A DNA stretch of 64,000 nt from Oceanicoccus sagamiensis (GTDB lineage Bacteria > Pseudomonadota > Gammaproteobacteria > Pseudomonadales > Dasaniaceae). The position numbers and the translations under genes were made by a program. Positions 1-64,000 of this stretch are shown piece by piece. Each line of letters opens with the position of its first letter. Position 1 is the first letter of the stretch. The stretch spans positions 3,348,001-3,412,000 of the forward strand of contig NZ_CP019343.1 of assembly GCF_002117105.1 (NCBI RefSeq), given 5' to 3'. The notes under the pieces were generated by a model that saw only the letters and a list, made by a program, of their open reading frames with translations, ran no database searches and was not told the origin of the DNA.

Positions 1-331
1 CTTTCTCAATAAACTTATCCCGGCCCAGTTCTTTGCGTTTGATGCCCTGTGCTTCCAGTTGGCGTTCTACCACCATTTGGGTGGCAATACCGGCATGGTC
101 GGTGCCTACCTGCCAGAGGGTGTTGTTGCCTTTCATCCGGTTGTAACGGATTAACACATCCATAATGGTTTCTTGAAAACCATGCCCCATATGCAGGCTG
201 CCGGTGACATTCGGCGGCGGGATCATAATGCAGTAGGGCTCACCTTCACCGCTGGGGGCAAAATAGCCTTTTTGTTCCCAGTTTTGGTACCACTTGGTTT
301 CGATATCAGAGGGTTGGAATGTTTTATCCAT
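1..331 (-). CDS. valS: Valyl-tRNA synthetase, N-terminal part (cut by window edge)
   Basis: Class I aminoacyl-tRNA synthetase that attaches valine to tRNA-Val in the cytoplasm. Only the first 110 residues are here; the gene runs off the left edge. The ATG at 331 opens [15 protein letters not shown], the usual ValS start. The ATP-binding HIGH-type motif reads HMGH at residues 47-50, after the family stretch [10 protein letters not shown]. It follows pepA, holC and a small acidic protein on the same strand, an order common in gammaproteobacteria. A gap of about 280 bp with a REP-like pair separates it from the preceding gene, so it may have its own promoter. Identification is firm. Confidence 0.95.
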
Positions 332-513
332 CAGTGTCGGGCTTCTTCGTATAAAAAGGGGACGCTAGTATAAAGAGTTATCGCTAGTCAGAAAACCGCC
401 AGAGGGTGGGAATACGCACTAAAGGGGGAATTAAGGTGGATATGGGGTGGAAGAAGTGGCTGAGTATTGGTGGCAGGATACGCTCAAGCCGCCACTCTTC
501 AAGTTCTCGTCAT

Positions 514-585
514 CGTAGGGTGGATTACAATCCACCAAACCCAGCCATGGGCTGCTATAAACGGTGGATTATAATCCACCCTACG
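514..585 (+). repeat. REP-like inverted pair, full copy (plus orientation)
   Basis: Two inverted half-sites, each built on CGTAGGGTGGATT..AATCCACC, surround a loop of about 26 bases. The left half has the centre TTACAA and the right half TTATAA, as in the other full copies of this window. It lies between the acidic protein gene and valS. It is one of about nine copies in the window, all but one entirely between genes. Confidence 0.85.
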
Positions 586-612
586 GGCTGTAATTGTTAC
601 TGGGTTCTGTAC

Positions 613-1208
613 TTATTCACTCAGATGCTTCTGTGCGAGGCTTTTAATAACGGCGGGGGAGCATTGTGACAAACGCTGGCGTAATTCATCCTCAATCGCG
701 GGGATAAATTCATCAACGATCTCCTGTATCAGAAGATCTATATCCACCTCGTTAGAGGCTTCCTCAGTGTGAGCCGGTGCCGGGCCATTTCAAACTCGGC
801 AAACATTTCTTCCTGTTCTTCCTCGTAGTCGGGGTCTTCAGGGTTTAGCGGCTCAGTGGTTGGTGCAGTGTTTTCTGTGTCATCGACAGTGCTGGTTTCC
901 AATTTAAAGTCGGGGATGGTGATATTTGGGTTGAGTTGGTCCAGGTTTAAACTGCCGGCCAGGGTGGCCTCCTGGTTATGCTCAAGTCCGTCATCAAAGA
1001 TACGGTCGATATCCAGCAGGCCGGTGTCTGCGTCTGTTTGGCTGGCCTCAGTGTGCAGTTGGCTGTCGTCATTCACCACATCATCAAGGATGGGGATATC
1101 AATATCCAGATCGTCATCCAGCAAGCCTTTAATCGATTCCAGCTCGTCGAGTAAATCGCCTTTTGAGGTTTTTGCAGAGGATGACTGTGGGTCTTTGTTA
1201 CTACTCAT
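613..1208 (-). CDS. Acidic hypothetical protein after holC, one frameshift
   Basis: Function unknown. The reading frame from ATG 1208 gives an acidic, low-complexity protein (MSSNKDPQSSSAK..., many D and E) that stops at 738 after a non-matching tail. One base later in phase, the sequence continues as a convincing amphipathic helix containing VDIDLLIQEIVDEFIPAIED and ends at a stop at 613-615. Restoring one base in the run GGCCCGG near 783-790 gives about 198 residues. Small acidic proteins of this kind commonly lie between holC and valS in related bacteria (from memory). The break is probably a sequencing error, as in secD and fliE of this window. Co-transcribed with holC, with a 55 bp gap. 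Confidence 0.7.
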
Positions 1209-1263
1209 GTTGCGGTCCGGTACTGATGGCTACTGTTGATGGTCATGGATTAATAAGCATAGA

Positions 1264-1704
1264 TTATTGTCGCATATCGTGGTTTTCCAAAGGGTAACCC
1301 CGATCCCGGTAGAAACGGTAATGGCTGCGGGTGGCCTCGGTAACGGCGGGGGATTGCACCACAATTTCCGAGACCGTCTCAAAGCGACTAAAAAAATCAG
1401 GCACGGTCTGGGATAGATTGATCAGCAAGCCATTTAATTGCGCAGAAGAGCCCTGGCCCTGTTGATAACCGATATTGACCACCGGGTGAGCGCTGGCCTG
1501 TTCGGCTTCAAGTTGGTGTGGCATAAAACTGCTATTGCGCCAGGACCACATTAATTGATCGATAGCCTCAGCCTCGGCCTTGTCGCTGCTATGGATATAA
1601 ATGGAGTGGCCCATCTTAAAGGCTTTTTCAGCCAGGCGGCAGGCAAACAGCTGTCGCTGTTCGCTACTGTCTCCGGGCAAGATATAAAACTTGACCTTGG
1701 TCAT
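1264..1704 (-). CDS. holC: DNA polymerase III chi subunit
   Basis: Chi subunit of the clamp loader; it links the DNA polymerase III holoenzyme to single-strand binding protein during lagging-strand synthesis. The 146-residue protein starts MTKVKFYILPGDS and carries family features: an early cysteine/alanine helix (LFACRLAEKAFKMGHSIYIH), the W-S-W segment LMWSWRNSSFMPH, and NIGYQQ near the middle. The length is normal for HolC. It lies 5 bp downstream of pepA on the same strand and is probably co-transcribed with it, the standard gammaproteobacterial arrangement. Confidence 0.93.
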   Translation of the reverse strand: MTKVKFYILPGDSSEQRQLFACRLAEKAFKMGHSIYIHSSDKAEAEAIDQLMWSWRNSSFMPHQLEAEQASAHPVVNIGYQQGQGSSAQLNGLLINLSQTVPDFFSRFETVSEIVVQSPAVTEATRSHYRFYRDRGYPLENHDMRQ

Positions 1705-1709
1705 CCGCC

Positions 1710-3194
1710 TTACTTACCGCTTTTGTTGATCAAATATTGAGTTAACAGGCCAACCGGGCGACCGGTAGCGCCTTTGTTACCGCCAGAGTTCCAGGCTGTG
1801 CCTGCAATATCCATATGCGCCCAGCGCATATTTTTTGCAAAGCGGGACAGGAAGCAAGCGGCAGTGATGCTGCCACCACCGGGACCGCCAATATTAGCAA
1901 TATCGGCAAAATTACTGTTGAGTTGGGATTGGTATTCATCCCACAGCGGCATATGCCAGGCTTTGTCACCAATATGCTTACCGGCGTCCAGTAGCTCTTC
2001 AGCAAAATCATCTTCGTTGCTGTAAAGCCCTGAAGCATGTTTACCCAGTGCAACCACGCAGGCACCGGTCAGGGTAGCAATATCAATTACCGATTGCGGT
2101 TTAAATTTTTCCACATAGGTGAGGGCGTCACAAAGCACCAGTCGGCCTTCGGCATCGGTATTTAATACTTCGATGGTCTGGCCAGACATGCTGGTGACCA
2201 CATCACCGGGCTTGGTGGCATTGCCGTTGGGCAGATTTTCCGCAGCGGCGATAACCGCGACGACATTGATGGGCAGTTTCAGCGCGGTGATGGCGGTCAT
2301 GGTGCCCATCACACTGGCTGCACCGCACATATCGTATTTCATTTCGTCCATGGCCGCGCCAGGCTTAAGGCTGATACCGCCGCTATCAAAGGTGATGCCT
2401 TTGCCAACCAGTGCATGGGGCTTTTGGCTTTTGGCGGCGCCTTTATATTCCATCACAATCAGCTTGGCGGGTTGGTCGGTACCGGCGGTGACCGATAACA
2501 AAGAGCCCATGCCAAGCTCACGCATTTTCTTTTCTTCTACCACGGTTACGGAAAGGTTCTTATGCTTTCTGCCCAAGGCCTTGGCCTGCTTGGCTAAGTA
2601 GCTGGGTGTACAAATATTACCCGGTAGATTACCCAGTTCTTTGGCGACATTCATCCCCAGGGCAATCGCTTTACCCTGGGCGGCTGAGGCTTTGCTCTGC
2701 TTATCGGTTTTGCTGGAGAGCGTCACTCGTTTCAGGGTGGCTGCGGGCTTTGGCTTGCTCAGGGTTTCGCTGTAGCGGTAGTTGGCGCTGCCACCGGCTA
2801 TAGCTACCTGGCCTGCCATCCATGCCGCATCACGGCCCTGCACAGAAATCTCGTCCAACAGCAGGCAGCTGTCTTTCAGCTTGTTGCTGCTAGCGCCCTT
2901 AAGTCCGGCGCTAATGAGTTTGCGGAAATCCGCTTCGGCCAGTTGTTTGCCGGTGCCGCAACCGAGTAAGAGTACGCGGTCTGCCTTGACCCCGGAGATA
3001 GCTGGCAATAACAGTGTTTCACCGGCTTTACCGGAGATATCGCCCCGTTTAACCATGGCCTGAATAACGCCACCACTGGCTTTGTTTAAACGTTTGGCCG
3101 CTTTGGATAATTTTCCATCAGCAAAGACAGGGGTAATGATGCATTGACTGCGCAGTGCTTCGGGCTCGGTAACAGCTTTGACGATGACATCCAT
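1710..3194 (-). CDS. pepA: Leucyl aminopeptidase (M17 family)
   Basis: Cytosolic two-metal aminopeptidase that removes N-terminal leucine and other residues from peptides; E. coli PepA also binds DNA in Xer recombination at cer. The protein has 494 residues, normal for the family. The catalytic half shows VGKGITFDSGGIS near residue 262 (metal and catalytic lysine region) and the M17 signature NTDAEGRL at about 344-351. It is divergent from lptF, separated by about 140 bp, and heads the minus-strand pepA-holC group. An ordinary housekeeping gene with no sign of damage. Confidence 0.96.
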   Translation of the reverse strand: MDVIVKAVTEPEALRSQCIITPVFADGKLSKAAKRLNKASGGVIQAMVKRGDISGKAGETLLLPAISGVKADRVLLLGCGTGKQLAEADFRKLISAGLKGASSNKLKDSCLLLDEISVQGRDAAWMAGQVAIAGGSANYRYSETLSKPKPAATLKRVTLSSKTDKQSKASAAQGKAIALGMNVAKELGNLPGNICTPSYLAKQAKALGRKHKNLSVTVVEEKKMRELGMGSLLSVTAGTDQPAKLIVMEYKGAAKSQKPHALVGKGITFDSGGISLKPGAAMDEMKYDMCGAASVMGTMTAITALKLPINVVAVIAAAENLPNGNATKPGDVVTSMSGQTIEVLNTDAEGRLVLCDALTYVEKFKPQSVIDIATLTGACVVALGKHASGLYSNEDDFAEELLDAGKHIGDKAWHMPLWDEYQSQLNSNFADIANIGGPGGGSITAACFLSRFAKNMRWAHMDIAGTAWNSGGNKGATGRPVGLLTQYLINKSGK

Positions 3195-3334
3195 AGGGCT
3201 TCCTTTGATACTTGATTGGCTTAAATAAAAAGTTTAATAGATAATGCTTTCGCACTCCTGATGGCGCCATAGTGTACTGGCTCGCCGTTGAGGTTAAAAG
3301 GCTCCAAAAAAATAATTCAGGGACTTATTTATCC

Positions 3335-4462
3335 ATGATTCTTTTCCGCTATCTAGCGAGAGAAATCTTTATCACCATGGTTGCTGTGACAGCTACCTTA
3401 TTGGTGATTGTTATGAGCGGACGTTTTGTTAAATATCTGGCTCAAGCAGCCTCCGGGGATTTGGCCCCGGATGTGGTGTTTAGCATTATGGCTTACCGTC
3501 TGCCCAGCTTTCTGGAGCTGGTATTACCTTTGGGCTTGTTTATCGCCATCTTACTGGCCTATGGCCGGCTCTATGTTGAAAGCGAAATGACGGTGATGTC
3601 GGCCTGTGGTTTATCTACCCGTCGTCTTGCGCTTTATACTCTGGTGCCTTCCGCCTTTGTTGCACTGTTAGTTGCCTGGCTTAGCCTATCAGTTAGCCCT
3701 GCGGGTATCGCCAAGGTGCAGGAGATTTTTGAAGATGCTAAAAACTCCAGCGGTTTAGAATTATTAGTGGCCGGCAGGTTCAGGCTGGATGAAAAATCAG
3801 GGCGAGTGACTTATATCGAACGTATGGATGACGGCAGGCAGGTGATGGAAGAGGTGTTTTCCGCTGAGCAATCACGCGCCCGCGAAGGGGGTAAAAAACT
3901 CTCGGTGGTACTGGCCGAACGCGGCACCATACAAAATGTTGAGCAACATAATGCGCGCTACCTGGTGTTGGAAAATGGCTTTCAATATACCGGCAAGCCC
4001 GGCAGTCAGGAGTTCAGAGTGACCGCCTTTGAACAGTTTGGCCAGTTAGTTAAAGAGCCTGAACTGCAGCGCAACAGTTATAAAAAAGCCGATGCCCGCA
4101 GTACCGAGCAACTGATGGCCTCGGATGATTTGGAAGACAAGGCCACGCTGCAATGGCGCATCTCCTTGGGTATTTTGGTGCCGATTATTGCACTGATCGC
4201 ACAGGCCTTAAGTAAAACCAGTCATCGTCGTGGCCGCTATGTAAAAATGTTACCGGCTTTTCTGATTTATATTGTTTATGTGGTGTCATTAAATGCGGCG
4301 AGGGATGGTATTGAGAAAGAAAAAATTCCTTTAGAGCTTGGCATGTGGTGGGTGCATGGTATCTTTTTACTGATTGCCCTGGGTTTGCTGTTTGGTGCTG
4401 ATGGTTGGCGGCGGTTGCGAGCATCAGCCGCCAAACCCGTTGATACAGTCGCGGGGCAATAA
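3335..4462 (+). CDS. lptF: LPS export ABC transporter permease LptF
   Basis: Inner-membrane permease of the LptB2FGC complex, which extracts lipopolysaccharide from the inner membrane and drives it across the periplasm. I take the ATG at 3335 (MILFRYLAREIFITMV), the typical LptF start; an upstream in-frame start at 3272 would add an unconserved 21-residue tail. The 375 residues show three N-terminal membrane segments, a periplasmic beta-jellyroll part (about 130-260) and three C-terminal membrane segments. It is divergent from pepA and abuts lptG, as in most gammaproteobacteria. Confidence 0.93.
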   Translation: MILFRYLAREIFITMVAVTATLLVIVMSGRFVKYLAQAASGDLAPDVVFSIMAYRLPSFLELVLPLGLFIAILLAYGRLYVESEMTVMSACGLSTRRLALYTLVPSAFVALLVAWLSLSVSPAGIAKVQEIFEDAKNSSGLELLVAGRFRLDEKSGRVTYIERMDDGRQVMEEVFSAEQSRAREGGKKLSVVLAERGTIQNVEQHNARYLVLENGFQYTGKPGSQEFRVTAFEQFGQLVKEPELQRNSYKKADARSTEQLMASDDLEDKATLQWRISLGILVPIIALIAQALSKTSHRRGRYVKMLPAFLIYIVYVVSLNAARDGIEKEKIPLELGMWWVHGIFLLIALGLLFGADGWRRLRASAAKPVDTVAGQ

Positions 4463-4465
4463 TTG

Positions 4466-5527
4466 ATGACTAAGTTAAGCCGTTATATTTCGTCAGTGAT
4501 TGCCGCCAGTATCTTGCTGGTGTTGATGGTGTTATTAGGTTTTTATGTGATCGCCGCTATCATTGATGAAACCGGCGACTTGCAGCAGCAGTATGACTTT
4601 GCAGCAGCACTTTGGTTTGTTATTTATTCAGTGCCAGGTTTTATCTTTGAATTACTGCCCTTTGCCACCCTGGTTGGCTGTCTGGCCGGTTTGGGGGCGC
4701 TGGCCAATAACAGTGAACTGGTCGTGATGCGCAGTGCGGGTGTCTCGACCGGGCGGGTGGTGTGGATGGTGATGCGCCCCGCGCTGATGATTATGGTGGT
4801 GGGTATGCTAATCAGTGAGTATGTGGCTCCCTATAGCGAAAGTATTGCACAGAGTGAGCGCGCTATTGCGCTGCGTAAATCTGAAAATGTGGTCAGCCGT
4901 CAGGGCCTTTGGCACCGTGAAGGCAATCAATTTATGCATTTTAGTGTGGTGCAGCCCAACGGTATTTTGTACGGCGTTACCATCTATAGTTTTGACGATA
5001 AACGTCGTCTGCTAAATACCCTTTATGCCGAACGAGCGATTTATCAGCGTGATCATTGGCTGCTGGAAGATGTGTTGGAAAGCCGTCTGCAGGAGGACCG
5101 TATCGACAGCGGTGCGATTGCCTCAAAAGAATGGCGTACCGATCTCTCCCCTAAATTACTGAATTTGTTGATTCTGGATCCCGCCCATTTATCGATTTCC
5201 GGTTTGTGGCAGTACTCAAATTATTTGGCGGGGCAGGGCTTAAATAATGGCCCTTATCGATTGGCGTTTTGGAAAAAGGTATTGCAGCCCTTGTCAGCTG
5301 TCACTCTGGTATTGATTGCTATTTCTTTTGTGTTTGGCCCATTGCGAGAAGTGACAATGGGTTTTCGGATTTTTATTGGCGTACTGGTAGGTATCGTGTT
5401 TAAAACTGCCCAGGATATGTTGGCACCGGCCAGTATGGTCTATGGTTTTCAGCCGATCTACGCTTCTTTAGTTCCCATTATGATTTGCCTGGTGATCGGC
5501 TTTTGGTTTTTACGCAAGGCTCGCTGA
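4466..5527 (+). CDS. lptG: LPS export ABC transporter permease LptG
   Basis: Partner of LptF in the LptB2FGC lipopolysaccharide extractor. The ATG at 4466 (MTKLSRYISSVIAAS) is preferred over the overlapping TTG at 4463. The 353 residues give the LptF/LptG fold: N-terminal membrane helices (FYVIAAIIDETGD), a periplasmic beta domain in the middle, and a C-terminal membrane block including FVFGPLREVTMGFRI. Only 3 bp separate it from the lptF stop, so the two are translated from one message. The gene is intact. Confidence 0.93.
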   Translation: MTKLSRYISSVIAASILLVLMVLLGFYVIAAIIDETGDLQQQYDFAAALWFVIYSVPGFIFELLPFATLVGCLAGLGALANNSELVVMRSAGVSTGRVVWMVMRPALMIMVVGMLISEYVAPYSESIAQSERAIALRKSENVVSRQGLWHREGNQFMHFSVVQPNGILYGVTIYSFDDKRRLLNTLYAERAIYQRDHWLLEDVLESRLQEDRIDSGAIASKEWRTDLSPKLLNLLILDPAHLSISGLWQYSNYLAGQGLNNGPYRLAFWKKVLQPLSAVTLVLIAISFVFGPLREVTMGFRIFIGVLVGIVFKTAQDMLAPASMVYGFQPIYASLVPIMICLVIGFWFLRKAR

Positions 5528-5542
5528 TTAGCCGCTTACGGG

Positions 5543-6019
5543 CTATTTCTGTTTCGGGCGAACCACAATGCGCGACTGCGACCAGTGATCATGCCAGGCC
5601 AAATTATCTTTATCGAACCATATCCACCAGTAACCCGCTCCCAGACAAGCAGCAGAGATAAAGGCCCCCGCAATTCGCTGTAGGCATTGTTTGAGTGAAA
5701 TACGTTGCCCCTGCTTATCTACCACATGTAAACGCCAGGCCTGCATACCCAGAGTCTGGCCATTCTTTCTCCAGAACCAGCAGAAAAAGCTGATATAAAC
5801 CAGCAGCAAATAGAGCTGGAAGGGCCAGCCATCAACCAGCGTGGGTAATTCATGGACTACCTGTTCGTTATTTTTATCCAGCGCTTGATCGCTTTGAAAA
5901 AACAGGGTAGGGATAGTTGCCGTAAATAACAGGCCAAAGATTAATAGCGAGTCGTAAACCATAGCGGCCAGTCGTTTGATAACGCCAGCGGTGGGTAATT
6001 CAGTTTGGGGATCAGACAT
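5543..6019 (-). CDS. RDD family membrane protein
   Basis: Small inner-membrane protein of the RDD family, a group defined by an Arg and two Asp residues in membrane helices; some members have been linked to ion exchange, but the role here is unknown. From ATG 6019 (MSDPQTELPTAG) it has 158 residues. The family pattern is visible: IKRLAAMVYDSLLIF carries the R and first D, and a later segment has GQTLGMQAWRLHVV, the usual second RDD block. It is convergent with lptG, with a 15 bp gap, and seems to be monocistronic. Confidence 0.85.
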   Translation of the reverse strand: MSDPQTELPTAGVIKRLAAMVYDSLLIFGLLFTATIPTLFFQSDQALDKNNEQVVHELPTLVDGWPFQLYLLLVYISFFCWFWRKNGQTLGMQAWRLHVVDKQGQRISLKQCLQRIAGAFISAACLGAGYWWIWFDKDNLAWHDHWSQSRIVVRPKQK

Positions 6020-6104
6020 AACAGGGCAGGGCAATGAATTTTGGCGCTATTCTAGCAGAACCCCTGCTGAGTACAATTGCGGTTAGGGGCCAGCCAACAG
6101 GCTG

Positions 6105-6671
6105 CTAAAATTCGTACTCTACCTTGAGCTTCACTTTGTCACTTGAAAGCCGTAGTCGGTAATCAACGTCGGCGGCCTTGCTTTTAAAATCGGAATCATC
6201 GTGGTTATTGGTATTAATCGTGCCACTGCCGGAGTAGCTTTTATACAAGGATTTAATCCCCATACGCAGTAATTTACCGGCGGCAGCCCCGCCCTCTCGA
6301 CGAGAGTAGCCCTGCTGATGTTGTTGCAGCCACAGATAATTAAAGGCCAGGTCATCTTCCTGATCATGGGTGTCTACCAGTGGTTCAAGTAAAACCCGTT
6401 TGGGCATAACCTGTTCTAACAAACTCTTGCTGCCGTTGTTGGCTCTATTGGACGAGGTCTGGCGAAATTGTTGGTAAAATGCGGTGGATGTCGCTTGATC
6501 AGGGGCAAGATAAAGCCCCTCGGCCACGGCGGTGGCGCTAGTGCTGATGGCAGCCAAAGCCAGAGTGATAACAAATCCGATGGACAGTTTAGGTACAGAG
6601 TTAGCTCTGAGCACCAAGGTGCTCAATAGACGATAAACCGTGATAAAAAGCCGCCGACCCATTGGCTCCAT
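6105..6671 (-). CDS. Hypothetical exported protein
   Basis: Not recognised. The start ATG 6671 has a strong Shine-Dalgarno (AAGGAGAAGTA just upstream). The 188 residues begin with a basic stretch and a hydrophobic helix ending in an Ala-rich segment (about residues 30-50), consistent with a signal peptide or anchor. The mature part is polar with a Q-rich middle and ends in alternating hydrophobic/charged residues (RLRLSSDKVKLKVEYEF). That ends in an aromatic residue like an outer-membrane beta strand, but it is too short for a barrel. No neighbour suggests a function. Confidence 0.6.
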   Translation of the reverse strand: MEPMGRRLFITVYRLLSTLVLRANSVPKLSIGFVITLALAAISTSATAVAEGLYLAPDQATSTAFYQQFRQTSSNRANNGSKSLLEQVMPKRVLLEPLVDTHDQEDDLAFNYLWLQQHQQGYSRREGGAAAGKLLRMGIKSLYKSYSGSGTINTNNHDDSDFKSKAADVDYRLRLSSDKVKLKVEYEF

Positions 6672-6915
6672 TACTTCTCCTTAATGATTAGTCTGGCCTA
6701 TAAACTTAGACAAAATACCCGACTAATCATAGCTATTTCATTATTCTTATTCGCTATATTCAAGGGTTGAAGTATGCCCTTGTGAAACATGGCGAAAGCC
6801 TGCATATTCTGGTGCGTTTACAGGTAAGCCTACACTCACTTGGCGCAATGGCCAATAAGACTTAAGTAGTATTTATGCACGACAGGTCGTAATAGGGGCA
6901 GAAAATAGCTTTGGG
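6672..6915. other. Intergenic region, nothing recognised
   Basis: 244 bases between two minus-strand genes. I see AT-rich stretches that could hold the promoter of the exported protein, but no repeat of the two window families, no terminator with a T run, and no RNA gene. Confidence 0.4.
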
Positions 6916-7707
6916 TTATTTATCGCCAGCGACCGACATATGGTCCGTATTTGGTGCGGGAGGTGGGGGTGGCTTGACCTGGCCTTCGAGCAGATCGGCA
7001 CCGGCCTCGGCGATGCTAATACCGCTGATATCAGGGTCTAACGGAGGCCGTTGATCTTGCAGTTGTTCCAGCTCGGTGCCAGCAGGGGCCAGGCTGATGT
7101 TATCCAGATTAAGGGGAAGAGGGGGTGGGGCTTCAGGTTTTTCAGTCAACAGGTCTTCGCCGACGGCTGCCGCTGAAAGATGGCGAGTATCCGGTGCCGG
7201 GGGCACGGCTTTTACTTCCGGCTCTGGCTCCATAAAGGCCGATACCATTTTAATATTACTGGTATCGACGGCTACCTCTGGGCTCTGCTGTCGCTCATTG
7301 TCCTTGAGTAAATCACTGCCCGCAGGCGCCAACGACCAATCATCCTCAGCCTTCTGTGCAGGGGCTGCGGCTGTTTCTGCTTGTTGTGAGGGGTGTTGTG
7401 GGGCCTGTTGTGGGGGTTGATATTGGCTTTGTTCAGGGGCTTGAGGCTTAGCTGCCGGAGCCTCGCTAGCGGCCTGATGCGCTTTAAAAGCAACCAGCAA
7501 ACCCGCCTTGTGCAGTGCTGCCTTATATTTTAGGGCCTGGGCTTTATCCACGCCGCGTTTTAAGGCCTGGGGTTTACCATTAAAGATTTTTTCAACATTG
7601 TCTGCTGACGTTTTAAACAAGGTCGCCAGATTGCTTTTAGCGCTATCGGTATCGGTGCCTTCCACCAGTTGCCCGGTGAATATAATATCGAAAAGGGGTT
7701 GATCCAT
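6916..7707 (-). CDS. Hypothetical protein with N-terminal proteobacterial module and SxAPAG repeats
   Basis: Function unknown. From ATG 7707 (MDQPLFDIIFTGQLVEG) it has 263 residues. The first ~75 resemble a module seen at the N-terminus of many uncharacterised proteobacterial proteins (F-x-I-x-F-x-G-Q-L, then LFK, then a Lys-rich helix KYKAALHKAGLL). A Gln/Ala/Pro-rich linker follows. The C-terminal half has four spaced copies of a short motif (SLAPAGSDLL, SAAAVGEDLL, SLAPAGTELE, SIAEAGADLL) and a truncated fifth (SVAGDK), about 30 residues apart with proline-rich spacers. No signal peptide or membrane helix is visible. Probably a cytoplasmic repeat/linker protein. Confidence 0.7.
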   Translation of the reverse strand: MDQPLFDIIFTGQLVEGTDTDSAKSNLATLFKTSADNVEKIFNGKPQALKRGVDKAQALKYKAALHKAGLLVAFKAHQAASEAPAAKPQAPEQSQYQPPQQAPQHPSQQAETAAAPAQKAEDDWSLAPAGSDLLKDNERQQSPEVAVDTSNIKMVSAFMEPEPEVKAVPPAPDTRHLSAAAVGEDLLTEKPEAPPPLPLNLDNISLAPAGTELEQLQDQRPPLDPDISGISIAEAGADLLEGQVKPPPPPAPNTDHMSVAGDK

Positions 7708-7839
7708 GGTTCGGCTCTTTATCACTCTGTGACCAGTTTATACTGATATTGAGTATAGAAGAGATTTTATACAATACGGCTATTAAGGGGCTAATCAGGG
7801 CCTGAATAGAGCTGTTAGCCGCTAAAAGTCACTACCAGG

Positions 7840-8463
7840 TCACATTGCTGCGGCGGTTTCCTGGCGAGCGTCTGTGCTGGCAGGGGCCCAATGTGCTTCG
7901 CCACTTAACTGTAACTGGATTTCATTGGTTCGTCTGGCTGCAGGTGTCCAGGGGTCATTATATTGGTTGATGATGGGCTCACCCTCGGTCTCTATCCCTT
8001 GCTCTTGCAAATAGTCTTGTAGCGCTTGCCGGTTTTTGTTCACGGAGCTGCGGTTGACCCAGCCGGGGAAAACAATCACGGCCATTGTTCTGGCAGGGAC
8101 TTCAATAAATTGAATATTATCCGATTCCGGTTCAGGCAGGTCAGTGAGCTGGTATTGGCTGGGCATCATAAAGGCTGTCTGCCAGCCTTCATCGGTGGCC
8201 TGGTTGGCGACGGGGGCGGTCATGGCAATCTTTTGATTACTTTCATTGCCGCCAAAAATATAGCCGGCCAACTGTTGGAAACCACCGCCACGGCTAGAGT
8301 AAGTCACCGCCATAATCATCGGTTGGTAGCGGCGGATTTCAATATTGCCGTTTTTTTCCAGAGTCTGATACTTGGGTTGCTCAGTATTGCTGGCCATCGT
8401 TGTAGCTCCCGCTAAAAGAAAGACAAAAAAGAAAGACAGTGTTAACAAAGGTGAGTTCTTCAT
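7840..8463 (-). CDS. SOUL family heme-binding protein
   Basis: Exported member of the SOUL/HBP heme-binding family; bacterial roles are poorly defined. The 207-residue protein has a signal peptide (hydrophobic LLTLSFFFVFLLAGATTMA, cleavage probably after MAS). The SOUL domain follows: YQTLEKNGNIEIRRYQPMIMA near the start, GYIFGGNESNQKIAMTAPV in the middle (the family's I-x-M-T-x-P-V block), and the C-terminal NQYNDPWTPAARRTNEIQL. Length and motifs agree with a complete gene. Transcribed alone, divergent from bolA. Confidence 0.88.
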   Translation of the reverse strand: MKNSPLLTLSFFFVFLLAGATTMASNTEQPKYQTLEKNGNIEIRRYQPMIMAVTYSSRGGGFQQLAGYIFGGNESNQKIAMTAPVANQATDEGWQTAFMMPSQYQLTDLPEPESDNIQFIEVPARTMAVIVFPGWVNRSSVNKNRQALQDYLQEQGIETEGEPIINQYNDPWTPAARRTNEIQLQLSGEAHWAPASTDARQETAAAM

Positions 8464-8633
8464 GGCTAAAACCCAGTGGCAATCGTGATTAGTGTATATA
8501 CGGGCGAAGTTGATAAGCCGCTCACTTTTTAATCATTTTTTGTGGCGATATGTACATGGATTTAAGGCTATTAAATCCACGGGATCGAATTTATACTGTC
8601 GCCGCTATCGTAAACGGGCCTGGCTGGAGTGAT

Positions 8634-8954
8634 ATGAGTATTCAATCGGATATTGAAGAGAAACTATTGGCGCAATTGTCAGTTGAGCATCTTGAGGTGG
8701 TCAACGAAAGTCATATGCACAATGTGCCCGCAAATTCAGAAACGCATTTTAAAGTGACCGCCATCTCGAATGATTTTAACGGTAAGCGCAGCGTGGCTCG
8801 GCATCAAATGATTTACAAAGTGGTGGCTGAAGAGTTGGCCGGCCCTGTTCATGCTTTAGCGCTGCATACTTATACCCCGGACGAGTGGCAGCAGCGTGAG
8901 GCTTTAGCGCCAGAGTCACCTGATTGCCTGGGTGGTAGTAAAGCGGACCGCTAA
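8634..8954 (+). CDS. bolA: BolA family protein
   Basis: Small BolA-type protein; BolA works with monothiol glutaredoxins in iron-sulfur handling and as a morphogene/transcription regulator. I choose ATG 8634 (MSIQSDIEEKLLAQL), which has a GGAG ribosome site just upstream; the longer frame from 8550 adds unconserved residues. The 106 residues carry the BolA pattern: LEVVNESHMHNVP (loop with the conserved His), ETHFKVTAIS, and the helix-turn-helix-like segment GKRSVARHQMIYKVVAEEL. Followed by a GlcG-type gene 43 bp downstream. Confidence 0.9.
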   Translation: MSIQSDIEEKLLAQLSVEHLEVVNESHMHNVPANSETHFKVTAISNDFNGKRSVARHQMIYKVVAEELAGPVHALALHTYTPDEWQQREALAPESPDCLGGSKADR

Positions 8955-8997
8955 GGGCTCCGCCGTGATATTAATAATAATGAGAGGTTAAGCCTGT

Positions 8998-9414
8998 ATG
9001 TCGGCAATATTTCAAAGCAAACAAATTTCTTATAGCGCAGCCGCCACCATGGTAGCTGCTGCCATCAAACAAGCTGAAGCGGCGGGTATCAATGCCGTGG
9101 TCTCTGTACTTGATCGTCAGGGTTCACTGAAAGCCTATGGTTGTATGGATGGTGCGGTGCATGTGGCTATGGGAGCCAGTCAGGCCAAGGCTTATACGGC
9201 ACTTATGGGACTGGGTAGTGGCGAGTTGGCGGAAGCAATGAAAGACCAGGCGCCGCAAATGACCAGTCTAATCAGTTTTGATCGAGTGGTGATGCTGGGC
9301 GGTGGTCTGCCGATTATTATTGATGGCGAAGTAGTGGGTGCCATTGGTGTGGGTGGCGGTTCTCAAGAACAGGATATTGCTTGCTCTCAGGCGGGTTTAG
9401 ATACACTCAACTAG
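8998..9414 (+). CDS. GlcG/HbpS family protein
   Basis: A 138-residue protein of the GlcG/HbpS family, small alpha/beta proteins that in some cases bind heme or a cobalamin-type cofactor; the role here is unknown. Family marks are the N-terminal helix with AAAIKQAEA, the strand INAVVSVLDRQGSL, the central QAKAYTALMG and the glycine-rich end GGGLPIIIDGEVVGAIGVGG. The Shine-Dalgarno GAGAGG lies upstream of the ATG. It may be co-transcribed with bolA (43 bp gap). Confidence 0.85.
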   Translation: MSAIFQSKQISYSAAATMVAAAIKQAEAAGINAVVSVLDRQGSLKAYGCMDGAVHVAMGASQAKAYTALMGLGSGELAEAMKDQAPQMTSLISFDRVVMLGGGLPIIIDGEVVGAIGVGGGSQEQDIACSQAGLDTLN

Positions 9415-9704
9415 CCTCTGGCAGGATTCCCTTAGATTTATTATTTTGCATCGATTGATGATTCTGCTTCTTTGGTCATAAATCATACTTTGTAACTGCA
9501 AAAGTGTGAATAGTTGGCATTGTTAAGTGATTGATCTAAAAGCAGATAAATCATTATAATTGCGCCGGCTATTTTCAGCGTCGCTTTTTTGTCACAGCTC
9601 TCGCTGTTTATTCTTCTGATTAAATATCCGTCAATACTTTATGGCTGACATGTTATCTGGCCAGCGTATTATTGATAGTGACTTTTTGTATGACAGGTAT
9701 GTTG
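9415..9704. other. Intergenic region, probable promoter of the CTERM protein
   Basis: About 290 AT-rich bases between the GlcG-type gene and the exported CTERM protein. I see no repeat copy, no clear terminator hairpin and no RNA gene. Confidence 0.35.
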
Positions 9705-10340
9705 ATGACTACTTTTACTTTGAACTTATCCGCTCTTAGGCCCCTGTTGGCTGCCCCACGTTTTTTGCTACTGGTGTTAATTCTGCTGCCGTCGCTGGCG
9801 AATGCGGTGGTGGTGAAAGGCAGTAACACCCTGACCATCGATGATGCACTTGAAGATTTTTTGTTAGCCAAACGTGATAGCTCTGTGGATATTATCTCAG
9901 GCGGTGTATTGCAGCAGGCTATTGTTCGCCATAATGCTACGCTGACGGTTGACGGTGGCTCAGTGGATAAAATTGTGGTTTCTGGCGCCGGTCAATTAAA
10001 TGTTATCACCGGCTCCTTTACTAGAATCGTTGCTAAAAAAGACAGCCGTGTCAGTTTGAGTAATGTGGCAAACCTTGACCGTTTGGTACTACGAGGCAAT
10101 GCCGCTATCGAGATAATGGCTTCTGAGCTTGAGTTTGACGGTCGGTTTTTAACCGGTGTTTGGGAAAACGGTACCGGGTTTTCTATTCGTACGATCAATA
10201 GAACTGGTGTTGAGACTAACGGCCTTCCCGGTTTCGCTTTTTCACCAGTACCACCGACAGCTGTCCCTGTACCGGCTACTGCCTGGTTATTCTTATCAGC
10301 TCTTACCGGTTTGGGTTTGATAGGTAGAAGACGTCACTAA
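9705..10340 (+). CDS. Exported protein with VPxPA-CTERM sorting tail
   Basis: Function unknown; a small surface or matrix protein is likely. The start is uncertain among clustered ATGs (9690, 9699, 9705); I take 9705 because CAGG lies about 8 bases upstream. A signal peptide runs to the Ala of SLANA. The middle of about 130 residues is beta-rich, with evenly spaced VDGGSVDKIVVSG, GSFTRIVAKKDS and RLVLRGNAAIEI, suggesting a right-handed beta-helix or adhesin-like solenoid. The C-terminus, VPVPATAWLFLSALTGLG then IGRRRH, is a PEP-CTERM-type tail (VPxPA motif, hydrophobic helix, Arg cluster), the known target of exosortase. No exosortase gene lies in this window. Confidence 0.75.
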   Translation: MTTFTLNLSALRPLLAAPRFLLLVLILLPSLANAVVVKGSNTLTIDDALEDFLLAKRDSSVDIISGGVLQQAIVRHNATLTVDGGSVDKIVVSGAGQLNVITGSFTRIVAKKDSRVSLSNVANLDRLVLRGNAAIEIMASELEFDGRFLTGVWENGTGFSIRTINRTGVETNGLPGFAFSPVPPTAVPVPATAWLFLSALTGLGLIGRRRH

Positions 10341-10370
10341 GCGCCTTCCCTGCGTTGTTGCATTTTTTTC

Positions 10371-11807
10371 CTATAACGTCTTAATATTTGTCCTTAAGGA
10401 CTCCGGTAAATACTGCTCCACTTGTTGGGGCGGTGGCGTCCGGTTCTTCGATACATCCGTCCAATTTAATACATTATAAAAATGGCGGATATTCTGCACA
10501 TAGGTGACCGGTTCATTACCCCGTGCATAGCCATGTTTGGTTCCCTTATACCATCGACGCTTGCTAAGCAGCGGTAAGCTATCTTTTACATCGGCCCATT
10601 TACTCGGGTTGCCGCCGCGGCGTTCGGTAATTTTTCTGGCGTCTTCTAAATGTCCTGTTCCAACATTGTAGGCCGCCAGTGCAAACCAGGTGCGGTCAGG
10701 TTCTTTAACCCGCTCCGGCAGCCGTTGCAAAATTTTATTAAAGTATCGGGCACCGCCGCGCAGGCTTTGCTCCGCATCCAGACGGTTTTTAATATTCATT
10801 TCTTTTGCGGTGGGTAGGGTTAGCATCATCATACCGCGGACCCCGGTAGGGGACCTGGCTCTGGGGTTCCAGTGCGACTCCTGATAGCTGATAGAGGCTA
10901 GTAAACGCCAATCAATACCATATTCCTCCGCTATTTCTTCAATCAGTTCCTTATACTTTGGCAGGCGCTGTTCAACGGCCTGATTAAAGGTTAGTGAGCC
11001 AACCCGGTTGACCTGTTCGCTGTGGCTATAAAAACGTTCTTCCAGTTGCCGCAAGGTGCCATTGTCTTTGATGACTTTAAAAAAGGCCTGCAGTTCATCG
11101 GTAAGCCCCGGCGTCATAATCTGGCCCGGTAAAGCCCAGGCGAGTTCGCCAGGTTGGCCAATTTCAAAAGCAATATTCAGACGCGGATAAAAACCGCGAT
11201 TGGCGATATATTCATTGGAGTCGAGAATGGTGTAGTCGATTTCGCCCGAGGTGAGCATATCTAACAAATCTACCGTTTCAACATCAGTGGCGGTGCGCCA
11301 TTGCAGCTTGGGGTAGTCTGGCTTTAGCCGCGTCAGGATTTCACTATGGCTGCTTTCTGCCATCACGGTGATTTTACGGTTGCTAAGATCCTCCGGGCTT
11401 CTCGGTCTGTTAGTACCTGAGCGGTACAGCACATATTGTTTAATTTCCATATAACTCGGGGAGAAATTTAGCCGCTTTTGCCGCTCTTCGGTAATCGTCA
11501 GGCCGGCTGCGGCAAGATGCACATTGTTTTCTTCCAATGACTCAAAAATTTCTTCCAGGCTGTGTAAGACCGTGACCTCCAGTTCAACCTCCAGATAATC
11601 GGCAAACAGGCGCGCCAATTCATATTCAAAGCCGGTTGGCCCGGTGCGGTCTTCAAAGTAGGTGGTTGGGCCATTTCTCGAAACAATGCGCAGGGTGCCT
11701 TGCTCTTTAATGGATTTGGGCTGGTCTTTTTCTGCACAGGCGCTGAGTAGCCAGAGTGAGCTGAGCAGAAGCAGGGCGCTGAATAATAAGGGGGTTTTAC
11801 GTGACAT
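10371..11807 (-). CDS. mltF: Membrane-bound lytic murein transglycosylase F
   Basis: Outer-membrane lipoprotein that cleaves peptidoglycan between MurNAc and GlcNAc to form 1,6-anhydro ends. The 478-residue protein starts with a lipoprotein signal (hydrophobic core, then LLSACAEK with the lipobox Cys). Residues ~35-270 form a periplasmic solute-binding type domain (LRIVSRNGPTTYFED). Residues ~285-440 form the SLT domain with the catalytic Glu in SYQESHWNPRARS, then GVRGMMMLT and ALAAYNVGTGHLEDA. It is divergent from purL, the usual gammaproteobacterial partner. Confidence 0.95.
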   Translation of the reverse strand: MSRKTPLLFSALLLLSSLWLLSACAEKDQPKSIKEQGTLRIVSRNGPTTYFEDRTGPTGFEYELARLFADYLEVELEVTVLHSLEEIFESLEENNVHLAAAGLTITEERQKRLNFSPSYMEIKQYVLYRSGTNRPRSPEDLSNRKITVMAESSHSEILTRLKPDYPKLQWRTATDVETVDLLDMLTSGEIDYTILDSNEYIANRGFYPRLNIAFEIGQPGELAWALPGQIMTPGLTDELQAFFKVIKDNGTLRQLEERFYSHSEQVNRVGSLTFNQAVEQRLPKYKELIEEIAEEYGIDWRLLASISYQESHWNPRARSPTGVRGMMMLTLPTAKEMNIKNRLDAEQSLRGGARYFNKILQRLPERVKEPDRTWFALAAYNVGTGHLEDARKITERRGGNPSKWADVKDSLPLLSKRRWYKGTKHGYARGNEPVTYVQNIRHFYNVLNWTDVSKNRTPPPQQVEQYLPESLRTNIKTL

Positions 11808-11964
11808 AGGCTAAGTGTATAGGCAGATAGTGCCGCCGTCTTGGCAATAGTTAGTATAAAGGGTGAAATTATCGTCTGGCTGGGCTTAAGTCTGCCGCCA
11901 ACTTCCAGTAGAATAGCGGCCCTTGACCATTCCATCACTTGTTCATAGAAGGCCTTCACGCAAA

Positions 11965-14900
11965 ATGCTGATTAATCGTGGCGCACCTGCTCTTTCCGAT
12001 TTTCGTATTCAAAAACTCCTGAATACGCTTAAGTCTTCCATTTCCAGCCTGACAGGTGTTAGTGCAGAGTTTGTGCACTTTACTGACTCGGCCTCAGCGC
12101 TGAGTGAAGAGCAGCAGCAAGTGCTGGCTCAATTACTTCAGTATGGCCCCAAAGCCGACCCGGTGAATACCGAAGGGCAGCTATTATTAGTGGTGCCGCG
12201 TCCCGGCACCATTTCTCCCTGGTCCAGCAAGGCCACCGATATCGCCCATAACGCAGGTCTTGATCAAATCACCCGGGTGGAGCGGGGTGTTGCTTATTAC
12301 ATAACGGCCAGTGCGGACTTGTCAGCCGAGCAGTTGGCTACCGTTGCCGAGTTGATTCATGACCGCATGGTGGATGCAGTGATGCACACTTTGGAAGAGG
12401 TTGAGGTCTTGTTTGCGCATGATGAACCTACGCCTATGACCTTGGTGGACGTGATGGGCGGTGGCACAGACGCTCTGGCTGAGGCCAATGTGAATTTAGG
12501 TCTGGCTCTGGCTGAGGATGAAATTGAGTATCTGGTTGCCAGCTTCACTGAGCTGGGGCGCAACCCAACCGATGTTGAGTTGATGATGTTTGCCCAGGCC
12601 AACTCAGAGCATTGCCGGCATAAAATCTTTAACGCCAGCTGGACCATTGATGGCGAAGAACAGGATGACTCCCTGTTTAAGATGATTAGAAATACCAATG
12701 AGCTGGGTGGTGACAATGTCCTGTCTGCCTATTCGGACAACGCAGCCGTGGTTGCCGGTAGCAAAGCGGGCCGCTTTTACCCGGACCCGGATTCCCATAC
12801 CTATACCTATCACCAGGAAGATATTCATCTGTTGATGAAGGTTGAAACCCATAACCACCCAACAGCCATTGCGCCTTTTCCGGGAGCAGGAACCGGCTCT
12901 GGTGGTGAGATTCGCGATGAAGGTGCCGTTGGTCGAGGCTCCAAACCCAAAGTGGGCTTAACCGGTTTTTCCGTCTCTAACCTGCAAATTGACGGCTACC
13001 AGCAGCCCTGGGAATTAAACTACGGCAAGCCTGACCGTATCGTCACCGCATTGGATATTATGCTGGAAGGCCCTATTGGCGGCGCCGCATTTAATAACGA
13101 ATTTGGTCGACCTAACCTGAATGGTTATTTCCGTACTTATGAAGAGACTGTGAATGGCCCGGCCGGTATAGAGCGCCGCGGCTATCACAAGCCCATTATG
13201 ATAGCGGGTGGCTACGGCAATATAAAAGCCGAACATGTCGATAAGCCGGAGTTTGATGCCGGTTGTAAATTGATTGCTCTGGGTGGCCCGGCCATGTTGA
13301 TTGGTCTGGGTGGTGGTGCAGCTTCCAGTATGGCCTCTGGTAGCTCCAGTGAAGATTTGGATTTTGCGTCGGTACAGCGTCAAAACCCTGAAATTGAACG
13401 CCGCTGTCAGGAAGTCATTGACCGCTGCTGGGGTATGGCTGAGAACAACCCGATTGCCTTTATCCACGATGTGGGTGCCGGTGGTTTATCTAACGCCTTT
13501 CCTGAATTGGTTAAAGATGGCAACCGTGGCGGTAACTTTGAATTGCGCAATGTGCCCAATGACGAACCCAGTATGTCGCCGCTGGCCATTTGGTGCAACG
13601 AATCTCAGGAACGCTATGTGATGGCGGTCAAACCTGAAGACCTGGCTGTGTTTGAAGCTATTTGTGAGCGTGAGCGTTGCCCTTATGCGGTTGTTGGTGA
13701 GGCTACTGATGAGCATCATCTCAGAGTCGGTGATAGCCACTTTGACAATAACCCGGTTGACTTACCGATGTCTGTGCTGTTTGGCAAGCCGCCCAAAATG
13801 CACCGGGAAATTGAGCGTATTCGCTATGAAAAGCCCGGCTTTAGCACCGCAAGAATTGACCTGAATGATGCGGTAGAACGCATCTTGCAACTGCCCACTG
13901 TCGCCAGTAAAAACTTTCTGATTACCATTGGTGACCGCTCGATTACCGGTATGGTTGCCCGCGACCAGATGGTTGGCCCCTGGCAGGTGCCGGTAGCTGA
14001 TTGTGCCGTAACCACCGTCGCTTTTGATAGCAATGCCGGTGAAGCGATGGCTATGGGTGAGCGTACGCCGATGGCATTGATCGATGGTCCAGCCTCCGGA
14101 CGGATGGCTATCGGTGAGGCGATCACCAATATTGCAGCCACGCGTATAGGCTCCTTATCCGATATCAAATTATCCGCCAACTGGATGTGTGCTGCAGGCC
14201 ACCCCGGTGAAGATGAAGCACTCTATGACACGGTAAAAGCCGTGGGTATGGAGTTATGTCCCGCCCTGGGTATCACCATTCCTGTCGGGAAAGACTCTAT
14301 GTCGATGCGCACCGCCTGGGAAGATAAAGGCAAAGAGAAATCAGTGACATCACCGATGTCGTTAATTATCACTGCCTTCTCGCCGGTGCTGGATGTGCGT
14401 AAAACCGTCACGCCACAATTGCATACCGATCAGGGGGATACTGAGATTGTCCTGATTGATTTGGGTTTTGGTCAAAACCGTATGGGGGCCAGTTGCCTGA
14501 CTCAGGTTTACAACCAAATTGGTAATCAGGCGGCGGATGTTGATAATGCTGAGCATTTAAAGGGCTTCTTTAAGGCTATCCAGAGTTTACTGGAAGCGGA
14601 TTTACTATTGGCTTATCACGACCGCTCCGACGGTGGTTTGTTAGCGACGTTAACTGAAATGGCCTTTGCCGGTCACTGTGGTATTGATATTGATATTCAG
14701 GGGCTGGGGGAAGATGCTGTAGCTGCTTTGTTTAATGAAGAGTTGGGTGCAGCGATTCAAATTAAAGCGGCTGATAAAGCCTCGGTAATGAAAGTATTGG
14801 CCGATGCGGGGCTGGCTGATGCCGTTCACGCTATAGGTAGCCTGCATACTGAAGATACCGTGCGAATTCGCTCCGGCGATACTACATTGGTTGAGAATGA

Positions 14901-15855
14901 TCGCAGCTACTACCAGCGTCTATGGAGTGAGACCAGTTACCGTATTCAGGCATTAAGAGATAACCCCGATTGCGCACAGCAAGAGTTTGATGGTTTATTG
15001 GCTGACAATCCAGGTTTATCCACCCACTTAAGCTTTGATCAGAATGAGGATATTGCCGCTCCTTATATTGCTAAGGGTGCTCGCCCCAAAGCTGCCATAT
15101 TGCGAGAGCAGGGTGTTAATGGGCAGCTGGAAATGGCCGCTGCCTTTGACCGTGCCGGTTTTGAAGCGGTCGATGTACATATGAGTGATATTCTCTCCGG
15201 CCGGGTTGAGCTGGAATCCTTTAAAGCGCTGGCGGCCTGTGGCGGCTTCTCCTATGGGGATGTGTTAGGTGCCGGTGAAGGTTGGTCCAAAACCATCCTG
15301 TTTAATAGCCGTGCCAAAGACCAGTTCCAGCAGTTCTTCCATCGCGATGATACCTTCAGTCTGGGTGTGTGTAATGGCTGCCAGATGATGTCCAACCTTA
15401 AATCACTGATCCCGGGTGCTGATCACTGGCCACGCTTTGTGCGCAACCGGTCCGATCAGTTTGAAGCGCGTGTAGCACTGGTTAAAGTCGAGGAAACGCC
15501 TTCGATCCTGTTTCAGGGCATGGCTGGCTCACATATGCCCGTTGCCGTTGCCCATGGTGAAGGTCGTGCTGAATTTGCCGATGCGGCACATCAGCAGGCT
15601 TTGCTGGATAGCGGTGCGATTGCTATGCGCTATGTCGATAATCATCTGGCTACCACCGAGCAATATCCTGCCAACCCTAACGGTTCGCCGATGGGGATTA
15701 GTGCTGTGAGCAGCGATGATGGCCGCGTCACTATTATGATGCCACACCCTGAGCGAGTATTTAGAGCCGTACAAAACTCATGGCAGCCCAGTGATTGGGA
15801 TGAAGATGGTGCCTGGATGCGCTTATTCCGCAATGGGCGGGTCTGGGTTGGATAA
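11965..15855 (+). CDS. purL: Phosphoribosylformylglycinamidine synthase
   Basis: Converts FGAR, glutamine and ATP to FGAM, step four of purine synthesis. This is the large single-chain form: 1296 residues from ATG 11965 ([14 protein letters not shown]). Visible parts are the N-terminal adaptor, the linker with [16 protein letters not shown], two PurM-like ATP-binding halves ([20 protein letters not shown] and later [12 protein letters not shown]), and a C-terminal class I glutaminase with nucleophile Cys in [12 protein letters not shown] and [16 protein letters not shown] for the His-Glu pair. A longer in-frame start at 11923 lacks conservation. The gene is intact and divergent from mltF. Confidence 0.97.
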
Positions 15856-16013
15856 CTAGAAAGTGAATAGTGCTTGTTTTAAATCCGGCCGTCCCCATAT
15901 AGTCTTCATACTGGCTGCTATATAATGACAAAACGAAAAAGCAGCGCACAATAACAAAAGTACAATGAGCGTGATATAACGGCGGCAAAGAACGCCAATT
16001 TTATGGAACCCCT

Positions 16014-17880
16014 ATGCTAAATCAATACCCTCTTTGGAAATACATACTCATACTGTTAGTGGTCTGTTTTGGCTTTTTCTATGCCGCCCCCAACCTGTAT
16101 GCGCCAGACCCCGCCGTGCAAATATCCGGTGAGAGCAGTGCTACGGTGATTGATGACAAGGCCCTGGCGATTGCCACCAAGTCCCTAACGGCGGCTAATA
16201 TTGAGTTCTTTGGTGGTGAGGTTAATGAAAAAGGCAGCAATGCATTAATTCGTTTAAAAGATCGTGAGCAGCAGCTGCCGGCACAAAAGGCTATTCAGCG
16301 CGCTATGGGTGATGGGTATATTGTTGCCCTGAATCTGGCCTCAACAACCCCTGACTGGCTTGCCGACTGGGGTGCCCAGCCGATGAAGCTTGGTCTTGAT
16401 TTAAGTGGGGGGTGCACTTTCTGTTAGAGGTGGATACCGCCGCGGCGATTGCCAAACGGATGGAAAACTACAGCAATGGCGTCAAACGGGTACTTCGGGA
16501 AGACAAAATTCGCGGGTTTATTCGCTTGGAAGACGATGGTCGTATTCGCGGTAAATTTAAAACTGAAGAGCTCCGTGATCGGGCTAGCAGTAAATTGCGC
16601 AGTGAATATAGCGAACTGCAACGTCAGGCCGTTGATAATGAAGACGGTTTCTTTCTCTATCTGGCGATACTCCCCGCCAAAATTAAAGAAATCGAAGACT
16701 ACGCGGTGGATCAAAACTTAATAACGCTGCGTAATCGAGTTAATGAATTGGGCGTGTCTGAGCCGCTGGTACAGCGCCAGGGTCGCAACCGTATTGTGGT
16801 TGAATTACCCGGTATTCAGGATACTGCTGAGGCTAAACGTATTCTGGGTAAAACCGCCAATATGGAATTTCGTCTAGAGGCCAAATTTGATGCGGCCAGT
16901 TCATCCAAAGAAGAATTTAAATTCCGTGATCAAGGCCGACTCGAAGGCAGTGCTTTTCTTGAGCGCGATGTTGTTATTACCGGTGAACGTGTTGCCAGTG
17001 CTTCGGCGGGGTTTGATGCCCAGAGTAGTCAGCCACAAGTGAATATCACATTGGATAGCGAAGGGGGTGCCATGATGCACCGGGTGACCCGGCATAATAT
17101 CCAGCGCCGTTTGGGGTGTTATTTATTGAGCGTAAAAGTCGAACTCGCTATGAAACCAATGAAGCGGGTGAAGAAATTACCATCAAAGTCCCCTTTGATG
17201 AAAAGAGAATTATCAGCCTGGCCACTATTCAGGATGCTCTGGGTGTGCAATTTAGAATTACCGGTCTGGACAATCCCGCGGAAGCGGCAGAGCTGGCCCT
17301 GTTATTACGTGCCGGTGCTCTGGCTGCGCCCATCGACTTTGTTGAGGAGCGCACCGTCGGTCCGTCACTCGGTGCTGAAAATATTCAATTGGGTGTTATT
17401 TCAGTACAAATAGGCTTGGCCTTGGTTGCCGTGTTTATGGTGATTTATTATCGGTTGTTTGGTGTCGTGGCGGTTGTTGGTTTGAGCTTTAACCTGATCT
17501 TACTGATTGCTTTGATGTCGATACTTTCGGCGACATTAACCCTGCCGGGTATTGCCGGTATTGTGTTGACTGTGGGTATGGCGGTGGATGCCAATGTCTT
17601 GATTTTTGCACGTATTCGCGAAGAACTAAGGAATCGTATGTCGCCGCAGCAAGCGATCAGTGCTGGCTATGACCGTGCCTTCGTTACCATTATGGATGCC
17701 AATATTACGACCTTGTTAGTAGCGGTTATTTTATATGCTGTGGGTGCAGGTCCGGTGCGCGGTTTTGCGGTCACTTTATCGCTGGGTATTATCACATCGA
17801 TGTTTACTGCGATTGTGGTTTCAAGAGCGATGATCAACCTGGTTTACGGTGGCCGTAAAGTTAAGCAGTTATCCATTTAA
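16014..17880 (+). CDS. secD: Protein translocase subunit SecD, two frameshifts
   Basis: SecD works with SecF to pull proteins through SecYEG using proton motive force. The start [15 protein letters not shown] is typical. The frame breaks twice. At about 16409 the run of six G gives DLSGGCTFC and a stop, where seven G would read [13 protein letters not shown]. At about 17114 a run of four G, where five are needed, breaks [17 protein letters not shown]. With both bases restored the gene encodes about 622 residues: one N-terminal helix, the P1 periplasmic domain, and five C-terminal helices ([18 protein letters not shown]). The protein is important for export, so sequencing error is the likely cause. 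No yajC precedes it. Confidence 0.9.
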
Positions 17881-17922
17881 TTATTGAACACATTTGCAAG
17901 CTCGCTGAGGCGAAAAAGTTTT

Positions 17923-18861
17923 ATGTCAGAACAACAAGAAACAGTTACGCAGAAGATTATTCCTTTTATGGCGCAGCGCAAATTGGCGATGATTTTTTCG
18001 CTGGTCTTGCTCCTCGCCTCGCTGGGTTCTCTGGCGACTAAGGGGTTAAATTTTGGTTTGGACTTTACCGGTGGCACGCTGGTGGAAGTGGGTTATAGCA
18101 AGGTTGAACCGCTAACCAATATCCGTAATACCATTGCTGAGGCTGGCTATAACAATGCCGTGGTGGTGCACTTTGGTTCTGAGACCGATATTTTGGTACG
18201 CCTGCCAGAAGGTTATAGTGATAAGTTGGGTGCCGAGCTGGTTGCCGTATTACAGCAGGACTTTGATGGCAGTATTGATTTGCGGCGTATTGAGTTTGTG
18301 GGGCCGCAGGTGGGTGATGAATTAAAAGAGCAGGGCGGTTTGGCGATGCTGATGGCCCTGGGCATGGTGATGGTTTATATCGCTTTTCGTTTCCAGTTTA
18401 AGTTCTCGGTGGGTGCGGTATCCGCTTTGGCTCACGATGTGATTATTGTGCTGGGTGTCTTCTCTATCCTGCAATTGGATTTTGACCTGACGGTACTGGC
18501 AGCGGTATTAGCCGTGATTGGTTATTCCCTTAACGATACCATTGTGGTGTCGGATCGTATCCGGGAAAACTTCCGTAAGATTCGCAAAGCCGATGCGGAA
18601 AAAGTGATTGATACCTCCTTAACAGAAACACTGGCTCGTACTTTAGTGACCTCATTAACTACCTTGTTGGTATTGCTGGCACTATTTATTTACGGCGGTG
18701 AGTTAATCCATGGCTTTGCTATGGCGTTGATTATCGGTGTTTTAGTGGGTACTTATTCTTCTATTTATGTCGCTGCGAATATTCTATTGGTGATGGGTAT
18801 TGCCAAAGAAGATTTGATCTTGCCCGTTAAGGAAGGGGCCGAGATCGACGAGATGCCTTAA
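17923..18861 (+). CDS. secF: Protein translocase subunit SecF
   Basis: SecF pairs with SecD in the Sec accessory complex. From ATG 17923 (MSEQQETVTQKIIPFM) it has 312 residues: an N-terminal membrane helix, a small periplasmic domain (LNFGLDFTGGTLVEVGY), and five membrane helices with the family block AVIGYSLNDTIVVSDRIREN. Its gene lies 42 bp after the secD stop and is probably co-transcribed with it. An alternative in-frame start at 17884 would add 13 residues with no conservation. Followed by a full REP-like pair that may protect the 3' end. Confidence 0.95.
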   Translation: MSEQQETVTQKIIPFMAQRKLAMIFSLVLLLASLGSLATKGLNFGLDFTGGTLVEVGYSKVEPLTNIRNTIAEAGYNNAVVVHFGSETDILVRLPEGYSDKLGAELVAVLQQDFDGSIDLRRIEFVGPQVGDELKEQGGLAMLMALGMVMVYIAFRFQFKFSVGAVSALAHDVIIVLGVFSILQLDFDLTVLAAVLAVIGYSLNDTIVVSDRIRENFRKIRKADAEKVIDTSLTETLARTLVTSLTTLLVLLALFIYGGELIHGFAMALIIGVLVGTYSSIYVAANILLVMGIAKEDLILPVKEGAEIDEMP

Positions 18862-18905
18862 TTCAGTCGTTTCCGCGGTACACGTCGGTGTTAAAATTCT
18901 AGCTA

Positions 18906-18984
18906 GCCCGTAGGGTGGATTATAATCCACCGGTATAGGCTAGCTTACGGCTGGGATTGGTGGATTGTAATCCACCCTACGGGC
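18906..18984 (-). repeat. REP-like inverted pair, full copy (minus orientation)
   Basis: Full pair between secF and the convergent CorB-type gene, with GCCCGTAGGG and CCCTACGGGC at the ends. Read on the minus strand, the first half has centre TTACAA and the second TTATAA, matching the asymmetry of the plus-oriented copies. The loop on that strand (AATCCCAGCCG...) resembles the loop of the copy at 514-585. Being between convergent genes, its hairpin could stabilise both messages. Confidence 0.85.
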
Positions 18985-19058
18985 CTGAGTTTCTCTAAAG
19001 TATTTTCCCCAGACAGTCATTCACTAGTGCTAGCTTCCCTCTTCGCGGGAATGACATT

Positions 19059-20345
19059 TTATTCTTCTTCCTCGGTACTACTTTCTTCGGCTTTTACCGA
19101 CCTCACCGTCGTCGCAATATTGTCCTTGATTTCCAGAATCTCAAAATAGTAATTCTCAACGGCAACGCAGGCAGAGCCATCCGGGAAAGATTCCAATTGT
19201 TCCAGTAATAAGCCGTTTAAGGTTTTTGGCCCATCCGCGGGCAGTTCCCAGTCCAGTCCTTTATTGATATCGCGAATAGTGGCGGTGCCATGGATAATAA
19301 AGGAACCGTCAGGCTGGGCATGAATGTCCTTAATTTGGTCCGTCATATTGGACGTAAATTCACCAACAATTTCTTCCAGAATATCTTCCAGTGTTACGAC
19401 ACCCTGAACCACGCCATATTCATCTACTACAATGCCCAGGCGGCGCTTGGCTTGTTGGAAATTAACCAGTTGGGTGTGCAGTGGTGTGGCTTCCGGTGTG
19501 AAGTAAGGCTCGCGAATTTGGTTCATTAAACTGCTGCGGTCGATATTGCCTTGCTCATCAATAACCCGGCTAACATTGCGTTGGTGGAAAATACCAATCA
19601 CATTATTAATATCCTCTTCAAACACAGGGATACGGGTAAATTCTATCGAGCGCAGTTGTTCCAGCAAAGTGTCATCATCATCATCGAGGTCTATCCCGAC
19701 CACCTCATTGCGGGGGATCATAATATCTTCAACCGTCGCCTGTTCAAGATCGAGAATATTTAACAGCATGCCCTGGTGGCGCTGTGGGATATGAGGGCCT
19801 GCATCATCAACAATGGTGCGTAGTTCATCATGGCTTAGGTTTTCATCGTTTTGTTTGCGAGTATCTATACCTACCAGTTTTAACAGGTTGTTGGTGATAT
19901 TGTTAATAAACCATACCAGCGGGTAGAGAACTTTTAATAGTGGCACTAAGACTGCGCTGGCAGGGAAGGCGATTTTTTCTGGGTAAAAGGCAGCGATGGT
20001 TTTTGGGGTGATCTCAGCAAAGATCAAAAATACCAGCGTTAAAATAACCGGGCCAATCACCACGGAAGCGGCTTCGCCCCATAAGCGAATCACAATCACC
20101 GTAAATAAGGAGGCGGCAACAAAGTTTACTAAATTATTGCCAATCAGGATCAGGCTAATTAAACGGTCGGGGCGTTTGAGCAAGCGAGAGGCGCGGCGTG
20201 CCCCTTTATGGCCTTTTTTGCGCAGATGTTTCAGTCGATAACGGTTGAGTGACATCATGCCAGTTTCGGTACTGGAGAAGAAGGCAGAGAGTAGTAGTAA
20301 AACCGCCAGAATGGCGAATAGTACTTCCAGGGATAACTCGTTCAA
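19059..20345 (-). CDS. CNNM/CorB-type membrane protein with CBS domains (HlyC/CorC family)
   Basis: Inner-membrane protein of the CNNM/CorB group, implicated in magnesium or cobalt transport and resistance. The 428 residues contain the DUF21/CNNM membrane domain (about 1-185; STETGMMSLNRYRLKHL, then IFAEITPKTIAAFYPEKIA), a CBS pair (about 200-325; DIMIPRNEVVGIDLDDDD, then RLGIVVDEYGVVQGVVTLED), and a C-terminal CorC-type domain. An E. coli YfjD-like protein is the closest named relative. The gene is convergent with secF; its upstream region is the repeat-rich gap 20346-20960. Confidence 0.88.
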   Translation of the reverse strand: MNELSLEVLFAILAVLLLLSAFFSSTETGMMSLNRYRLKHLRKKGHKGARRASRLLKRPDRLISLILIGNNLVNFVAASLFTVIVIRLWGEAASVVIGPVILTLVFLIFAEITPKTIAAFYPEKIAFPASAVLVPLLKVLYPLVWFINNITNNLLKLVGIDTRKQNDENLSHDELRTIVDDAGPHIPQRHQGMLLNILDLEQATVEDIMIPRNEVVGIDLDDDDDTLLEQLRSIEFTRIPVFEEDINNVIGIFHQRNVSRVIDEQGNIDRSSLMNQIREPYFTPEATPLHTQLVNFQQAKRRLGIVVDEYGVVQGVVTLEDILEEIVGEFTSNMTDQIKDIHAQPDGSFIIHGTATIRDINKGLDWELPADGPKTLNGLLLEQLESFPDGSACVAVENYYFEILEIKDNIATTVRSVKAEESSTEEEE

Positions 20346-20415
20346 CGAGTGATGTTCCTTTTATTATTCAGGGCTGCATATCTTGAAGAATAATGGGGTT
20401 ATAAGCAACTACTAT

Positions 20416-20452
20416 GTAGGGTGGATTATAATCCACTGCTGTCTCACAGGTT
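20416..20452 (-). repeat. REP-like half-site, outer left arm of the composite
   Basis: Half-site GTAGGGTGGATTATAATCC followed by ACTGCTGT. It pairs with the inverted half at 20929-20965 over about 30 bases, including the shared CCACTGCTGT segment that is not present in other copies. The two halves look like one minus-oriented pair whose loop has been replaced by about 475 bp of other repeats. Confidence 0.7.
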
Positions 20453-20485
20453 CACGAATGTTAATAGGCTTTGCGATAAACGTCC

Positions 20486-20626
20486 GGCAGTAAGGGGTCT
20501 TTTTTCAGGGGACGCTGTAAACCATCCATGTACCCAAAGCACTCCCTTCGGTCATGGGGCAGGCTCGGCGCTCGACAAAATGCATTCATGCATTTTGACG
20601 CCCCTGAAAACAGACCCCTCACTGCC
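20486..20626 (+). repeat. Palindromic element, copy 1 (141 bp)
   Basis: Ends pair over 26 bases with about two mismatches (GGCAGTRAGGGGTCT... against its complement). Inside are the core starting ACGCTGTAAACCATCC, a 45-base segment at 20529-20573, and a small perfect hairpin AAAATGCAT..ATGCATTTT. The segment 20529-20573 is exactly the reverse complement of 20821-20865 in copy 2. No protein-coding capacity or transposase is visible, so it is non-autonomous if mobile. Confidence 0.8.
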
Positions 20627-20666
20627 TTAAGATCATGCATTCTTTCAAGTTTGTTGAAACCAGTAT

Positions 20667-20739
20667 CGTAGGGTGGATTACAATCCACCAAGCCTAACCA
20701 TGAGCATCCATATACCGGTGGATTATAATCCACCCTACG
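20667..20739 (+). repeat. REP-like inverted pair, full copy inside the composite
   Basis: Complete pair, left centre TTACAA and right centre TTATAA, with loop AAGCCTAACCATGAGC... that is close to the loop of the copy at 39561-39632. It lies between the two palindromic elements. The sequence after it (GAAAGAAAGTGTAAACG, ending in the first arm of copy 2) also recurs at 39.6 kb, so pair, spacer and arm travel together. Confidence 0.88.
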
Positions 20740-20772
20740 GAAAGAAAGTGTAAACGTGATGCCAGAGATGTG

Positions 20773-20903
20773 CTGGGTAGGGGGTTGCGGGACCTTGAAA
20801 ATACAGGGACGTATTTTCATGAGCGCCGAGCCTGCCCCATGACCGAAGGGAGTGCTTTGGGTACAAGGATGGCTTGCAGCGTGTCCCGCAACCCCCTACC
20901 CAG
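20773..20903 (-). repeat. Palindromic element, copy 2 (131 bp)
   Basis: Terminal arms of 21 bases are perfect inverted repeats (CTGGGTAGGGGGTTGCGGG and its complement). Inside, on the minus strand, lie the core ACGCTGCAAGCCATCC, the shared 45-base segment, and a perfect inner hairpin GAAAATAC..GTATTTTC. The terminal arms and inner hairpin differ in sequence from copy 1 yet remain paired. Orientation is opposite to copy 1. Confidence 0.8.
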
Positions 20904-20928
20904 TGCAGCTCGATCCCAGCCCATAAAG

Positions 20929-20965
20929 AACTATGAAACAGCAGTGGATTGTAATCCGCCTTACG
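20929..20965 (-). repeat. REP-like half-site, outer right arm overlapping the ypjD stop
   Basis: Half-site ACAGCAGTGGATTGTAATCC, then GCCTTACG. It is the inverted partner of 20416-20452. The TTA within CCTTACG is the complement of the TAA stop codon of ypjD (20961-20963), so the end of that gene is supplied by repeat sequence. Confidence 0.7.
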
Positions 20966-21755
20966 ACAGGATCAGCTCCAGCACAAATTTGCTGCCGTAG
21001 TAGGCCAGCATCAATGCGGCAAAGCCTACAAAGGTCCAGCGGGCCGCTGTTTGGCTGCGCCAGCCTAGTTGGTGTCGGCCCCATAACAAGATGGCAAAGA
21101 TGACCCAGGCAAGAATACTGAAAAAGGTTTTGTGGACCAGGTGCTGAGCGAACAGGTCATCAATAAAGATAAAGCCGGTAACCAGTGACAGGGTCAGCAG
21201 TCCCATGCCGATCCAGATCAACTCAAACAGGATTTGCTCCATGGTTTGCAGCGGCGGTAGGGCTTTTAAAATACCGCCCATATGATGTCCTTTAAGATGG
21301 CGTTCCTGTAAGGCCAGGGCAATCGCCTGAATAGTCGCAATGGTCATTAGGCTATAAGCCAGAATAGAAATCAGGATATGGCTAAATAAGCCTGGCGAAG
21401 CCACCGAAATGCCGCGCACCGGTGAGGCGAGGCTGGACACAACGATGGACAGGGCCGCCAGTGGAAATAGCGCCACTAATAAATTACTAGTGGGGCGGCG
21501 TAAAATACTGATCAGGTTAATAGCCGCTATACAGCAGAATATTAAGGATGAGACCCGGAAAAAGCCCAAATCGATTTGCTGTTCAGAGTAAATGGTATGC
21601 ACTGCGCTATAAGTGTGGGCGAGCACAGCAATAATCCCTATACCTAACAGGATGGAGGTTTTGGGCTGTTTGATTTTGTTTAACAGATAGGCAGCCTGCA
21701 GCCCTGCGGCTAGCAGATAGAGGCAAATAGCTAAGATATTGGCAGCGATGATCAT
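20961..21755 (-). CDS. YpjD/CcsA-type cytochrome c assembly family membrane protein
   Basis: Polytopic inner-membrane protein of the CcsA/CcmC superfamily, E. coli YpjD type. Related proteins handle heme for cytochrome c maturation; YpjD itself is poorly characterised. The 264 residues form about eight membrane helices, with conserved His in AHTYSAVHTIY, HILISILAYSLM and HKTFFSILAWVIF. It is divergent from ffh, its usual partner in gammaproteobacteria (ypjD-ffh). The stop codon lies in a REP-like half-site, so the last residues may vary among relatives. Confidence 0.88.
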   Translation of the reverse strand: MIIAANILAICLYLLAAGLQAAYLLNKIKQPKTSILLGIGIIAVLAHTYSAVHTIYSEQQIDLGFFRVSSLIFCCIAAINLISILRRPTSNLLVALFPLAALSIVVSSLASPVRGISVASPGLFSHILISILAYSLMTIATIQAIALALQERHLKGHHMGGILKALPPLQTMEQILFELIWIGMGLLTLSLVTGFIFIDDLFAQHLVHKTFFSILAWVIFAILLWGRHQLGWRSQTAARWTFVGFAALMLAYYGSKFVLELILS

Positions 21756-21908
21756 CGTTATCGTTTTGGGTCTTATCCGTTAAGCATTGTCGATTAAATA
21801 TATTGGTTATTGAATATATTGGTTCGAGCTATCAGCTCGGTTATACTTCGCCAGTTTACACTAATTGAATCAATTCAATACAACTCGTCGTCAGAGATTA
21901 ACAATATT

Positions 21909-23282
21909 ATGTTCGAGAACCTAACAGATCGTCTATCACACTCCCTGAAAAGCATCACTGGTCAGGCGCGACTGACGGAAGACAATATCAAAGATACCCT
22001 GCGCGAAGTGCGTATGGCACTGCTGGAGGCCGATGTTGCCCTGCCAGTGGTCAAGGATTTTGTCGAGGCGGTTAAGGTTCGAGCCGTTGGGCAGGAGGTT
22101 AGCAAAAGCCTTAGCCCCGGCCAAATGTTCGTCAAGATTGTTAATGACGAGTTAGAAGCATTAATGGGTAAGGCCAATGAAAGCCTGAACCTGGCAACCC
22201 AGCCACCCGCGGTGGTATTGATGGCCGGTTTGCAGGGGGCGGGTAAAACCACCTCGGTAGCCAAGCTAGCCCGCTTTCTAAAAGAAAAAGAAAAGAAAAA
22301 GGTGATGGTGGTCAGTGCCGACGTCTACCGCCCAGCGGCGATTAAACAGCTGGAAACTCTGGCCACTGAAGTCGAAGCTATCTTTTATCCGTCGACCATT
22401 GAACAAAAGCCTATCGATATCGTTAACGGCGCTATTGCTGAAGCGAAAGTGCAATTTGCCGATGTGCTGATTGTCGATACCGCCGGTCGTCTGGCTATCG
22501 ACGAAGAAATGATGGCCGAGATTAAGCAGTTGCATGCGGCTATTACCCCGGCTGAAACCTTATTTGTGGTGGATGCCATGACGGGTCAGGATGCCGCCAA
22601 TACCGCCAAGGCCTTTAACGATGCGCTGCCTTTAACCGGTGTGGTACTGACCAAAGCCGATGCCGATACCCGTGGCGGTGCCGCCTTATCGGTGCGCCAT
22701 ATTACCGGCAAGCCAATTAAATTTATGGGTATGGGTGAGAAGACCGATGCCCTTGACCCTTTCCATCCCGACCGTATCGCCTCCCGTATTTTGGGTATGG
22801 GCGATATGCTTTCGCTGATTGAAGAAGCCGAGCAAAAGCTGGACCGGAAAAAAGCTGAGAAATTGGCCAAGAAGATCAAAAAGGGTAAGAAGTTTGACCT
22901 TAACGACCTGCGCGACCAGCTCCAGCAAATGCAAAATATGGGCGGTATCGGCGATATGCTGGATAAGCTGCCGGGCATGGGCAATATGGCCCAGATGGCT
23001 CAATCACAGATCGACAATAAAATGTTTACCCGCATGGAGGCGCTAATTAACTCCATGACCCCCGCTGAGCGCCGCAACCCGGATCTGCTCAACGGCTCCC
23101 GTAAACGCCGAATTACTCTCGGTTCCGGTACTGAAATCCAGGACCTTAACCGTCTGCTCAAGCAACATAAGCAGATGGCCAAGATGATGAAGAAAATGAA
23201 GTCCAAGGGTGGTATGGCCAATATGATGCGTGGCCTACAGGGGATGATGCCACCCGGTGGCGGAGGCTTCCCGGGCCAGTAA
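21909..23282 (+). CDS. ffh: Signal recognition particle protein Ffh
   Basis: GTPase of the signal recognition particle; it binds 4.5S RNA and nascent membrane proteins and docks with FtsY. From ATG 21909 (MFENLTDRLSHSLKSI) it has 457 residues. The N domain is first, then the G domain with P-loop GLQGAGKTTS at about residue 107, DTAGRL at about 190 and TKADADTRGG at about 248. The C-terminal Met-rich M domain (MGNMAQMAQSQID, MMKKMKSKGGMANMM) holds the signal-sequence groove. A longer start at 21810 is not conserved. Divergent from ypjD. Confidence 0.97.
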   Translation: MFENLTDRLSHSLKSITGQARLTEDNIKDTLREVRMALLEADVALPVVKDFVEAVKVRAVGQEVSKSLSPGQMFVKIVNDELEALMGKANESLNLATQPPAVVLMAGLQGAGKTTSVAKLARFLKEKEKKKVMVVSADVYRPAAIKQLETLATEVEAIFYPSTIEQKPIDIVNGAIAEAKVQFADVLIVDTAGRLAIDEEMMAEIKQLHAAITPAETLFVVDAMTGQDAANTAKAFNDALPLTGVVLTKADADTRGGAALSVRHITGKPIKFMGMGEKTDALDPFHPDRIASRILGMGDMLSLIEEAEQKLDRKKAEKLAKKIKKGKKFDLNDLRDQLQQMQNMGGIGDMLDKLPGMGNMAQMAQSQIDNKMFTRMEALINSMTPAERRNPDLLNGSRKRRITLGSGTEIQDLNRLLKQHKQMAKMMKKMKSKGGMANMMRGLQGMMPPGGGGFPGQ

Positions 23283-23379
23283 TTCCCTGCTATTGGGGCA
23301 TTTGGGCCATGATGGCTGCGAAAACACCAGATATTGTGGCTAAGTACCTGAAATAGGGTTAAAAAACTTCCTTAAACGG

Positions 23380-23408
23380 TTCCAAATCGAAGGGCTATGT
23401 CGTAGAAT
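23380..23408 (+). promoter_or_regulatory. Possible sigma-70 promoter of rpsP operon
   Basis: A TTCCAA box (23380-23385) and a TAGAAT box (23403-23408) are spaced by 17 bases, in the gap between ffh and rpsP. The -35 match is partial. Position fits a ribosomal operon with a leader of about 120 bases. Sequence match only. Confidence 0.35.
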
Positions 23409-23536
23409 ACCGCGCCTTTCCGGGGGACCTATTGTCTCTCGGTTTCCTATTGCCTGCGAAGATTAGCTGGCAACAGGGTATAAATTTTCAAGCTCTGGCC
23501 AGTTGTCAGGGCGTAATTGTTAGGAAATATAACGTA

Positions 23537-23785
23537 ATGGTAACTATTCGTTTATCTCGTGGTGGCTCTAAGAAGCGCCCATTTTATCACTTGAATGTTA
23601 GTGACAGCCGCACCTCTCGCGATGGCCGTTTTATTGAGCGCGTGGGTATCTTTAACCCAATCGCCAGCGGTGCTGAAGAGCGTCTGCGTGTTGATCAGGA
23701 ACGCATCGATTACTGGGTAAGCAAAGGCGCTCAGTTGTCTGACCGCGTTGCTAATTTGGTCGCTCAGGCTAAAGCGGCAGCTTAA
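23537..23785 (+). CDS. rpsP: 30S ribosomal protein S16
   Basis: Small-subunit ribosomal protein bS16. From ATG 23537 ([16 protein letters not shown]) it has 82 residues, normal length, with the family segments [24 protein letters not shown] and [15 protein letters not shown]. The frame runs upstream to 23432 without conserved residues, so the shorter start is right. First gene of rpsP-rimM-trmD-rplS, the canonical operon coupling ribosome assembly and tRNA methylation. Confidence 0.97.
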
Positions 23786-23810
23786 TAGCGCAAGCTATTG
23801 AGACAGGGTG

Positions 23811-24350
23811 ATGACTGAAGCCTCCGAGCTTGTTGTAATCGGTAAGATTACATCGGTTTACGGTATTAAAGGCTGGGTCAAAATTCACTCTTATACCCAG
23901 CCCATGGAAAATTTAATGGGCTATAAGTCTTGCTATCTCGATCAGGGTGACCAATGGGAGCCGATTGATTTTGAGGCAGCAAAGCGCCACGGCAAAGGTT
24001 TAATTGCTTTGATTGATGGCGTCAATGATCGCGAGCAGGCTCGCGGTTATTGTCAGCGTGATATAGCAATCCCGGTGTCCGAGATGCCGGTATTAACGCA
24101 AGGTGATTTTTACTGGCACCAGCTTGACGGCCTGAAAGTGTTTACCACCAACGAAGAAGGTGATGAGCAGCTACTAGGGGAAGTTAAGCAAATGATGGAA
24201 ACTGGCGCCAATGATGTGCTTGTTGTTAAAAAGTGCCAGGGCAGTATCGATAAGCGGGAGCGCTTAATTCCCTGGATACCGGATCAGGTGATTAAAACCG
24301 TTGATATAGAAGCGGGGTTGATGCGGGTTGATTGGGACGCTGAGTTTTAG
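23811..24350 (+). CDS. rimM: 16S rRNA processing protein RimM
   Basis: Ribosome maturation factor that binds S19 and helps form the 30S head. The 179 residues from ATG 23811 (MTEASELVVIGKITS) include the N-terminal RimM barrel (VYGIKGWVKIHSYT) and the C-terminal PRC-barrel (YWHQLDGLKVFT, GANDVLVVK, LIPWIPDQVIKTVDI). An overlapping GTG at 23808 is less likely, as CAGGG is well spaced for the ATG. It lies 25 bp after rpsP. A REP-like element separates it from trmD. Confidence 0.95.
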   Translation: MTEASELVVIGKITSVYGIKGWVKIHSYTQPMENLMGYKSCYLDQGDQWEPIDFEAAKRHGKGLIALIDGVNDREQARGYCQRDIAIPVSEMPVLTQGDFYWHQLDGLKVFTTNEEGDEQLLGEVKQMMETGANDVLVVKKCQGSIDKRERLIPWIPDQVIKTVDIEAGLMRVDWDAEF

Positions 24351-24360
24351 CATAGGTTTT

Positions 24361-24420
24361 GTAGGCTGGATTAGCGCAGCGTAATCCGGCAAAGCTGGTG
24401 GATTATAATCCACCCTACGG
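24361..24420 (+). repeat. Hybrid REP-like pair inside the rpsP operon
   Basis: The right half is the window's common half-site (GGTGGATTATAATCCACC, then CTACG). The left half is different: GTAGGCTGGATTAGCGCAGC, then GTAATCC, a wider-known bacterial REP half type. The two still pair in part (GTAGG..GGATT with AATCC..CCTAC). It fills most of the 88 bp gap between rimM and trmD, so it is transcribed within the operon and could separate expression of the two ends of the message. Confidence 0.75.
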
Positions 24421-24438
24421 TTAGAAGGGTTCAGGTTG

Positions 24439-25182
24439 ATGCAAATTGGTGTTATCACTCTGTTTCCTGACATGTTTGCAGCCATTACCGAGCACGGTAT
24501 TAGTGGTCGAGCTGTAAAACAGGATTTAGTCACAGTACAGCATTGGAACCCTCGCGACTTTACCGAGGACAAGCATCGTACTGTTGATGATCGTCCCTAC
24601 GGCGGAGGTCCGGGGATGGTTATGAAGGTTGAGCCTTTGCGAGGAGCGATACAAGCCGCAAAGGAAAAGCTTGGGTCAGAGACCACAGTGATTTATCTGT
24701 CTCCCCAGGGCCGTCAACTGGATCAGGCTGGCGTAGAAGAACTCGCCAGCCGAGAAAATTTGATTTTAGTCGCGGGTCGCTACGAAGGTATCGACGAGCG
24801 TTTAGTCGATACGGAGATTGACGAAGAATGGTCCATTGGTGACTATGTATTAAGTGGTGGTGAGTTAGCGGCGATGGTATTGATTGATACCGTAGTCCGG
24901 CAAATCCCCGGTGCATTAGGCCATGACCAATCGGCACAGGAAGATTCATTTGCCGAGGGTTTATTAGATTGCCCGCACTATACGCGGCCTGAAGAGTTTG
25001 AAGGCCGGCCAGTACCCGAGGTACTGATGAGTGGTGATCACGAGAATATTCGTCGCTGGCGCTTACAACAAGCGTTAGGGCGTACCTGGCTGAGACGGCG
25101 CGAGTTAATTGATAATCGCGAGTTAAACGCCGAGGAAAAAGCATTATTGGCTGAATTTATCGCTGGGTTAGCCGAGCAGTAA
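24439..25182 (+). CDS. trmD: tRNA (guanine-N1)-methyltransferase
   Basis: SPOUT-class enzyme that methylates G37 next to the anticodon of tRNAs, preventing +1 frameshifting. From ATG 24439 ([16 protein letters not shown]) it has 247 residues, the usual length. Clear family marks: [15 protein letters not shown] near residue 58, the knot segment [15 protein letters not shown] and the SAM-binding [15 protein letters not shown]. The TTG at 24436 is not preferred. Third gene of the operon, separated from rimM by a REP-like element. Confidence 0.97.
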
Positions 25183-25293
25183 GTAGAGCCTTTGATACAT
25201 ATTCGTCTGGACCAATGTAGGCTCATAAGGAGTCGATAAGTACAGAGTACATACTGGCTGTGAAGCCAGGCAGCAAGACTTTAGGAGTCAACC

Positions 25294-25650
25294 ATGAGCA
25301 AGAACAAAATTATCGCTGAACTAGAAGCGGAACAGATGACCAAAGAAGTCCCTTCTTTTGGTCCCGGTGATACCGTTGTAGTCCAGGTAAAAGTAAAAGA
25401 AGGTAACCGCGAGCGTCTACAGGCGTTTGAAGGTGTTGTTATTGGTGTTCGCAATCGCGCCCTTAACTCTGCATTTACCGTCCGTAAAATTTCTCACGGT
25501 GTGGGTGTTGAGCGTACTTTCCAGACATACAGCCCGCTGGTTGATAGCATTGAAGTGAAGCGTCGCGGTGATGTTCGCCAGGCCAAACTTTACTACTTGC
25601 GTGAGCTTTCTGGCCGTGCAGCACGTATCAAAGAGAAGTTGGCTAAGTAA
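25294..25650 (+). CDS. rplS: 50S ribosomal protein L19
   Basis: Large-subunit protein bL19 at the 30S-50S interface. 118 residues starting [15 protein letters not shown], with [31 protein letters not shown] and the C-terminal [19 protein letters not shown] good ribosome site (TAGGAG) precedes the ATG. Last gene of rpsP-rimM-trmD-rplS; a strong terminator follows. Confidence 0.97.
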
Positions 25651-25669
25651 TTTAGCAACCACTCTACTA

Positions 25670-25697
25670 AAAGGCAGCCATTGGCTGCCTTTTTTTG
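25670..25697 (+). terminator. Rho-independent terminator after rplS
   Basis: Stem AAAGGCAGCC with loop ATT and GGCTGCCTTT, followed by a run of T. It ends the rpsP-rimM-trmD-rplS operon, 20 bp past the rplS stop. Confidence 0.9.
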
Positions 25698-25746
25698 TAT
25701 TTAAAGATTGTTATTGTTGGCCAACAGCGGCAATCTACTTGCCATA

Positions 25747-26667
25747 ATGACAAACACACAACACGACAACCCTGTTATCGACCGTTATTTGGATGCCCTG
25801 TGGATGGAAAAGGGCCTAAGCCAGAATACGCTGTCGTCCTACCGCAGTGATTTAATCCATTTCGACCGCTGGCTATTGCCGCGCTCGGTGCAGCTATTAA
25901 GGGCGCAGGGCAGTGATATCCAGGAATATCTGGCCTATCGTCTGGAAAAAAGCCAATCATCAACGCCGATAGCAAAAAGACGCTCAGCGGCAAGGCTGCT
26001 GTCCTGTCTGCGGGGGTTTTATCGATACCAATTACGGGAGTCACAGATTTCACTGGACCCTAGCCTCGATATAGAAAGCCCGGCTATCGGTCGCCCCTTG
26101 CCCAAATCCATTAGCGAAGAAGACGTTGAAGCCTTGCTGGCCGCACCTGATACGGATGAGCCCTTAGAGCTGCGCGACCGGGCTATGTTGGAGTTACTCT
26201 ATGCTTCAGGGTTGCGGGTAACGGAATTGGTATCCTTGCAAGTAGGCCAGCTAAGTTTAACGCAAGGGGTCGTCAGAGTGATGGGCAAGGGCAGTAAAGA
26301 GCGCTTGGTGCCCACTGGTGAAGAGGCCCTGCTATGGTTGCAGCGCTATATGCAAAAGGGCAGGCCGTTACTGCTGGGTAATACCATGAGTGATGTTATG
26401 TTCCCGTCAAAGCGGGGCACAATGATGACCCGGCAAACCTTCTGGCACCGTATTAAAGTCTATGCCCAACGGGCAGCCATTAGTAGCCCGCTATCACCCC
26501 ACACGCTGCGACATGCCTTTGCGACACACTTGATTAACCACGGCGCTGATTTACGGGTTGTGCAATTACTGCTTGGACACAGTGACCTGAGCACCACACA
26601 AATATATACTCATGTCGCCCGGGAGCGAATGAAAGATTTACATGCACAGCATCACCCGCGCGGCTAA
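25747..26667 (+). CDS. xerD: Site-specific tyrosine recombinase XerD
   Basis: Tyrosine recombinase that acts with XerC at dif to resolve chromosome dimers. From ATG 25747 (MTNTQHDNPVIDRYLDAL) it has 306 residues. The N-terminal SAM-like domain (LSQNTLSSYRSDL) is followed by the catalytic domain: Arg in YASGLRVTELVSL, Lys in GKGSKERLVP, the HTLRHAFATHL box and the nucleophile region LGHSDLSTTQIYTHV with the catalytic Tyr. Length and motifs fit XerD better than phage integrases. It precedes dsbC, as in many gammaproteobacteria (xerD-dsbC-recJ). Confidence 0.94.
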   Translation: MTNTQHDNPVIDRYLDALWMEKGLSQNTLSSYRSDLIHFDRWLLPRSVQLLRAQGSDIQEYLAYRLEKSQSSTPIAKRRSAARLLSCLRGFYRYQLRESQISLDPSLDIESPAIGRPLPKSISEEDVEALLAAPDTDEPLELRDRAMLELLYASGLRVTELVSLQVGQLSLTQGVVRVMGKGSKERLVPTGEEALLWLQRYMQKGRPLLLGNTMSDVMFPSKRGTMMTRQTFWHRIKVYAQRAAISSPLSPHTLRHAFATHLINHGADLRVVQLLLGHSDLSTTQIYTHVARERMKDLHAQHHPRG

Positions 26668-26738
26668 GGTAAAATGAACTATGCTGGTGTTCGGCATACT
26701 AATAATCCTAATGACCCATTCAGAAAAGAGAGAGTTCC

Positions 26739-27575
26739 ATGAAAGTGTTTGCGAGTTTATCGACCATAACGGCAGCGTTGTTAATGCTGGCAGTATCCAG
26801 CTTAAGTACTGCCCAGGAGCAAGCTGATCCAGCCCCTGCTGCTGTGCCCGCTGAAGTGAGCAGTGCTATTAGGGCCAGTTTTAAAGCCAGTCGTCCTGGC
26901 TTGGGTTTGCAGTCGATTATGGTGAGTGAGATTGACGGGCTTTATGCCGTGCAGGTTGCCAATGGCCCTGTGCTCTACTCAACGGCCGATGGTAAGTACT
27001 TTGTCTTGGGTGATCTTTACCAGGCCGCTCCCGGTGGCTTTATCAATCTGGCTGAAAAGGCCCGTGAAGGCGGTCGCGCTGAACTGATGGCCACCCTTAA
27101 AACCGAGGATATGATTATCTTCGCTCCTGAGCAGCAGCCCGCAAAAGCAGCCATTATGGTCTTTACCGATGTTGATTGTTTTTACTGCCAGAAATTGCAT
27201 CAGGAAGTGCCTGACTTGAACAGACTGGGCATTGAAGTGCGCTATCTGGCGTATCCCCGTGCAGGTATAGGTTCCGATTCCTATAAGAAAATCGCCAGTG
27301 CCTGGTGTGCTGCTGACAAGCAAACGGCGATGACCAAGCTAAAAACCCGACAGCGCATCCCCACCAATGTCTGCCCGGGCAATCCGGTGGAAGCGCAATT
27401 TAAATTAGGTCAGCAGGTGGGTGTTAGCGGTACGCCAGCGCTGGTCACCACTGAAGGTCGTCTCATGCCGGGTTATATGCCTGCGCTGCAGTTAGCCAGT
27501 GCTTTAGGTATTGCGGTAGAGCCTGCTTTAGCAGCTGAATTACAGAAAAAACAAGCGGCTGCCAACAAGAAGTAA
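26739..27575 (+). CDS. dsbC: Thiol:disulfide interchange protein DsbC
   Basis: Periplasmic disulfide isomerase that reshuffles wrong disulfides, kept reduced by DsbD. The 278 residues start with a signal peptide (hydrophobic TITAALLMLAVSSLSTA). The N-terminal dimerisation domain is followed by a thioredoxin domain with active site CFYC in VFTDVDCFYCQKLH and cis-Pro in GVSGTPALV. A second Cys pair (WCAA.., NVCPG) matches the structural disulfide of DsbC. The Ala-rich C-tail is longer than in E. coli. Confidence 0.93.
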   Translation: MKVFASLSTITAALLMLAVSSLSTAQEQADPAPAAVPAEVSSAIRASFKASRPGLGLQSIMVSEIDGLYAVQVANGPVLYSTADGKYFVLGDLYQAAPGGFINLAEKAREGGRAELMATLKTEDMIIFAPEQQPAKAAIMVFTDVDCFYCQKLHQEVPDLNRLGIEVRYLAYPRAGIGSDSYKKIASAWCAADKQTAMTKLKTRQRIPTNVCPGNPVEAQFKLGQQVGVSGTPALVTTEGRLMPGYMPALQLASALGIAVEPALAAELQKKQAAANKK

Positions 27576-27959
27576 TCGCCGACCTTAACCGTGATTCCCG
27601 TGCAAGCACTTTGCTGCCCGGGAAAAATACGTTGTCCCGTAGGGTGAGTTATCATCCACCGGCTATCAAGGTTTCGGGCCTGGATTGGTGGATTATAATC
27701 CACCCTACAATCTCAGGCCGTTAGTTGAGGCTGGAAAGCCCTGATAGGCTTAAAGCGCTGGCGCTACAATACGCTTGGCCTTATTTTAGGCCGTTGCCCC
27801 TGACCATGCGGGAATAACGGCTAACCCAGCAGCAAGGGTGTCTCTCGCTCAAATACCCACACAAATACCCCCATTCTAGATGGCTTTGCAGGCGCTCCTG
27901 AAATACAATGCTGCTTCAAAATTTATCGACATTTTCACCAATAAGCAGGAGAGGGTAGT
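27576..27959. other. Intergenic region before hom, holds a REP-like pair
   Basis: 384 bases. The REP-like pair at 27636-27708 takes about a fifth. The rest should hold the hom-thrC promoter, but I see no strong -35/-10 pair, no leader-peptide attenuator rich in Thr/Ile codons, and no RNA gene. Confidence 0.4.
27636..27708 (-). repeat. REP-like inverted pair, full but diverged copy
   Basis: Ends CCCGTAGGGTG and CACCCTAC. The left half is altered (GAGTTATCATCCACC), the right half is consensus (GGTGGATTATAATCCACC). The loop (GGCTATCAAGG...CTGGATT) on the minus strand partly resembles that of 18906-18984. Lies between dsbC and hom. Confidence 0.8.
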
Positions 27960-29255
27960 TTGAACCCCGTAAAAGTAGGTATCTGTGGTCTAGGGACCGT
28001 TGGCAAAGGCACATTCGATGTCTTAACTCGTAATTGTGCAGAGATTGCAGCCCGTGCAGGTTGCAGTATTGAAGTCAGTCATATTGGTGCCCGACGCGGG
28101 TCTGATATTGAAGGTATTACCATTAGCACTGATATTTTTGCGGTGGCTGAAGATCCTGCTGTCGATATTGTAGTTGAACTGATTGGTGGCACCACGGTGG
28201 CTAAAGACCTGGTGCTAAAAGCCGTGGCCAATGGCAAGCATGTAGTTACCGCCAATAAAGCGCTGATTGCCGAGCATGGCAACGAACTCTTTGCCGCGGC
28301 TGCCAAGCAGGGCGTCAGCATTGCCTTTGAAGCGGCAGTGGCCGGTGGCATCCCGATTATCAAAGCGATTCGTGAAGGTTTGGCCGGTAACCGTATTGAG
28401 TGGTTGGCGGGTATTATCAATGGCACCGGTAATTTTATCCTGACGGAAATGCGTGACAAAGGCCGTGACTTTCACGATGTGCTTCAAGAAGCACAGGAGT
28501 TGGGTTACGCCGAAGCAGACCCTACCTTTGATGTCGAAGGTATTGATGCCGCCCATAAGCTAGTGATTCTTGCCTCTCTGGCTTTTGGTATACCGCTGCA
28601 GTTTGATAAAGCCTATACCGAAGGTATTACCAAAATTTCCCGGGATGATGTGGAGTATGCGGAGCAGTTAGGTTATCGCATTAAACATTTGGGTGTGGCT
28701 CGCCAAACCGATAGCGGTGTAGAACTTCGGGTTCACCCGACCATGATTCCAGAAAAGCGTTTAATCGCCAATGTCGATGGGGTGATGAATGCAGTGCTGG
28801 TACAGGGTGATGCCGTTGGCCCAACCCTTTACTACGGAGCCGGTGCTGGTGCAGAACCCACTGCCTCGGCCGTGGTGGCTGATATTGTGGATGTGGCCCG
28901 TACCTTAAGTGCTGAACCGGGTCATCGCGTTCCCTATCTGGCGTTCCAGCCAGATGCTTTAAGCAATACCCCAATTGTTGATATTAACGATATCGAAACC
29001 GCTTACTACCTGCGTATGTCTGCTCAGGATAAGCCGGGAGTGCTATCCAGCGTGGCGCAAATTCTTTCTAATGCGGGTATCAGTGTCGAAGCGATTACCC
29101 AAAAAGAACCCGCCGAAGGTCAGGACCATGTTCCGATGATTATCCTGACCAGTCGCTCGATTGAAAATAAATTGGTTTCCGCGATCACTGACATAGAAGC
29201 GCTGGATTCCATAGCTGGCGAAGTCACCCGTATTCGGGTGGAGTCACTGGGTTAA
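27960..29255 (+). CDS. hom: Homoserine dehydrogenase
   Basis: NAD(P)-dependent enzyme reducing aspartate semialdehyde to homoserine for threonine and methionine synthesis. It starts with TTG at 27960: the protein begins MNPVKVGICGLGTVGKG at the Rossmann fold, and AGGAGAGGG sits about 7 bases upstream, so no earlier or later start fits. 431 residues: NAD-binding GLGTVG near 10, catalytic domain with GGIPIIKAIREGLAGN and GYAEADPTFDVEG, and a C-terminal ACT domain (DKPGVLSSVAQILSNAGIS). This is the free-standing form, not fused to aspartokinase. thrC follows 29 bp downstream. Confidence 0.96.
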   Translation: MNPVKVGICGLGTVGKGTFDVLTRNCAEIAARAGCSIEVSHIGARRGSDIEGITISTDIFAVAEDPAVDIVVELIGGTTVAKDLVLKAVANGKHVVTANKALIAEHGNELFAAAAKQGVSIAFEAAVAGGIPIIKAIREGLAGNRIEWLAGIINGTGNFILTEMRDKGRDFHDVLQEAQELGYAEADPTFDVEGIDAAHKLVILASLAFGIPLQFDKAYTEGITKISRDDVEYAEQLGYRIKHLGVARQTDSGVELRVHPTMIPEKRLIANVDGVMNAVLVQGDAVGPTLYYGAGAGAEPTASAVVADIVDVARTLSAEPGHRVPYLAFQPDALSNTPIVDINDIETAYYLRMSAQDKPGVLSSVAQILSNAGISVEAITQKEPAEGQDHVPMIILTSRSIENKLVSAITDIEALDSIAGEVTRIRVESLG

Positions 29256-29284
29256 TGATTAACAGATTATTATTGGTTTAAAAA

Positions 29285-30682
29285 ATGAAATATATCAGTA
29301 CTCGCGGACAAGCTCCTGCGTTAAATTTTGAAGAGGTTTTGCTAACCGGTCTGGCACCGGATGGTGGCTTATATGTACCAGAAAGCTTGCCAACTTTTTC
29401 TCAGCAAGACATCGCTTCCTGGGCTGGCTTAAGCTATACCGATTTGGCTTTTAAGATTGTGCAGCCCTTCGTGGATGACTGTATTCCCGCTGATGATTTA
29501 AAAGCGATTATTGATGATACCTATGTGGACTTTCGTCACCCCTCCGTTGCGCCGTTAGTGCAGTTAGATAAAAACGAATGGGTATTAGAGCTATTTCAAG
29601 GCCCGACGTTAGCGTTTAAAGATTTTGCATTACAAATGTTGGGGCGTTTGTTGGATTATGTGCTGGAGCGTCGTCATCAAAAAGTAGTGATTATGGGAGC
29701 CACGTCCGGCGATACCGGTTCTGCGGCTATCCAGGGTTGTAAGCGATGCAGCAATATCGATATCTTTATTTTGCATCCCCATCAGCGTGTATCCGATGTT
29801 CAGCGTCGCCAGATGACAACCGTACTGGCGGACAATATTCATAACATTGCCGTTAAAGGTAATTTTGATGACTGCCAGTCTATGGTTAAGGCCAGCTTTA
29901 ATGATAAAAGCTTTTTGCCAGAAGACCGGCAATTGGTCGCTGTAAACTCTATTAACTGGGCTAGAATTATGGCCCAGATTGTCTACTACTTTTATGCGTC
30001 TTTATCCTTGGGTGGCCCACTGCGTCCCGTGGCGTTCTCCGTGCCTACCGGCAACTTTGGCGATATTTACGCGGGCTACCTGGCCTCCAAAATGGGTTTG
30101 CCCATTGATCAATTAGTGGTTGCCACCAATACCAATGATATTTTACATCGCTGTATTAGCAATAACGATTTTGCCAAACATGCATTGGCGCATACCTTAT
30201 CGCCCAGTATGGATATCGTTATCTCCAGTAACTTCGAGCGCCTGTTATTTGATTGTTATGATCGTGATGGTGCGGCGATTAACGATTTAATGACCCGCTT
30301 CCAAACCGAAGATGTGGCGTTAACCGATGCGGCTTTTGCTAATGTGCGCAGCTTATTTGATAGCTATAAAGTCGATGACGAGCAAACCGTGAAAACGATT
30401 GCCGATGTGTATGACACGACGGAATATTTATTAGATCCGCATTCGGCCATCGGTGTGGAGGCTGCACGTAAGGTGCGTCGCCGTGATGATATTCCAATGA
30501 TTACTTTAGCTACAGCGCATCCAGCCAAGTTCCCTGAAGCGGTGATGAAGGCGGGTTATCCCCATGAGCCTGAGTTGCCGCACCATATGGCCACTTTGTT
30601 TGATGATGAAGAGCGTTGTACGGTGCTTGATAATGAGTTGAGCAGCGTACAGCAGTTTGTAGTGGATAATATCACTGCGTGA
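29285..30682 (+). CDS. thrC: Threonine synthase
   Basis: PLP enzyme that converts phosphohomoserine to threonine. 465 residues, the long form. PLP lysine in the block GPTLAFKDFALQMLG (about residue 108), glycine loop GATSGDTGSAAIQG, and PVAFSVPTGNFGDIYAGYL. Runs from ATG 29285, 29 bp after hom, forming a hom-thrC pair. A REP-like element follows its stop within 5 bp. Confidence 0.96.
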   Translation: MKYISTRGQAPALNFEEVLLTGLAPDGGLYVPESLPTFSQQDIASWAGLSYTDLAFKIVQPFVDDCIPADDLKAIIDDTYVDFRHPSVAPLVQLDKNEWVLELFQGPTLAFKDFALQMLGRLLDYVLERRHQKVVIMGATSGDTGSAAIQGCKRCSNIDIFILHPHQRVSDVQRRQMTTVLADNIHNIAVKGNFDDCQSMVKASFNDKSFLPEDRQLVAVNSINWARIMAQIVYYFYASLSLGGPLRPVAFSVPTGNFGDIYAGYLASKMGLPIDQLVVATNTNDILHRCISNNDFAKHALAHTLSPSMDIVISSNFERLLFDCYDRDGAAINDLMTRFQTEDVALTDAAFANVRSLFDSYKVDDEQTVKTIADVYDTTEYLLDPHSAIGVEAARKVRRRDDIPMITLATAHPAKFPEAVMKAGYPHEPELPHHMATLFDDEERCTVLDNELSSVQQFVVDNITA

Positions 30683-30686
30683 TTCT

Positions 30687-30730
30687 GGTGGATTATAATC
30701 CACCCTGCGTAGGGTGGATCGCGATCCACC
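30687..30730 (+). repeat. REP-like halves in reversed order between thrC and recJ
   Basis: Two half-sites touch directly: GGTGGATTATAATCCACCC, then CGTAGGGTGGATCGCGATCC. Compared with the other copies, the right-type half comes first and the left-type half second, with almost no spacer. The second half has the altered palindromic centre ATCGCGAT. It lies in the 71 bp gap between thrC and recJ. Confidence 0.75.
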
Positions 30731-30753
30731 TTGTCCCGGCGTACGGATAAGCT

Positions 30754-32487
30754 ATGCAAAAAATAATAAAACGCCGACCCAAAGCAGAAAATCGCTTTTC
30801 TGATGTATTACCCCCCTTGCTGCAACAAATCTACTCCGCCAGAGGTATAGCCTCTGATGAAGACATACAAACGGATTTATCGGGCCTGTTAACACCGCAA
30901 TCCTTAAAGGGCTTGCCTGAAGCTATTGATCTTTTAGTCACCGCCCTAGAGCAACAGCAACGCCTGCTGGTGGTGGGTGATTTTGATGCTGACGGCGCCA
31001 CCAGTAGCGCATTGGCGGTATTGGCCTTAACGGCAATGGGGGCTGAGTCAGTTAACTTCTTAGTGCCTAACCGTTTTGAATATGGCTATGGCCTAACACC
31101 GGAAATTGTTGCGGTTGCCACACAGTTTTCACCGGACTTAATTATTACCGTGGACAACGGTATCTCAAGTATCGACGGGGTTAAAGCGGCCAATGATGCC
31201 GGTATTAAGGTCTTGGTAACTGACCATCATTTACCGGGCACAACCTTGCCCGCCGCAGCGGCTATTGTTAACCCTAACCAGCCCGGCTGTCACTTTGACA
31301 GTAAAAACCTGGCCGGAGTCGGTGTTATTTTTTATCTGATGTCAGCACTGCGTTCAGCCTTAAGGGAGCGGCAGTGGTTTGCGCAGCGTCAGATTCAAGA
31401 ACCCGCGATGGCGGATTATTTGGATTTAGTGGCTCTGGGTACCGTCGCGGATGTTGTTCCTCTGGATAAAAACAACCGTATTTTGGTCGCGCAGGGTATT
31501 CGCCGTATTCGCGCCGGTAGAACCCGTCCGGGTATTAAGGCTTTACTGGCGGTCGGTAAGCGCAATGCGGAGCGCCTGGTCAGCAGTGATTTAGGCTTTG
31601 CGGTTGGGCCGCGTTTAAATGCAGCTGGGCGGCTGGATGATATGACACTGGGGATTCAGTGTTTATTAAGCGATGACCCTTATCAGGCCGGTGAGATTGC
31701 CCGCCAGATGGATGAGTTAAACCAGGACCGTAAATCGATTGAAGGCAGTATGCAGCGTGAAGCCATGCAGAGCTTAAAGGCGCTTAAGGTGGAAGAGGGC
31801 AATATGCCCTATGGCTTATGCCTCTATGATGCTAATTGGCATCAGGGTGTTATTGGTATTCTGGCTTCGCGCATTAAAGATCGCTATCACCGCCCTGTTA
31901 TTGTTTTTGCCGATGCCGATGAAGAGGGTGTGATTAAAGGCTCTGCTCGCTCGATCAGCGGTTTACATATCCGTGATGCTTTAGATGCGGTAGCCTCCCG
32001 GCATCCGGGGCTACTCAGTAAATTTGGCGGCCATGCCATGGCTGCCGGTATGAGTCTGGCTAAAGATCAATACCCGCTATTTGAGCAGGCCTTTGACGAG
32101 GAGGTACGCCGACAGTTAAGCGACGACGATTTGCAGGCAGTATTAGCCAGTGATGGTGCCTTGGCGGCAGACTCCTTTAATCTGGAGTTGGCCCAGTTAC
32201 TGCGTGATGCGGGCCCTTGGGGACAGCACTTTCCTGAGCCCTTATTTGATGGTGAGTTTCTACTCGTGCAGCAGCGGATTCTGCAAGATAAACATTTAAA
32301 ACTGGTGCTGGCTCTGGAAGAACAGCCGCAGCAGCCTTTGGATGCGATCGCGTTTAATGTTGATATGGCGTTATGGAAAGATCAGTCGATCGATAAAGTC
32401 AGGCTGGTCTATAAACTGGATGTTAATGAGTTTAGGGGCAATCAGACGCTACAACTGATGGTGGAGTATATCGAGCCTTTATTATAA
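30754..32487 (+). CDS. recJ: Single-stranded-DNA-specific exonuclease RecJ
   Basis: 5'-3' exonuclease on single-stranded DNA used in RecF recombination and mismatch repair. 577 residues, the same size as E. coli RecJ. DHH phosphoesterase motifs are present: VVGDFDADGATSSALAV near residue 73 (metal-binding Asp), TVDNGISS, TDHHLPG (the DHH motif) and GTVADVVPLD. The C-terminal DHHA1 part has HQGVIGILASRIKDRY and SGLHIRDALDA, then the OB-fold. Complete. Confidence 0.96.
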   Translation: MQKIIKRRPKAENRFSDVLPPLLQQIYSARGIASDEDIQTDLSGLLTPQSLKGLPEAIDLLVTALEQQQRLLVVGDFDADGATSSALAVLALTAMGAESVNFLVPNRFEYGYGLTPEIVAVATQFSPDLIITVDNGISSIDGVKAANDAGIKVLVTDHHLPGTTLPAAAAIVNPNQPGCHFDSKNLAGVGVIFYLMSALRSALRERQWFAQRQIQEPAMADYLDLVALGTVADVVPLDKNNRILVAQGIRRIRAGRTRPGIKALLAVGKRNAERLVSSDLGFAVGPRLNAAGRLDDMTLGIQCLLSDDPYQAGEIARQMDELNQDRKSIEGSMQREAMQSLKALKVEEGNMPYGLCLYDANWHQGVIGILASRIKDRYHRPVIVFADADEEGVIKGSARSISGLHIRDALDAVASRHPGLLSKFGGHAMAAGMSLAKDQYPLFEQAFDEEVRRQLSDDDLQAVLASDGALAADSFNLELAQLLRDAGPWGQHFPEPLFDGEFLLVQQRILQDKHLKLVLALEEQPQQPLDAIAFNVDMALWKDQSIDKVRLVYKLDVNEFRGNQTLQLMVEYIEPLL

Positions 32488-32601
32488 AGCCGGATGCTTA
32501 TTTGACGGGCGATTAAAAAACAGGGAAACTCAAGTAATAATAAGAGGTTATCGCTAAGATCTCGCAGCGCATTGGCAAACCCTGCGCGTTACAAAATAAT
32601 A

Positions 32602-33522
32602 ATGACATTGGGCATGGAAACTATGGGAATATTCGTATTATGTGTTTTTATTGCCTGCGCTATTTATGTGCAAGGACGAGGGGCGGTACAGCATGAAAAA
32701 TTGTCCAGAAAAATCACCGATCATTCCAACTTTTTAGCACCGATTAATTGTCTTTTTTATGCCTCATCCGAGGTGGCTAATTCCGCTTATATTGACGTCG
32801 ACGATTTTCCAGACTTAAGAGTCTTGGAAGATAACTGGGAAATGATCCGCGATGAGGCGGTTGCCCTCAATCAGCAACAGCAGATTAAATCATCGGATGA
32901 TCTCGATGATATCGGTTTTAACTCCTTTTTTCGTACCGGTTGGAAACGCTTTTATTTAAAGTGGTATGGCTCATCATTACTATCGGCCAATCAACTCTGC
33001 CCTAAAACCGTGGCATTACTGAATACCATTCCTCAGGTCAAAGGGGCTATGTTTGCGATGCTGCCTCCCGGGGCCAGACTGGTCAAACACCGTGACCCTT
33101 ATGCCGGTTCGCTGCGTTATCATCTTGGGCTGGTAACGCCTAATTCAGAGGATTGTTTTATTACGGTTGATGGTGAGAAATATGCCTGGAAAGATGGCGA
33201 GGCGGTTATTTTTGATGAGACCTTTATTCACTATGCGGAAAATAAAACTGATACCAATCGTATTATTTTATTTTTGGATATCAAGCGACCGGTTAAGTCC
33301 AGGCTGATTGATGGTTTTAATCGATGGTTTTCTGCGTTGGTATTATCGGCCTCTGCGACCAAAAATATAGCGGGGGACAAGGTGGGATTTTTAAACAGAC
33401 TGTTCTCCCATCTCTACCAGATTAGAATTCAGGGCAAAAAGCTCAAAGCTTATAACCGCAAGCTCTATTATAGTTTGCAGTATCTACTGTATATCGGGCT
33501 TATCTATCTGATCTTTTTCTAG
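32602..33522 (+). CDS. lpxO: Aspartyl/asparaginyl beta-hydroxylase family, LpxO-like lipid A hydroxylase
   Basis: Fe(II)/2-oxoglutarate dioxygenase resembling LpxO, which adds a 2-hydroxyl to a secondary acyl chain of lipid A at the inner membrane. About 306 residues from ATG 32602; ATGs at 32614 and 32623 are also possible. An N-terminal membrane helix (IFVLCVFIACAIYVQG) and a C-terminal hydrophobic helix (LLYIGLIYLIFF) flank the catalytic domain. This has SFFRTGWKRFYLKWYG, the metal ligands in HRDPYAGSLRYHLGL and ETFIHYAENKTD, and the cosubstrate Arg in NRIILFLD. Assignment to LpxO rests on this pattern; other substrates are possible. Confidence 0.8.
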   Translation: MTLGMETMGIFVLCVFIACAIYVQGRGAVQHEKLSRKITDHSNFLAPINCLFYASSEVANSAYIDVDDFPDLRVLEDNWEMIRDEAVALNQQQQIKSSDDLDDIGFNSFFRTGWKRFYLKWYGSSLLSANQLCPKTVALLNTIPQVKGAMFAMLPPGARLVKHRDPYAGSLRYHLGLVTPNSEDCFITVDGEKYAWKDGEAVIFDETFIHYAENKTDTNRIILFLDIKRPVKSRLIDGFNRWFSALVLSASATKNIAGDKVGFLNRLFSHLYQIRIQGKKLKAYNRKLYYSLQYLLYIGLIYLIFF

Positions 33523-33533
33523 CTGATATCAGC

Positions 33534-33570
33534 CAAAAAAAATGCCGCAATCAATGCGGCATTTTTTTTG
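33534..33570 (+). terminator. Bidirectional terminator between lpxO-like gene and mdh
   Basis: Stem AATGCCGCA with loop and TGCGGCATT, with an A run before and a T run after, so it can end transcripts from both strands. It lies between convergent genes. Confidence 0.9.
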
Positions 33571-33585
33571 AGCTAAGCGTTTAGC

Positions 33586-34566
33586 TTAAGGTAGCAAGTG
33601 CGCCACGCCATCACGCTCTTCAGTGAGTTCAGCTTCAGTGGCTTTCATTCTGCCCTGGCTGAATTCGCTAACTGACAAGCCTTGAACAATCGTCCACTCG
33701 CCATTCTCACAAGTACAAGGAAATGAGTAGATCAAACCTTCTTCAATACCGTAAGAGCCATCTGAGTAAACCCCCATAGACACATAGTCGCCATCCGTCG
33801 TGCCCAGCGCCCAGCTGCGAACGTGGTCGATAGCGGCGTTAGCAGCAGAAGCGGCAGAAGAAGCGCCACGGGCTTTAATGATAGCCGCGCCACGTTGTGC
33901 AACAGTTGGGATATAGTCGTTTTCGTACCAGTCTTGCTCAACCAGATCCAGAGCAGGGGTACCCGCAACTGTGGTGTTTGAAAGATCAGGGTACTGAGTC
34001 GCTGAGTGGTTGCCCCAAACGATCATGTTTTTAACGTCGGTAACAGCCTTGCCCGTTTTAGTCGCTAATTGCGACTTGGCGCGGTTGTGGTCCAAACGCA
34101 TCATGGCAGTGAAGTTCTCTTTAGGAATGCTCGGTGCATTGCGCTGAGTAATCAGAGCGTTAGTGTTGGCAGGGTTGCCTACAACCAATACTTTGATGTC
34201 TTTGCTGGCATTCTGGTCAATGGCTTTACCCTGAACAGAGAAGATAGCAGCGTTGGCTTCTAGCAAGTCTTTACGCTCCATACCTGGGCCACGAGGACGT
34301 GCACCAACCAATAGGGCATAGTCGCTGTCTTTAAAGCCAACATCAGGGTCGTCAGTGCAAACAACACCGGCCAATAGAGGGAAGGCACAATCGTCCAATT
34401 CCATCTTAACGCCTTCAAGGGCGTCCATTGCAGGGGTGATATCCAGTAATTGCAGGATTACAGGCTGGTCTTCGCCTAACATGGCGCCAGAAGCAATGCG
34501 GAAAAGAAGTGCATAGCCAATTTGGCCAGCTGCACCAGTAACGGTAACGCGTACGGGTTGTTTCAT
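33586..34566 (-). CDS. mdh: Malate dehydrogenase
   Basis: TCA-cycle enzyme that oxidises malate to oxaloacetate with NAD. 326 residues, the longer type found in many proteobacteria and related to the cytosolic eukaryotic form. The nucleotide fold starts [16 protein letters not shown] (residues ~6-21); catalytic blocks are [26 protein letters not shown] and [12 protein letters not shown], the last with the catalytic His. Complete and transcribed alone. Confidence 0.96.
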
Positions 34567-34676
34567 TGTAGTTTCCTATGGTTTGGCTATCGTTTGCTGA
34601 TAGTTTGTAACGGATTAGGGGCTCAAAATTTAGGGCGCCCATTCTAGTGATTTAGCGGGTAAATTTCCACCAAAAC

Positions 34677-34972
34677 CTAAGATTTGCTGGCGGCTTTTAG
34701 TTGGGGAGGCGCTATGCACCAATATGACCCCGATTCCAGTGCCGTGGCGGTCCGGGTACTGATTTCAACCACAGGAATCGAAGCTTCGGTCAAGGCCTCA
34801 TAGGCGGTCACCGCGATGATGGCACTGCTCTCCACCTCACAGAGCAGCAGGGCTGCGGGCCCATTACCGGCGTAGAGGCATTCCAGCAGGGCGCCGGGGC
34901 CGGCAGTGCTGCCTTTAATGCCCGGTAGTACCAGTAGGGTGCCTTTAATAGACAAGCCCTGTTGAGGGCGCT
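34677..34972 (-). pseudogene. Remnant of aconitase X swivel subunit (DUF126 type)
   Basis: The frame MSIKGTLLVLPGIKGS, then GPGALLECLYAGNGPAALLL, matches the swivel-domain protein of aconitase X (AcnX) systems, which dehydrate hydroxyproline or mevalonate-type hydroxyacids. The match continues upstream of the apparent TTG start as RPQQGL, then breaks into sequence that belongs to a LysR gene on the other strand. About 40-60 N-terminal residues are missing. The large AcnX subunit is absent here. Read as a truncated gene at a deletion junction near 34960-34975, not as a functional protein. The family call is from memory of its motif pattern. Confidence 0.6.
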
Positions 34973-35183
34973 GGGTATGCAGCCTTATGTAGAGCGGGAT
35001 ATTGCCTCTGGTCTACTGATGGAGATATTCCCCGGACAGCGCATTAAAGCCGCGGGGGAGTGGTATCTGGTCTGCCGCCAGGACCGGGCCGAGCAGGAAA
35101 AAGTCCGGATATTCCGGGAGTGGATGCTGGCGGAAATCGCCGCCGATACCGATCTGGTCAATACCCGTAATTCGCCCAATTAA
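34960..35183 (+). pseudogene. C-terminal remnant of a LysR-type regulator
   Basis: The last ~70 residues of a GcvA-like LysR regulator: ALGMQPYVERDIASGLL, then EWYLVCRQDRAEQEKVRIF and REWMLAEIAAD are typical of the C-terminal effector domain. The DNA-binding N-terminus and most of the effector domain (over 200 residues) are missing. The remnant begins where the AcnX-type remnant on the opposite strand also breaks. A single deletion that removed the 5' parts of two divergent genes explains both. Confidence 0.65.
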
Positions 35184-35278
35184 TCAGCAGGAAAATATTG
35201 AGCTATTACAAAAGTTTAAGGTAGAATTGCCGGCCGGAAAAATGCCGGGGTTTAAATACAGGTAAACAAGCAATTATC

Positions 35279-36343
35279 ATGAATGCCGCTGAACAACTAG
35301 AGACTACATTGCCGGATATTATCAAGCCAGTCTGGTGGACGGGTAAGCCTGCTGTGGCCCCCGAACGCTATCAAATTGATTGTGCGGATATGGCTCTGGA
35401 TGAGGCTGCCCTGCAACCGGGTGGCGAGCTCGACCGTCGTATCAATGAGGTATTTGACCGTGTCGGCTTGGTACATTTAATCAACACCGGTTTTACCGAT
35501 ATGCAGCTGATGCACAAGGCGGCCATGCTGGTGATTAAAAAGCAGGTCGAATACAAAGGCGGCTCCAACCCCCGCAGTGAATTACAGCCCAATGTTTATG
35601 AAGTGGGTGCGCCCTTATCGGCCTGGTTACATTACCACCATGAAATGGCCTATGTCGGCAGCAGCACAGAAATGTTGGGTTTTTTAGGTCACCACACCTT
35701 GGGTGATCGCGGTTGGACTTTTGTCTCTGATAACTTAAAAGCGACCGATGATATTTTGGCGACAGAGTTTGGCCAAAAGTTAAAAGAAAAAGGTTTATGC
35801 TATCACCGTAACCTGACCGACCGTGAAGCCTTTAAGGGCCGCCAGGAAATCGGTGTTTATAATCACTGGCAAAAATCTTTTCTTACAGAAGACCCGGAAG
35901 AAGCGGTGGCGATTGCAGAGAGTCGTGGTTTGCAAACCTCCTGGGGGCCGGACCGCTTATTAAAAACCCGTTACTATATTTCAGCGTTTGAATATTTTAA
36001 GCCGCTGGATCGCAATCTGTTGTATAGCAGTGTGGCCGACCATGGTATGTGGTTTGATACCTGGCCGCTGGTACAGCATCTGCCCTATGAAGATCGCCCA
36101 CTTAACCTGACCTTTGGTGACGATACACCAATGAGTCGTGAGGAATTGCAATTATTTGTCGATATCTATGATCGTCACGGTGCGCCGATTAAATGGGAAA
36201 AAGGGGATGTTGCGGTGATCTGTAATTACCGTTTTGCTCACGGTCGCCCTGAAGTACACCTTGCGGAGGGTGAAGTGCGTGAATTAGGTGTGATTGTTGG
36301 CAATAGCTACGACCGCGTGGGTGATGTCGAAGGCAAGTGGTAA
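35279..36343 (+). CDS. TauD/TfdA-type Fe(II)/2-oxoglutarate dioxygenase
   Basis: A 354-residue non-heme iron dioxygenase; substrate unknown. The ligand pattern H-x-E appears in LHYHHEMAY at about residue 120, and the distal His lies in NYRFAHGRPEVH near residue 323; a cosubstrate Arg may be the R of HGRPE. An Asp/Glu switch (HHE rather than HxD) places it near the SyrP/clavaminate-type branch. Its neighbours (FAD-linked oxidoreductase, broken keto-acid cleavage enzyme, thioesterase) suggest catabolism of a small quaternary-amine or hydroxyacid compound, but gamma-butyrobetaine hydroxylase is only one option. A terminator follows. Confidence 0.8.
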   Translation: MNAAEQLETTLPDIIKPVWWTGKPAVAPERYQIDCADMALDEAALQPGGELDRRINEVFDRVGLVHLINTGFTDMQLMHKAAMLVIKKQVEYKGGSNPRSELQPNVYEVGAPLSAWLHYHHEMAYVGSSTEMLGFLGHHTLGDRGWTFVSDNLKATDDILATEFGQKLKEKGLCYHRNLTDREAFKGRQEIGVYNHWQKSFLTEDPEEAVAIAESRGLQTSWGPDRLLKTRYYISAFEYFKPLDRNLLYSSVADHGMWFDTWPLVQHLPYEDRPLNLTFGDDTPMSREELQLFVDIYDRHGAPIKWEKGDVAVICNYRFAHGRPEVHLAEGEVRELGVIVGNSYDRVGDVEGKW

Positions 36344-36357
36344 ACCCGGTTAAAACA

Positions 36358-36392
36358 AAAAAGGGGAGTCTGTCGAGGCTCCCCTTTTTTAT
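36358..36392 (+). terminator. Rho-independent terminator after the dioxygenase gene
   Basis: Stem AAAAGGGGAGTC, with complementary GGCTCCCCTTTT after a short loop, and a T run. It lies between the dioxygenase and the FAD-linked oxidoreductase, so the two are separate transcripts in the main. Confidence 0.88.
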
Positions 36393-36416
36393 TGGCGAAA
36401 TATCAGAGAGTCAATC

Positions 36417-37793
36417 ATGAATAACATTGTGCAACAGTTACAGCAATTACTTGGCGCAGACAATGTGTTGCTGGGTGATGATGTTAGCAGTCGTTCTGCC
36501 GGTTGGAAGGGCGGCGATACGCAAGCGTTGGCTGTGCTAAGACCGCGCCATACTGAGGAACTCTCCGCCATTATCAAACTGTGTTCTGAGCATCGTCAGG
36601 CCGTGGTCTTACAGGGCGGTAAAACAGGTTTGGTGGATGGCGCTGTTAGCTCACAGCAAGAGATCGCGATTTCTCTTGAGCGGATGAATGCGATTGAAGA
36701 GTGTGACAGCACCAATCGCACCATGACGGTTCAGGCCGGTGTGCCTTTACAAGTCGTACAGGAAAAAGCAGCAGAGATGCAGTTGCAGTTTCCGCTGGAT
36801 TTGGGTGCTAGAGGGAGTGCAACGATTGGCGGAAATATTGCCACTAACGCCGGAGGTAATCGTGTTATTCGCTATGGTATGGCGCGTAATTTGGTGCTCG
36901 GTCTTGAGGCGGTATTAGCAGACGGCACAGTTATTTCCTCTCTGAATAAAGTGTTAAAAAATAATGCCGGCTACGATCTTAAGCAATTATTTATTGGCAC
37001 GGAAGGTACGCTGGGGATTGTGACTAAAGCGGTACTGCGTTTAAGTCCGGCCATGAATAGTGAAAATACTGCTTTGCTGGCTTTAAACAGTTTTAATGAG
37101 GTGATTGCCTTGCTGCATCACTGTGACCGGGAATTTGGCGGCAGCCTGAGCTCCTTTGAAGTGATGTGGAATAATTATTTTCAGTTTACGACGGCGGATA
37201 ACAGCTATGGCAAAACTGCTCCCATGTCCCGCGACTACCCCTTTTATGTACTCATAGAAACACAAGGCACTCACCAGCAACGGGATGAAGAGCAGTTTCA
37301 GCAGGTTCTAGCGGACCTTATGGAGCAGGGTTCTGTGATCGATGCCATCCTGCCACAGTCACAGGGTGAGCGAGACGCCCTCTGGGCTATTCGGGATAAC
37401 ATAGAAGCCATGAATATCCTTGGCCCGATTTTTCTCTACGATATCAGTATGCCTATAGAGCAGGCGGCGGATTATCTGACGGCGGCTGAGCAGCGCCTCA
37501 AGCAGCAGTGGCCGGATATGCAGTGGGCGGTATTTGGTCATCTTGGCGATGGCAATATCCATATTATCGCCGGTATTGGCAGTGATGATCCGGAGCAGCG
37601 CTATCAATTTGATGATTTATTGTATCAGGGGCTGGATAAAATCGGTGGCAGTGTGTCCGCCGAGCACGGTATCGGCACCGAGAAAAAGCCCTTTTTACAC
37701 TATAGCCGCAGCCCCGAAGAACTGGCCTTGATGAAAGTCTTGAAGCAGGCGTTGGATCCGCAAAATATTCTCAATCCGGGCAAGGTATTTTAG
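36417..37793 (+). CDS. FAD-binding oxidoreductase, D-2-hydroxyacid dehydrogenase type
   Basis: A 458-residue flavoprotein of the VAO/PCMH superfamily, GlcD/D-2-hydroxyglutarate dehydrogenase type. These oxidise D-2-hydroxyacids to keto acids and pass electrons onward. FAD-binding half: VVLQGGKTGLVDGAV, QFPLDLGARGSATIGGNIA, TNAGGNRVIRYGMARN and IGTEGTLGIVTKAVLR. The C-terminal half has the metal/substrate motif VFGHLGDGNIH and SAEHGIGTEKK. It starts 24 bp past a terminator and precedes the broken keto-acid cleavage gene. The substrate cannot be read from sequence. Confidence 0.88.
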   Translation: MNNIVQQLQQLLGADNVLLGDDVSSRSAGWKGGDTQALAVLRPRHTEELSAIIKLCSEHRQAVVLQGGKTGLVDGAVSSQQEIAISLERMNAIEECDSTNRTMTVQAGVPLQVVQEKAAEMQLQFPLDLGARGSATIGGNIATNAGGNRVIRYGMARNLVLGLEAVLADGTVISSLNKVLKNNAGYDLKQLFIGTEGTLGIVTKAVLRLSPAMNSENTALLALNSFNEVIALLHHCDREFGGSLSSFEVMWNNYFQFTTADNSYGKTAPMSRDYPFYVLIETQGTHQQRDEEQFQQVLADLMEQGSVIDAILPQSQGERDALWAIRDNIEAMNILGPIFLYDISMPIEQAADYLTAAEQRLKQQWPDMQWAVFGHLGDGNIHIIAGIGSDDPEQRYQFDDLLYQGLDKIGGSVSAEHGIGTEKKPFLHYSRSPEELALMKVLKQALDPQNILNPGKVF

Positions 37794-37835
37794 TGGTACA
37801 ATCGCCGGTTACTACTAATTATCGAGGTAACCATT

Positions 37836-38196
37836 TTGAATTCCGCCCAACAAACCATGAACCGTTCTGTGATTATCACCTGTGCGGTCACTGGTTCCGG
37901 TGATGCTGCCCATAAAAACCCGCAACTTCCAAACAATGGTCGATAATTTACCGGACCAGGCCAGCTGGGCAGGTTTTGCTTTGGGTAGCATGGAAATGCC
38001 AATGGTAGCCCAGGCGGCGCTGTTAGGTGGCCATGTCAGAGTAGGGCTGGAAGATAATCTCTATCTGGAAAAAGGTGTACCCGCGACCAATGCTCAACTG
38101 GTAGAGCGCGCTGGTAATATTCTCAACCTGATGGGTGCCAGCTTGCAAACGCCAGCTCAAGCCCGTGAAACCTTGCAGCTAAAACTTAAGCCATAA
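37836..38196 (+). pseudogene. Beta-keto acid cleavage enzyme (BKACE) gene with internal deletion
   Basis: The 5' end encodes MNRSVIITCAVTGSGDAAHK, the conserved BKACE N-terminus (ATG at 37857, or upstream TTG at 37836). That frame then stops at 37944-37946. From about 37920 the +1 frame encodes the C-terminal part: FQTMVDNLPDQASWAGFAL, then GGHVRVGLEDNLYLEKG and [12 protein letters not shown]. Normal BKACE proteins have about 270-310 residues; about 170 from the TIM-barrel middle are missing, including Zn-binding His residues. Intact homologues include the dehydrocarnitine cleavage enzyme CdhC. Non-functional as given; real deletion or assembly collapse. Confidence 0.75.
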
Positions 38197-38206
38197 GGTC
38201 CAAGTC

Positions 38207-38623
38207 ATGTCCGATAGCTTGATTGTATACAAAGGCGTAGCCCATCCGGAATTATGTGATGTGATGGGCCATATGACCACCCGGCATTATATTGCCATGT
38301 TTGACGATGCCTCCTACCATTTCTTATATACCGTCTTTGGTTGGAGTGGCGAACAGGCAAAAACCGATAACCGCGGTTGGGCAGATGTTAAACATGTGAT
38401 TGAGTACCAGGACGAGGTGGCCGCAGGGGATTTATTAGAGCTGCGGGCAAACTTTGTCAAAGTCGGTAATAAATCCATTACCGTTAGCTATAGCATGTTT
38501 AATCTGGCCAAAAACCAGTTGGCCGCGACATTGGAAAGTACCAGTGTTTATTTCGATACCCTGAACCGCAAAGCGATCCCGCTAACGGAAAGTATGCAGG
38601 CGCAGGCAAAACCTTATCTTTAA
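38207..38623 (+). CDS. Acyl-CoA thioesterase (hot-dog fold, possible CdhB-like)
   Basis: A 138-residue single-domain hot-dog protein of the 4-hydroxybenzoyl-CoA thioesterase class. The active-site region is [20 protein letters not shown], with the Asp of CDVMGH as likely catalytic residue, and a family segment [19 protein letters not shown]. It begins 10 bp after the BKACE gene. In Pseudomonas carnitine breakdown a BKACE (CdhC) and a thioesterase (CdhB) are paired and together give glycine betaine, so that role is possible, but no carnitine dehydrogenase is present here. Confidence 0.8.
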
Positions 38624-38640
38624 CCGCAAGTAGTAACGCC

Positions 38641-39540
38641 ATGAGTGACCTGGATACCAGAAAGAGCAAACTCGAATCTAACAAGCTGCAAAAACGCCTG
38701 CGGCGTTATGTCGGCCGCGCTATCGAAGATTATACAATGATAGAAGAGGGCGATCGGGTGATGGTTTGCTTATCGGGTGGTAAAGACTCCTATGCCATGC
38801 TCGATATTTTGATGAACTTGCAAAAAAGCGCCCCGGTGAATTTTGAGTTGGTGGCGGTCAATATGGATCAGAAGCAGCCGGGATTTCCTGAGCAGGTGTT
38901 GCCGAACTATCTCGATACATTGGATATTGAGTACTATATCGTTGATAAAGATACTTATTCCGTCGTCAAACAAAAAGTACCTGAAGGTAAAACGACCTGT
39001 GCTCTATGCTCTCGGTTACGTCGCGGTACCTTATATGCGTTTGCCGAAACAATACATTGCACCAAGATCGCCCTGGGTCATCATCGCGATGATATTGTTG
39101 AGACGATGTTCTTAAATATGTTTTATGGCGCAAAACTTTCAGCTATGCCGCCCAAACTTTTATCCGACGACAAACGCAATGTGGTCATTAGACCGATGGC
39201 CTATTGCAAAGAGGCGGATTTAGAGCGTTACGCAAGCATTAAACAGTTTCCGATTATTCCCTGTAATTTATGTGGCTCTCAAGAAAATCTGCAACGCCAG
39301 AATATTAAAGCGATGTTGCAGCAGTGGGAAAAAGAAAACCCCGGCCGAGTGCAAAGTATTTTTGGCGCGTTACAGAATGTCAAACCTTCACAGTTGGCTG
39401 ATACGGCGTTGTTTAACTTTACTGATTTGCCATTAGATCGGGAAGGCGAAAGGAGTGACTACGAATATCAAGAGGCCGAAGTCTCGTCGTCTAATATCCC
39501 TACAGGCGTACAGATTATTGATGCCATTTCTTTGGGGTGA
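38641..39540 (+). CDS. ttcA: tRNA 2-thiocytidine biosynthesis protein TtcA
   Basis: ATP- and iron-sulfur-dependent enzyme that thiolates C32 of several tRNAs. 299 residues. The PP-loop [10 protein letters not shown] is at about residue 43; the Fe-S ligand cysteines are in [11 protein letters not shown] and [24 protein letters not shown] is also typical. It starts 17 bp after the thioesterase gene, so transcription may read in from the catabolic genes, but the functions are unrelated. Complete. Confidence 0.95.
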
Positions 39541-39560
39541 TGGTCAAAGCCTGTGAGTAT

Positions 39561-39632
39561 CGTAGGGTGGATTGCAATCCACCAAGCCCAACCATAAGTC
39601 TTTATAACCGATGGATTATAATCCACCCTACG
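39561..39632 (+). repeat. REP-like inverted pair, full copy after ttcA
   Basis: Left half CGTAGGGTGGATTGCAATCC, right half ending TAATCCACCCTACG. The loop AAGCCCAACCATAAG... closely matches the copy at 20667-20739. What follows (GAAAGAAAGCGTGAACG) also matches that site, so the two share more than the pair itself. Confidence 0.85.
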
Positions 39633-39660
39633 GGCTAAGCCCTTGAAAGAAAGCGTGAAC

Positions 39661-39705
39661 GAGATGCCAGAGCTGTGCTGGGTAGGGGATTGCGGGACCG
39701 TGAAA
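39661..39705 (+). repeat. Truncated palindromic element, one arm only
   Basis: Contains GTGCTGGGTAGGGGATTGCG, then GGACCGTGAAAA, the left arm of the 20773-20903 element, with the same sequence before it. The core and the second arm are missing; unrelated sequence starts after the A run. A decayed copy of the composite module at 20667-20903. Confidence 0.7.
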
Positions 39706-39813
39706 AAAATAGCAGTGGTAGCCATATCTGGCCAAATTCCATACCCGAATCCTGAAAATCATCTATATTGGATGTAGTTTGTTGAATTAATGTATTAACA
39801 ACCTGGATTCAGT

Positions 39814-42090
39814 ATGCCGTTAGCCCAAGACCCTCGCCTATTAAGGGGGCAGTTACAAACGGTTTTCAAGTTCTATACCATTGCCATCACCAGCAGCTAT
39901 GTGCTCGTGTTGCTGAATGGCTTTGCGCTATGGAATGTCGCCGATAAAACCACAGTAATTGTCTGGTTAATGGTGGCCACCGTTATTTCTCTGGTGCGCT
40001 ACTACCTGAGCTCTATTTTTCGTCGGGATGAAGAGGCCTTTAGCCATTCCGTCTGGATGTTCCTGCATACCCTGATCACTTTGTTTTCAGCGGTTATTTG
40101 GGGCTATGCCTTAATGGCCTTGATGCCTGATGATTCCCTTGCCCACCAGTTTCTATTGATTATCGCTATTGCCGGGCTCTGCTCTGGGGCTTCCAGTACG
40201 CTGGCGTTTTCGCCACTGGCGTATTTTCTCTTTCTGGCTGCCTGTCTGATGCCTATGTCGGTTCGTCTGTATATGATCGAATCCAATTACAGTGAGCTGC
40301 TATTTAGCCTGTGCTATATCTATATGTATTTTATGTGGACCACCTGCCGCCGCAATAGTGAAACGGCGTTACAGAATTTAGAGAAGTCCTTTATTCTGAA
40401 TGAAAAGGAGTCCGCCTTAAACGAAGCTCATCAACGGGTGGACCTGCATATTGACCGTAGCCCGCTGGGTATTATTGAGTGGGATATCGATCTAAAGGTG
40501 AGCCGCTGGAACCCCGCAGCAGAAAGTATTTTTGGCTATACCTCCGAGCAAATGCTGGGCGAGTCCTTTAGCACTTTATTAGCCGGTGACGATAGTGATT
40601 ACTTTCTGAAAATCGATCACGCGGATAGTTCCAGATCCAGAACCCTGAAAAATGTCACCCATTCCGGTGATAAAATCTATTGTGAATGGACCAGCGCGAC
40701 TATGCGTTTGCCCGATGGTGAATTACTCGGTTACAGTTCCTTTGTGCGTGATATTACCAAGCGACTGGAGCGTGATGAGTTAATTACCCACCAGGCCTAT
40801 TATGACCCGGTCACCGATTTACCCAACCGGCATTATTTCCACGATCGCCTAAAGCAGGAGATCAGTCGAACCAGCCGTAACAAAACCTATAGCGCCGTAT
40901 TTTTTGTCGACTTTGATCATTTTAAAGCGATTAATGACTCCATGGGGCATTCCATGGGCGATGTATTATTGCGCCAGTTTGCTGAACGTTTACAAAACCG
41001 CCTGCGCCAATACGATACCGTGGCCCGTTTTGGTGGCGATGAATTTGTGGTGTTGCTGGAAGAGTTGGACCTGGATTATGAAAAATCCCAGCTACAGGCT
41101 GCTCAGGTCGCTCGCTCCTTACAGCTATTATTGCAAAAACCCTTTGTACTGGATAAAACGGATTACCAGCTAACCTGTAGCATCGGCATTACGCTATTTA
41201 ACGATAGCTCAGCCAGTGAAGATGAATTGCTTAAACAGGCGGATTTAGCCCTGTATCAAAGCAAGGAGAAAGGACGTAACCTCTATACCTTCTTCGAGCA
41301 GGAAATGAGTCAGCAGGCCTCCCGTCATTTGCAATTGTTAAACAGTTTACGTGGTGCGGTCAGCAACAATGAAATGTCATTGGTTTACCAGCCCAAAGTG
41401 GATATGCACAGCAATAAAATTATGGGTGCTGAGGCGCTATTACGCTGGAATAATAATGATTTTGGTTTTGTCTCTCCGGCTGAATTTATTCCAGTGCTGG
41501 AAGGCTCTTCGCTGATTTCCCAAGTGGGTCACTGGGTGTTGGATCAGGCTTTTAGCCAGTTAAAATACTGGTATAGTGCGGGCCAGTGGCGAGAAGATAT
41601 GGGTCTGGCGATTAATATCAGTCCAAAACAGCTATTGGATAAAAGCTTTGTTGAGCAGGTGGAAGTGCTATTGGCCAAGCATGATATTCCCGCTTCTCTG
41701 GTTGAATTTGAAATCACCGAAAATGTGCTGGTAGAAAATACAGAAAGAATTACCCAAGTCTTGTTACAGCTTACTGAACTGGGTATCAGTTTTTCGATTG
41801 ATGATTTTGGTACCGGCTATTCGTCTCTGGCCTATCTGAAAAAACTACCTATCGAAGTCTTAAAAATCGATAAGTCCTTTATCGATCACTGCACCACCGA
41901 GGGCAATGATCAGGCGATAGTTCGCAGTATTCTTAGTATTTGTAATGAGCTGGGTTTAACCTCGGTCGCCGAAGGGGTGGAATACCAGGAGCAGCAGCAT
42001 CAATTGCAGGATATGGGTTGCGATTTATTGCAGGGCTATTTATTTAGCCGCCCAGTACCCGCGGATGAGTTTGAAATGTTACTGAAGTAA
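39814..42090 (+). CDS. Membrane PAS-GGDEF-EAL protein
   Basis: Predicted c-di-GMP turnover enzyme, 758 residues. N-terminal membrane region with several helices (about 20-190). A PAS domain follows at about 205-325 (GIIEWDIDLKVSRWNPAAESIFGY). The GGDEF domain has an intact RFGGDEF (407-411) and an I-site RQYD just before it. The EAL domain keeps EALLRW at about 540, DDFGTGYSSLAYL and EVLKIDKSFID. Both catalytic motifs look intact, so it may be bifunctional. Convergent with the TPR-sulfotransferase, 13 bp apart, near the flagellar cluster; a role in swim/attach switching is inferred. Confidence 0.92.
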   Translation: MPLAQDPRLLRGQLQTVFKFYTIAITSSYVLVLLNGFALWNVADKTTVIVWLMVATVISLVRYYLSSIFRRDEEAFSHSVWMFLHTLITLFSAVIWGYALMALMPDDSLAHQFLLIIAIAGLCSGASSTLAFSPLAYFLFLAACLMPMSVRLYMIESNYSELLFSLCYIYMYFMWTTCRRNSETALQNLEKSFILNEKESALNEAHQRVDLHIDRSPLGIIEWDIDLKVSRWNPAAESIFGYTSEQMLGESFSTLLAGDDSDYFLKIDHADSSRSRTLKNVTHSGDKIYCEWTSATMRLPDGELLGYSSFVRDITKRLERDELITHQAYYDPVTDLPNRHYFHDRLKQEISRTSRNKTYSAVFFVDFDHFKAINDSMGHSMGDVLLRQFAERLQNRLRQYDTVARFGGDEFVVLLEELDLDYEKSQLQAAQVARSLQLLLQKPFVLDKTDYQLTCSIGITLFNDSSASEDELLKQADLALYQSKEKGRNLYTFFEQEMSQQASRHLQLLNSLRGAVSNNEMSLVYQPKVDMHSNKIMGAEALLRWNNNDFGFVSPAEFIPVLEGSSLISQVGHWVLDQAFSQLKYWYSAGQWREDMGLAINISPKQLLDKSFVEQVEVLLAKHDIPASLVEFEITENVLVENTERITQVLLQLTELGISFSIDDFGTGYSSLAYLKKLPIEVLKIDKSFIDHCTTEGNDQAIVRSILSICNELGLTSVAEGVEYQEQQHQLQDMGCDLLQGYLFSRPVPADEFEMLLK

Positions 42091-42103
42091 TCTTTAACCA
42101 TGA

Positions 42104-44215
42104 TTACCGCTCTGGAGCCAAATCCCCCAGCGCCTCAAATAACGGCTCCAAAAAATCTTCATAACGACGCCAGCGCTCCAGCGACGAGGTATAGATGGGC
42201 TGGCGTACCTGTATCACGCTGGCGGTTTTAACGGATCGTTGATGGTGATGAAATTCCAGGCACTGTGGGTCCCATGCCAGTCCGCAATAATGAATTAATG
42301 CTTTGGCCTCGGCTTCGGTATTGGCGACTAAATCCTCATACTGTATTTCGTAAAAGGCATTGTCGGGTAATACCTCGCGCCAGTGTTGCATAATATTATG
42401 ATAGTCGCGGTAGTAAGCGCCCATTTCGGCCAAGTCATAGCTGTGATTCTGGCCCTGTTTAAATAGCTTGGAAAAACCGGAAATACAGGTATCCACCGGG
42501 CTGCGTTTTACATGAATAATTTTTGCATTGGGCAGCATCAGATGAATCAAACCCAGATAAAAATAATTGGCTGGCATTTTGTCCGTGATCAATTCGGCAT
42601 CGCTATTGCGGCTGCGCAATGAGGCTACATAGCGTTGGCCTAATTGCTGAAAGTCCTCGGCCTGCAATTGCTCAACATTGGCAGGGTATTTAAAGCTTTC
42701 GTTAGAGCCACTGATCGTGTAGTTAGCTACGGTATTACTTAAATCGGGTAATTCACCAGCCCCAAAACAACGGGGATGGCTGGCAATAATTTGCTCGGTC
42801 AGTGTGGTGCCGGAGCGGGGCATGCCGAGAATAAAAATCGGCGTGGTCGACGGGTCACCACCGCCACGAAACTGGTTCACACGAGCTTTAGTGAAGGTGG
42901 TAATAATATTCAGCGCAGCAAGGGTATTATCCGCTTTGCTATAGTGGATCTTCTCTCGTTTCAGGCGGCAGGCCTCGATAAAGTGCTGAAAGCTTTGTGG
43001 ATAGTCTTCACAGTCACCGTAGCTTTTACCCAGCGCAAAATGCAGGGCAATGGCTTTGGTTTTAGCCTGTGGGTCCTGTTGTTCGGCCGCTTGTTTGAGT
43101 TTGGCAAAGTTCTTATCGTCAGCCCTGACCTTTTTTAACTGCGCCAGACTTAGTCGGCAGGGAATAGAGTCCGGGTCCAATAGCAGAGCCTGCTGCAAGC
43201 AGTCTTCAGCGAGTTGTAGTTGGCCCAGTTCCGTGAGCAGGTGGCTTTTACCGATATGACTGGCGATATCTTTTGGCTCTAGTAATAGCGCCTGCTCATA
43301 GTGTTGCATGGCCTTATCGGGAAAGCCCATCACCGTATACAGCCCAGCCAGCTGCGACTGGGCGTTAACCAGCTGCTTATCCTGTTCGATCACTTGCTGA
43401 ATGATCGCCTCAGCGGCGTTAAAGTGATTGGCTTCTTGCTTCAGTGCGGCCAGCCCCAGCATGGCCTCGGTAAAACCGGGTTTAAAGTGCAGGGCCTGAT
43501 TAAACGCTATTTCCGCCTGCTGATAATCCTCCAGCATTAAATAGCTGCTACCGGCATTGCGGTAGGCTTCGGCGTAATTCGCTTGCAGCTCTATCGCTTT
43601 TAACACCAGTGGCAGCCCCTGTTCCGGGCTGTCTTTTTCGGTTAATACTGCCCCCAGATTATTCAGCGCTTCGGCATAGTGAGCATCGTTGGCTACCGCC
43701 TGTTGGTAATAGTCGATCGCCACATCTATCTCTTTGTGATGACGGGCAATGCTCCCCAGATTGTTGAGTGCCTGCGGCAGTCCGGCGTTGATCGCCAGTG
43801 CCTGTTGTTGGTAATGGCTGGCCTTGGAATAATCCTCTTGGTCAAAATAGGCAATCCCCAGGTTGCTAAGGGCAGGGGCGTAGTGAGGGTCTAATTCAAT
43901 AGCGCGATGGCCTGTGCTGATCGCCTTCTCCGTTTGCCCTGCTTGTCGGTACATTTCGGCAAGGTTGCTGTGGAACAGGGCGGTATCCGGTTGTGAGGCG
44001 ACAGATTTTTCAATTAAGCCAATCGCCATATCAAGTTTTTGCACTTGATGGGCAATACAACCCAATAAGTGCAGGGCCGCCCCGTGAGTTGGGTGAAGCT
44101 GCAAGATCTTCTGCAACAGAATTTCCGCATCCTGCAATTGACCCCGGGCCTGGTGTTGGGCTGCCAGCTTAAATGCATCGGCAATAGAGAGTGGTTGGTT
44201 GTCAGATAAGCTCAT
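42104..44215 (-). CDS. TPR-repeat protein with C-terminal sulfotransferase domain
   Basis: 703 residues. Residues ~30-430 are a run of tetratricopeptide repeats (GAALHLLGCIAHQ, ALSNLGIAYFDQEDYSKA, EALNNLGAVL). Residues ~460-690 are a sulfotransferase domain of the PAPS type: ILGMPRSGTTLTEQII at about 460-475 (5'-phosphosulfate loop) and IIHVKRSPVDTCISGFSKLF (3'-phosphate site). No signal peptide. Acceptor unknown; such fused proteins are widespread in marine proteobacteria. Its start lies about 195 bp from fliE on the other strand, so surface or flagellin sulfation is a guess only. Confidence 0.88.
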   Translation of the reverse strand: MSLSDNQPLSIADAFKLAAQHQARGQLQDAEILLQKILQLHPTHGAALHLLGCIAHQVQKLDMAIGLIEKSVASQPDTALFHSNLAEMYRQAGQTEKAISTGHRAIELDPHYAPALSNLGIAYFDQEDYSKASHYQQQALAINAGLPQALNNLGSIARHHKEIDVAIDYYQQAVANDAHYAEALNNLGAVLTEKDSPEQGLPLVLKAIELQANYAEAYRNAGSSYLMLEDYQQAEIAFNQALHFKPGFTEAMLGLAALKQEANHFNAAEAIIQQVIEQDKQLVNAQSQLAGLYTVMGFPDKAMQHYEQALLLEPKDIASHIGKSHLLTELGQLQLAEDCLQQALLLDPDSIPCRLSLAQLKKVRADDKNFAKLKQAAEQQDPQAKTKAIALHFALGKSYGDCEDYPQSFQHFIEACRLKREKIHYSKADNTLAALNIITTFTKARVNQFRGGGDPSTTPIFILGMPRSGTTLTEQIIASHPRCFGAGELPDLSNTVANYTISGSNESFKYPANVEQLQAEDFQQLGQRYVASLRSRNSDAELITDKMPANYFYLGLIHLMLPNAKIIHVKRSPVDTCISGFSKLFKQGQNHSYDLAEMGAYYRDYHNIMQHWREVLPDNAFYEIQYEDLVANTEAEAKALIHYCGLAWDPQCLEFHHHQRSVKTASVIQVRQPIYTSSLERWRRYEDFLEPLFEALGDLAPER

Positions 44216-44233
44216 CGACGCATTACAGCAAGT

Positions 44234-44249
44234 TGGCCCGAAATATGCA
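44234..44249 (+). promoter_or_regulatory. Weak sigma-54-like site upstream of fliE
   Basis: TGGCCC, five bases, ATGCA with correct 12-base spacing between GG and GC. It has two deviations from TGGCAC-N5-TTGCA and lies about 160 bp before fliE. Plausible but weaker than the other sigma-54 sites in the cluster. Confidence 0.3.
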
Positions 44250-44410
44250 ATTCCCCTAGGCAGCAGCCTTTGCTTGCCGTTCTGTCAATTGTTCGTCGAC
44301 ATTCAGCCAGCATTAGCCCGAGTCTTAGCGAAAGTGAAAGGCGCGTGTCATTAGTTTGACTGGGGGGCGAATCTTATTATTGCCTGCGAGAAGTGGGTGT
44401 GGGGGAAGTG

Positions 44411-44784
44411 ATGGTCACTAATCGAACCGATATTAATAACTTGTTATCACAAATGCGTGATATGAAAGCGCAGGCCGGTGGTGCCAATGAGGTGCAGGCG
44501 CGTTCGGATATTGAAGCGGCCTTGCGGGTTGGCAATGATAATAAAGCCAATAGTGCTACGGCCCGGACTTTACCGAGATGTTTTCCAATGCCGTTAACGC
44601 GGTGAACGAAACCCAGCAAACCTCCAGCGCATTGGGCACGGCCTATCAGCAGGGCGACCCGGGTGTCAGCCTGTCGCAGGTGATGGTGGCATCGCAAAAG
44701 GCCAGTGTGTCTTTTCAGGCCTTAACGCAGGTGCGTAACAAGCTGGTAGAAGCCTATCAGGACGTTATGAATATGCCGATCTAA
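44411..44784 (+). CDS. fliE: Flagellar hook-basal body protein FliE, one frameshift
   Basis: Joins the MS ring to the rod. ATG 44411 opens [18 protein letters not shown]. The frame is lost at about 44563-44568 in GGCCCGG; adding one base joins it to [18 protein letters not shown] and to a conserved C-terminus ([20 protein letters not shown], then MNMPI). Restored length about 124 residues, right for FliE. As FliE is needed for flagella and the other genes look intact, I read this as a sequencing error. First gene of the flagellar run. Confidence 0.88.
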
Positions 44785-44817
44785 GCGGCATCAATGCTTT
44801 TGAAGTAAGGGGTAGCA

Positions 44818-46506
44818 ATGGCAGCATTACCGGCTGAGAGTGGAGGAGATTCAATATCTCCCCGCCAAAATGATTTAATGGATGGTATGGGCAACCTGGG
44901 GGTTTTCCGTCAGTTGCTATTGATGGTGGGTCTGGCTGTCAGTATCGCTATTGGTTTTTGGGTGGTGATGTGGTCCATCGGCGAGGACTATGCGCCGCTG
45001 TATACCAATCTGGATAAAATGAACCCCGAAGATGTGCTTAACGTTCTGCAAAGTAATCAAATTGAATACAAGGTGGATGAACAATCGGGTGCCTTGTTGG
45101 TGGTCTCCAATCAAATTCATAATGCTCGCTTAAAACTGGCGGGTGCTGGTATCTCTGCCGATGGCAGCTTTGGCTTTGAATTACTCGATAAAGAGCAGCC
45201 TCTGGGCACTAGTCAGTTTATGGAAAATGCCCGTTTTAAGCGCGGACTTGAGGGCGAATTGGCCCGTACCATTTCCAGTATCCGGGCTGTGCGCTCCGCC
45301 AGAGTGCATCTGGCCATCCCCAAAGCCTCAGCCTTTATCCGCGACCCCCGTAAGCCTACCGCCTCCGTCTTTCTGGATATCTATAGTGGCAATGGCATCA
45401 ATACCGAACAGGTCCGCGCCATTGCCAATATGGTGGCTTTTAGTATCCCGCAACTGACGGTCCAAAATGTGACCGTGGTCGACCAGCGTGGCAATCTGCT
45501 ATCGAATTTTGATGCCGACCAGGAAATGGCCATGGCCAATAAACAATTGGACTATGTCGGCCAGATGGAAGCCAACTACGTTAAGCGCATTAGTTCTATC
45601 CTGGAGCCAGTGCTGGGTGAAGATAACTTCCGTGCTGAAGTGTCAGCCAGTGTCGACTTTACTCAAATTGAACAAACCGATGAATTATTTAACCCTGACC
45701 TGCCCGCCATTCGCAGTGAGCAAACAGTGGAAGAAGCCCGAGCCGGTGGGACTATTGGCGGTGTGCCGGGGGCATTAAGCAACCAGCCGCCAGCGGAAGC
45801 AGAAGCGCCTGATGAAGCCTTGCCCGCTGAAGGCGAAGGCGCAGGGGCCAGTGCCGGTACCAGCCGCCGTCAATCAGTGCGTAACTATGAGTTGGACCGA
45901 ACCATCAGTCATACCCGTCATCAGGTCGGTCGTTTACAGCGTTTATCCGTCGCCGTTCTGGTCGATAATGTGACTAAAGCGGACCCGGATACCGGAGAAA
46001 TGACTTCGGTCCCGATGGAGCAGGCGGAATTAGACCGTTTGTCTACACTGGTAAGAGATGCGGTAGGTTTTGACCCGGCTCGGGGCGATAGCGTTAATAT
46101 TATTAACTCAGCGTTTTTACCCAAGGAAGAAATCGAGCCAATGCCAGCGGAAGAGCTACCCCTATGGGAGCAGCCTGCGATTGCTCGCTATGTGAAATAT
46201 CTGGGTGCTTTCCTGGTAGTAATGTTATTATTTTTCGGCGTACTGCGGCCGGTGATGCGCGGTCTGACCGACACCGCCAAAGACCTGCGTGAAGTGGAAG
46301 CACAGCGCGCCTTGGGTGAGTTGTCAGGTGATTTAGGTGCCGACCTGGTGGATGAAACCGTGACCTTATCGGGGGGCGACAGCTTATTACTCGCCGGCCC
46401 CAATGAAAATTATGAACAGCAAATGAATGCCGTTAAAGGCTTGATCGCAGAAGACCCCGGTCGAGTGGCTCAGGTAGTGAAGAAGTGGGTAGTTGCCAGT
46501 GAGTAA
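44818..46506 (+). CDS. fliF: Flagellar MS-ring protein FliF
   Basis: Forms the membrane-supramembrane ring, the base of the flagellum. 562 residues. N-terminal helix (LLLMVGLAVSIAIGFWVVMW), YscJ-like ring domains (LQSNQIEYKVDEQSGALLV, FMENARFKRGLEGELARTIS, SARVHLAIPKASAFIRD), a low-complexity Ala/Glu linker near 320-350, and a C-terminal helix before the FliG-binding tail. RBS AGGGGT upstream. Its stop overlaps the fliG start (TAATG). Confidence 0.95.
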   Translation: MAALPAESGGDSISPRQNDLMDGMGNLGVFRQLLLMVGLAVSIAIGFWVVMWSIGEDYAPLYTNLDKMNPEDVLNVLQSNQIEYKVDEQSGALLVVSNQIHNARLKLAGAGISADGSFGFELLDKEQPLGTSQFMENARFKRGLEGELARTISSIRAVRSARVHLAIPKASAFIRDPRKPTASVFLDIYSGNGINTEQVRAIANMVAFSIPQLTVQNVTVVDQRGNLLSNFDADQEMAMANKQLDYVGQMEANYVKRISSILEPVLGEDNFRAEVSASVDFTQIEQTDELFNPDLPAIRSEQTVEEARAGGTIGGVPGALSNQPPAEAEAPDEALPAEGEGAGASAGTSRRQSVRNYELDRTISHTRHQVGRLQRLSVAVLVDNVTKADPDTGEMTSVPMEQAELDRLSTLVRDAVGFDPARGDSVNIINSAFLPKEEIEPMPAEELPLWEQPAIARYVKYLGAFLVVMLLFFGVLRPVMRGLTDTAKDLREVEAQRALGELSGDLGADLVDETVTLSGGDSLLLAGPNENYEQQMNAVKGLIAEDPGRVAQVVKKWVVASE

Positions 46507-47522
46507 TGCCAGTGAATGATAGCGCCAATATTAATTTAAGTACCCTGGACCAGGCTGCCATCCTGATGATGTCTATGGGCGAAAAAGAAGCGGCGGAAGT
46601 GCTGAAGCATCTTGGCCCCAAAGACGTACAGCGTATTGGTACTGCCATGACCGCGCTGGAAAACGTGCCGCAGGAACATGTTGAGCATGTGATGTCCAAC
46701 TTTTTGGAAGAGGCTCGCTCCATTACTGGTTTAGGTATGGGCTCCGACGGTTATATTCGCAATATGCTGGTGGAAGCTTTAGGTGAAGATAAAGCCGGAT
46801 CGTTAGTGGATCGTATTTTACTGGGCGGTAATACCAGTGGCCTGGATACCTTAAAATGGATGGATGCCCGTTCCGTCGCCGATATTATTCGCAACGAACA
46901 CCCACAGATACAAGCCATCGTTATGGCCCACCTCGACGGAGACCAATCCGCCGAAGTACTAACCCATTTACCCGATAAAGTACGCCTTGATATCGTAATG
47001 CGAGTGGCCTCTCTGGATGCCGTCCAGCCCTCGGCCTTGCAAGAGCTTAATACCATTCTTGAGAAACAATTCTCTGGCAATGCCGGTTCGCAAGCCAAAG
47101 CCATGGGTGGTACCAAAGTGGCCGCCGAGATTATGAATAACCTGGAAACCAGTGTCGAAGCGGAATTGATGGAGTTAATCAAAGAAGTCGACGAAGATAT
47201 GGGTACCACTATTCAGGACCTGATGTTTGTCTTCGACAACTTAAAGGCGGTGGACGACCGTGGTATTCAGGCGCTGCTACGCGAAGTCTCTTCCGAGGTG
47301 CTTATCCTTGCACTCAAAGGCTCCGACGAAGAGCTCAAAGAGAAAATATTTGGCAATATGTCCAAACGTGCTGCTGAATTGCTGCGTGATGATCTGGAGG
47401 CCAAAGGCCCGGTCAAACTGAGCGAAGTAGAAGGGGCACAAAAAGAAATTCTGATTATTGCTCGTCGTATGGCCGATGCTGGCGAGATTGTTCTCGGCGG
47501 TGGCGGCGAAGAAATGCTGTAA
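46506..47522 (+). CDS. fliG: Flagellar motor switch protein FliG
   Basis: Rotor protein that carries torque from the stator and contacts the MS ring. 338 residues. FliG N-terminal (LDQAAILMMSMGEKEAAEVL), middle (EHPQIQAIVMAHLDGDQSA) and C-terminal charged domain (MFVFDNLKAVDDRGIQALLREV, with the torque helix charges). Start ATG overlaps the last base of fliF, indicating coupled translation. Confidence 0.96.
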   Translation: MPVNDSANINLSTLDQAAILMMSMGEKEAAEVLKHLGPKDVQRIGTAMTALENVPQEHVEHVMSNFLEEARSITGLGMGSDGYIRNMLVEALGEDKAGSLVDRILLGGNTSGLDTLKWMDARSVADIIRNEHPQIQAIVMAHLDGDQSAEVLTHLPDKVRLDIVMRVASLDAVQPSALQELNTILEKQFSGNAGSQAKAMGGTKVAAEIMNNLETSVEAELMELIKEVDEDMGTTIQDLMFVFDNLKAVDDRGIQALLREVSSEVLILALKGSDEELKEKIFGNMSKRAAELLRDDLEAKGPVKLSEVEGAQKEILIIARRMADAGEIVLGGGGEEML

Positions 47523-47534
47523 AAGGAACACCGT

Positions 47535-48308
47535 GTGACTCGAATTCCTGCCGATAAAACCACGACTTTTTCTTCCTGGGCTATGCCAGAAGTGAAAGAG
47601 GGGCAAATCGTAAAAGTTGAAAAGCTAAAAGATCGCGGCCCCCGCGGTGAGCTGGTCAATGTCGACAAAGAAGAAATTATCTATAGCTCATTAACCGCCG
47701 CCCAGTTAGAAGAAATCTCTAACCAGGCCTATGAGGATGTGCGGCAACAAGCCTATCAGGATGGCCTTAAACAAGGGCAAGAGGACGGCTTTAAAGCGGG
47801 CCTTGATAAAGGGGCGCAAACCATTAAGCAGCAGGCTCAGCAACTCAATACAGCCGTAGCCAATATCTTTAGTTATCTACAAGGCCAGGATGATGAAGTC
47901 GAGCAGGCACTGGTCAATGTTGCCACCTGTATTGCCAGCAGCGTATTGCGCCGGGAATTGACGGTCGATGCCTCACATATTCGTGCCGTGGTGCAGGATG
48001 CTATTCGCTTATTACCGATCACGGCTGCCAATCTAACCGTTCACCTGAGTGAGCAGGACCACCAGTTTCTTGGCAGCGAGACCGATATCCCCGAACAATG
48101 GACGCTGCAAATTGACCGCACTCTAAAGCCCGGTGGTTGCCGTGTAACCAGCGAACACAGTGTGGTTGATTACACCCTTGAACAGCAGTTCCAGCAGACC
48201 GTCAACGCACTGGTTGAAAAGCGCTTTGCACAATTATCACCCCATGCCGAGGCGATGGTGGTTGACCATAATGCCTCCGCCTCCACACCACCGGAAGACG
48301 CCAGTTAA
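47535..48308 (+). CDS. fliH: Flagellar assembly protein FliH
   Basis: Regulator and stalk of the flagellar export ATPase FliI. Starts with GTG at 47535 ([15 protein letters not shown]), preceded by AAAGGAACACC. 257 residues: variable N-terminus, a glycine-zipper region ([21 protein letters not shown], GxxxG spacing) typical for FliH, and the C-terminal globular domain. Its stop overlaps the fliI start. Confidence 0.9.
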
Positions 48309-49705
48309 TGGCGCCTTCACGCCAACCCTTTAGCGATCGCCTGGCCCATTATTCGGGAGAGGATGGCCTGCCTACACAGCCCTCTATTGCTGGCAAATTA
48401 CTTCGCGTAGTGGGTATGACGCTGGAAGTCGTCGGTCTGGAACTCGCTATTGGTTGCCGCTGCCTGGTGCTTGGTGAGCAAGGGCGCTCGATCGAGGCAG
48501 AAGTCGTTGGTTTTACCGAGAGCAAATTGTTTTTAATGCCGATTGAGCCGGTGACCGGTTTAAAGCCCGGTATGCCAGTAGTGCCTGTGGCCTATGAAGA
48601 TCGTGTACCCGTCGGTATGCAGTTACTGGGCCGAGTGATTGATGGTGCGGGTCGACCGCTGGATGGCAAAGGTGCGCTGGGCTGTGAAGATAGCATTGAT
48701 ATGCAGGCCGACTTAATCAATCCCTTGGAGCGTAAGCCGATCTCCACCGTATTGGATGTAGGTATCCGCGCGATCAATTCTGTACTAACCGTTGGCCGTG
48801 GCCAGCGCCTCGGTTTATTTGCCGGTAGTGGCGTGGGTAAGAGTGTGTTGCTGGGTATGATGACTCGCTTTACCGAGGCGGATGTTGTTGTTGTCGGTTT
48901 AGTGGGTGAGCGGGGCAGGGAAGTTAAAGAATTTATTGAGCAGGTGTTAGACGAAGAGGGTTTGGCGCGCTCTGTCGTCGTGGCTTCTCCGGCCGATGAT
49001 GCGCCTTTGATGAGGATGCGTGCCGCCATGCTGGCAACGCGATTAGCGGAAAGCTTTCGTGATCAAGGCAAACATGTATTGCTACTAATGGATTCACTCA
49101 CCCGTTATGCTCAGGCGCAACGGGAAATTGCTTTATCCATTGGTGAGCCACCGGCCACCAAGGGTTATCCGCCCTCGGTCTTTGCCAAAATCCCCCAGTT
49201 AGTCGAGCGGGCCGGTAATGACGTTGATGGTAAAGGCTCGGTCACCGCCTTTTATACCGTGCTGACTGAAGGTGATGACCTGCAAGACCCGGTAGCGGAT
49301 GCGGCAAGGGCGATACTGGATGGCCATGTGGTGTTATCCCGTGCTCTGGCTGATGAGGGGCATTACCCGGCGATTGATATCGAAGGCTCTATTAGCCGGG
49401 CCATGCCCAATATTATTAGCCCTGAGCATTTACAGTCCGCCCAGCGTCTTCGTTATTTGTATTCACGCTATCAACAGAGTCGCGACTTAATTAGCGTGGG
49501 TGCCTATGTGGCCGGCAGTGATCCTGAAACCGATTTGGCGATTGAGCGGCTGCCCTCGATTAGAAACTTCTTACAGCAGGGTTTAAGGGAGTCATTTACG
49601 ATGGCGGCCAGTGTGGCAGAGCTACAGACCGTATTGGCGCCCCCCAAAACGATGCAGGCAGACCCCGCTAGTCAGCAGGGTCGCGATTTGGCGATTGGCC
49701 GGTGA
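48308..49705 (+). CDS. fliI: Flagellum-specific ATPase FliI
   Basis: Export ATPase of the flagellar type III apparatus, related to F1-ATPase beta. 465 residues. Walker A GSGVGKS at about 172-178, Walker B in [15 protein letters not shown] near 258, and the signature [18 protein letters not shown]. The C-terminal stretch matches the FliI family. Overlaps fliH by one base; fliJ follows. Confidence 0.96.
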
Positions 49706-49717
49706 TAGGTGGCTAGC

Positions 49718-50158
49718 ATGAAACAGAAGCCCTCCCAGCGTTTACAAACCGTCCTTAAACTGGCGCAATTAAAAGAACAGGCTGCCGCAGAAAAGCTGGC
49801 GCAGAGTATGCGAGAAGTCGCTACCCAGCAGCAGCAAGAACAGCAGTTGACCGTTTACCGGAGCGAGTATAGTGAGCAGTTTAAAACCGTCGCTGAACAG
49901 GGTATGAGTGCAGCCAGGCTGGCTAACTACCAGCGTTTCTATGGCAATCTGGAAGCGGCGGGCAATACCCAGCGTGAGCGGGTTGAACTGGCCTCACAGC
50001 AGCAGGAGCAGGCCAGGGCGCTTTGGCAGCAGCAATATTCCCGGCAGCAGAATATGGATAAGTTGGTGCAGAACAAGCGTCAACAAGAAGAGCAGGAGGC
50101 CGATAATAAACTGCAGCGCGAGCAGGACGACCGCCGCCCCGTCCCTCCGGCAGAGTAA
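49718..50158 (+). CDS. fliJ: Flagellar export protein FliJ
   Basis: Coiled-coil rotor-stalk protein of the export ATPase. From ATG 49718 (MKQKPSQRLQTVLKLAQ), with AGGTGG just upstream; a GTG at 49709 is possible. 146 residues, almost wholly helical and rich in Gln, Glu and Lys (EQAAAEKLAQSMREV), with little sequence conservation, as usual. The call rests on position after fliI and on composition. Confidence 0.9.
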   Translation: MKQKPSQRLQTVLKLAQLKEQAAAEKLAQSMREVATQQQQEQQLTVYRSEYSEQFKTVAEQGMSAARLANYQRFYGNLEAAGNTQRERVELASQQQEQARALWQQQYSRQQNMDKLVQNKRQQEEQEADNKLQREQDDRRPVPPAE

Positions 50159-50327
50159 AACCCCACGCCGTTGGAAATAATTCACCTTATCGCCATAATT
50201 TATTGATTACATTATGTATTTTTAAATCTATGGTCTATTCTAAAAACAAACAAAAAGGGTGCCTGATGTAGGCTCCGACGTCCAATACTTGCTGGCAAGG
50301 CTTCCAGCGCTTACACGGAGATACACC

Positions 50328-50633
50328 ATGGCCATCTCTTCATCATCTTCTGCTGATGCCAGTGAACTGACAATTAATATCGAAGGGCGTTTTGACTTTA
50401 GTTCCCATCAGGAATTTCGCCGCTCTTATGAAGTGGTGAGCAATAAGCCCGCCAGCTATATCATTGATATGAAGGCCACGTCCTATCTGGATAGCTCAGC
50501 GTTGGGGATGTTGCTATTGTTGCGCGACTACGCCGGTGGTGATAACTCCAATATCAGTATTGCTAACTGCAATGACGATGTGAAGAAAATCCTGTCTATC
50601 TCCAATTTTGAACAGTTGTTTAAAATTAGTTAG
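50328..50633 (+). CDS. hsbA: STAS-domain anti-sigma factor antagonist, HsbA-like
   Basis: A 101-residue STAS protein from ATG 50328, with CGGAG upstream. The phosphorylatable Ser lies in SYLDSSALGMLLL (Ser 56/57), matching the site in Pseudomonas HsbA. In that system HsbA, controlled by HptB and HsbR, binds the anti-sigma factor FlgM when unphosphorylated and a diguanylate cyclase (HsbD) when phosphorylated. The next two genes are the matching partners. A longer in-frame start at 50259 has no conservation. Confidence 0.85.
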   Translation: MAISSSSSADASELTINIEGRFDFSSHQEFRRSYEVVSNKPASYIIDMKATSYLDSSALGMLLLLRDYAGGDNSNISIANCNDDVKKILSISNFEQLFKIS

Positions 50634-50665
50634 GCACAGCCAGTGTCCCCTGACACTGACTTACT

Positions 50666-52402
50666 ATGAAAACGCCTGTCATGCCTGCCGAAGAAGCCCC
50701 GCCGCTGGCAAAAGCCAAAATCCTTATTGCGGATGATAGCGATACCGACCGTCTCGTACTGCAAACGATCCTAAAAAAACAGGGCCATGACGTTGTGGTA
50801 GCCAGTGACGGTATTGAGGCGATAGACGTCTTTAAGCAAGAGTGGCCGGGGATTGTCTTACTTGATGCCTTAATGCCCCGTATGGATGGCTTTGAGGCGG
50901 CAGAAATAATCAAGCAACTGGCGGGTGAAGAATTTATCCCGCTGATCTTTTTAACCTCATTACAGGAAGCCGATTCACTGGCTCGTTGCCTCGATGCCGG
51001 CGGTGATGACTTTCTTAGCAAGCCCTATAACAGCGTTATTTTAAAAGCCAAGATCAATGCCTTTGAGCGCATGCGAGAGATGCACCATACACTGGCACAT
51101 CAGCGGGACGAAATCTACGCGCACAATAATCGCCTGTTGCGTGAGCAGGAGGTGGCCAAGCGGGTCTTCGACAAAGTTGCCCATGCCGGCTGTCTGGATG
51201 CCAGCAATATCCAATATGCACTATCGCCTATTGCCGTGTTTAATGGCGATGTCGCTCTGGCTGGGGTCAACCCTGCTGGCGACTTAATGGTGTTGTTAGG
51301 GGATTTTACCGGCCACGGTTTGGATGCGGCCATCGGTGCCATGCCTTTGGCGCAATCCTTTTACAGTATGTTGGAAAAAGGTTTTTCCATGCAGAATATT
51401 TTGCGTGAAATTAATCTTAAGCTGCATGAGATTTTACCGGTCGGTGTTTTTTGCTGTGCGCTGGTGGCCGAAATCGATTTTAAAAACCGCACCGTAAGAA
51501 CCTGGAATGGTGGCTTGCCTGACTGTGTGATCTACCGTCCACGTACCCAGGAGTTGTTGCGCCTGGTCTCTCGGCATGTGCCGCTGGGTATCAAAGCCAA
51601 TGTCGACTTTAGTGATGCGGTAGAAACCTATGAGGTTGAACCTGGCGACCGTTTATATCTGTGGTCCGATGGTATCCATGAGGCGGCCAATGAACGGGAT
51701 GAAATGTTTGGTGAGCAGCGTTTGCATGAGGTGTTTAGTCGCAATCAGGAGCCAGAGAAACTCTTTCACGAAGTGAATATCGCGGTGAACTCCTTTATTT
51801 CTGAAGATAGTGTTGGCGATGATATTTCTTTAGTCGAAGTTGAGATTGTAGCGCCAGAAGACTTTAACGTTGACCAGCCGCAGTTTATTGGCGGCCAGCA
51901 GGCGGGCCCAAAAGATTGGTCTTTGCAGTATGAGTTGCGCCCTGAAACGCTGCGGGATTTTGATCCTTTGCCGATGTTGCTACATGTGCTGATGCATGTG
52001 CCATTTTTACGCAGTTTTGGTGGGCAGATTTATACTGCGATGACCGAGTTGTATACCAATGCCTTAGAGCATGGCGTGCTAAAGCTTGCGTCTGAGCTAA
52101 AGAACTCGCCAGAAGGTTTTGCTGGCTACTACCAAGAGCGGGAAAAACGCTTGCAGCAGCTAGACCAGGGCTGGGTGGTTATGGCGCTGGACTACAAAGG
52201 CACGATGACCGGAGGCAGGCTGAGCGTTACAGTTGAAGATAGCGGTGACGGTTTTGACTACCACGGCTTATTAGCCGGGAATGGCTCTGGTCAGGGTTAC
52301 TCAGGGCGGGGCATTACCTTGTTGCAATCGATTTGCCACAGCGTCGAATACCTTGGCAGCGGTAATAAAGTCCGTGTGGTGTTTGTTTGGGGTGATCAAT
52401 AG
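50666..52402 (+). CDS. hsbR: Response regulator with PP2C/SpoIIE phosphatase and ATPase domains, HsbR-like
   Basis: 578 residues in three parts. The receiver (about 15-135) has ILIADDSDTDRLV and phospho-Asp in IVLLDALMPRMDG. The PP2C/SpoIIE phosphatase (about 180-395) has metal motifs LGDFTGHGLDAAIGAMP and DDISLVEVEI. The C-terminal HATPase/anti-sigma kinase-like domain (about 420-575) has TELYTNALEHGVL and VEDSGDGFDYHG. The order matches HsbR, which can phosphorylate or dephosphorylate the STAS protein, here encoded directly upstream. Intact. Confidence 0.88.
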   Translation: MKTPVMPAEEAPPLAKAKILIADDSDTDRLVLQTILKKQGHDVVVASDGIEAIDVFKQEWPGIVLLDALMPRMDGFEAAEIIKQLAGEEFIPLIFLTSLQEADSLARCLDAGGDDFLSKPYNSVILKAKINAFERMREMHHTLAHQRDEIYAHNNRLLREQEVAKRVFDKVAHAGCLDASNIQYALSPIAVFNGDVALAGVNPAGDLMVLLGDFTGHGLDAAIGAMPLAQSFYSMLEKGFSMQNILREINLKLHEILPVGVFCCALVAEIDFKNRTVRTWNGGLPDCVIYRPRTQELLRLVSRHVPLGIKANVDFSDAVETYEVEPGDRLYLWSDGIHEAANERDEMFGEQRLHEVFSRNQEPEKLFHEVNIAVNSFISEDSVGDDISLVEVEIVAPEDFNVDQPQFIGGQQAGPKDWSLQYELRPETLRDFDPLPMLLHVLMHVPFLRSFGGQIYTAMTELYTNALEHGVLKLASELKNSPEGFAGYYQEREKRLQQLDQGWVVMALDYKGTMTGGRLSVTVEDSGDGFDYHGLLAGNGSGQGYSGRGITLLQSICHSVEYLGSGNKVRVVFVWGDQ

Positions 52403-52479
52403 TCGCATCGACGAATATCACTATTTCGTCTACCCTGAGTACTATCAGGATATGACAACAACTATAAGAGGTTTACAGG

Positions 52480-52818
52480 ATGGAGGCTAACCAGCATTTG
52501 GATCTGGACGCACTAAAAGAACTCCAGGCAGTGATGGGCGATGAGTTTTCTTTACTGGTCGAGACCTTTACCACCGACAGTATTCTACGGATCGACGGTA
52601 TCAGGGAAGCGATTAGCGCACAGGACGCCGAAGCTATTCGTCGCGCAGCCCACAGCTTTAAAGGCAGTGCCAGCAATATGGCTGCCCCCAACCTCACCAA
52701 TTTATGCCGCAGCCTTGAAGACCTGGGCCATAACGGTTCCACTGAGGGGGCCGAGCAATTGCAGCAGAGCATTATTGACGAGTATGAGCAGGTTAAATCC
52801 GCTTTGGAAACCCTGTAA
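52480..52818 (+). CDS. hptB: Histidine phosphotransfer protein, HptB-like
   Basis: 112 residues, all helical Hpt domain. Phospho-accepting His 58 lies in RRAAHSFKGSASNM. Expected to pass phosphate from hybrid kinases to the receiver of the neighbouring HsbR-like protein. Start ATG 52480 follows a GGAGG-like sequence (ACAGGATGGAGG). The gap to hsbR is 77 bp. Third gene of the module between fliJ and fliK. Confidence 0.88.
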   Translation: MEANQHLDLDALKELQAVMGDEFSLLVETFTTDSILRIDGIREAISAQDAEAIRRAAHSFKGSASNMAAPNLTNLCRSLEDLGHNGSTEGAEQLQQSIIDEYEQVKSALETL

Positions 52819-52958
52819 ATTGCCCTCGCTATATTACCGTCGCTGTTCCGACCTATCAGTATTTCCCTGATTCTTTTCCCGTGCCACTCAATGTTGGCAA
52901 CTAAATTGCAATTACCTGCTTAAGTCGCGCTAATCGTTTAACTTATTTGGGATTTGCT

Positions 52959-54440
52959 ATGAACTCCACGGGCCAGAATTTAGGTGTTAACCCCCTGATG
53001 GGCGTCACCGATACCGTTGCAAGCAGCGAAGCTGCAAAGTCGGTTTCAACACTTCCAGCTGATGATAAGTCATTAAAAAATCAAGGCTTTTCCGATATTA
53101 TGGATGGCCAGCAGGAGCCTGCACAACCGGCGCTGACCACTGCAGCCGAGCCATCCGCTGAAGAATTGGCGGCACTTGAGCTAGCCAATATCAACGAAGT
53201 CTTCAGCACTGCACCCGCCAGCCCGAAGACATTATTTGCCGCCGATAGTGGCAGTCCTTTGCCCGTCGATGGCAGGAGTTTGCCGTCTGGCGAGACCGCT
53301 AAGGTGGTGACACCTGCGATAGCTGCGGCCACCGCAGCAGTAGAGCCAGACATACCGCTAACCACTGGAGTAAATACGCCGGCCATGGCGGATACACCGG
53401 CGCCGCCAAACCCTGCAGCCGTCGCGGCCACCACTGAGAGTCGCCCGCTGCAAGCAGGGGCTCAAACTAATGACGCGGTAAAACCGGCAGTGGTTGATAC
53501 TCCCTCAGGGCTTAATCCTACAGCTGAACTAACAGCGGCACCCGTCGCTGCTGCAACAGCGACTCCGCAAGTCACAACCGCTGCGGCAGTGGCTCCCGTT
53601 GTGGCAGCCAATACGAATACCGCGAAGGCGGACGTTACCAAGACCCCAGCGGGCCTGAACCATGGTTTAGCGGCTGCTGCCGGTAAACCCGCCACGGTCA
53701 ATGCTTCAGGTATTGCCGTTCCAGTAGTCCCCGCAGAACCGGTTATCACTGCAACCGTGGCAAGCGCCAGCGTTGAGGCCACCACAGAGGGCGTTAAGTC
53801 GGCCACATTGTCATCGTTGCAGGAATCACCACTGGGTCTGCGTATTAAGCCTCAAATGACCAATAACCCTTCGGGTATTGCGACTATTGAAACCGCGTTT
53901 ACCGAAGCGAAAGAAGCATCAGCCCCCGCTGCCAGCGCAGTAGGCTCGCTATTGGGTGCGGAGGCGCCACAGGCTTATCGCAGCTCCAGCGAAACCAGTT
54001 TGCAAACCGCAGTGGCGGTACCGGTAGGCAAGCCGGGTTGGAGTGAAGGTGTGATGCAGCGTGTCATGTGGATGAGCGCGCAAAATATCAGCAAGGCTGA
54101 GATTGCCCTGGACCCACCAGAGCTTGGCCCGATGAATGTGAAAATCAGTACCAGTGGTGACCAGACCAGTGTGGTCTTTACCAGTAACCACGGTGCTGTT
54201 CGTGATGCTCTTGATCAGGGCCTGCCACGATTACGGGAAATGATGGAAAACCAGGGCGTCAACTTATCGGATGTCGATGTCTCGGACCAAAGCGCTTCTC
54301 AGCAGCGTGAGCAAGCCAATGCAGAAGAAGCCAGCGGTGAAAAGGGCAGTGACGGTGAATTGGCTGATGGTGCAGACCGTGCTGAGGGTGATACCGTGCT
54401 GGCGTCTAAACCCTTGTCGTTGGTGGATCAGTACGTTTAA
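52959..54440 (+). CDS. fliK: Flagellar hook-length control protein FliK
   Basis: Secreted ruler that sets hook length and switches export specificity. About 493 residues from ATG 52959. The first ~350 are low complexity, rich in Ala, Thr, Pro and Val, as in FliK rulers. The C-terminal domain is conserved: MSAQNISKAEIALDPPELGP, then MNVKISTSGDQTSVVFTSNHG and LREMMENQGVNLSDVDV. The call comes from this domain and the position. A sigma-54 promoter follows, before fliL. Confidence 0.9.
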   Translation: MNSTGQNLGVNPLMGVTDTVASSEAAKSVSTLPADDKSLKNQGFSDIMDGQQEPAQPALTTAAEPSAEELAALELANINEVFSTAPASPKTLFAADSGSPLPVDGRSLPSGETAKVVTPAIAAATAAVEPDIPLTTGVNTPAMADTPAPPNPAAVAATTESRPLQAGAQTNDAVKPAVVDTPSGLNPTAELTAAPVAAATATPQVTTAAAVAPVVAANTNTAKADVTKTPAGLNHGLAAAAGKPATVNASGIAVPVVPAEPVITATVASASVEATTEGVKSATLSSLQESPLGLRIKPQMTNNPSGIATIETAFTEAKEASAPAASAVGSLLGAEAPQAYRSSSETSLQTAVAVPVGKPGWSEGVMQRVMWMSAQNISKAEIALDPPELGPMNVKISTSGDQTSVVFTSNHGAVRDALDQGLPRLREMMENQGVNLSDVDVSDQSASQQREQANAEEASGEKGSDGELADGADRAEGDTVLASKPLSLVDQYV

Positions 54441-54631
54441 TTCGGGCAGGAGCGATTAAGGGAGGGTGGGCTTACAGGCTTATCCCTATACCCCAAGCGC
54501 TCCTGACAATCACAGGGATGGCAAAACCTCTGTCCCTGCAAGGCCTGCTCAACTCAGTGTGTTCTCGGGCTCTCTACTTTCCTCCGCAATCTTTTTTCCT
54601 ATCAATAATCCATAAGCTAAACTTCCCTATA

Positions 54632-54651
54632 AGTGACAGAACCTTGTCACT
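54632..54651. promoter_or_regulatory. Inverted repeat upstream of fliL promoter, possible activator site
   Basis: AGTGACA, six bases, TGTCACT: a perfect 7-base inverted repeat about 70 bp upstream of the sigma-54 promoter. That is a usual distance for a sigma-54 enhancer-binding activator such as a FleR/FlrC type protein. The activator identity is inference. Confidence 0.5.
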
Positions 54652-54708
54652 GTTCAATTAACGATCTAAGTGATTGTTTTTAATAATATTTAATATAAAT
54701 AACGGTGC

Positions 54709-54724
54709 TGGCACAGCTTTTGCT
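54709..54724 (+). promoter_or_regulatory. Sigma-54 promoter of fliLMNOPQR
   Basis: TGGCAC, five bases, TTGCT: an exact match to the consensus TGGCAC-N5-TTGCW, with the GG and GC in correct spacing. It lies about 40 bp before the fliL start. Sigma-54 control of flagellar genes is normal in Pseudomonas and Vibrio relatives. Confidence 0.85.
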
Positions 54725-54764
54725 GCCAGTGGTTTAGTACGCAAAAAAGCGACGGAAGTTTGGC

Positions 54765-55310
54765 ATGGCTGAAGAAAACGAAGATCAGGACGTAGAAGAA
54801 GTACCGGCAGAAAAAAAGCCGATGAGTGGCAAGACAAAAATGATCATTATGATCGTGGTGGGGCTGCTGGTTTTAGCCGCATCGATTGGCGGAACCCTGT
54901 TTGCACTGGGGTTCTTTGATAGTGATGAGGTTGATCTTGAACTGGGTGATGGCGATGAGGCGGTGGAGCAGGTTATTGATAACAAGCCCAAGCCTGCGAT
55001 GTACTTCCCCATTAAGCCGGCTTTTGTGGTCAGTTTTCCATCGCGGGGCAAGCAGCGTTATCTGCAGGTGGATGTCACCGTTTTGACCCGTGAGATGGCC
55101 GTGTTTAACGCGATGCAAACACATATGCCATTGATCAAAAACCGCTTGGTGATGTTATTTGGCGGAGAAATATACGACGAACTGCAAACCGATGAAGGCA
55201 AAGAGTTGCTGCGTCAAAAAGCGTTGGAAACCTTGCAGCAAGTGATGCAAGACGAAATCGGCAAACCGGGTATCGAAGAAGTACTGTTTACCAACTTTGT
55301 GATGCAATAG
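54765..55310 (+). CDS. fliL: Flagellar basal body protein FliL
   Basis: Inner-membrane protein beside the stator that supports torque. 181 residues: acidic N-terminal tail, one membrane helix (MIIMIVVGLLVLAASIGGTLF) and a periplasmic FliL domain (RYLQVDVTVLTREMAVFNAM, GKELLRQKALETLQQV). Start ATG 54765, about 40 bp past the sigma-54 promoter. Opens the fliL-fliR group. Confidence 0.93.
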   Translation: MAEENEDQDVEEVPAEKKPMSGKTKMIIMIVVGLLVLAASIGGTLFALGFFDSDEVDLELGDGDEAVEQVIDNKPKPAMYFPIKPAFVVSFPSRGKQRYLQVDVTVLTREMAVFNAMQTHMPLIKNRLVMLFGGEIYDELQTDEGKELLRQKALETLQQVMQDEIGKPGIEEVLFTNFVMQ

Positions 55311-55345
55311 TGCCTAACAATTATTGAAGAGGTTAACCATATAAC

Positions 55346-56314
55346 GTGCAGGATCTGTTATCTCAAGATGAAATCGATGCCTTATTACACGGTGTTGACG
55401 AAGGCGATGTCGATACCGAGTCGGATGTCGAAGATGGCAGCGCGCAATCCTATGACCTTACCAGTCAGGACCGCATTGTTCGCGGTCGCATGCCCACCCT
55501 TGAAATGGTTAATGAGCGGTTCGCCCGCTATACCCGCATCAGCCTGTTTAATTTATTACGTCGTACCGCCGATGTTGCCGTTGGTGGTATCCAAATCCAG
55601 AAATTTGGTGAATACGTCCACACCCTGTATGTGCCGACCAGCCTAAATATGGTCAAGCTGCGGCCACTGCGTGGTACCGGTCTGATTATTCTCGATGCCA
55701 AGTTGGTGTTTAAGCTGGTGGATAACTTTTTTGGTGGCGATGGCCGTCATGCCAAAATTGAAGGGCGCGAATTTACACCTACTGAATTACGTGTGGTTGA
55801 AATGGTGCTGGAAGAAGCCTTTGTCGATTTACGCGAGGCCTGGAAAGCCATTCTTCCCATCGACTTTGAATTTGTAAATGCTGAAGTTAACCCCTCCATG
55901 GCCAATATTGTTAGCCCTAGTGAAGTCGTTGTGGTCAGTACTTTTCATGTTGAACTCGATGGCGGTGGTGGTGATATGCATATCACCTTGCCTTATTCCA
56001 TGATTGAGCCGATTCGCGAAACCCTCGATGCCGGTTTGCAAACGGACGTTGATGATATTGATGAGCGTTGGGTGACGTCGCTACGTGAAGATATTATGAG
56101 TGCCACTGTGAATCTGGACTGCACCCTGGTGGAAAAAGAAATTACCTTGCGCGATATCCTAGAGCTACAGGAAGGGGATGTTGTGCCTATTGATATGCCG
56201 GAAAAACTGGTGGTGTTGGCCAATGGCGTACCAATGTTAGATGCCAAATTAGGCCAATCAAAAGGCAATTTGGCGTTACAGGTTATCGATAAAATTGATC
56301 GTAACGCGATGTAG
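55346..56314 (+). CDS. fliM: Flagellar motor switch protein FliM
   Basis: Rotor switch protein that binds phosphorylated CheY through its N-terminus. Start is GTG 55346 giving MQDLLSQDEIDALLHGVD, the conserved CheY-binding peptide, which fixes the start. 322 residues, with the middle CheC-like domain (GEYVHTLYVPTSLNMVKLRP) and the C-terminal SpoA domain (LQEGDVVPIDMPEKLVVLA). Complete. Confidence 0.96.
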   Translation: MQDLLSQDEIDALLHGVDEGDVDTESDVEDGSAQSYDLTSQDRIVRGRMPTLEMVNERFARYTRISLFNLLRRTADVAVGGIQIQKFGEYVHTLYVPTSLNMVKLRPLRGTGLIILDAKLVFKLVDNFFGGDGRHAKIEGREFTPTELRVVEMVLEEAFVDLREAWKAILPIDFEFVNAEVNPSMANIVSPSEVVVVSTFHVELDGGGGDMHITLPYSMIEPIRETLDAGLQTDVDDIDERWVTSLREDIMSATVNLDCTLVEKEITLRDILELQEGDVVPIDMPEKLVVLANGVPMLDAKLGQSKGNLALQVIDKIDRNAM

Positions 56315-56404
56315 CTAAGGCATAGGTTTAGTCTATAGCGTTGACAATATACAAAATCCGTTGATAAACAGAGAGTGGCTGGCTAAAGCCAGTAGGTGGA
56401 AAAA

Positions 56405-56848
56405 ATGAGTGATGATGATAAGACAGATCAGGATGCCATGGCGGATGACTGGGCTGCGGCAATGGCAGAACAGGGCGATGAAGGAGGGCAGGATGATATT
56501 GATGCCGTATTGGCCGAGGCCAATGTTGATGTTCAGCCTGCACCAATGGATGAATTTGCGGCGACGCCCGCAACTGCAGTAGAAGGTGCCCCTGACCTGG
56601 ATGTCATTATGGATATTCCGGTCAATATTTCTATGGAAGTGGGTAATACCGAAATCAGTATTCGCAATCTGTTGCAGCTTAATCAGGGCTCAGTGATAGA
56701 ACTGGACCGTCTGGCAGGTGAACCATTGGATGTGTTGGTAAACGGCACATTAATCGCCCATGGTGAAGTGGTGGTGGTTAATGAAAAGTTTGGTATTCGT
56801 ATGACGGATGTTATCAGCCCTTCAGAACGTATTAAAAAACTGCGGTAA
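56405..56848 (+). CDS. fliN: Flagellar motor switch protein FliN
   Basis: Lower part of the C-ring; also docks export complexes. From ATG 56405 (MSDDDKTDQDAMADDW), with AGGTGG upstream. 147 residues: an acidic variable N-terminus and the SpoA domain (ISMEVGNTEISIRNLLQL, LAGEPLDVLVNGTLIAHGEV). Its stop overlaps the fliO start. Confidence 0.94.
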   Translation: MSDDDKTDQDAMADDWAAAMAEQGDEGGQDDIDAVLAEANVDVQPAPMDEFAATPATAVEGAPDLDVIMDIPVNISMEVGNTEISIRNLLQLNQGSVIELDRLAGEPLDVLVNGTLIAHGEVVVVNEKFGIRMTDVISPSERIKKLR

Positions 56849-57411
56849 TGATTATGTGGTGCTGTCCGATGTGTCGACAGAGAGTAATAACTATACTTAG
56901 CCTTTTTGTGCTGCTCATCAGCTTCCCCCTGATGGCCGACGAGGCAACGGCAATACCGGCTGCTACTGAAACGGTGCCAGCGTATCCTGAAGTCTTTAGT
57001 TCAAAAGCGGCACCTGCGGCGACCGCTACTGCACAAGCTCATCAGGGGGCTGGTGTTGGTGCCGGTGTGGTCAATGCCGACCCCGTTACGGCTATTGCCG
57101 GCTTAGTATTAATTGTCTTTTTAATTATCACGATCGGTTGGTTGATTCGTCGAGTCGGTGGTGTGCCGATGATGGGCGGCCAGGCAATGAAGGTTAATGC
57201 CGTATTATCGCTGGGTACTCGTGAGAAGGTGGTATTGGTTGATATAGGTGATAAACAGGTATTGTTGGGGGTGGCTCCGGGCCGTATCTCGCATATCCAG
57301 AGCTTTGATGAACCTGTTGTTAGCAACACGGTTAACACGGAAAGCAGTGCAGACTTTTCTTCAACCATTAAAAATCTATTGCAGCAAAATAAGCGGGGAG
57401 GGCAGTCTTGA
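56848..57411 (+). CDS. fliO: Flagellar biosynthesis protein FliO
   Basis: Helps assemble the FliP-FliQ-FliR export gate. 187 residues starting [12 protein letters not shown] at ATG 56848 (a second ATG lies at 56854). A signal-like hydrophobic N-terminus ([14 protein letters not shown]), an Ala-rich linker, one membrane helix ([17 protein letters not shown]), then a cytoplasmic FliO domain ([19 protein letters not shown]). Overlaps fliN and fliP at both ends. Confidence 0.9.
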
Positions 57412-58217
57412 TGTTGATGACCTTGCTTCGCCCCTTCGTCTTATTCTGTTTGTTGTTGCCCGCGGTGGCGTTGGGCCAGGTTGATGGATCGGTGGCGGCG
57501 ACGGCACAGTCGATTACCGATGTAGCAGCGAAAGTAGCGCCCGGTATTCCCGCTATGACCGTGACTACCAATGCCAGCGGTGGTCAGGATTACACGGTCA
57601 CTATCCAGATTCTAGCGATTATGACCGTGCTGACGCTGCTGCCGTCGGTATTGATGATGATGACGGCCTTTACCCGCGTGATTATTGTATTTGCCATTCT
57701 TCGTCAGGCGATCGGCCTGCAGAGCACACCATCGAACCAGATTATTTTAGGCTTATCTATTTTTCTCACCATTTTTATTATGCTGCCGGTGTTGGAAGAA
57801 GCTAACGAAACGGCTGTGCAGCCTTATATGAATGAACAGATGGGATCACTGGAAGCGATAGAGGCGGCCTCCAGACCTTTCCATAAGTTTATGTTGTCTC
57901 AAACCCGTGAAACGGATTTGGATTTGTTTATGCGCATCTCCAATACTACGGATGTTCAAACCCCGAAAGATACGCCGTTTTTTGTTTTGGCCCCGGCTTT
58001 TCTGACCAGTGAATTAAAAACCGCTTTTCAGATGGGTTTTGTTTTGTTTATTCCGTTTCTGGTTATCGATTTAGTGGTGGCCAGTGTGTTAATGGCGATG
58101 GGTATGATGATGCTGTCGCCGATTATTATTTCCTTGCCCTTTAAGATTATGATGTTTGTACTGGTTGATGGTTGGGCCATGATTATTGGTACTTTGGCTG
58201 CCAGTTATGGCTATTGA
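57411..58217 (+). CDS. fliP: Flagellar export gate protein FliP
   Basis: Core of the export gate pore. 268 residues from ATG 57411, which overlaps the fliO stop; ATG 57417 is an alternative. N-terminal signal peptide ([16 protein letters not shown]), then the family block [40 protein letters not shown] and [20 protein letters not shown]. Complete. Confidence 0.96.
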
Positions 58218-58231
58218 CGAGGTGGTATGCA

Positions 58232-58501
58232 ATGACACCTGATACGGTCGTTGATTTATTTCGTGAAGCGATGTTGCTGGTTATTCTGATTGTCTGCCTG
58301 ATGGTGGTGCCCAGTTTGTTGGTGGGTTTGGCGATTAGTATTTTTCAGGCGGCTACGCAAATTAATGAACAAACGTTAAGTTTTTTACCCCGCCTTTTAA
58401 CCACTATTTTTATGCTGATTTTATTCGGCCCTTTTATTCTTTCTGAAATTATCGACTTTACCACCAAGCTGGTAACCAGTTTGCCACTGCTGATAGGTTG
58501 A
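58232..58501 (+). CDS. fliQ: Flagellar export gate protein FliQ
   Basis: Small two-helix gate protein. ATG 58232 (MTPDTVVDLFREAML) gives 89 residues, normal size, with LVGLAISIFQAATQINEQTL typical of FliQ. The reading frame is open further upstream but overlaps fliP. Good ribosome site GAGGTGG upstream. Confidence 0.95.
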   Translation: MTPDTVVDLFREAMLLVILIVCLMVVPSLLVGLAISIFQAATQINEQTLSFLPRLLTTIFMLILFGPFILSEIIDFTTKLVTSLPLLIG

Positions 58502-58511
58502 TTGCGCGCTT

Positions 58512-59288
58512 ATGTTTGCTCTCGAAAGCGCATTAATCAGTGGTTGGATGAGTTCGGTGCTGTGGCCGTTTTTTCGTATTGGCGGCTTTTTTTTGGCGGC
58601 GCCTATTTTTGGTACTCAGTTGGTCCCAGCTAGAACACGGATTGTGTTGGCGTTTTTGGTCACGATGATATTGGTGCCAAATTTGCCTGCTATGCCTGAG
58701 ATGGACGCGCTGTCTATCCCTTCGTTTATTATTGTGGCGCAACAATTGCTGATCGGTATTGCTATGGGTTTTTCTATGCAATTGCTGTTGCAGCTTTTTG
58801 TGGTGGGCGGGCAAATTATTGCGATGCATATGGCCTTGGGTTTTGCCTCGATGGTGGACCCCAGTAATGGTGTTACGGTAACGGTACTATCGCAGCTCCA
58901 TCTGATGTTGGTGACTTTGTTGTTTGTCTCTATGAACGGTCATCTGGCGATGATTGATGTGATGGTAGAAAGTTTTTATGCGCTGCCAGTAGGCGGTATG
59001 TTTATTAGCGATAATATGTTGATGGAATTAGCGGGCAGGGCCAGTTGGATGTTTAGCAGTGCCTTGTTATTGGCTCTGCCAGCGATTGCCTCATTGATGG
59101 TGATTAACTATTCCCTGGGTATTGTTACCCGAGCGGCTCCCCAGTTAAATATCTTTGCGCTGGGTTTTCCTTCTATGTTGATTATTGGTTTGATCATTAT
59201 TTATATTATTTTGCAGGGTTATGTGCCTTTATTTGATCGCTTTACTCGTGAGGCTTTGGATTTGATGGCGTTTTTGGTTACGCCTTAG
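58512..59288 (+). CDS. fliR: Flagellar export gate protein FliR
   Basis: Third export gate component. 258 residues, several membrane helices, with RIGGFFLAAPIFGTQLVPART and IAMGFSMQLLLQLFVVGGQI typical. It follows fliQ by 10 bp and ends the fliL-fliR group; flhB is separated by a 342 bp gap with a repeat element and its own promoter. Confidence 0.94.
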   Translation: MFALESALISGWMSSVLWPFFRIGGFFLAAPIFGTQLVPARTRIVLAFLVTMILVPNLPAMPEMDALSIPSFIIVAQQLLIGIAMGFSMQLLLQLFVVGGQIIAMHMALGFASMVDPSNGVTVTVLSQLHLMLVTLLFVSMNGHLAMIDVMVESFYALPVGGMFISDNMLMELAGRASWMFSSALLLALPAIASLMVINYSLGIVTRAAPQLNIFALGFPSMLIIGLIIIYIILQGYVPLFDRFTREALDLMAFLVTP

Positions 59289-59316
59289 TTGTTTGGTTGT
59301 CTGGATTGGTTGCAGG

Positions 59317-59423
59317 AGTGAGTGAGGGGGCTGGTTTCAGGGGGCGCTGTAAACCATCCCTGGGCGCTCGGAAAAATGCATCCCTGCATTTTTACGCCCC
59401 TGAAACCAGCCCCCTCACTCACT
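59317..59423 (+). repeat. Palindromic element, copy 3 (107 bp)
   Basis: Terminal arms of about 29 bases pair with one extra G (AGTGAGTGAGGGGGCTGG and its complement). Inside are CGCTGTAAACCATCC, a short GGCGCTCGG, and a perfect inner hairpin AAAAATGCA..TGCATTTTT. It lacks the longer 33-35 base insert of copies 1 and 2. Arm sequence differs from both but stays paired. Confidence 0.8.
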
Positions 59424-59555
59424 CTTCATGTTCACGTAGCTATTCGAGTGTAAAAACTCAATGTATTCGTAAACCAAAAACTTTGAAAGAAATAGAAAAT
59501 GTGACACCCCACCTCAGCTCGTTCCAACAGTATCTACTAGCCACACCATAAGCCA

Positions 59556-59571
59556 TGGCACAACTCTTGCT
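59556..59571 (+). promoter_or_regulatory. Sigma-54 promoter of flhB
   Basis: TGGCAC, five bases, TTGCT: exact consensus with correct spacing, 60-75 bp before the flhB GTG. It lies just downstream of palindromic element copy 3. Confidence 0.85.
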
Positions 59572-59630
59572 CTCTGCTCATATACCGGCAGCCTTTTGGC
59601 ACATGCCCACCCAATACTACAGAGACCACC

Positions 59631-60791
59631 GTGGCAGAGAACGAGAACGGTCAGGAAAAAACCGAAGAAGCGACCCCCAAACGGTTGGAAAAGGCCCGTG
59701 GCGAAGGGCAGGTCGCTCGCTCCAAAGAGTTAACGACGACGCTGGTATTATTGGCGGGTGTGGGTGGCTTGATTACGCTGGGCGGTGATCTTGGTCATGC
59801 GCTGATGAATTTTATGCGGTTTAATTTTACCGTTTCCCGCGAAGCCGTCTTTGATACTCAGCTAATGATGCTGCATCTCAGTGATACCACCTATGCGGCG
59901 ATTGAAGCCTTGCTGCCTTTTTTTGGGGTGGTGGTGGTGGCCGCTTTGGTGGGGCCTACTGCACTGGGTGGCTTCTTGTTTAGTGGTAAAGCGCTGGCTC
60001 CCAAACTTAGCCGAATGAATCCGATTAAGGGCATTCAGCGCATGTTCTCCATGAACTCGCTGGTGGAGTTGATTAAATCGATTGGCAAAGTGGTTTTGGT
60101 GGGCTCGGCAGCCATTGCCATGTTGATGCTGTTCTATTCCGAGATACTGGGTCTGTCGACGGAAAATCTTAAGCCTGCGCTGGAGCATATGTTAACCATT
60201 ATTGCCTGGTCGATTTTGGCGGTCAGTGCCTCCATGATTTTTATTGCCGCTATCGATGTTCCCTACCAGATTTTTGACCACAGTAAAAAAATGAAAATGA
60301 CCCTTCAGGAAGTCAAAGATGAAATGAAGGATACCGAGGGTAAGCCTGAAGTGAAGGGCAAGATTCGTCAGTTGCAACGGGAAATGGCCCAGCGGCGGAT
60401 GATGGAAGCGGTGCCCGAAGCGGATGTGGTTATCACCAACCCTGAGCACTTCTCTATTGCCCTGAAATACGATGTAGATGGCGGGGGCGCGCCGATGGTA
60501 TTAGCCAAGGGTGTAGATTTTATGGCGATTAAAATCCGTGAAATTGCCAAAGCTCACGACATTATGATTTTGGAAGCGCCACCTCTGGCCAGGGCGATTT
60601 ACTTTACCACTGAACTGGACGAAGAGATTCCGAGTGCCTTGTATTTGGCGGTGGCACAGGTTCTGGCCTATGTATTCCAGCTTAAGGCGCATAAGGATGG
60701 CAAGGGCAGAAGGCCCAAGCCGCTGGCGGAGATTGTGGTACCCCGCGAAGCTCAGTATGACGTAGAGGGTAACCCGGCCCCGGAGCAATAA
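59631..60791 (+). CDS. flhB: Flagellar export switch protein FlhB
   Basis: Export gate protein that switches substrate class after autocleavage. Start GTG 59631 (MAENENGQEKTEEATPKRLE), with little ribosome-site match. 386 residues: four membrane helices in the first ~210, then the cytoplasmic tail. The cleavage motif, usually NPTH, reads NPEH at residues 270-273 (VVITNPEHFSIALKYD). Asn and Pro, needed for cleavage, are kept. Complete. Confidence 0.95.
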   Translation: MAENENGQEKTEEATPKRLEKARGEGQVARSKELTTTLVLLAGVGGLITLGGDLGHALMNFMRFNFTVSREAVFDTQLMMLHLSDTTYAAIEALLPFFGVVVVAALVGPTALGGFLFSGKALAPKLSRMNPIKGIQRMFSMNSLVELIKSIGKVVLVGSAAIAMLMLFYSEILGLSTENLKPALEHMLTIIAWSILAVSASMIFIAAIDVPYQIFDHSKKMKMTLQEVKDEMKDTEGKPEVKGKIRQLQREMAQRRMMEAVPEADVVITNPEHFSIALKYDVDGGGAPMVLAKGVDFMAIKIREIAKAHDIMILEAPPLARAIYFTTELDEEIPSALYLAVAQVLAYVFQLKAHKDGKGRRPKPLAEIVVPREAQYDVEGNPAPEQ

Positions 60792-60812
60792 ATCGTAGCG
60801 CCGGGTTAAAAC

Positions 60813-60828
60813 TGGAAGGATTCTTGCA
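60813..60828 (+). promoter_or_regulatory. Sigma-54 promoter of flhA
   Basis: TGGAAG, five bases, TTGCA: the -12 half is consensus and the -24 half keeps the TGG, with 12-base spacing. It lies 118 bp before flhA in the 154 bp gap after flhB. Confidence 0.65.
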
Positions 60829-60945
60829 ATAAGGATAATAACCGGGAGATTGTTGGCCAAAACCGACAATTTATTAACGCTTTAGATACCGTGATGGCAG
60901 CGACGTTTAGCAGTATGCCTCACAGTCAGTGGTAAACAACCAATA

Positions 60946-63066
60946 ATGAACGTCACAAATAATCAGGCATTTAGTCTTAAAGCGTTAACTCAAAGTAATT
61001 TGGGTGTCCCTGTGCTGCTGCTGACCATTCTCGGCATGCTGACTCTGCCTGTTCCCCCCTTTCTATTGGATGTGTTTTTCTCGTTTAATATTGCCCTGGC
61101 CATTGTCGTCTTGCTGGTGGCTGTTTATGCCTTGCGCCCGCTGGATTTTGCCGTTTTCCCAACGGTGCTCTTAGTGGCTACCTTGTTGCGCTTAGCGTTG
61201 AATGTCGCTTCTACCCGAGTGGTGCTGTTAGATGGCCATCAGGGGGGGGATGCCGCGGGTAAAGTTATCCAATCCTTTGGTGAGGTGGTGATTGGCGGTA
61301 ATTATGCCGTGGGTCTGGTGGTGTTTTTAATTCTGGTGATTATCAACTTTGTGGTGGTCACCAAAGGTGCCGGTCGAATCTCCGAGGTGAGTGCTCGATT
61401 TACTCTGGATGCGATGCCCGGCAAGCAGATGGCTATCGATGCGGATTTAAACTCAGGGCTGATCGATCAGGATCAGGCCAGAAACCGCCGTCAGGAAATT
61501 GCCAGCGAAGCCGACTTTTATGGCTCGATGGATGGTGCCAGTAAATTTGTTCGTGGTGATGCTGTTGCCGGTATATTGATTTTATTTATTAATATTATTG
61601 GTGGTTTGGCCATCGGTATGGTGCAGCACGAATTAGAATTTTCCCGTGCGATGGAAGTTTACTCGCTGTTAACCATCGGTGATGGTTTGGTCGCGCAAAT
61701 TCCAGGCTTATTGCTTTCTACGTCCGCGGCGATGATGGTTACCCGTGTGAGCGACTCCAAAGATATGGGAGAGCAAATCACTGGGCAAATGTTTAGCTCA
61801 CCTAAAGCCTTGATCGTCACCGCGTCTATTTTAGGTTTTATGGGTATTATCCCCGGTATGCCTCATGTCGCTTTTTTATCGCTGGCAGCCATTATTGGCG
61901 GCATAGCGTATGTGATTACACAGCGTAAAGAGCAGGTTGAAGTTGAGCGGGTTGCCGCAGAGCGCACCGAGAAAGTTCAGGCTCAACAGGAGCAGCAGGT
62001 TCAACAGGCGCAAGTGCCTGAAATTGGTTGGGATGATGTGCAGCCTGTAGATGCTATTGGCTTGGAAGTGGGTTATCGATTAATTCCTATGGTTGATAAA
62101 GCGCAGGGTGGGGAGCTACTCAGCCGAATTAAAGGTATTCGTAAAAAGCTGTCGCAGGAAGTGGGTTTTTTAATTCCTTCGGTGCATATTCGCGACAATC
62201 TGGATTTAACCCCAACGGCTTACCGGATTACCTTAACGGGTGTTACTGCCGGTGAGGCAGAAATTTATCCCGACCGTGACTTGGCGATTAACCCGGGGCA
62301 GGTATTTGGCAAATTGGATGGTATTCCAACCGTCGATCCGGCGTTCGGTTTAGAAGCCCTTTGGATTGACCCCTCGCAAAAAGATCAGGCCCAGACCTTG
62401 GGTTATACCGTGGTCGATGCCAGTACGGTGGTGGCCACCCATATTAACCAGCTGCTACTCAAACACACCCATGAATTACTGGGCCACGATGAAGTGCAGC
62501 AGATGCTGGATATGCTGGCCAAGCATTCACCCAAGTTAGTGGAGCAGCTGGCGCCGGAAATCGTGCCGATGAATGTCTTGCTGGGGGTAATGAAGAACTT
62601 GCTGATGGAGCAGGTGCCCATTCGGGATTTAAGAACGATTGCTGCCGCGGTCTCGGCCAATGTAAATCTCAGTCAAGATCTTGGCGCTTTAACCGGTGCG
62701 GTGCGGGTGGCTTTGCGTCGCAGTATTGTACAAAACATCTATGGAAACGACGCGGTACTGCCGGCTATAGCACTGGATCCATCAATGGAACAGTTATTGC
62801 TTAAGTCAGTACATCAGGCGCAACAAAACGGGATTACTGACGATATTATTTTAGAGCCGGGGCTGGCGGAGAAGTTACAGACCGCACTGGCTGAAGCCTC
62901 GCAAAAGCAAGAGATGGCGGGCAAGCCTTCGGTGTTATTGGTATCGGCACCTCTGCGCCATGTATTGGTTAAGTTTATTCGTTACAGCGCGGTTGACATG
63001 CAGGTGTTGTCTTATGCAGAAATACCGGATGACAAACAAATTACTATAGAAAGTACGGTTGGCTAA
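60946..63066 (+). CDS. flhA: Flagellar export protein FlhA
   Basis: Largest export gate protein; its cytoplasmic ring receives chaperone-substrate complexes. 706 residues: N-terminal membrane half with the FHIPEP signature region (FLLDVFFSFNIALAIVVLL, FPTVLLVATLLRLALNVASTR), and the C-terminal ring (IGLEVGYRLIPMVDKAQGGE, VGFLIPSVHIRDNLDL). Preceded by a sigma-54 promoter; flhF follows 30 bp downstream. Confidence 0.97.
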   Translation: MNVTNNQAFSLKALTQSNLGVPVLLLTILGMLTLPVPPFLLDVFFSFNIALAIVVLLVAVYALRPLDFAVFPTVLLVATLLRLALNVASTRVVLLDGHQGGDAAGKVIQSFGEVVIGGNYAVGLVVFLILVIINFVVVTKGAGRISEVSARFTLDAMPGKQMAIDADLNSGLIDQDQARNRRQEIASEADFYGSMDGASKFVRGDAVAGILILFINIIGGLAIGMVQHELEFSRAMEVYSLLTIGDGLVAQIPGLLLSTSAAMMVTRVSDSKDMGEQITGQMFSSPKALIVTASILGFMGIIPGMPHVAFLSLAAIIGGIAYVITQRKEQVEVERVAAERTEKVQAQQEQQVQQAQVPEIGWDDVQPVDAIGLEVGYRLIPMVDKAQGGELLSRIKGIRKKLSQEVGFLIPSVHIRDNLDLTPTAYRITLTGVTAGEAEIYPDRDLAINPGQVFGKLDGIPTVDPAFGLEALWIDPSQKDQAQTLGYTVVDASTVVATHINQLLLKHTHELLGHDEVQQMLDMLAKHSPKLVEQLAPEIVPMNVLLGVMKNLLMEQVPIRDLRTIAAAVSANVNLSQDLGALTGAVRVALRRSIVQNIYGNDAVLPAIALDPSMEQLLLKSVHQAQQNGITDDIILEPGLAEKLQTALAEASQKQEMAGKPSVLLVSAPLRHVLVKFIRYSAVDMQVLSYAEIPDDKQITIESTVG

Positions 63067-63096
63067 CAACAGTGGGTTAAGAAGGGGTCTTAAACA

Positions 63097-64000
63097 ATGC
63101 AAGTGAAACGTTTTGTCGCAGCCAATATGCGTCTGGCGCTGAATATGGTGCGGGAAGAAATGGGCCCTGAAGCCGTGATCTTATCCAATAAACGGGTGCC
63201 GGATGGGGTGGAAATTTTAACCGCTATTGACTCTGCGGATATCGCTCCCTCGCAGTCGTCAGAGTCAGCCACTGCTGCCAATCCTTTTCAGCAAGCGCAG
63301 GACTATCGGCCACAACAAGCTAAGCCGACAGAGCAAAAACCCAGCAAGTTAGAGATTGAAGTCGAGCGTATGCAAAACGAAGCCAAGGCGCGGGCAGAAG
63401 CTTTAGCGGCAACCTTGTCGGAGAAAAACCGTGAGATGCTAGCGCAGGCGATTAACACCGATCAAATTCCAGAGGCTGCACTTGATGAGGTCGGCCAGAC
63501 GAGTGAGTCATCTTCGTTTGAGCAAATGATGTCGCAGGCGGTGGACGAACAAATTAAAACCCCTGAAGAAACCGCCCAGCCAAATTTCTCGCAAGCCTCC
63601 TCGGTCAATACGGCTGAGCAAGATCCACAGTTGGTGCAGATGCGTCAGGAACTGCAGTCCATGCGCGACCTGTTGGAACAGCAATTATCCTCTATGGCCT
63701 GGGGGCAGTTTAATCAGCAAAATCCGCAGCAGGCGAGTTTGTGGAAACGCTTAAAACGTATGGGGGTTGGCGCTGTGCTCGCCGATCAATTACTGGCCAA
63801 GCAGACCCGTATTGGCAGCGAGGGTGATAGCGGCGGTGTCTGGCAGTCGATGATGACCGACCTGTGCCAGCAACTACCCACGGTAGATAATGACTTAATC
63901 AGCGACGGCGGTGTTTTTGCCTTTGTTGGGCCGACAGGTGCCGGTAAAACCACCACCATTGGTAAACTGGCCGCCCGGTATGTGCTGGAAAACGGGGCTG
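63097..64000 (+). CDS. flhF: Flagellar GTPase FlhF, N-terminal part (cut by window edge)
   Basis: SRP-type GTPase that sets the site and number of polar flagella. The start ATG 63097 gives MQVKRFVAANMRLALNMVRE, the conserved FlhF N-terminus. About 301 residues are present: a long acidic, Gln-rich variable part with a coiled coil (QLVQMRQELQSMRDLLEQQL), then the G domain reaching its P-loop GPTGAGKTTTIGKL at about 278. The rest lies beyond the right edge. FlhF suggests polar flagellation. Confidence 0.93.
   Translation, partial: MQVKRFVAANMRLALNMVREEMGPEAVILSNKRVPDGVEILTAIDSADIAPSQSSESATAANPFQQAQDYRPQQAKPTEQKPSKLEIEVERMQNEAKARAEALAATLSEKNREMLAQAINTDQIPEAALDEVGQTSESSSFEQMMSQAVDEQIKTPEETAQPNFSQASSVNTAEQDPQLVQMRQELQSMRDLLEQQLSSMAWGQFNQQNPQQASLWKRLKRMGVGAVLADQLLAKQTRIGSEGDSGGVWQSMMTDLCQQLPTVDNDLISDGGVFAFVGPTGAGKTTTIGKLAARYVLENGA

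Follow-up and report, generated by a model that had tools for sequence, protein, structure and literature searches.

Two pieces of a gene for a keto-acid-cleaving enzyme (BKACE) lie in different reading frames between mdh and ttcA in Oceanicoccus sagamiensis, within the 64,000-nucleotide stretch of its genome that was analysed as a whole (the window). The 4.1 kb that separate mdh from ttcA are filled by remnants of an AcnX and a LysR gene, a TauD gene, a FAD oxidase gene, the broken BKACE gene and a thioesterase gene. The features are:

33586..34566, minus strand: mdh, which we take to encode malate dehydrogenase; complete, 97.5% identical to the gene of genus mate G002 over its full length; left border of the block
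34677..34976, minus strand: AcnX remnant (cis-3-hydroxyproline dehydratase type); PF01989 at 40.2 bits against a cut-off of 27, NF051439 below cut-off
34962..35183, plus strand: LysR regulator remnant, C-terminal end only; NF008352 model positions 237-301 of 305, E 6.7e-11, below cut-off
35279..36343, plus strand: TauD/TfdA-family dioxygenase, intact, 354 aa; PF02668 E 3.8e-10, nearest solved chain 1y0z at E 2.1e-11
36417..37793, plus strand: FAD-dependent oxidase of GlcD type, intact, 458 aa; PF02913 and PF01565; 61% identical to a gene of G018 that adjoins a TauD homologue
37836..37946, plus strand: N-terminal BKACE piece, in one frame; TTG start (alternative ATG at 37857), frameshift stop TAA at 37944-37946
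37882..38196, plus strand: C-terminal BKACE piece, an open frame of 104 codons in another frame than the N-terminal piece; homology from about 37924
37924..37931, no strand: deletion junction AACTTCCA, which can be read in either frame; the two sides share 5-8 nt
38207..38623, plus strand: 4HBT_2 acyl-CoA thioesterase, intact, 138 aa; PF13279 E 1.4e-17
38641..39540, plus strand: ttcA, presumably for a TtcA-type tRNA thiolase; complete, 73-84% identity over nearly the full length to 6 genus mates; right border of the block

An accessory block between mdh and ttcA

In five of the six genus mates (G001-G004 and G006) mdh and ttcA are within about 0.5 kb of each other, so the block in the window is accessory, as an earlier note made from the sequence had proposed. 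No mdh was found in the 6.4 kb fetched before ttcA in the sixth, G005. The flanking housekeeping genes mdh, ttcA and recJ are full length, and so is the thioesterase after the BKACE gene; the note had called the flanking housekeeping genes complete and the thioesterase intact. Among NCBIfam models this thioesterase comes closest to NF005716, a carnitine 3-dehydrogenase fusion, matching its thioesterase part with a score far below the cut-off. The gap between recJ and mdh (32488-33585) holds a 316-aa ORF here, a 156-aa ORF in G003 and a 407-aa ORF in G004, and shrinks to less than 0.1 kb in G001 and G002. This gap and the one between mdh and ttcA together look like a variable spot.

The note had expected relatives with an intact run of FAD oxidase, BKACE and thioesterase; the full run was absent from the loci examined, but genes of the block occur elsewhere as two pairs: G018 has TauD beside FAD oxidase, and G051, G087 and G018 each have BKACE and thioesterase together, separated in G018 by a MarR gene. 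When genome contigs were searched with the FAD oxidase, a single locus came up, from a Rhodospirillaceae MAG; the 13.4 kb fetched there contain neither a BKACE nor a thioesterase match. A plasmid search matched 61 records; in the best 5 of the 61 it is the FAD oxidase portion of the query that matches, and FAD-binding oxidoreductase is the annotation in 2 of these 5. The note had also read the acnX and lysR remains as a second scar, which is supported in part. The AcnX fragment is the sole NF051439 match in the genome, and the LysR fragment matches only the last ~65 residues of a LysR model, below its cut-off. In three relatives whose acnX surroundings were examined, no LysR gene adjoins acnX. 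The two remnants abut at about 34955-34976 on opposite strands. Between the TauD and FAD oxidase genes, at 36354-36393, an inverted repeat of 18 nt whose end is rich in T resembles a terminator; it is absent from the terminator scan list. A structured RNA was also considered and dropped, as the Rfam scan of 30000-44000 gave nothing at gathering scores.

Two BKACE pieces and a 551-nt gap

The whole genome was searched with the intact BKACE of G051, which itself matches PDB 3c6c with an E of 1.8e-92. The query lacked its first Met, so that query numbers are protein numbers minus one. Residues 1-25 were found at 37860-37934 (68% identity, E 0.002) and residues 203-291 at 37915-38181 (78% identity, E 1.6e-38), which recovers the first ~25 and last ~90 residues that the note had recognised in different frames. 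The C-terminal piece matches the model of the BKACE family (PF05853, formerly DUF849; Kce type) with 98.4 bits against a curated cut-off of 24.8 and covers only model positions 184-274 of 274; a separate scan gave E 8.1e-29 and positions 185-274. The N-terminal piece resembles the beginning of an intact family protein. Placement of the N-terminal piece relies on the G051 protein search and on codon comparison, as the MAFFT alignment sets it against the wrong columns. Besides the two pieces the genome has no match to the full-length G051 query (E up to 1), and besides the C-terminal piece there is no PF05853 match in this 4.47-Mb single-contig genome (E up to 0.001). As these searches found no other BKACE match, the idea of a split gene whose middle part lies at another place was rejected.

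The net deletion is 551 nt (~183 residues), and it is equal against the intact BKACE of G051 (310 aa) and of G018 (305 aa), two references from two other families of the same order. This is more than the ~170 residues first estimated. In both references 182 residues lie between the leucine of the N-terminal homology and the asparagine that begins the C-terminal one. As 551 is not a multiple of three the reading frame changes, and compared with the Kce-type family the window gene is without both its middle ~183 residues and its frame. Both ends of the gene are present and collinear, with a gap and a frameshift relative to intact relatives, and the genome holds no intact copy that could make the fragment a product of duplication. 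The locus is therefore very probably a deletion pseudogene of BKACE, of the ordinary kind, and the comparison with intact relatives agrees with the note in placing the loss in the middle of the barrel.

The junction could be placed at 37924-37931, inside the interval of 37920-37935 suggested before. Its eight bases AACTTCCA read as Leu-Pro in the N-terminal frame and as Asn-Phe-Gln in the C-terminal frame; of these, the five bases CTTCC code for conserved residues whichever frame is read, and the other three can be assigned to either side. A mobile-element insertion was rejected since every junction base is accounted for by one or other flank. The left deletion site reads CTTCC in G018 and the right site reads AACTTCCA in G051, and in neither of the two do the left and right sites carry one and the same string, so that a short direct repeat in the ancestor is something we infer. 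At a spacing of 551 nt, sharing of at least 5 bases by chance occurs at 0.6%, and of at least 8 bases at 0.02%, of 8,779 window positions, which favours a deletion between short direct repeats. Most likely, slippage or end joining between such repeats (CTTCC or longer) would have removed the 551 nt and brought codon ~207 behind codon ~25 in a different frame. We found no paper joining a pseudogene with microhomology.

Loss of function, age of the break and other readings

The missing residues (~26-206) include HIHVRD. In an alignment with the Kce structure 2y7d this stretch falls on HLHIRE, and we take its histidines to be ligands of the catalytic metal. The remnant does not have a complete TIM barrel with the HxH metal site of the N-terminal half, and because this active-site stretch lies within the lost part it cannot be a working BKACE. 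The acidic motif GLEDN of the C-terminal half, presumably a metal ligand as well, is kept (VRVGLEDNL). Among the starts tested, the TTG at 37836 has the strongest ribosome-binding match (-7.3 kcal/mol, against a random 5% level of -7.1). Ribosomes entering at this native start would make a peptide of ~36 residues and stop at 37944, and a product with a complete active site could not be made. From sequence, the enzyme step and its pathway would thus have been lost. The stop of the N-terminal piece comes 260 nt before the thioesterase start, and the break may have polar effects on the thioesterase and on ttcA.

The C-terminal piece has no further stop or frameshift, which suggests that the break is probably recent relative to species divergence. 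In an alignment of 31 intact homologues, with homologue insertions relative to the window dropped and columns filled in less than 80% of homologues omitted, it keeps 22 of 22 invariant and 4 of 4 near-invariant columns. A leave-one-out control at otherwise invariant columns left 10 of 11 intact homologues unchanged (G150 had one change), so in this test the piece behaves like an intact gene. Its nonsynonymous difference is 0.168 to G051 and 0.204 to G018, and these two intact genes differ from each other by 0.176. To the outgroup G150 the window is higher (0.275, against 0.227 and 0.239 for the G051 and G018 genes) and to the outgroup G005 it is lower (0.260, against 0.296 and 0.288). As the synonymous sites are close to saturated, dN/dS is unusable for nearly all pairs; a dS value was obtained for one pair only, window and G008 (dN 0.30, dS 1.57). 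In a tree of the C-terminal part the window groups with G051, G087 and G018 (support 95/95). Its end branch of 0.31 was flagged as long by the tree tool (G018 0.20, G051 and G087 0, median 0.054), and given this length some decay of the piece may have taken place.

A C-terminal piece undamaged by stops or frameshifts, as in an intact gene, would also be seen if the gene of the strain were intact and 551 bases had been lost in the assembly or consensus. We consider such an error unlikely: the genome is a single contig, the junction shares only 5-8 nt, which we judge too short for an assembly collapse, and no listed repeat of at least 16 nt in 34500-38700 overlaps it. The loss of 551 nt is also far from sequencing indels, which are usually of 1-2 nt. 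Very unlikely, in our estimate, is that the 104 codons persist as a functional small protein, such as a partner of another enzyme. The open frame and the retention of all 26 conserved positions speak for this reading, but the ribosome-binding matches at the possible starts of the C-terminal piece (GTG 37882, -2.1 kcal/mol; ATG 37903, -2.9) are around the random median of -2.7, the piece is a fraction of a TIM barrel, and the genome has no other BKACE match with which it could pair. That the fragment is translated and was selected as a small protein of new function after loss of the barrel would be the most improbable of all. Read as a deletion pseudogene, the locus records the death of one gene in an accessory block that is absent from most genus mates. 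It makes the thioesterase and FAD oxidase beside it, both intact, doubtful members of a pathway that is broken.

BKACE relatives and the lost step

BKACE converts a beta-keto acid and acetyl-CoA to acetoacetate and an acyl-CoA, from which the adjoining thioesterase would free the acid. The step that was lost is probably the formation of a CoA thioester from a beta-keto acid. A quaternary-amine keto acid as its substrate is a guess, with about an even chance of being right.

Among 293 genomes searched, 37 had a BKACE match, and 30 intact loci from these were examined. Within 1.5 kb of BKACE, 25 of the 30 carry a homologue of the carnitine dehydrogenase of G005; one of these is G005 itself and the others are 31-68% identical, four of the 25 being only 31-35% identical so that they may be other dehydrogenases. 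A thioesterase is found at the same distance at three loci (G051, G087 and G018) and neither gene at the remaining two. With NF005716, the E of the best match was 8.6e-23 in the genome of the window, 7.3e-23 to 1.8e-31 in G018, G051 and G087, and 1.4e-73 to 1.6e-118 in G005, G008 and G150; as none of 8 genomes passed the cut-off, the contrast between the groups is one of score. By this search there is no clear carnitine dehydrogenase in the genome of the window or in G018, G051 or G087, and the best match of the former to the G005 enzyme has 26% identity (E 1e-17). For want of a clear carnitine dehydrogenase, carnitine degradation was dropped as a firm assignment.

In the tree the window gene is a cousin of the carnitine-degradation BKACE that stands beside carnitine dehydrogenase (presumably the one named CdhC). 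Unlike the latter, the members of its sub-clade (G051, G087 and G018) adjoin a thioesterase, in genomes without a recognisable carnitine dehydrogenase. The substrate of this sub-clade with a 4HBT_2-type thioesterase (loci L026, L027 and L093) may therefore differ from 3-dehydrocarnitine. The comparison sets a small thioesterase-linked BKACE sub-clade apart from the common kind linked to carnitine dehydrogenase, a modest point for annotation. The BKACE of G051 also has a betaine/carnitine/choline-family transporter as a neighbour, which the models for choline and glycine betaine fit more closely than the carnitine model does. In G087 an ORF beside BKACE has a start similar by eye to that of the G051 transporter.

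For Pseudomonas aeruginosa, an extract of a published study describes the conversion of carnitine via 3-dehydrocarnitine and betainyl-CoA to glycine betaine by carnitine dehydrogenase, BKACE and DhcAB (PMC12482172). We found no paper linking dehydrocarnitine to beta-keto acid cleavage, or cdhC to a thioesterase. According to excerpts of another study, a gene region of Arctic SAR11 holds genes for carnitine dehydrogenase, gamma-butyrobetaine dioxygenase and BKACE, and the legend of another figure mentions an acyl-CoA thioesterase next to genes of this kind (PMC12421898). As far as these excerpts describe the SAR11 region, the window resembles it in having a variable block with an oxygenase and a BKACE gene. 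It differs in that it has no carnitine dehydrogenase and its BKACE is broken, and its oxygenase is a TauD-family enzyme that may or may not act on gamma-butyrobetaine.

A palindromic element of the form GTAGGGTGGATT-(25-50 nt)-AATCCACCCTAC has a copy at 39562-39631, and 14 half-sites lie in the window. There are 229 copies in the genome, against 0 for a control pattern, and some of the listed sites form regular arrays. We take the element to resemble a REP/REPIN-type family.
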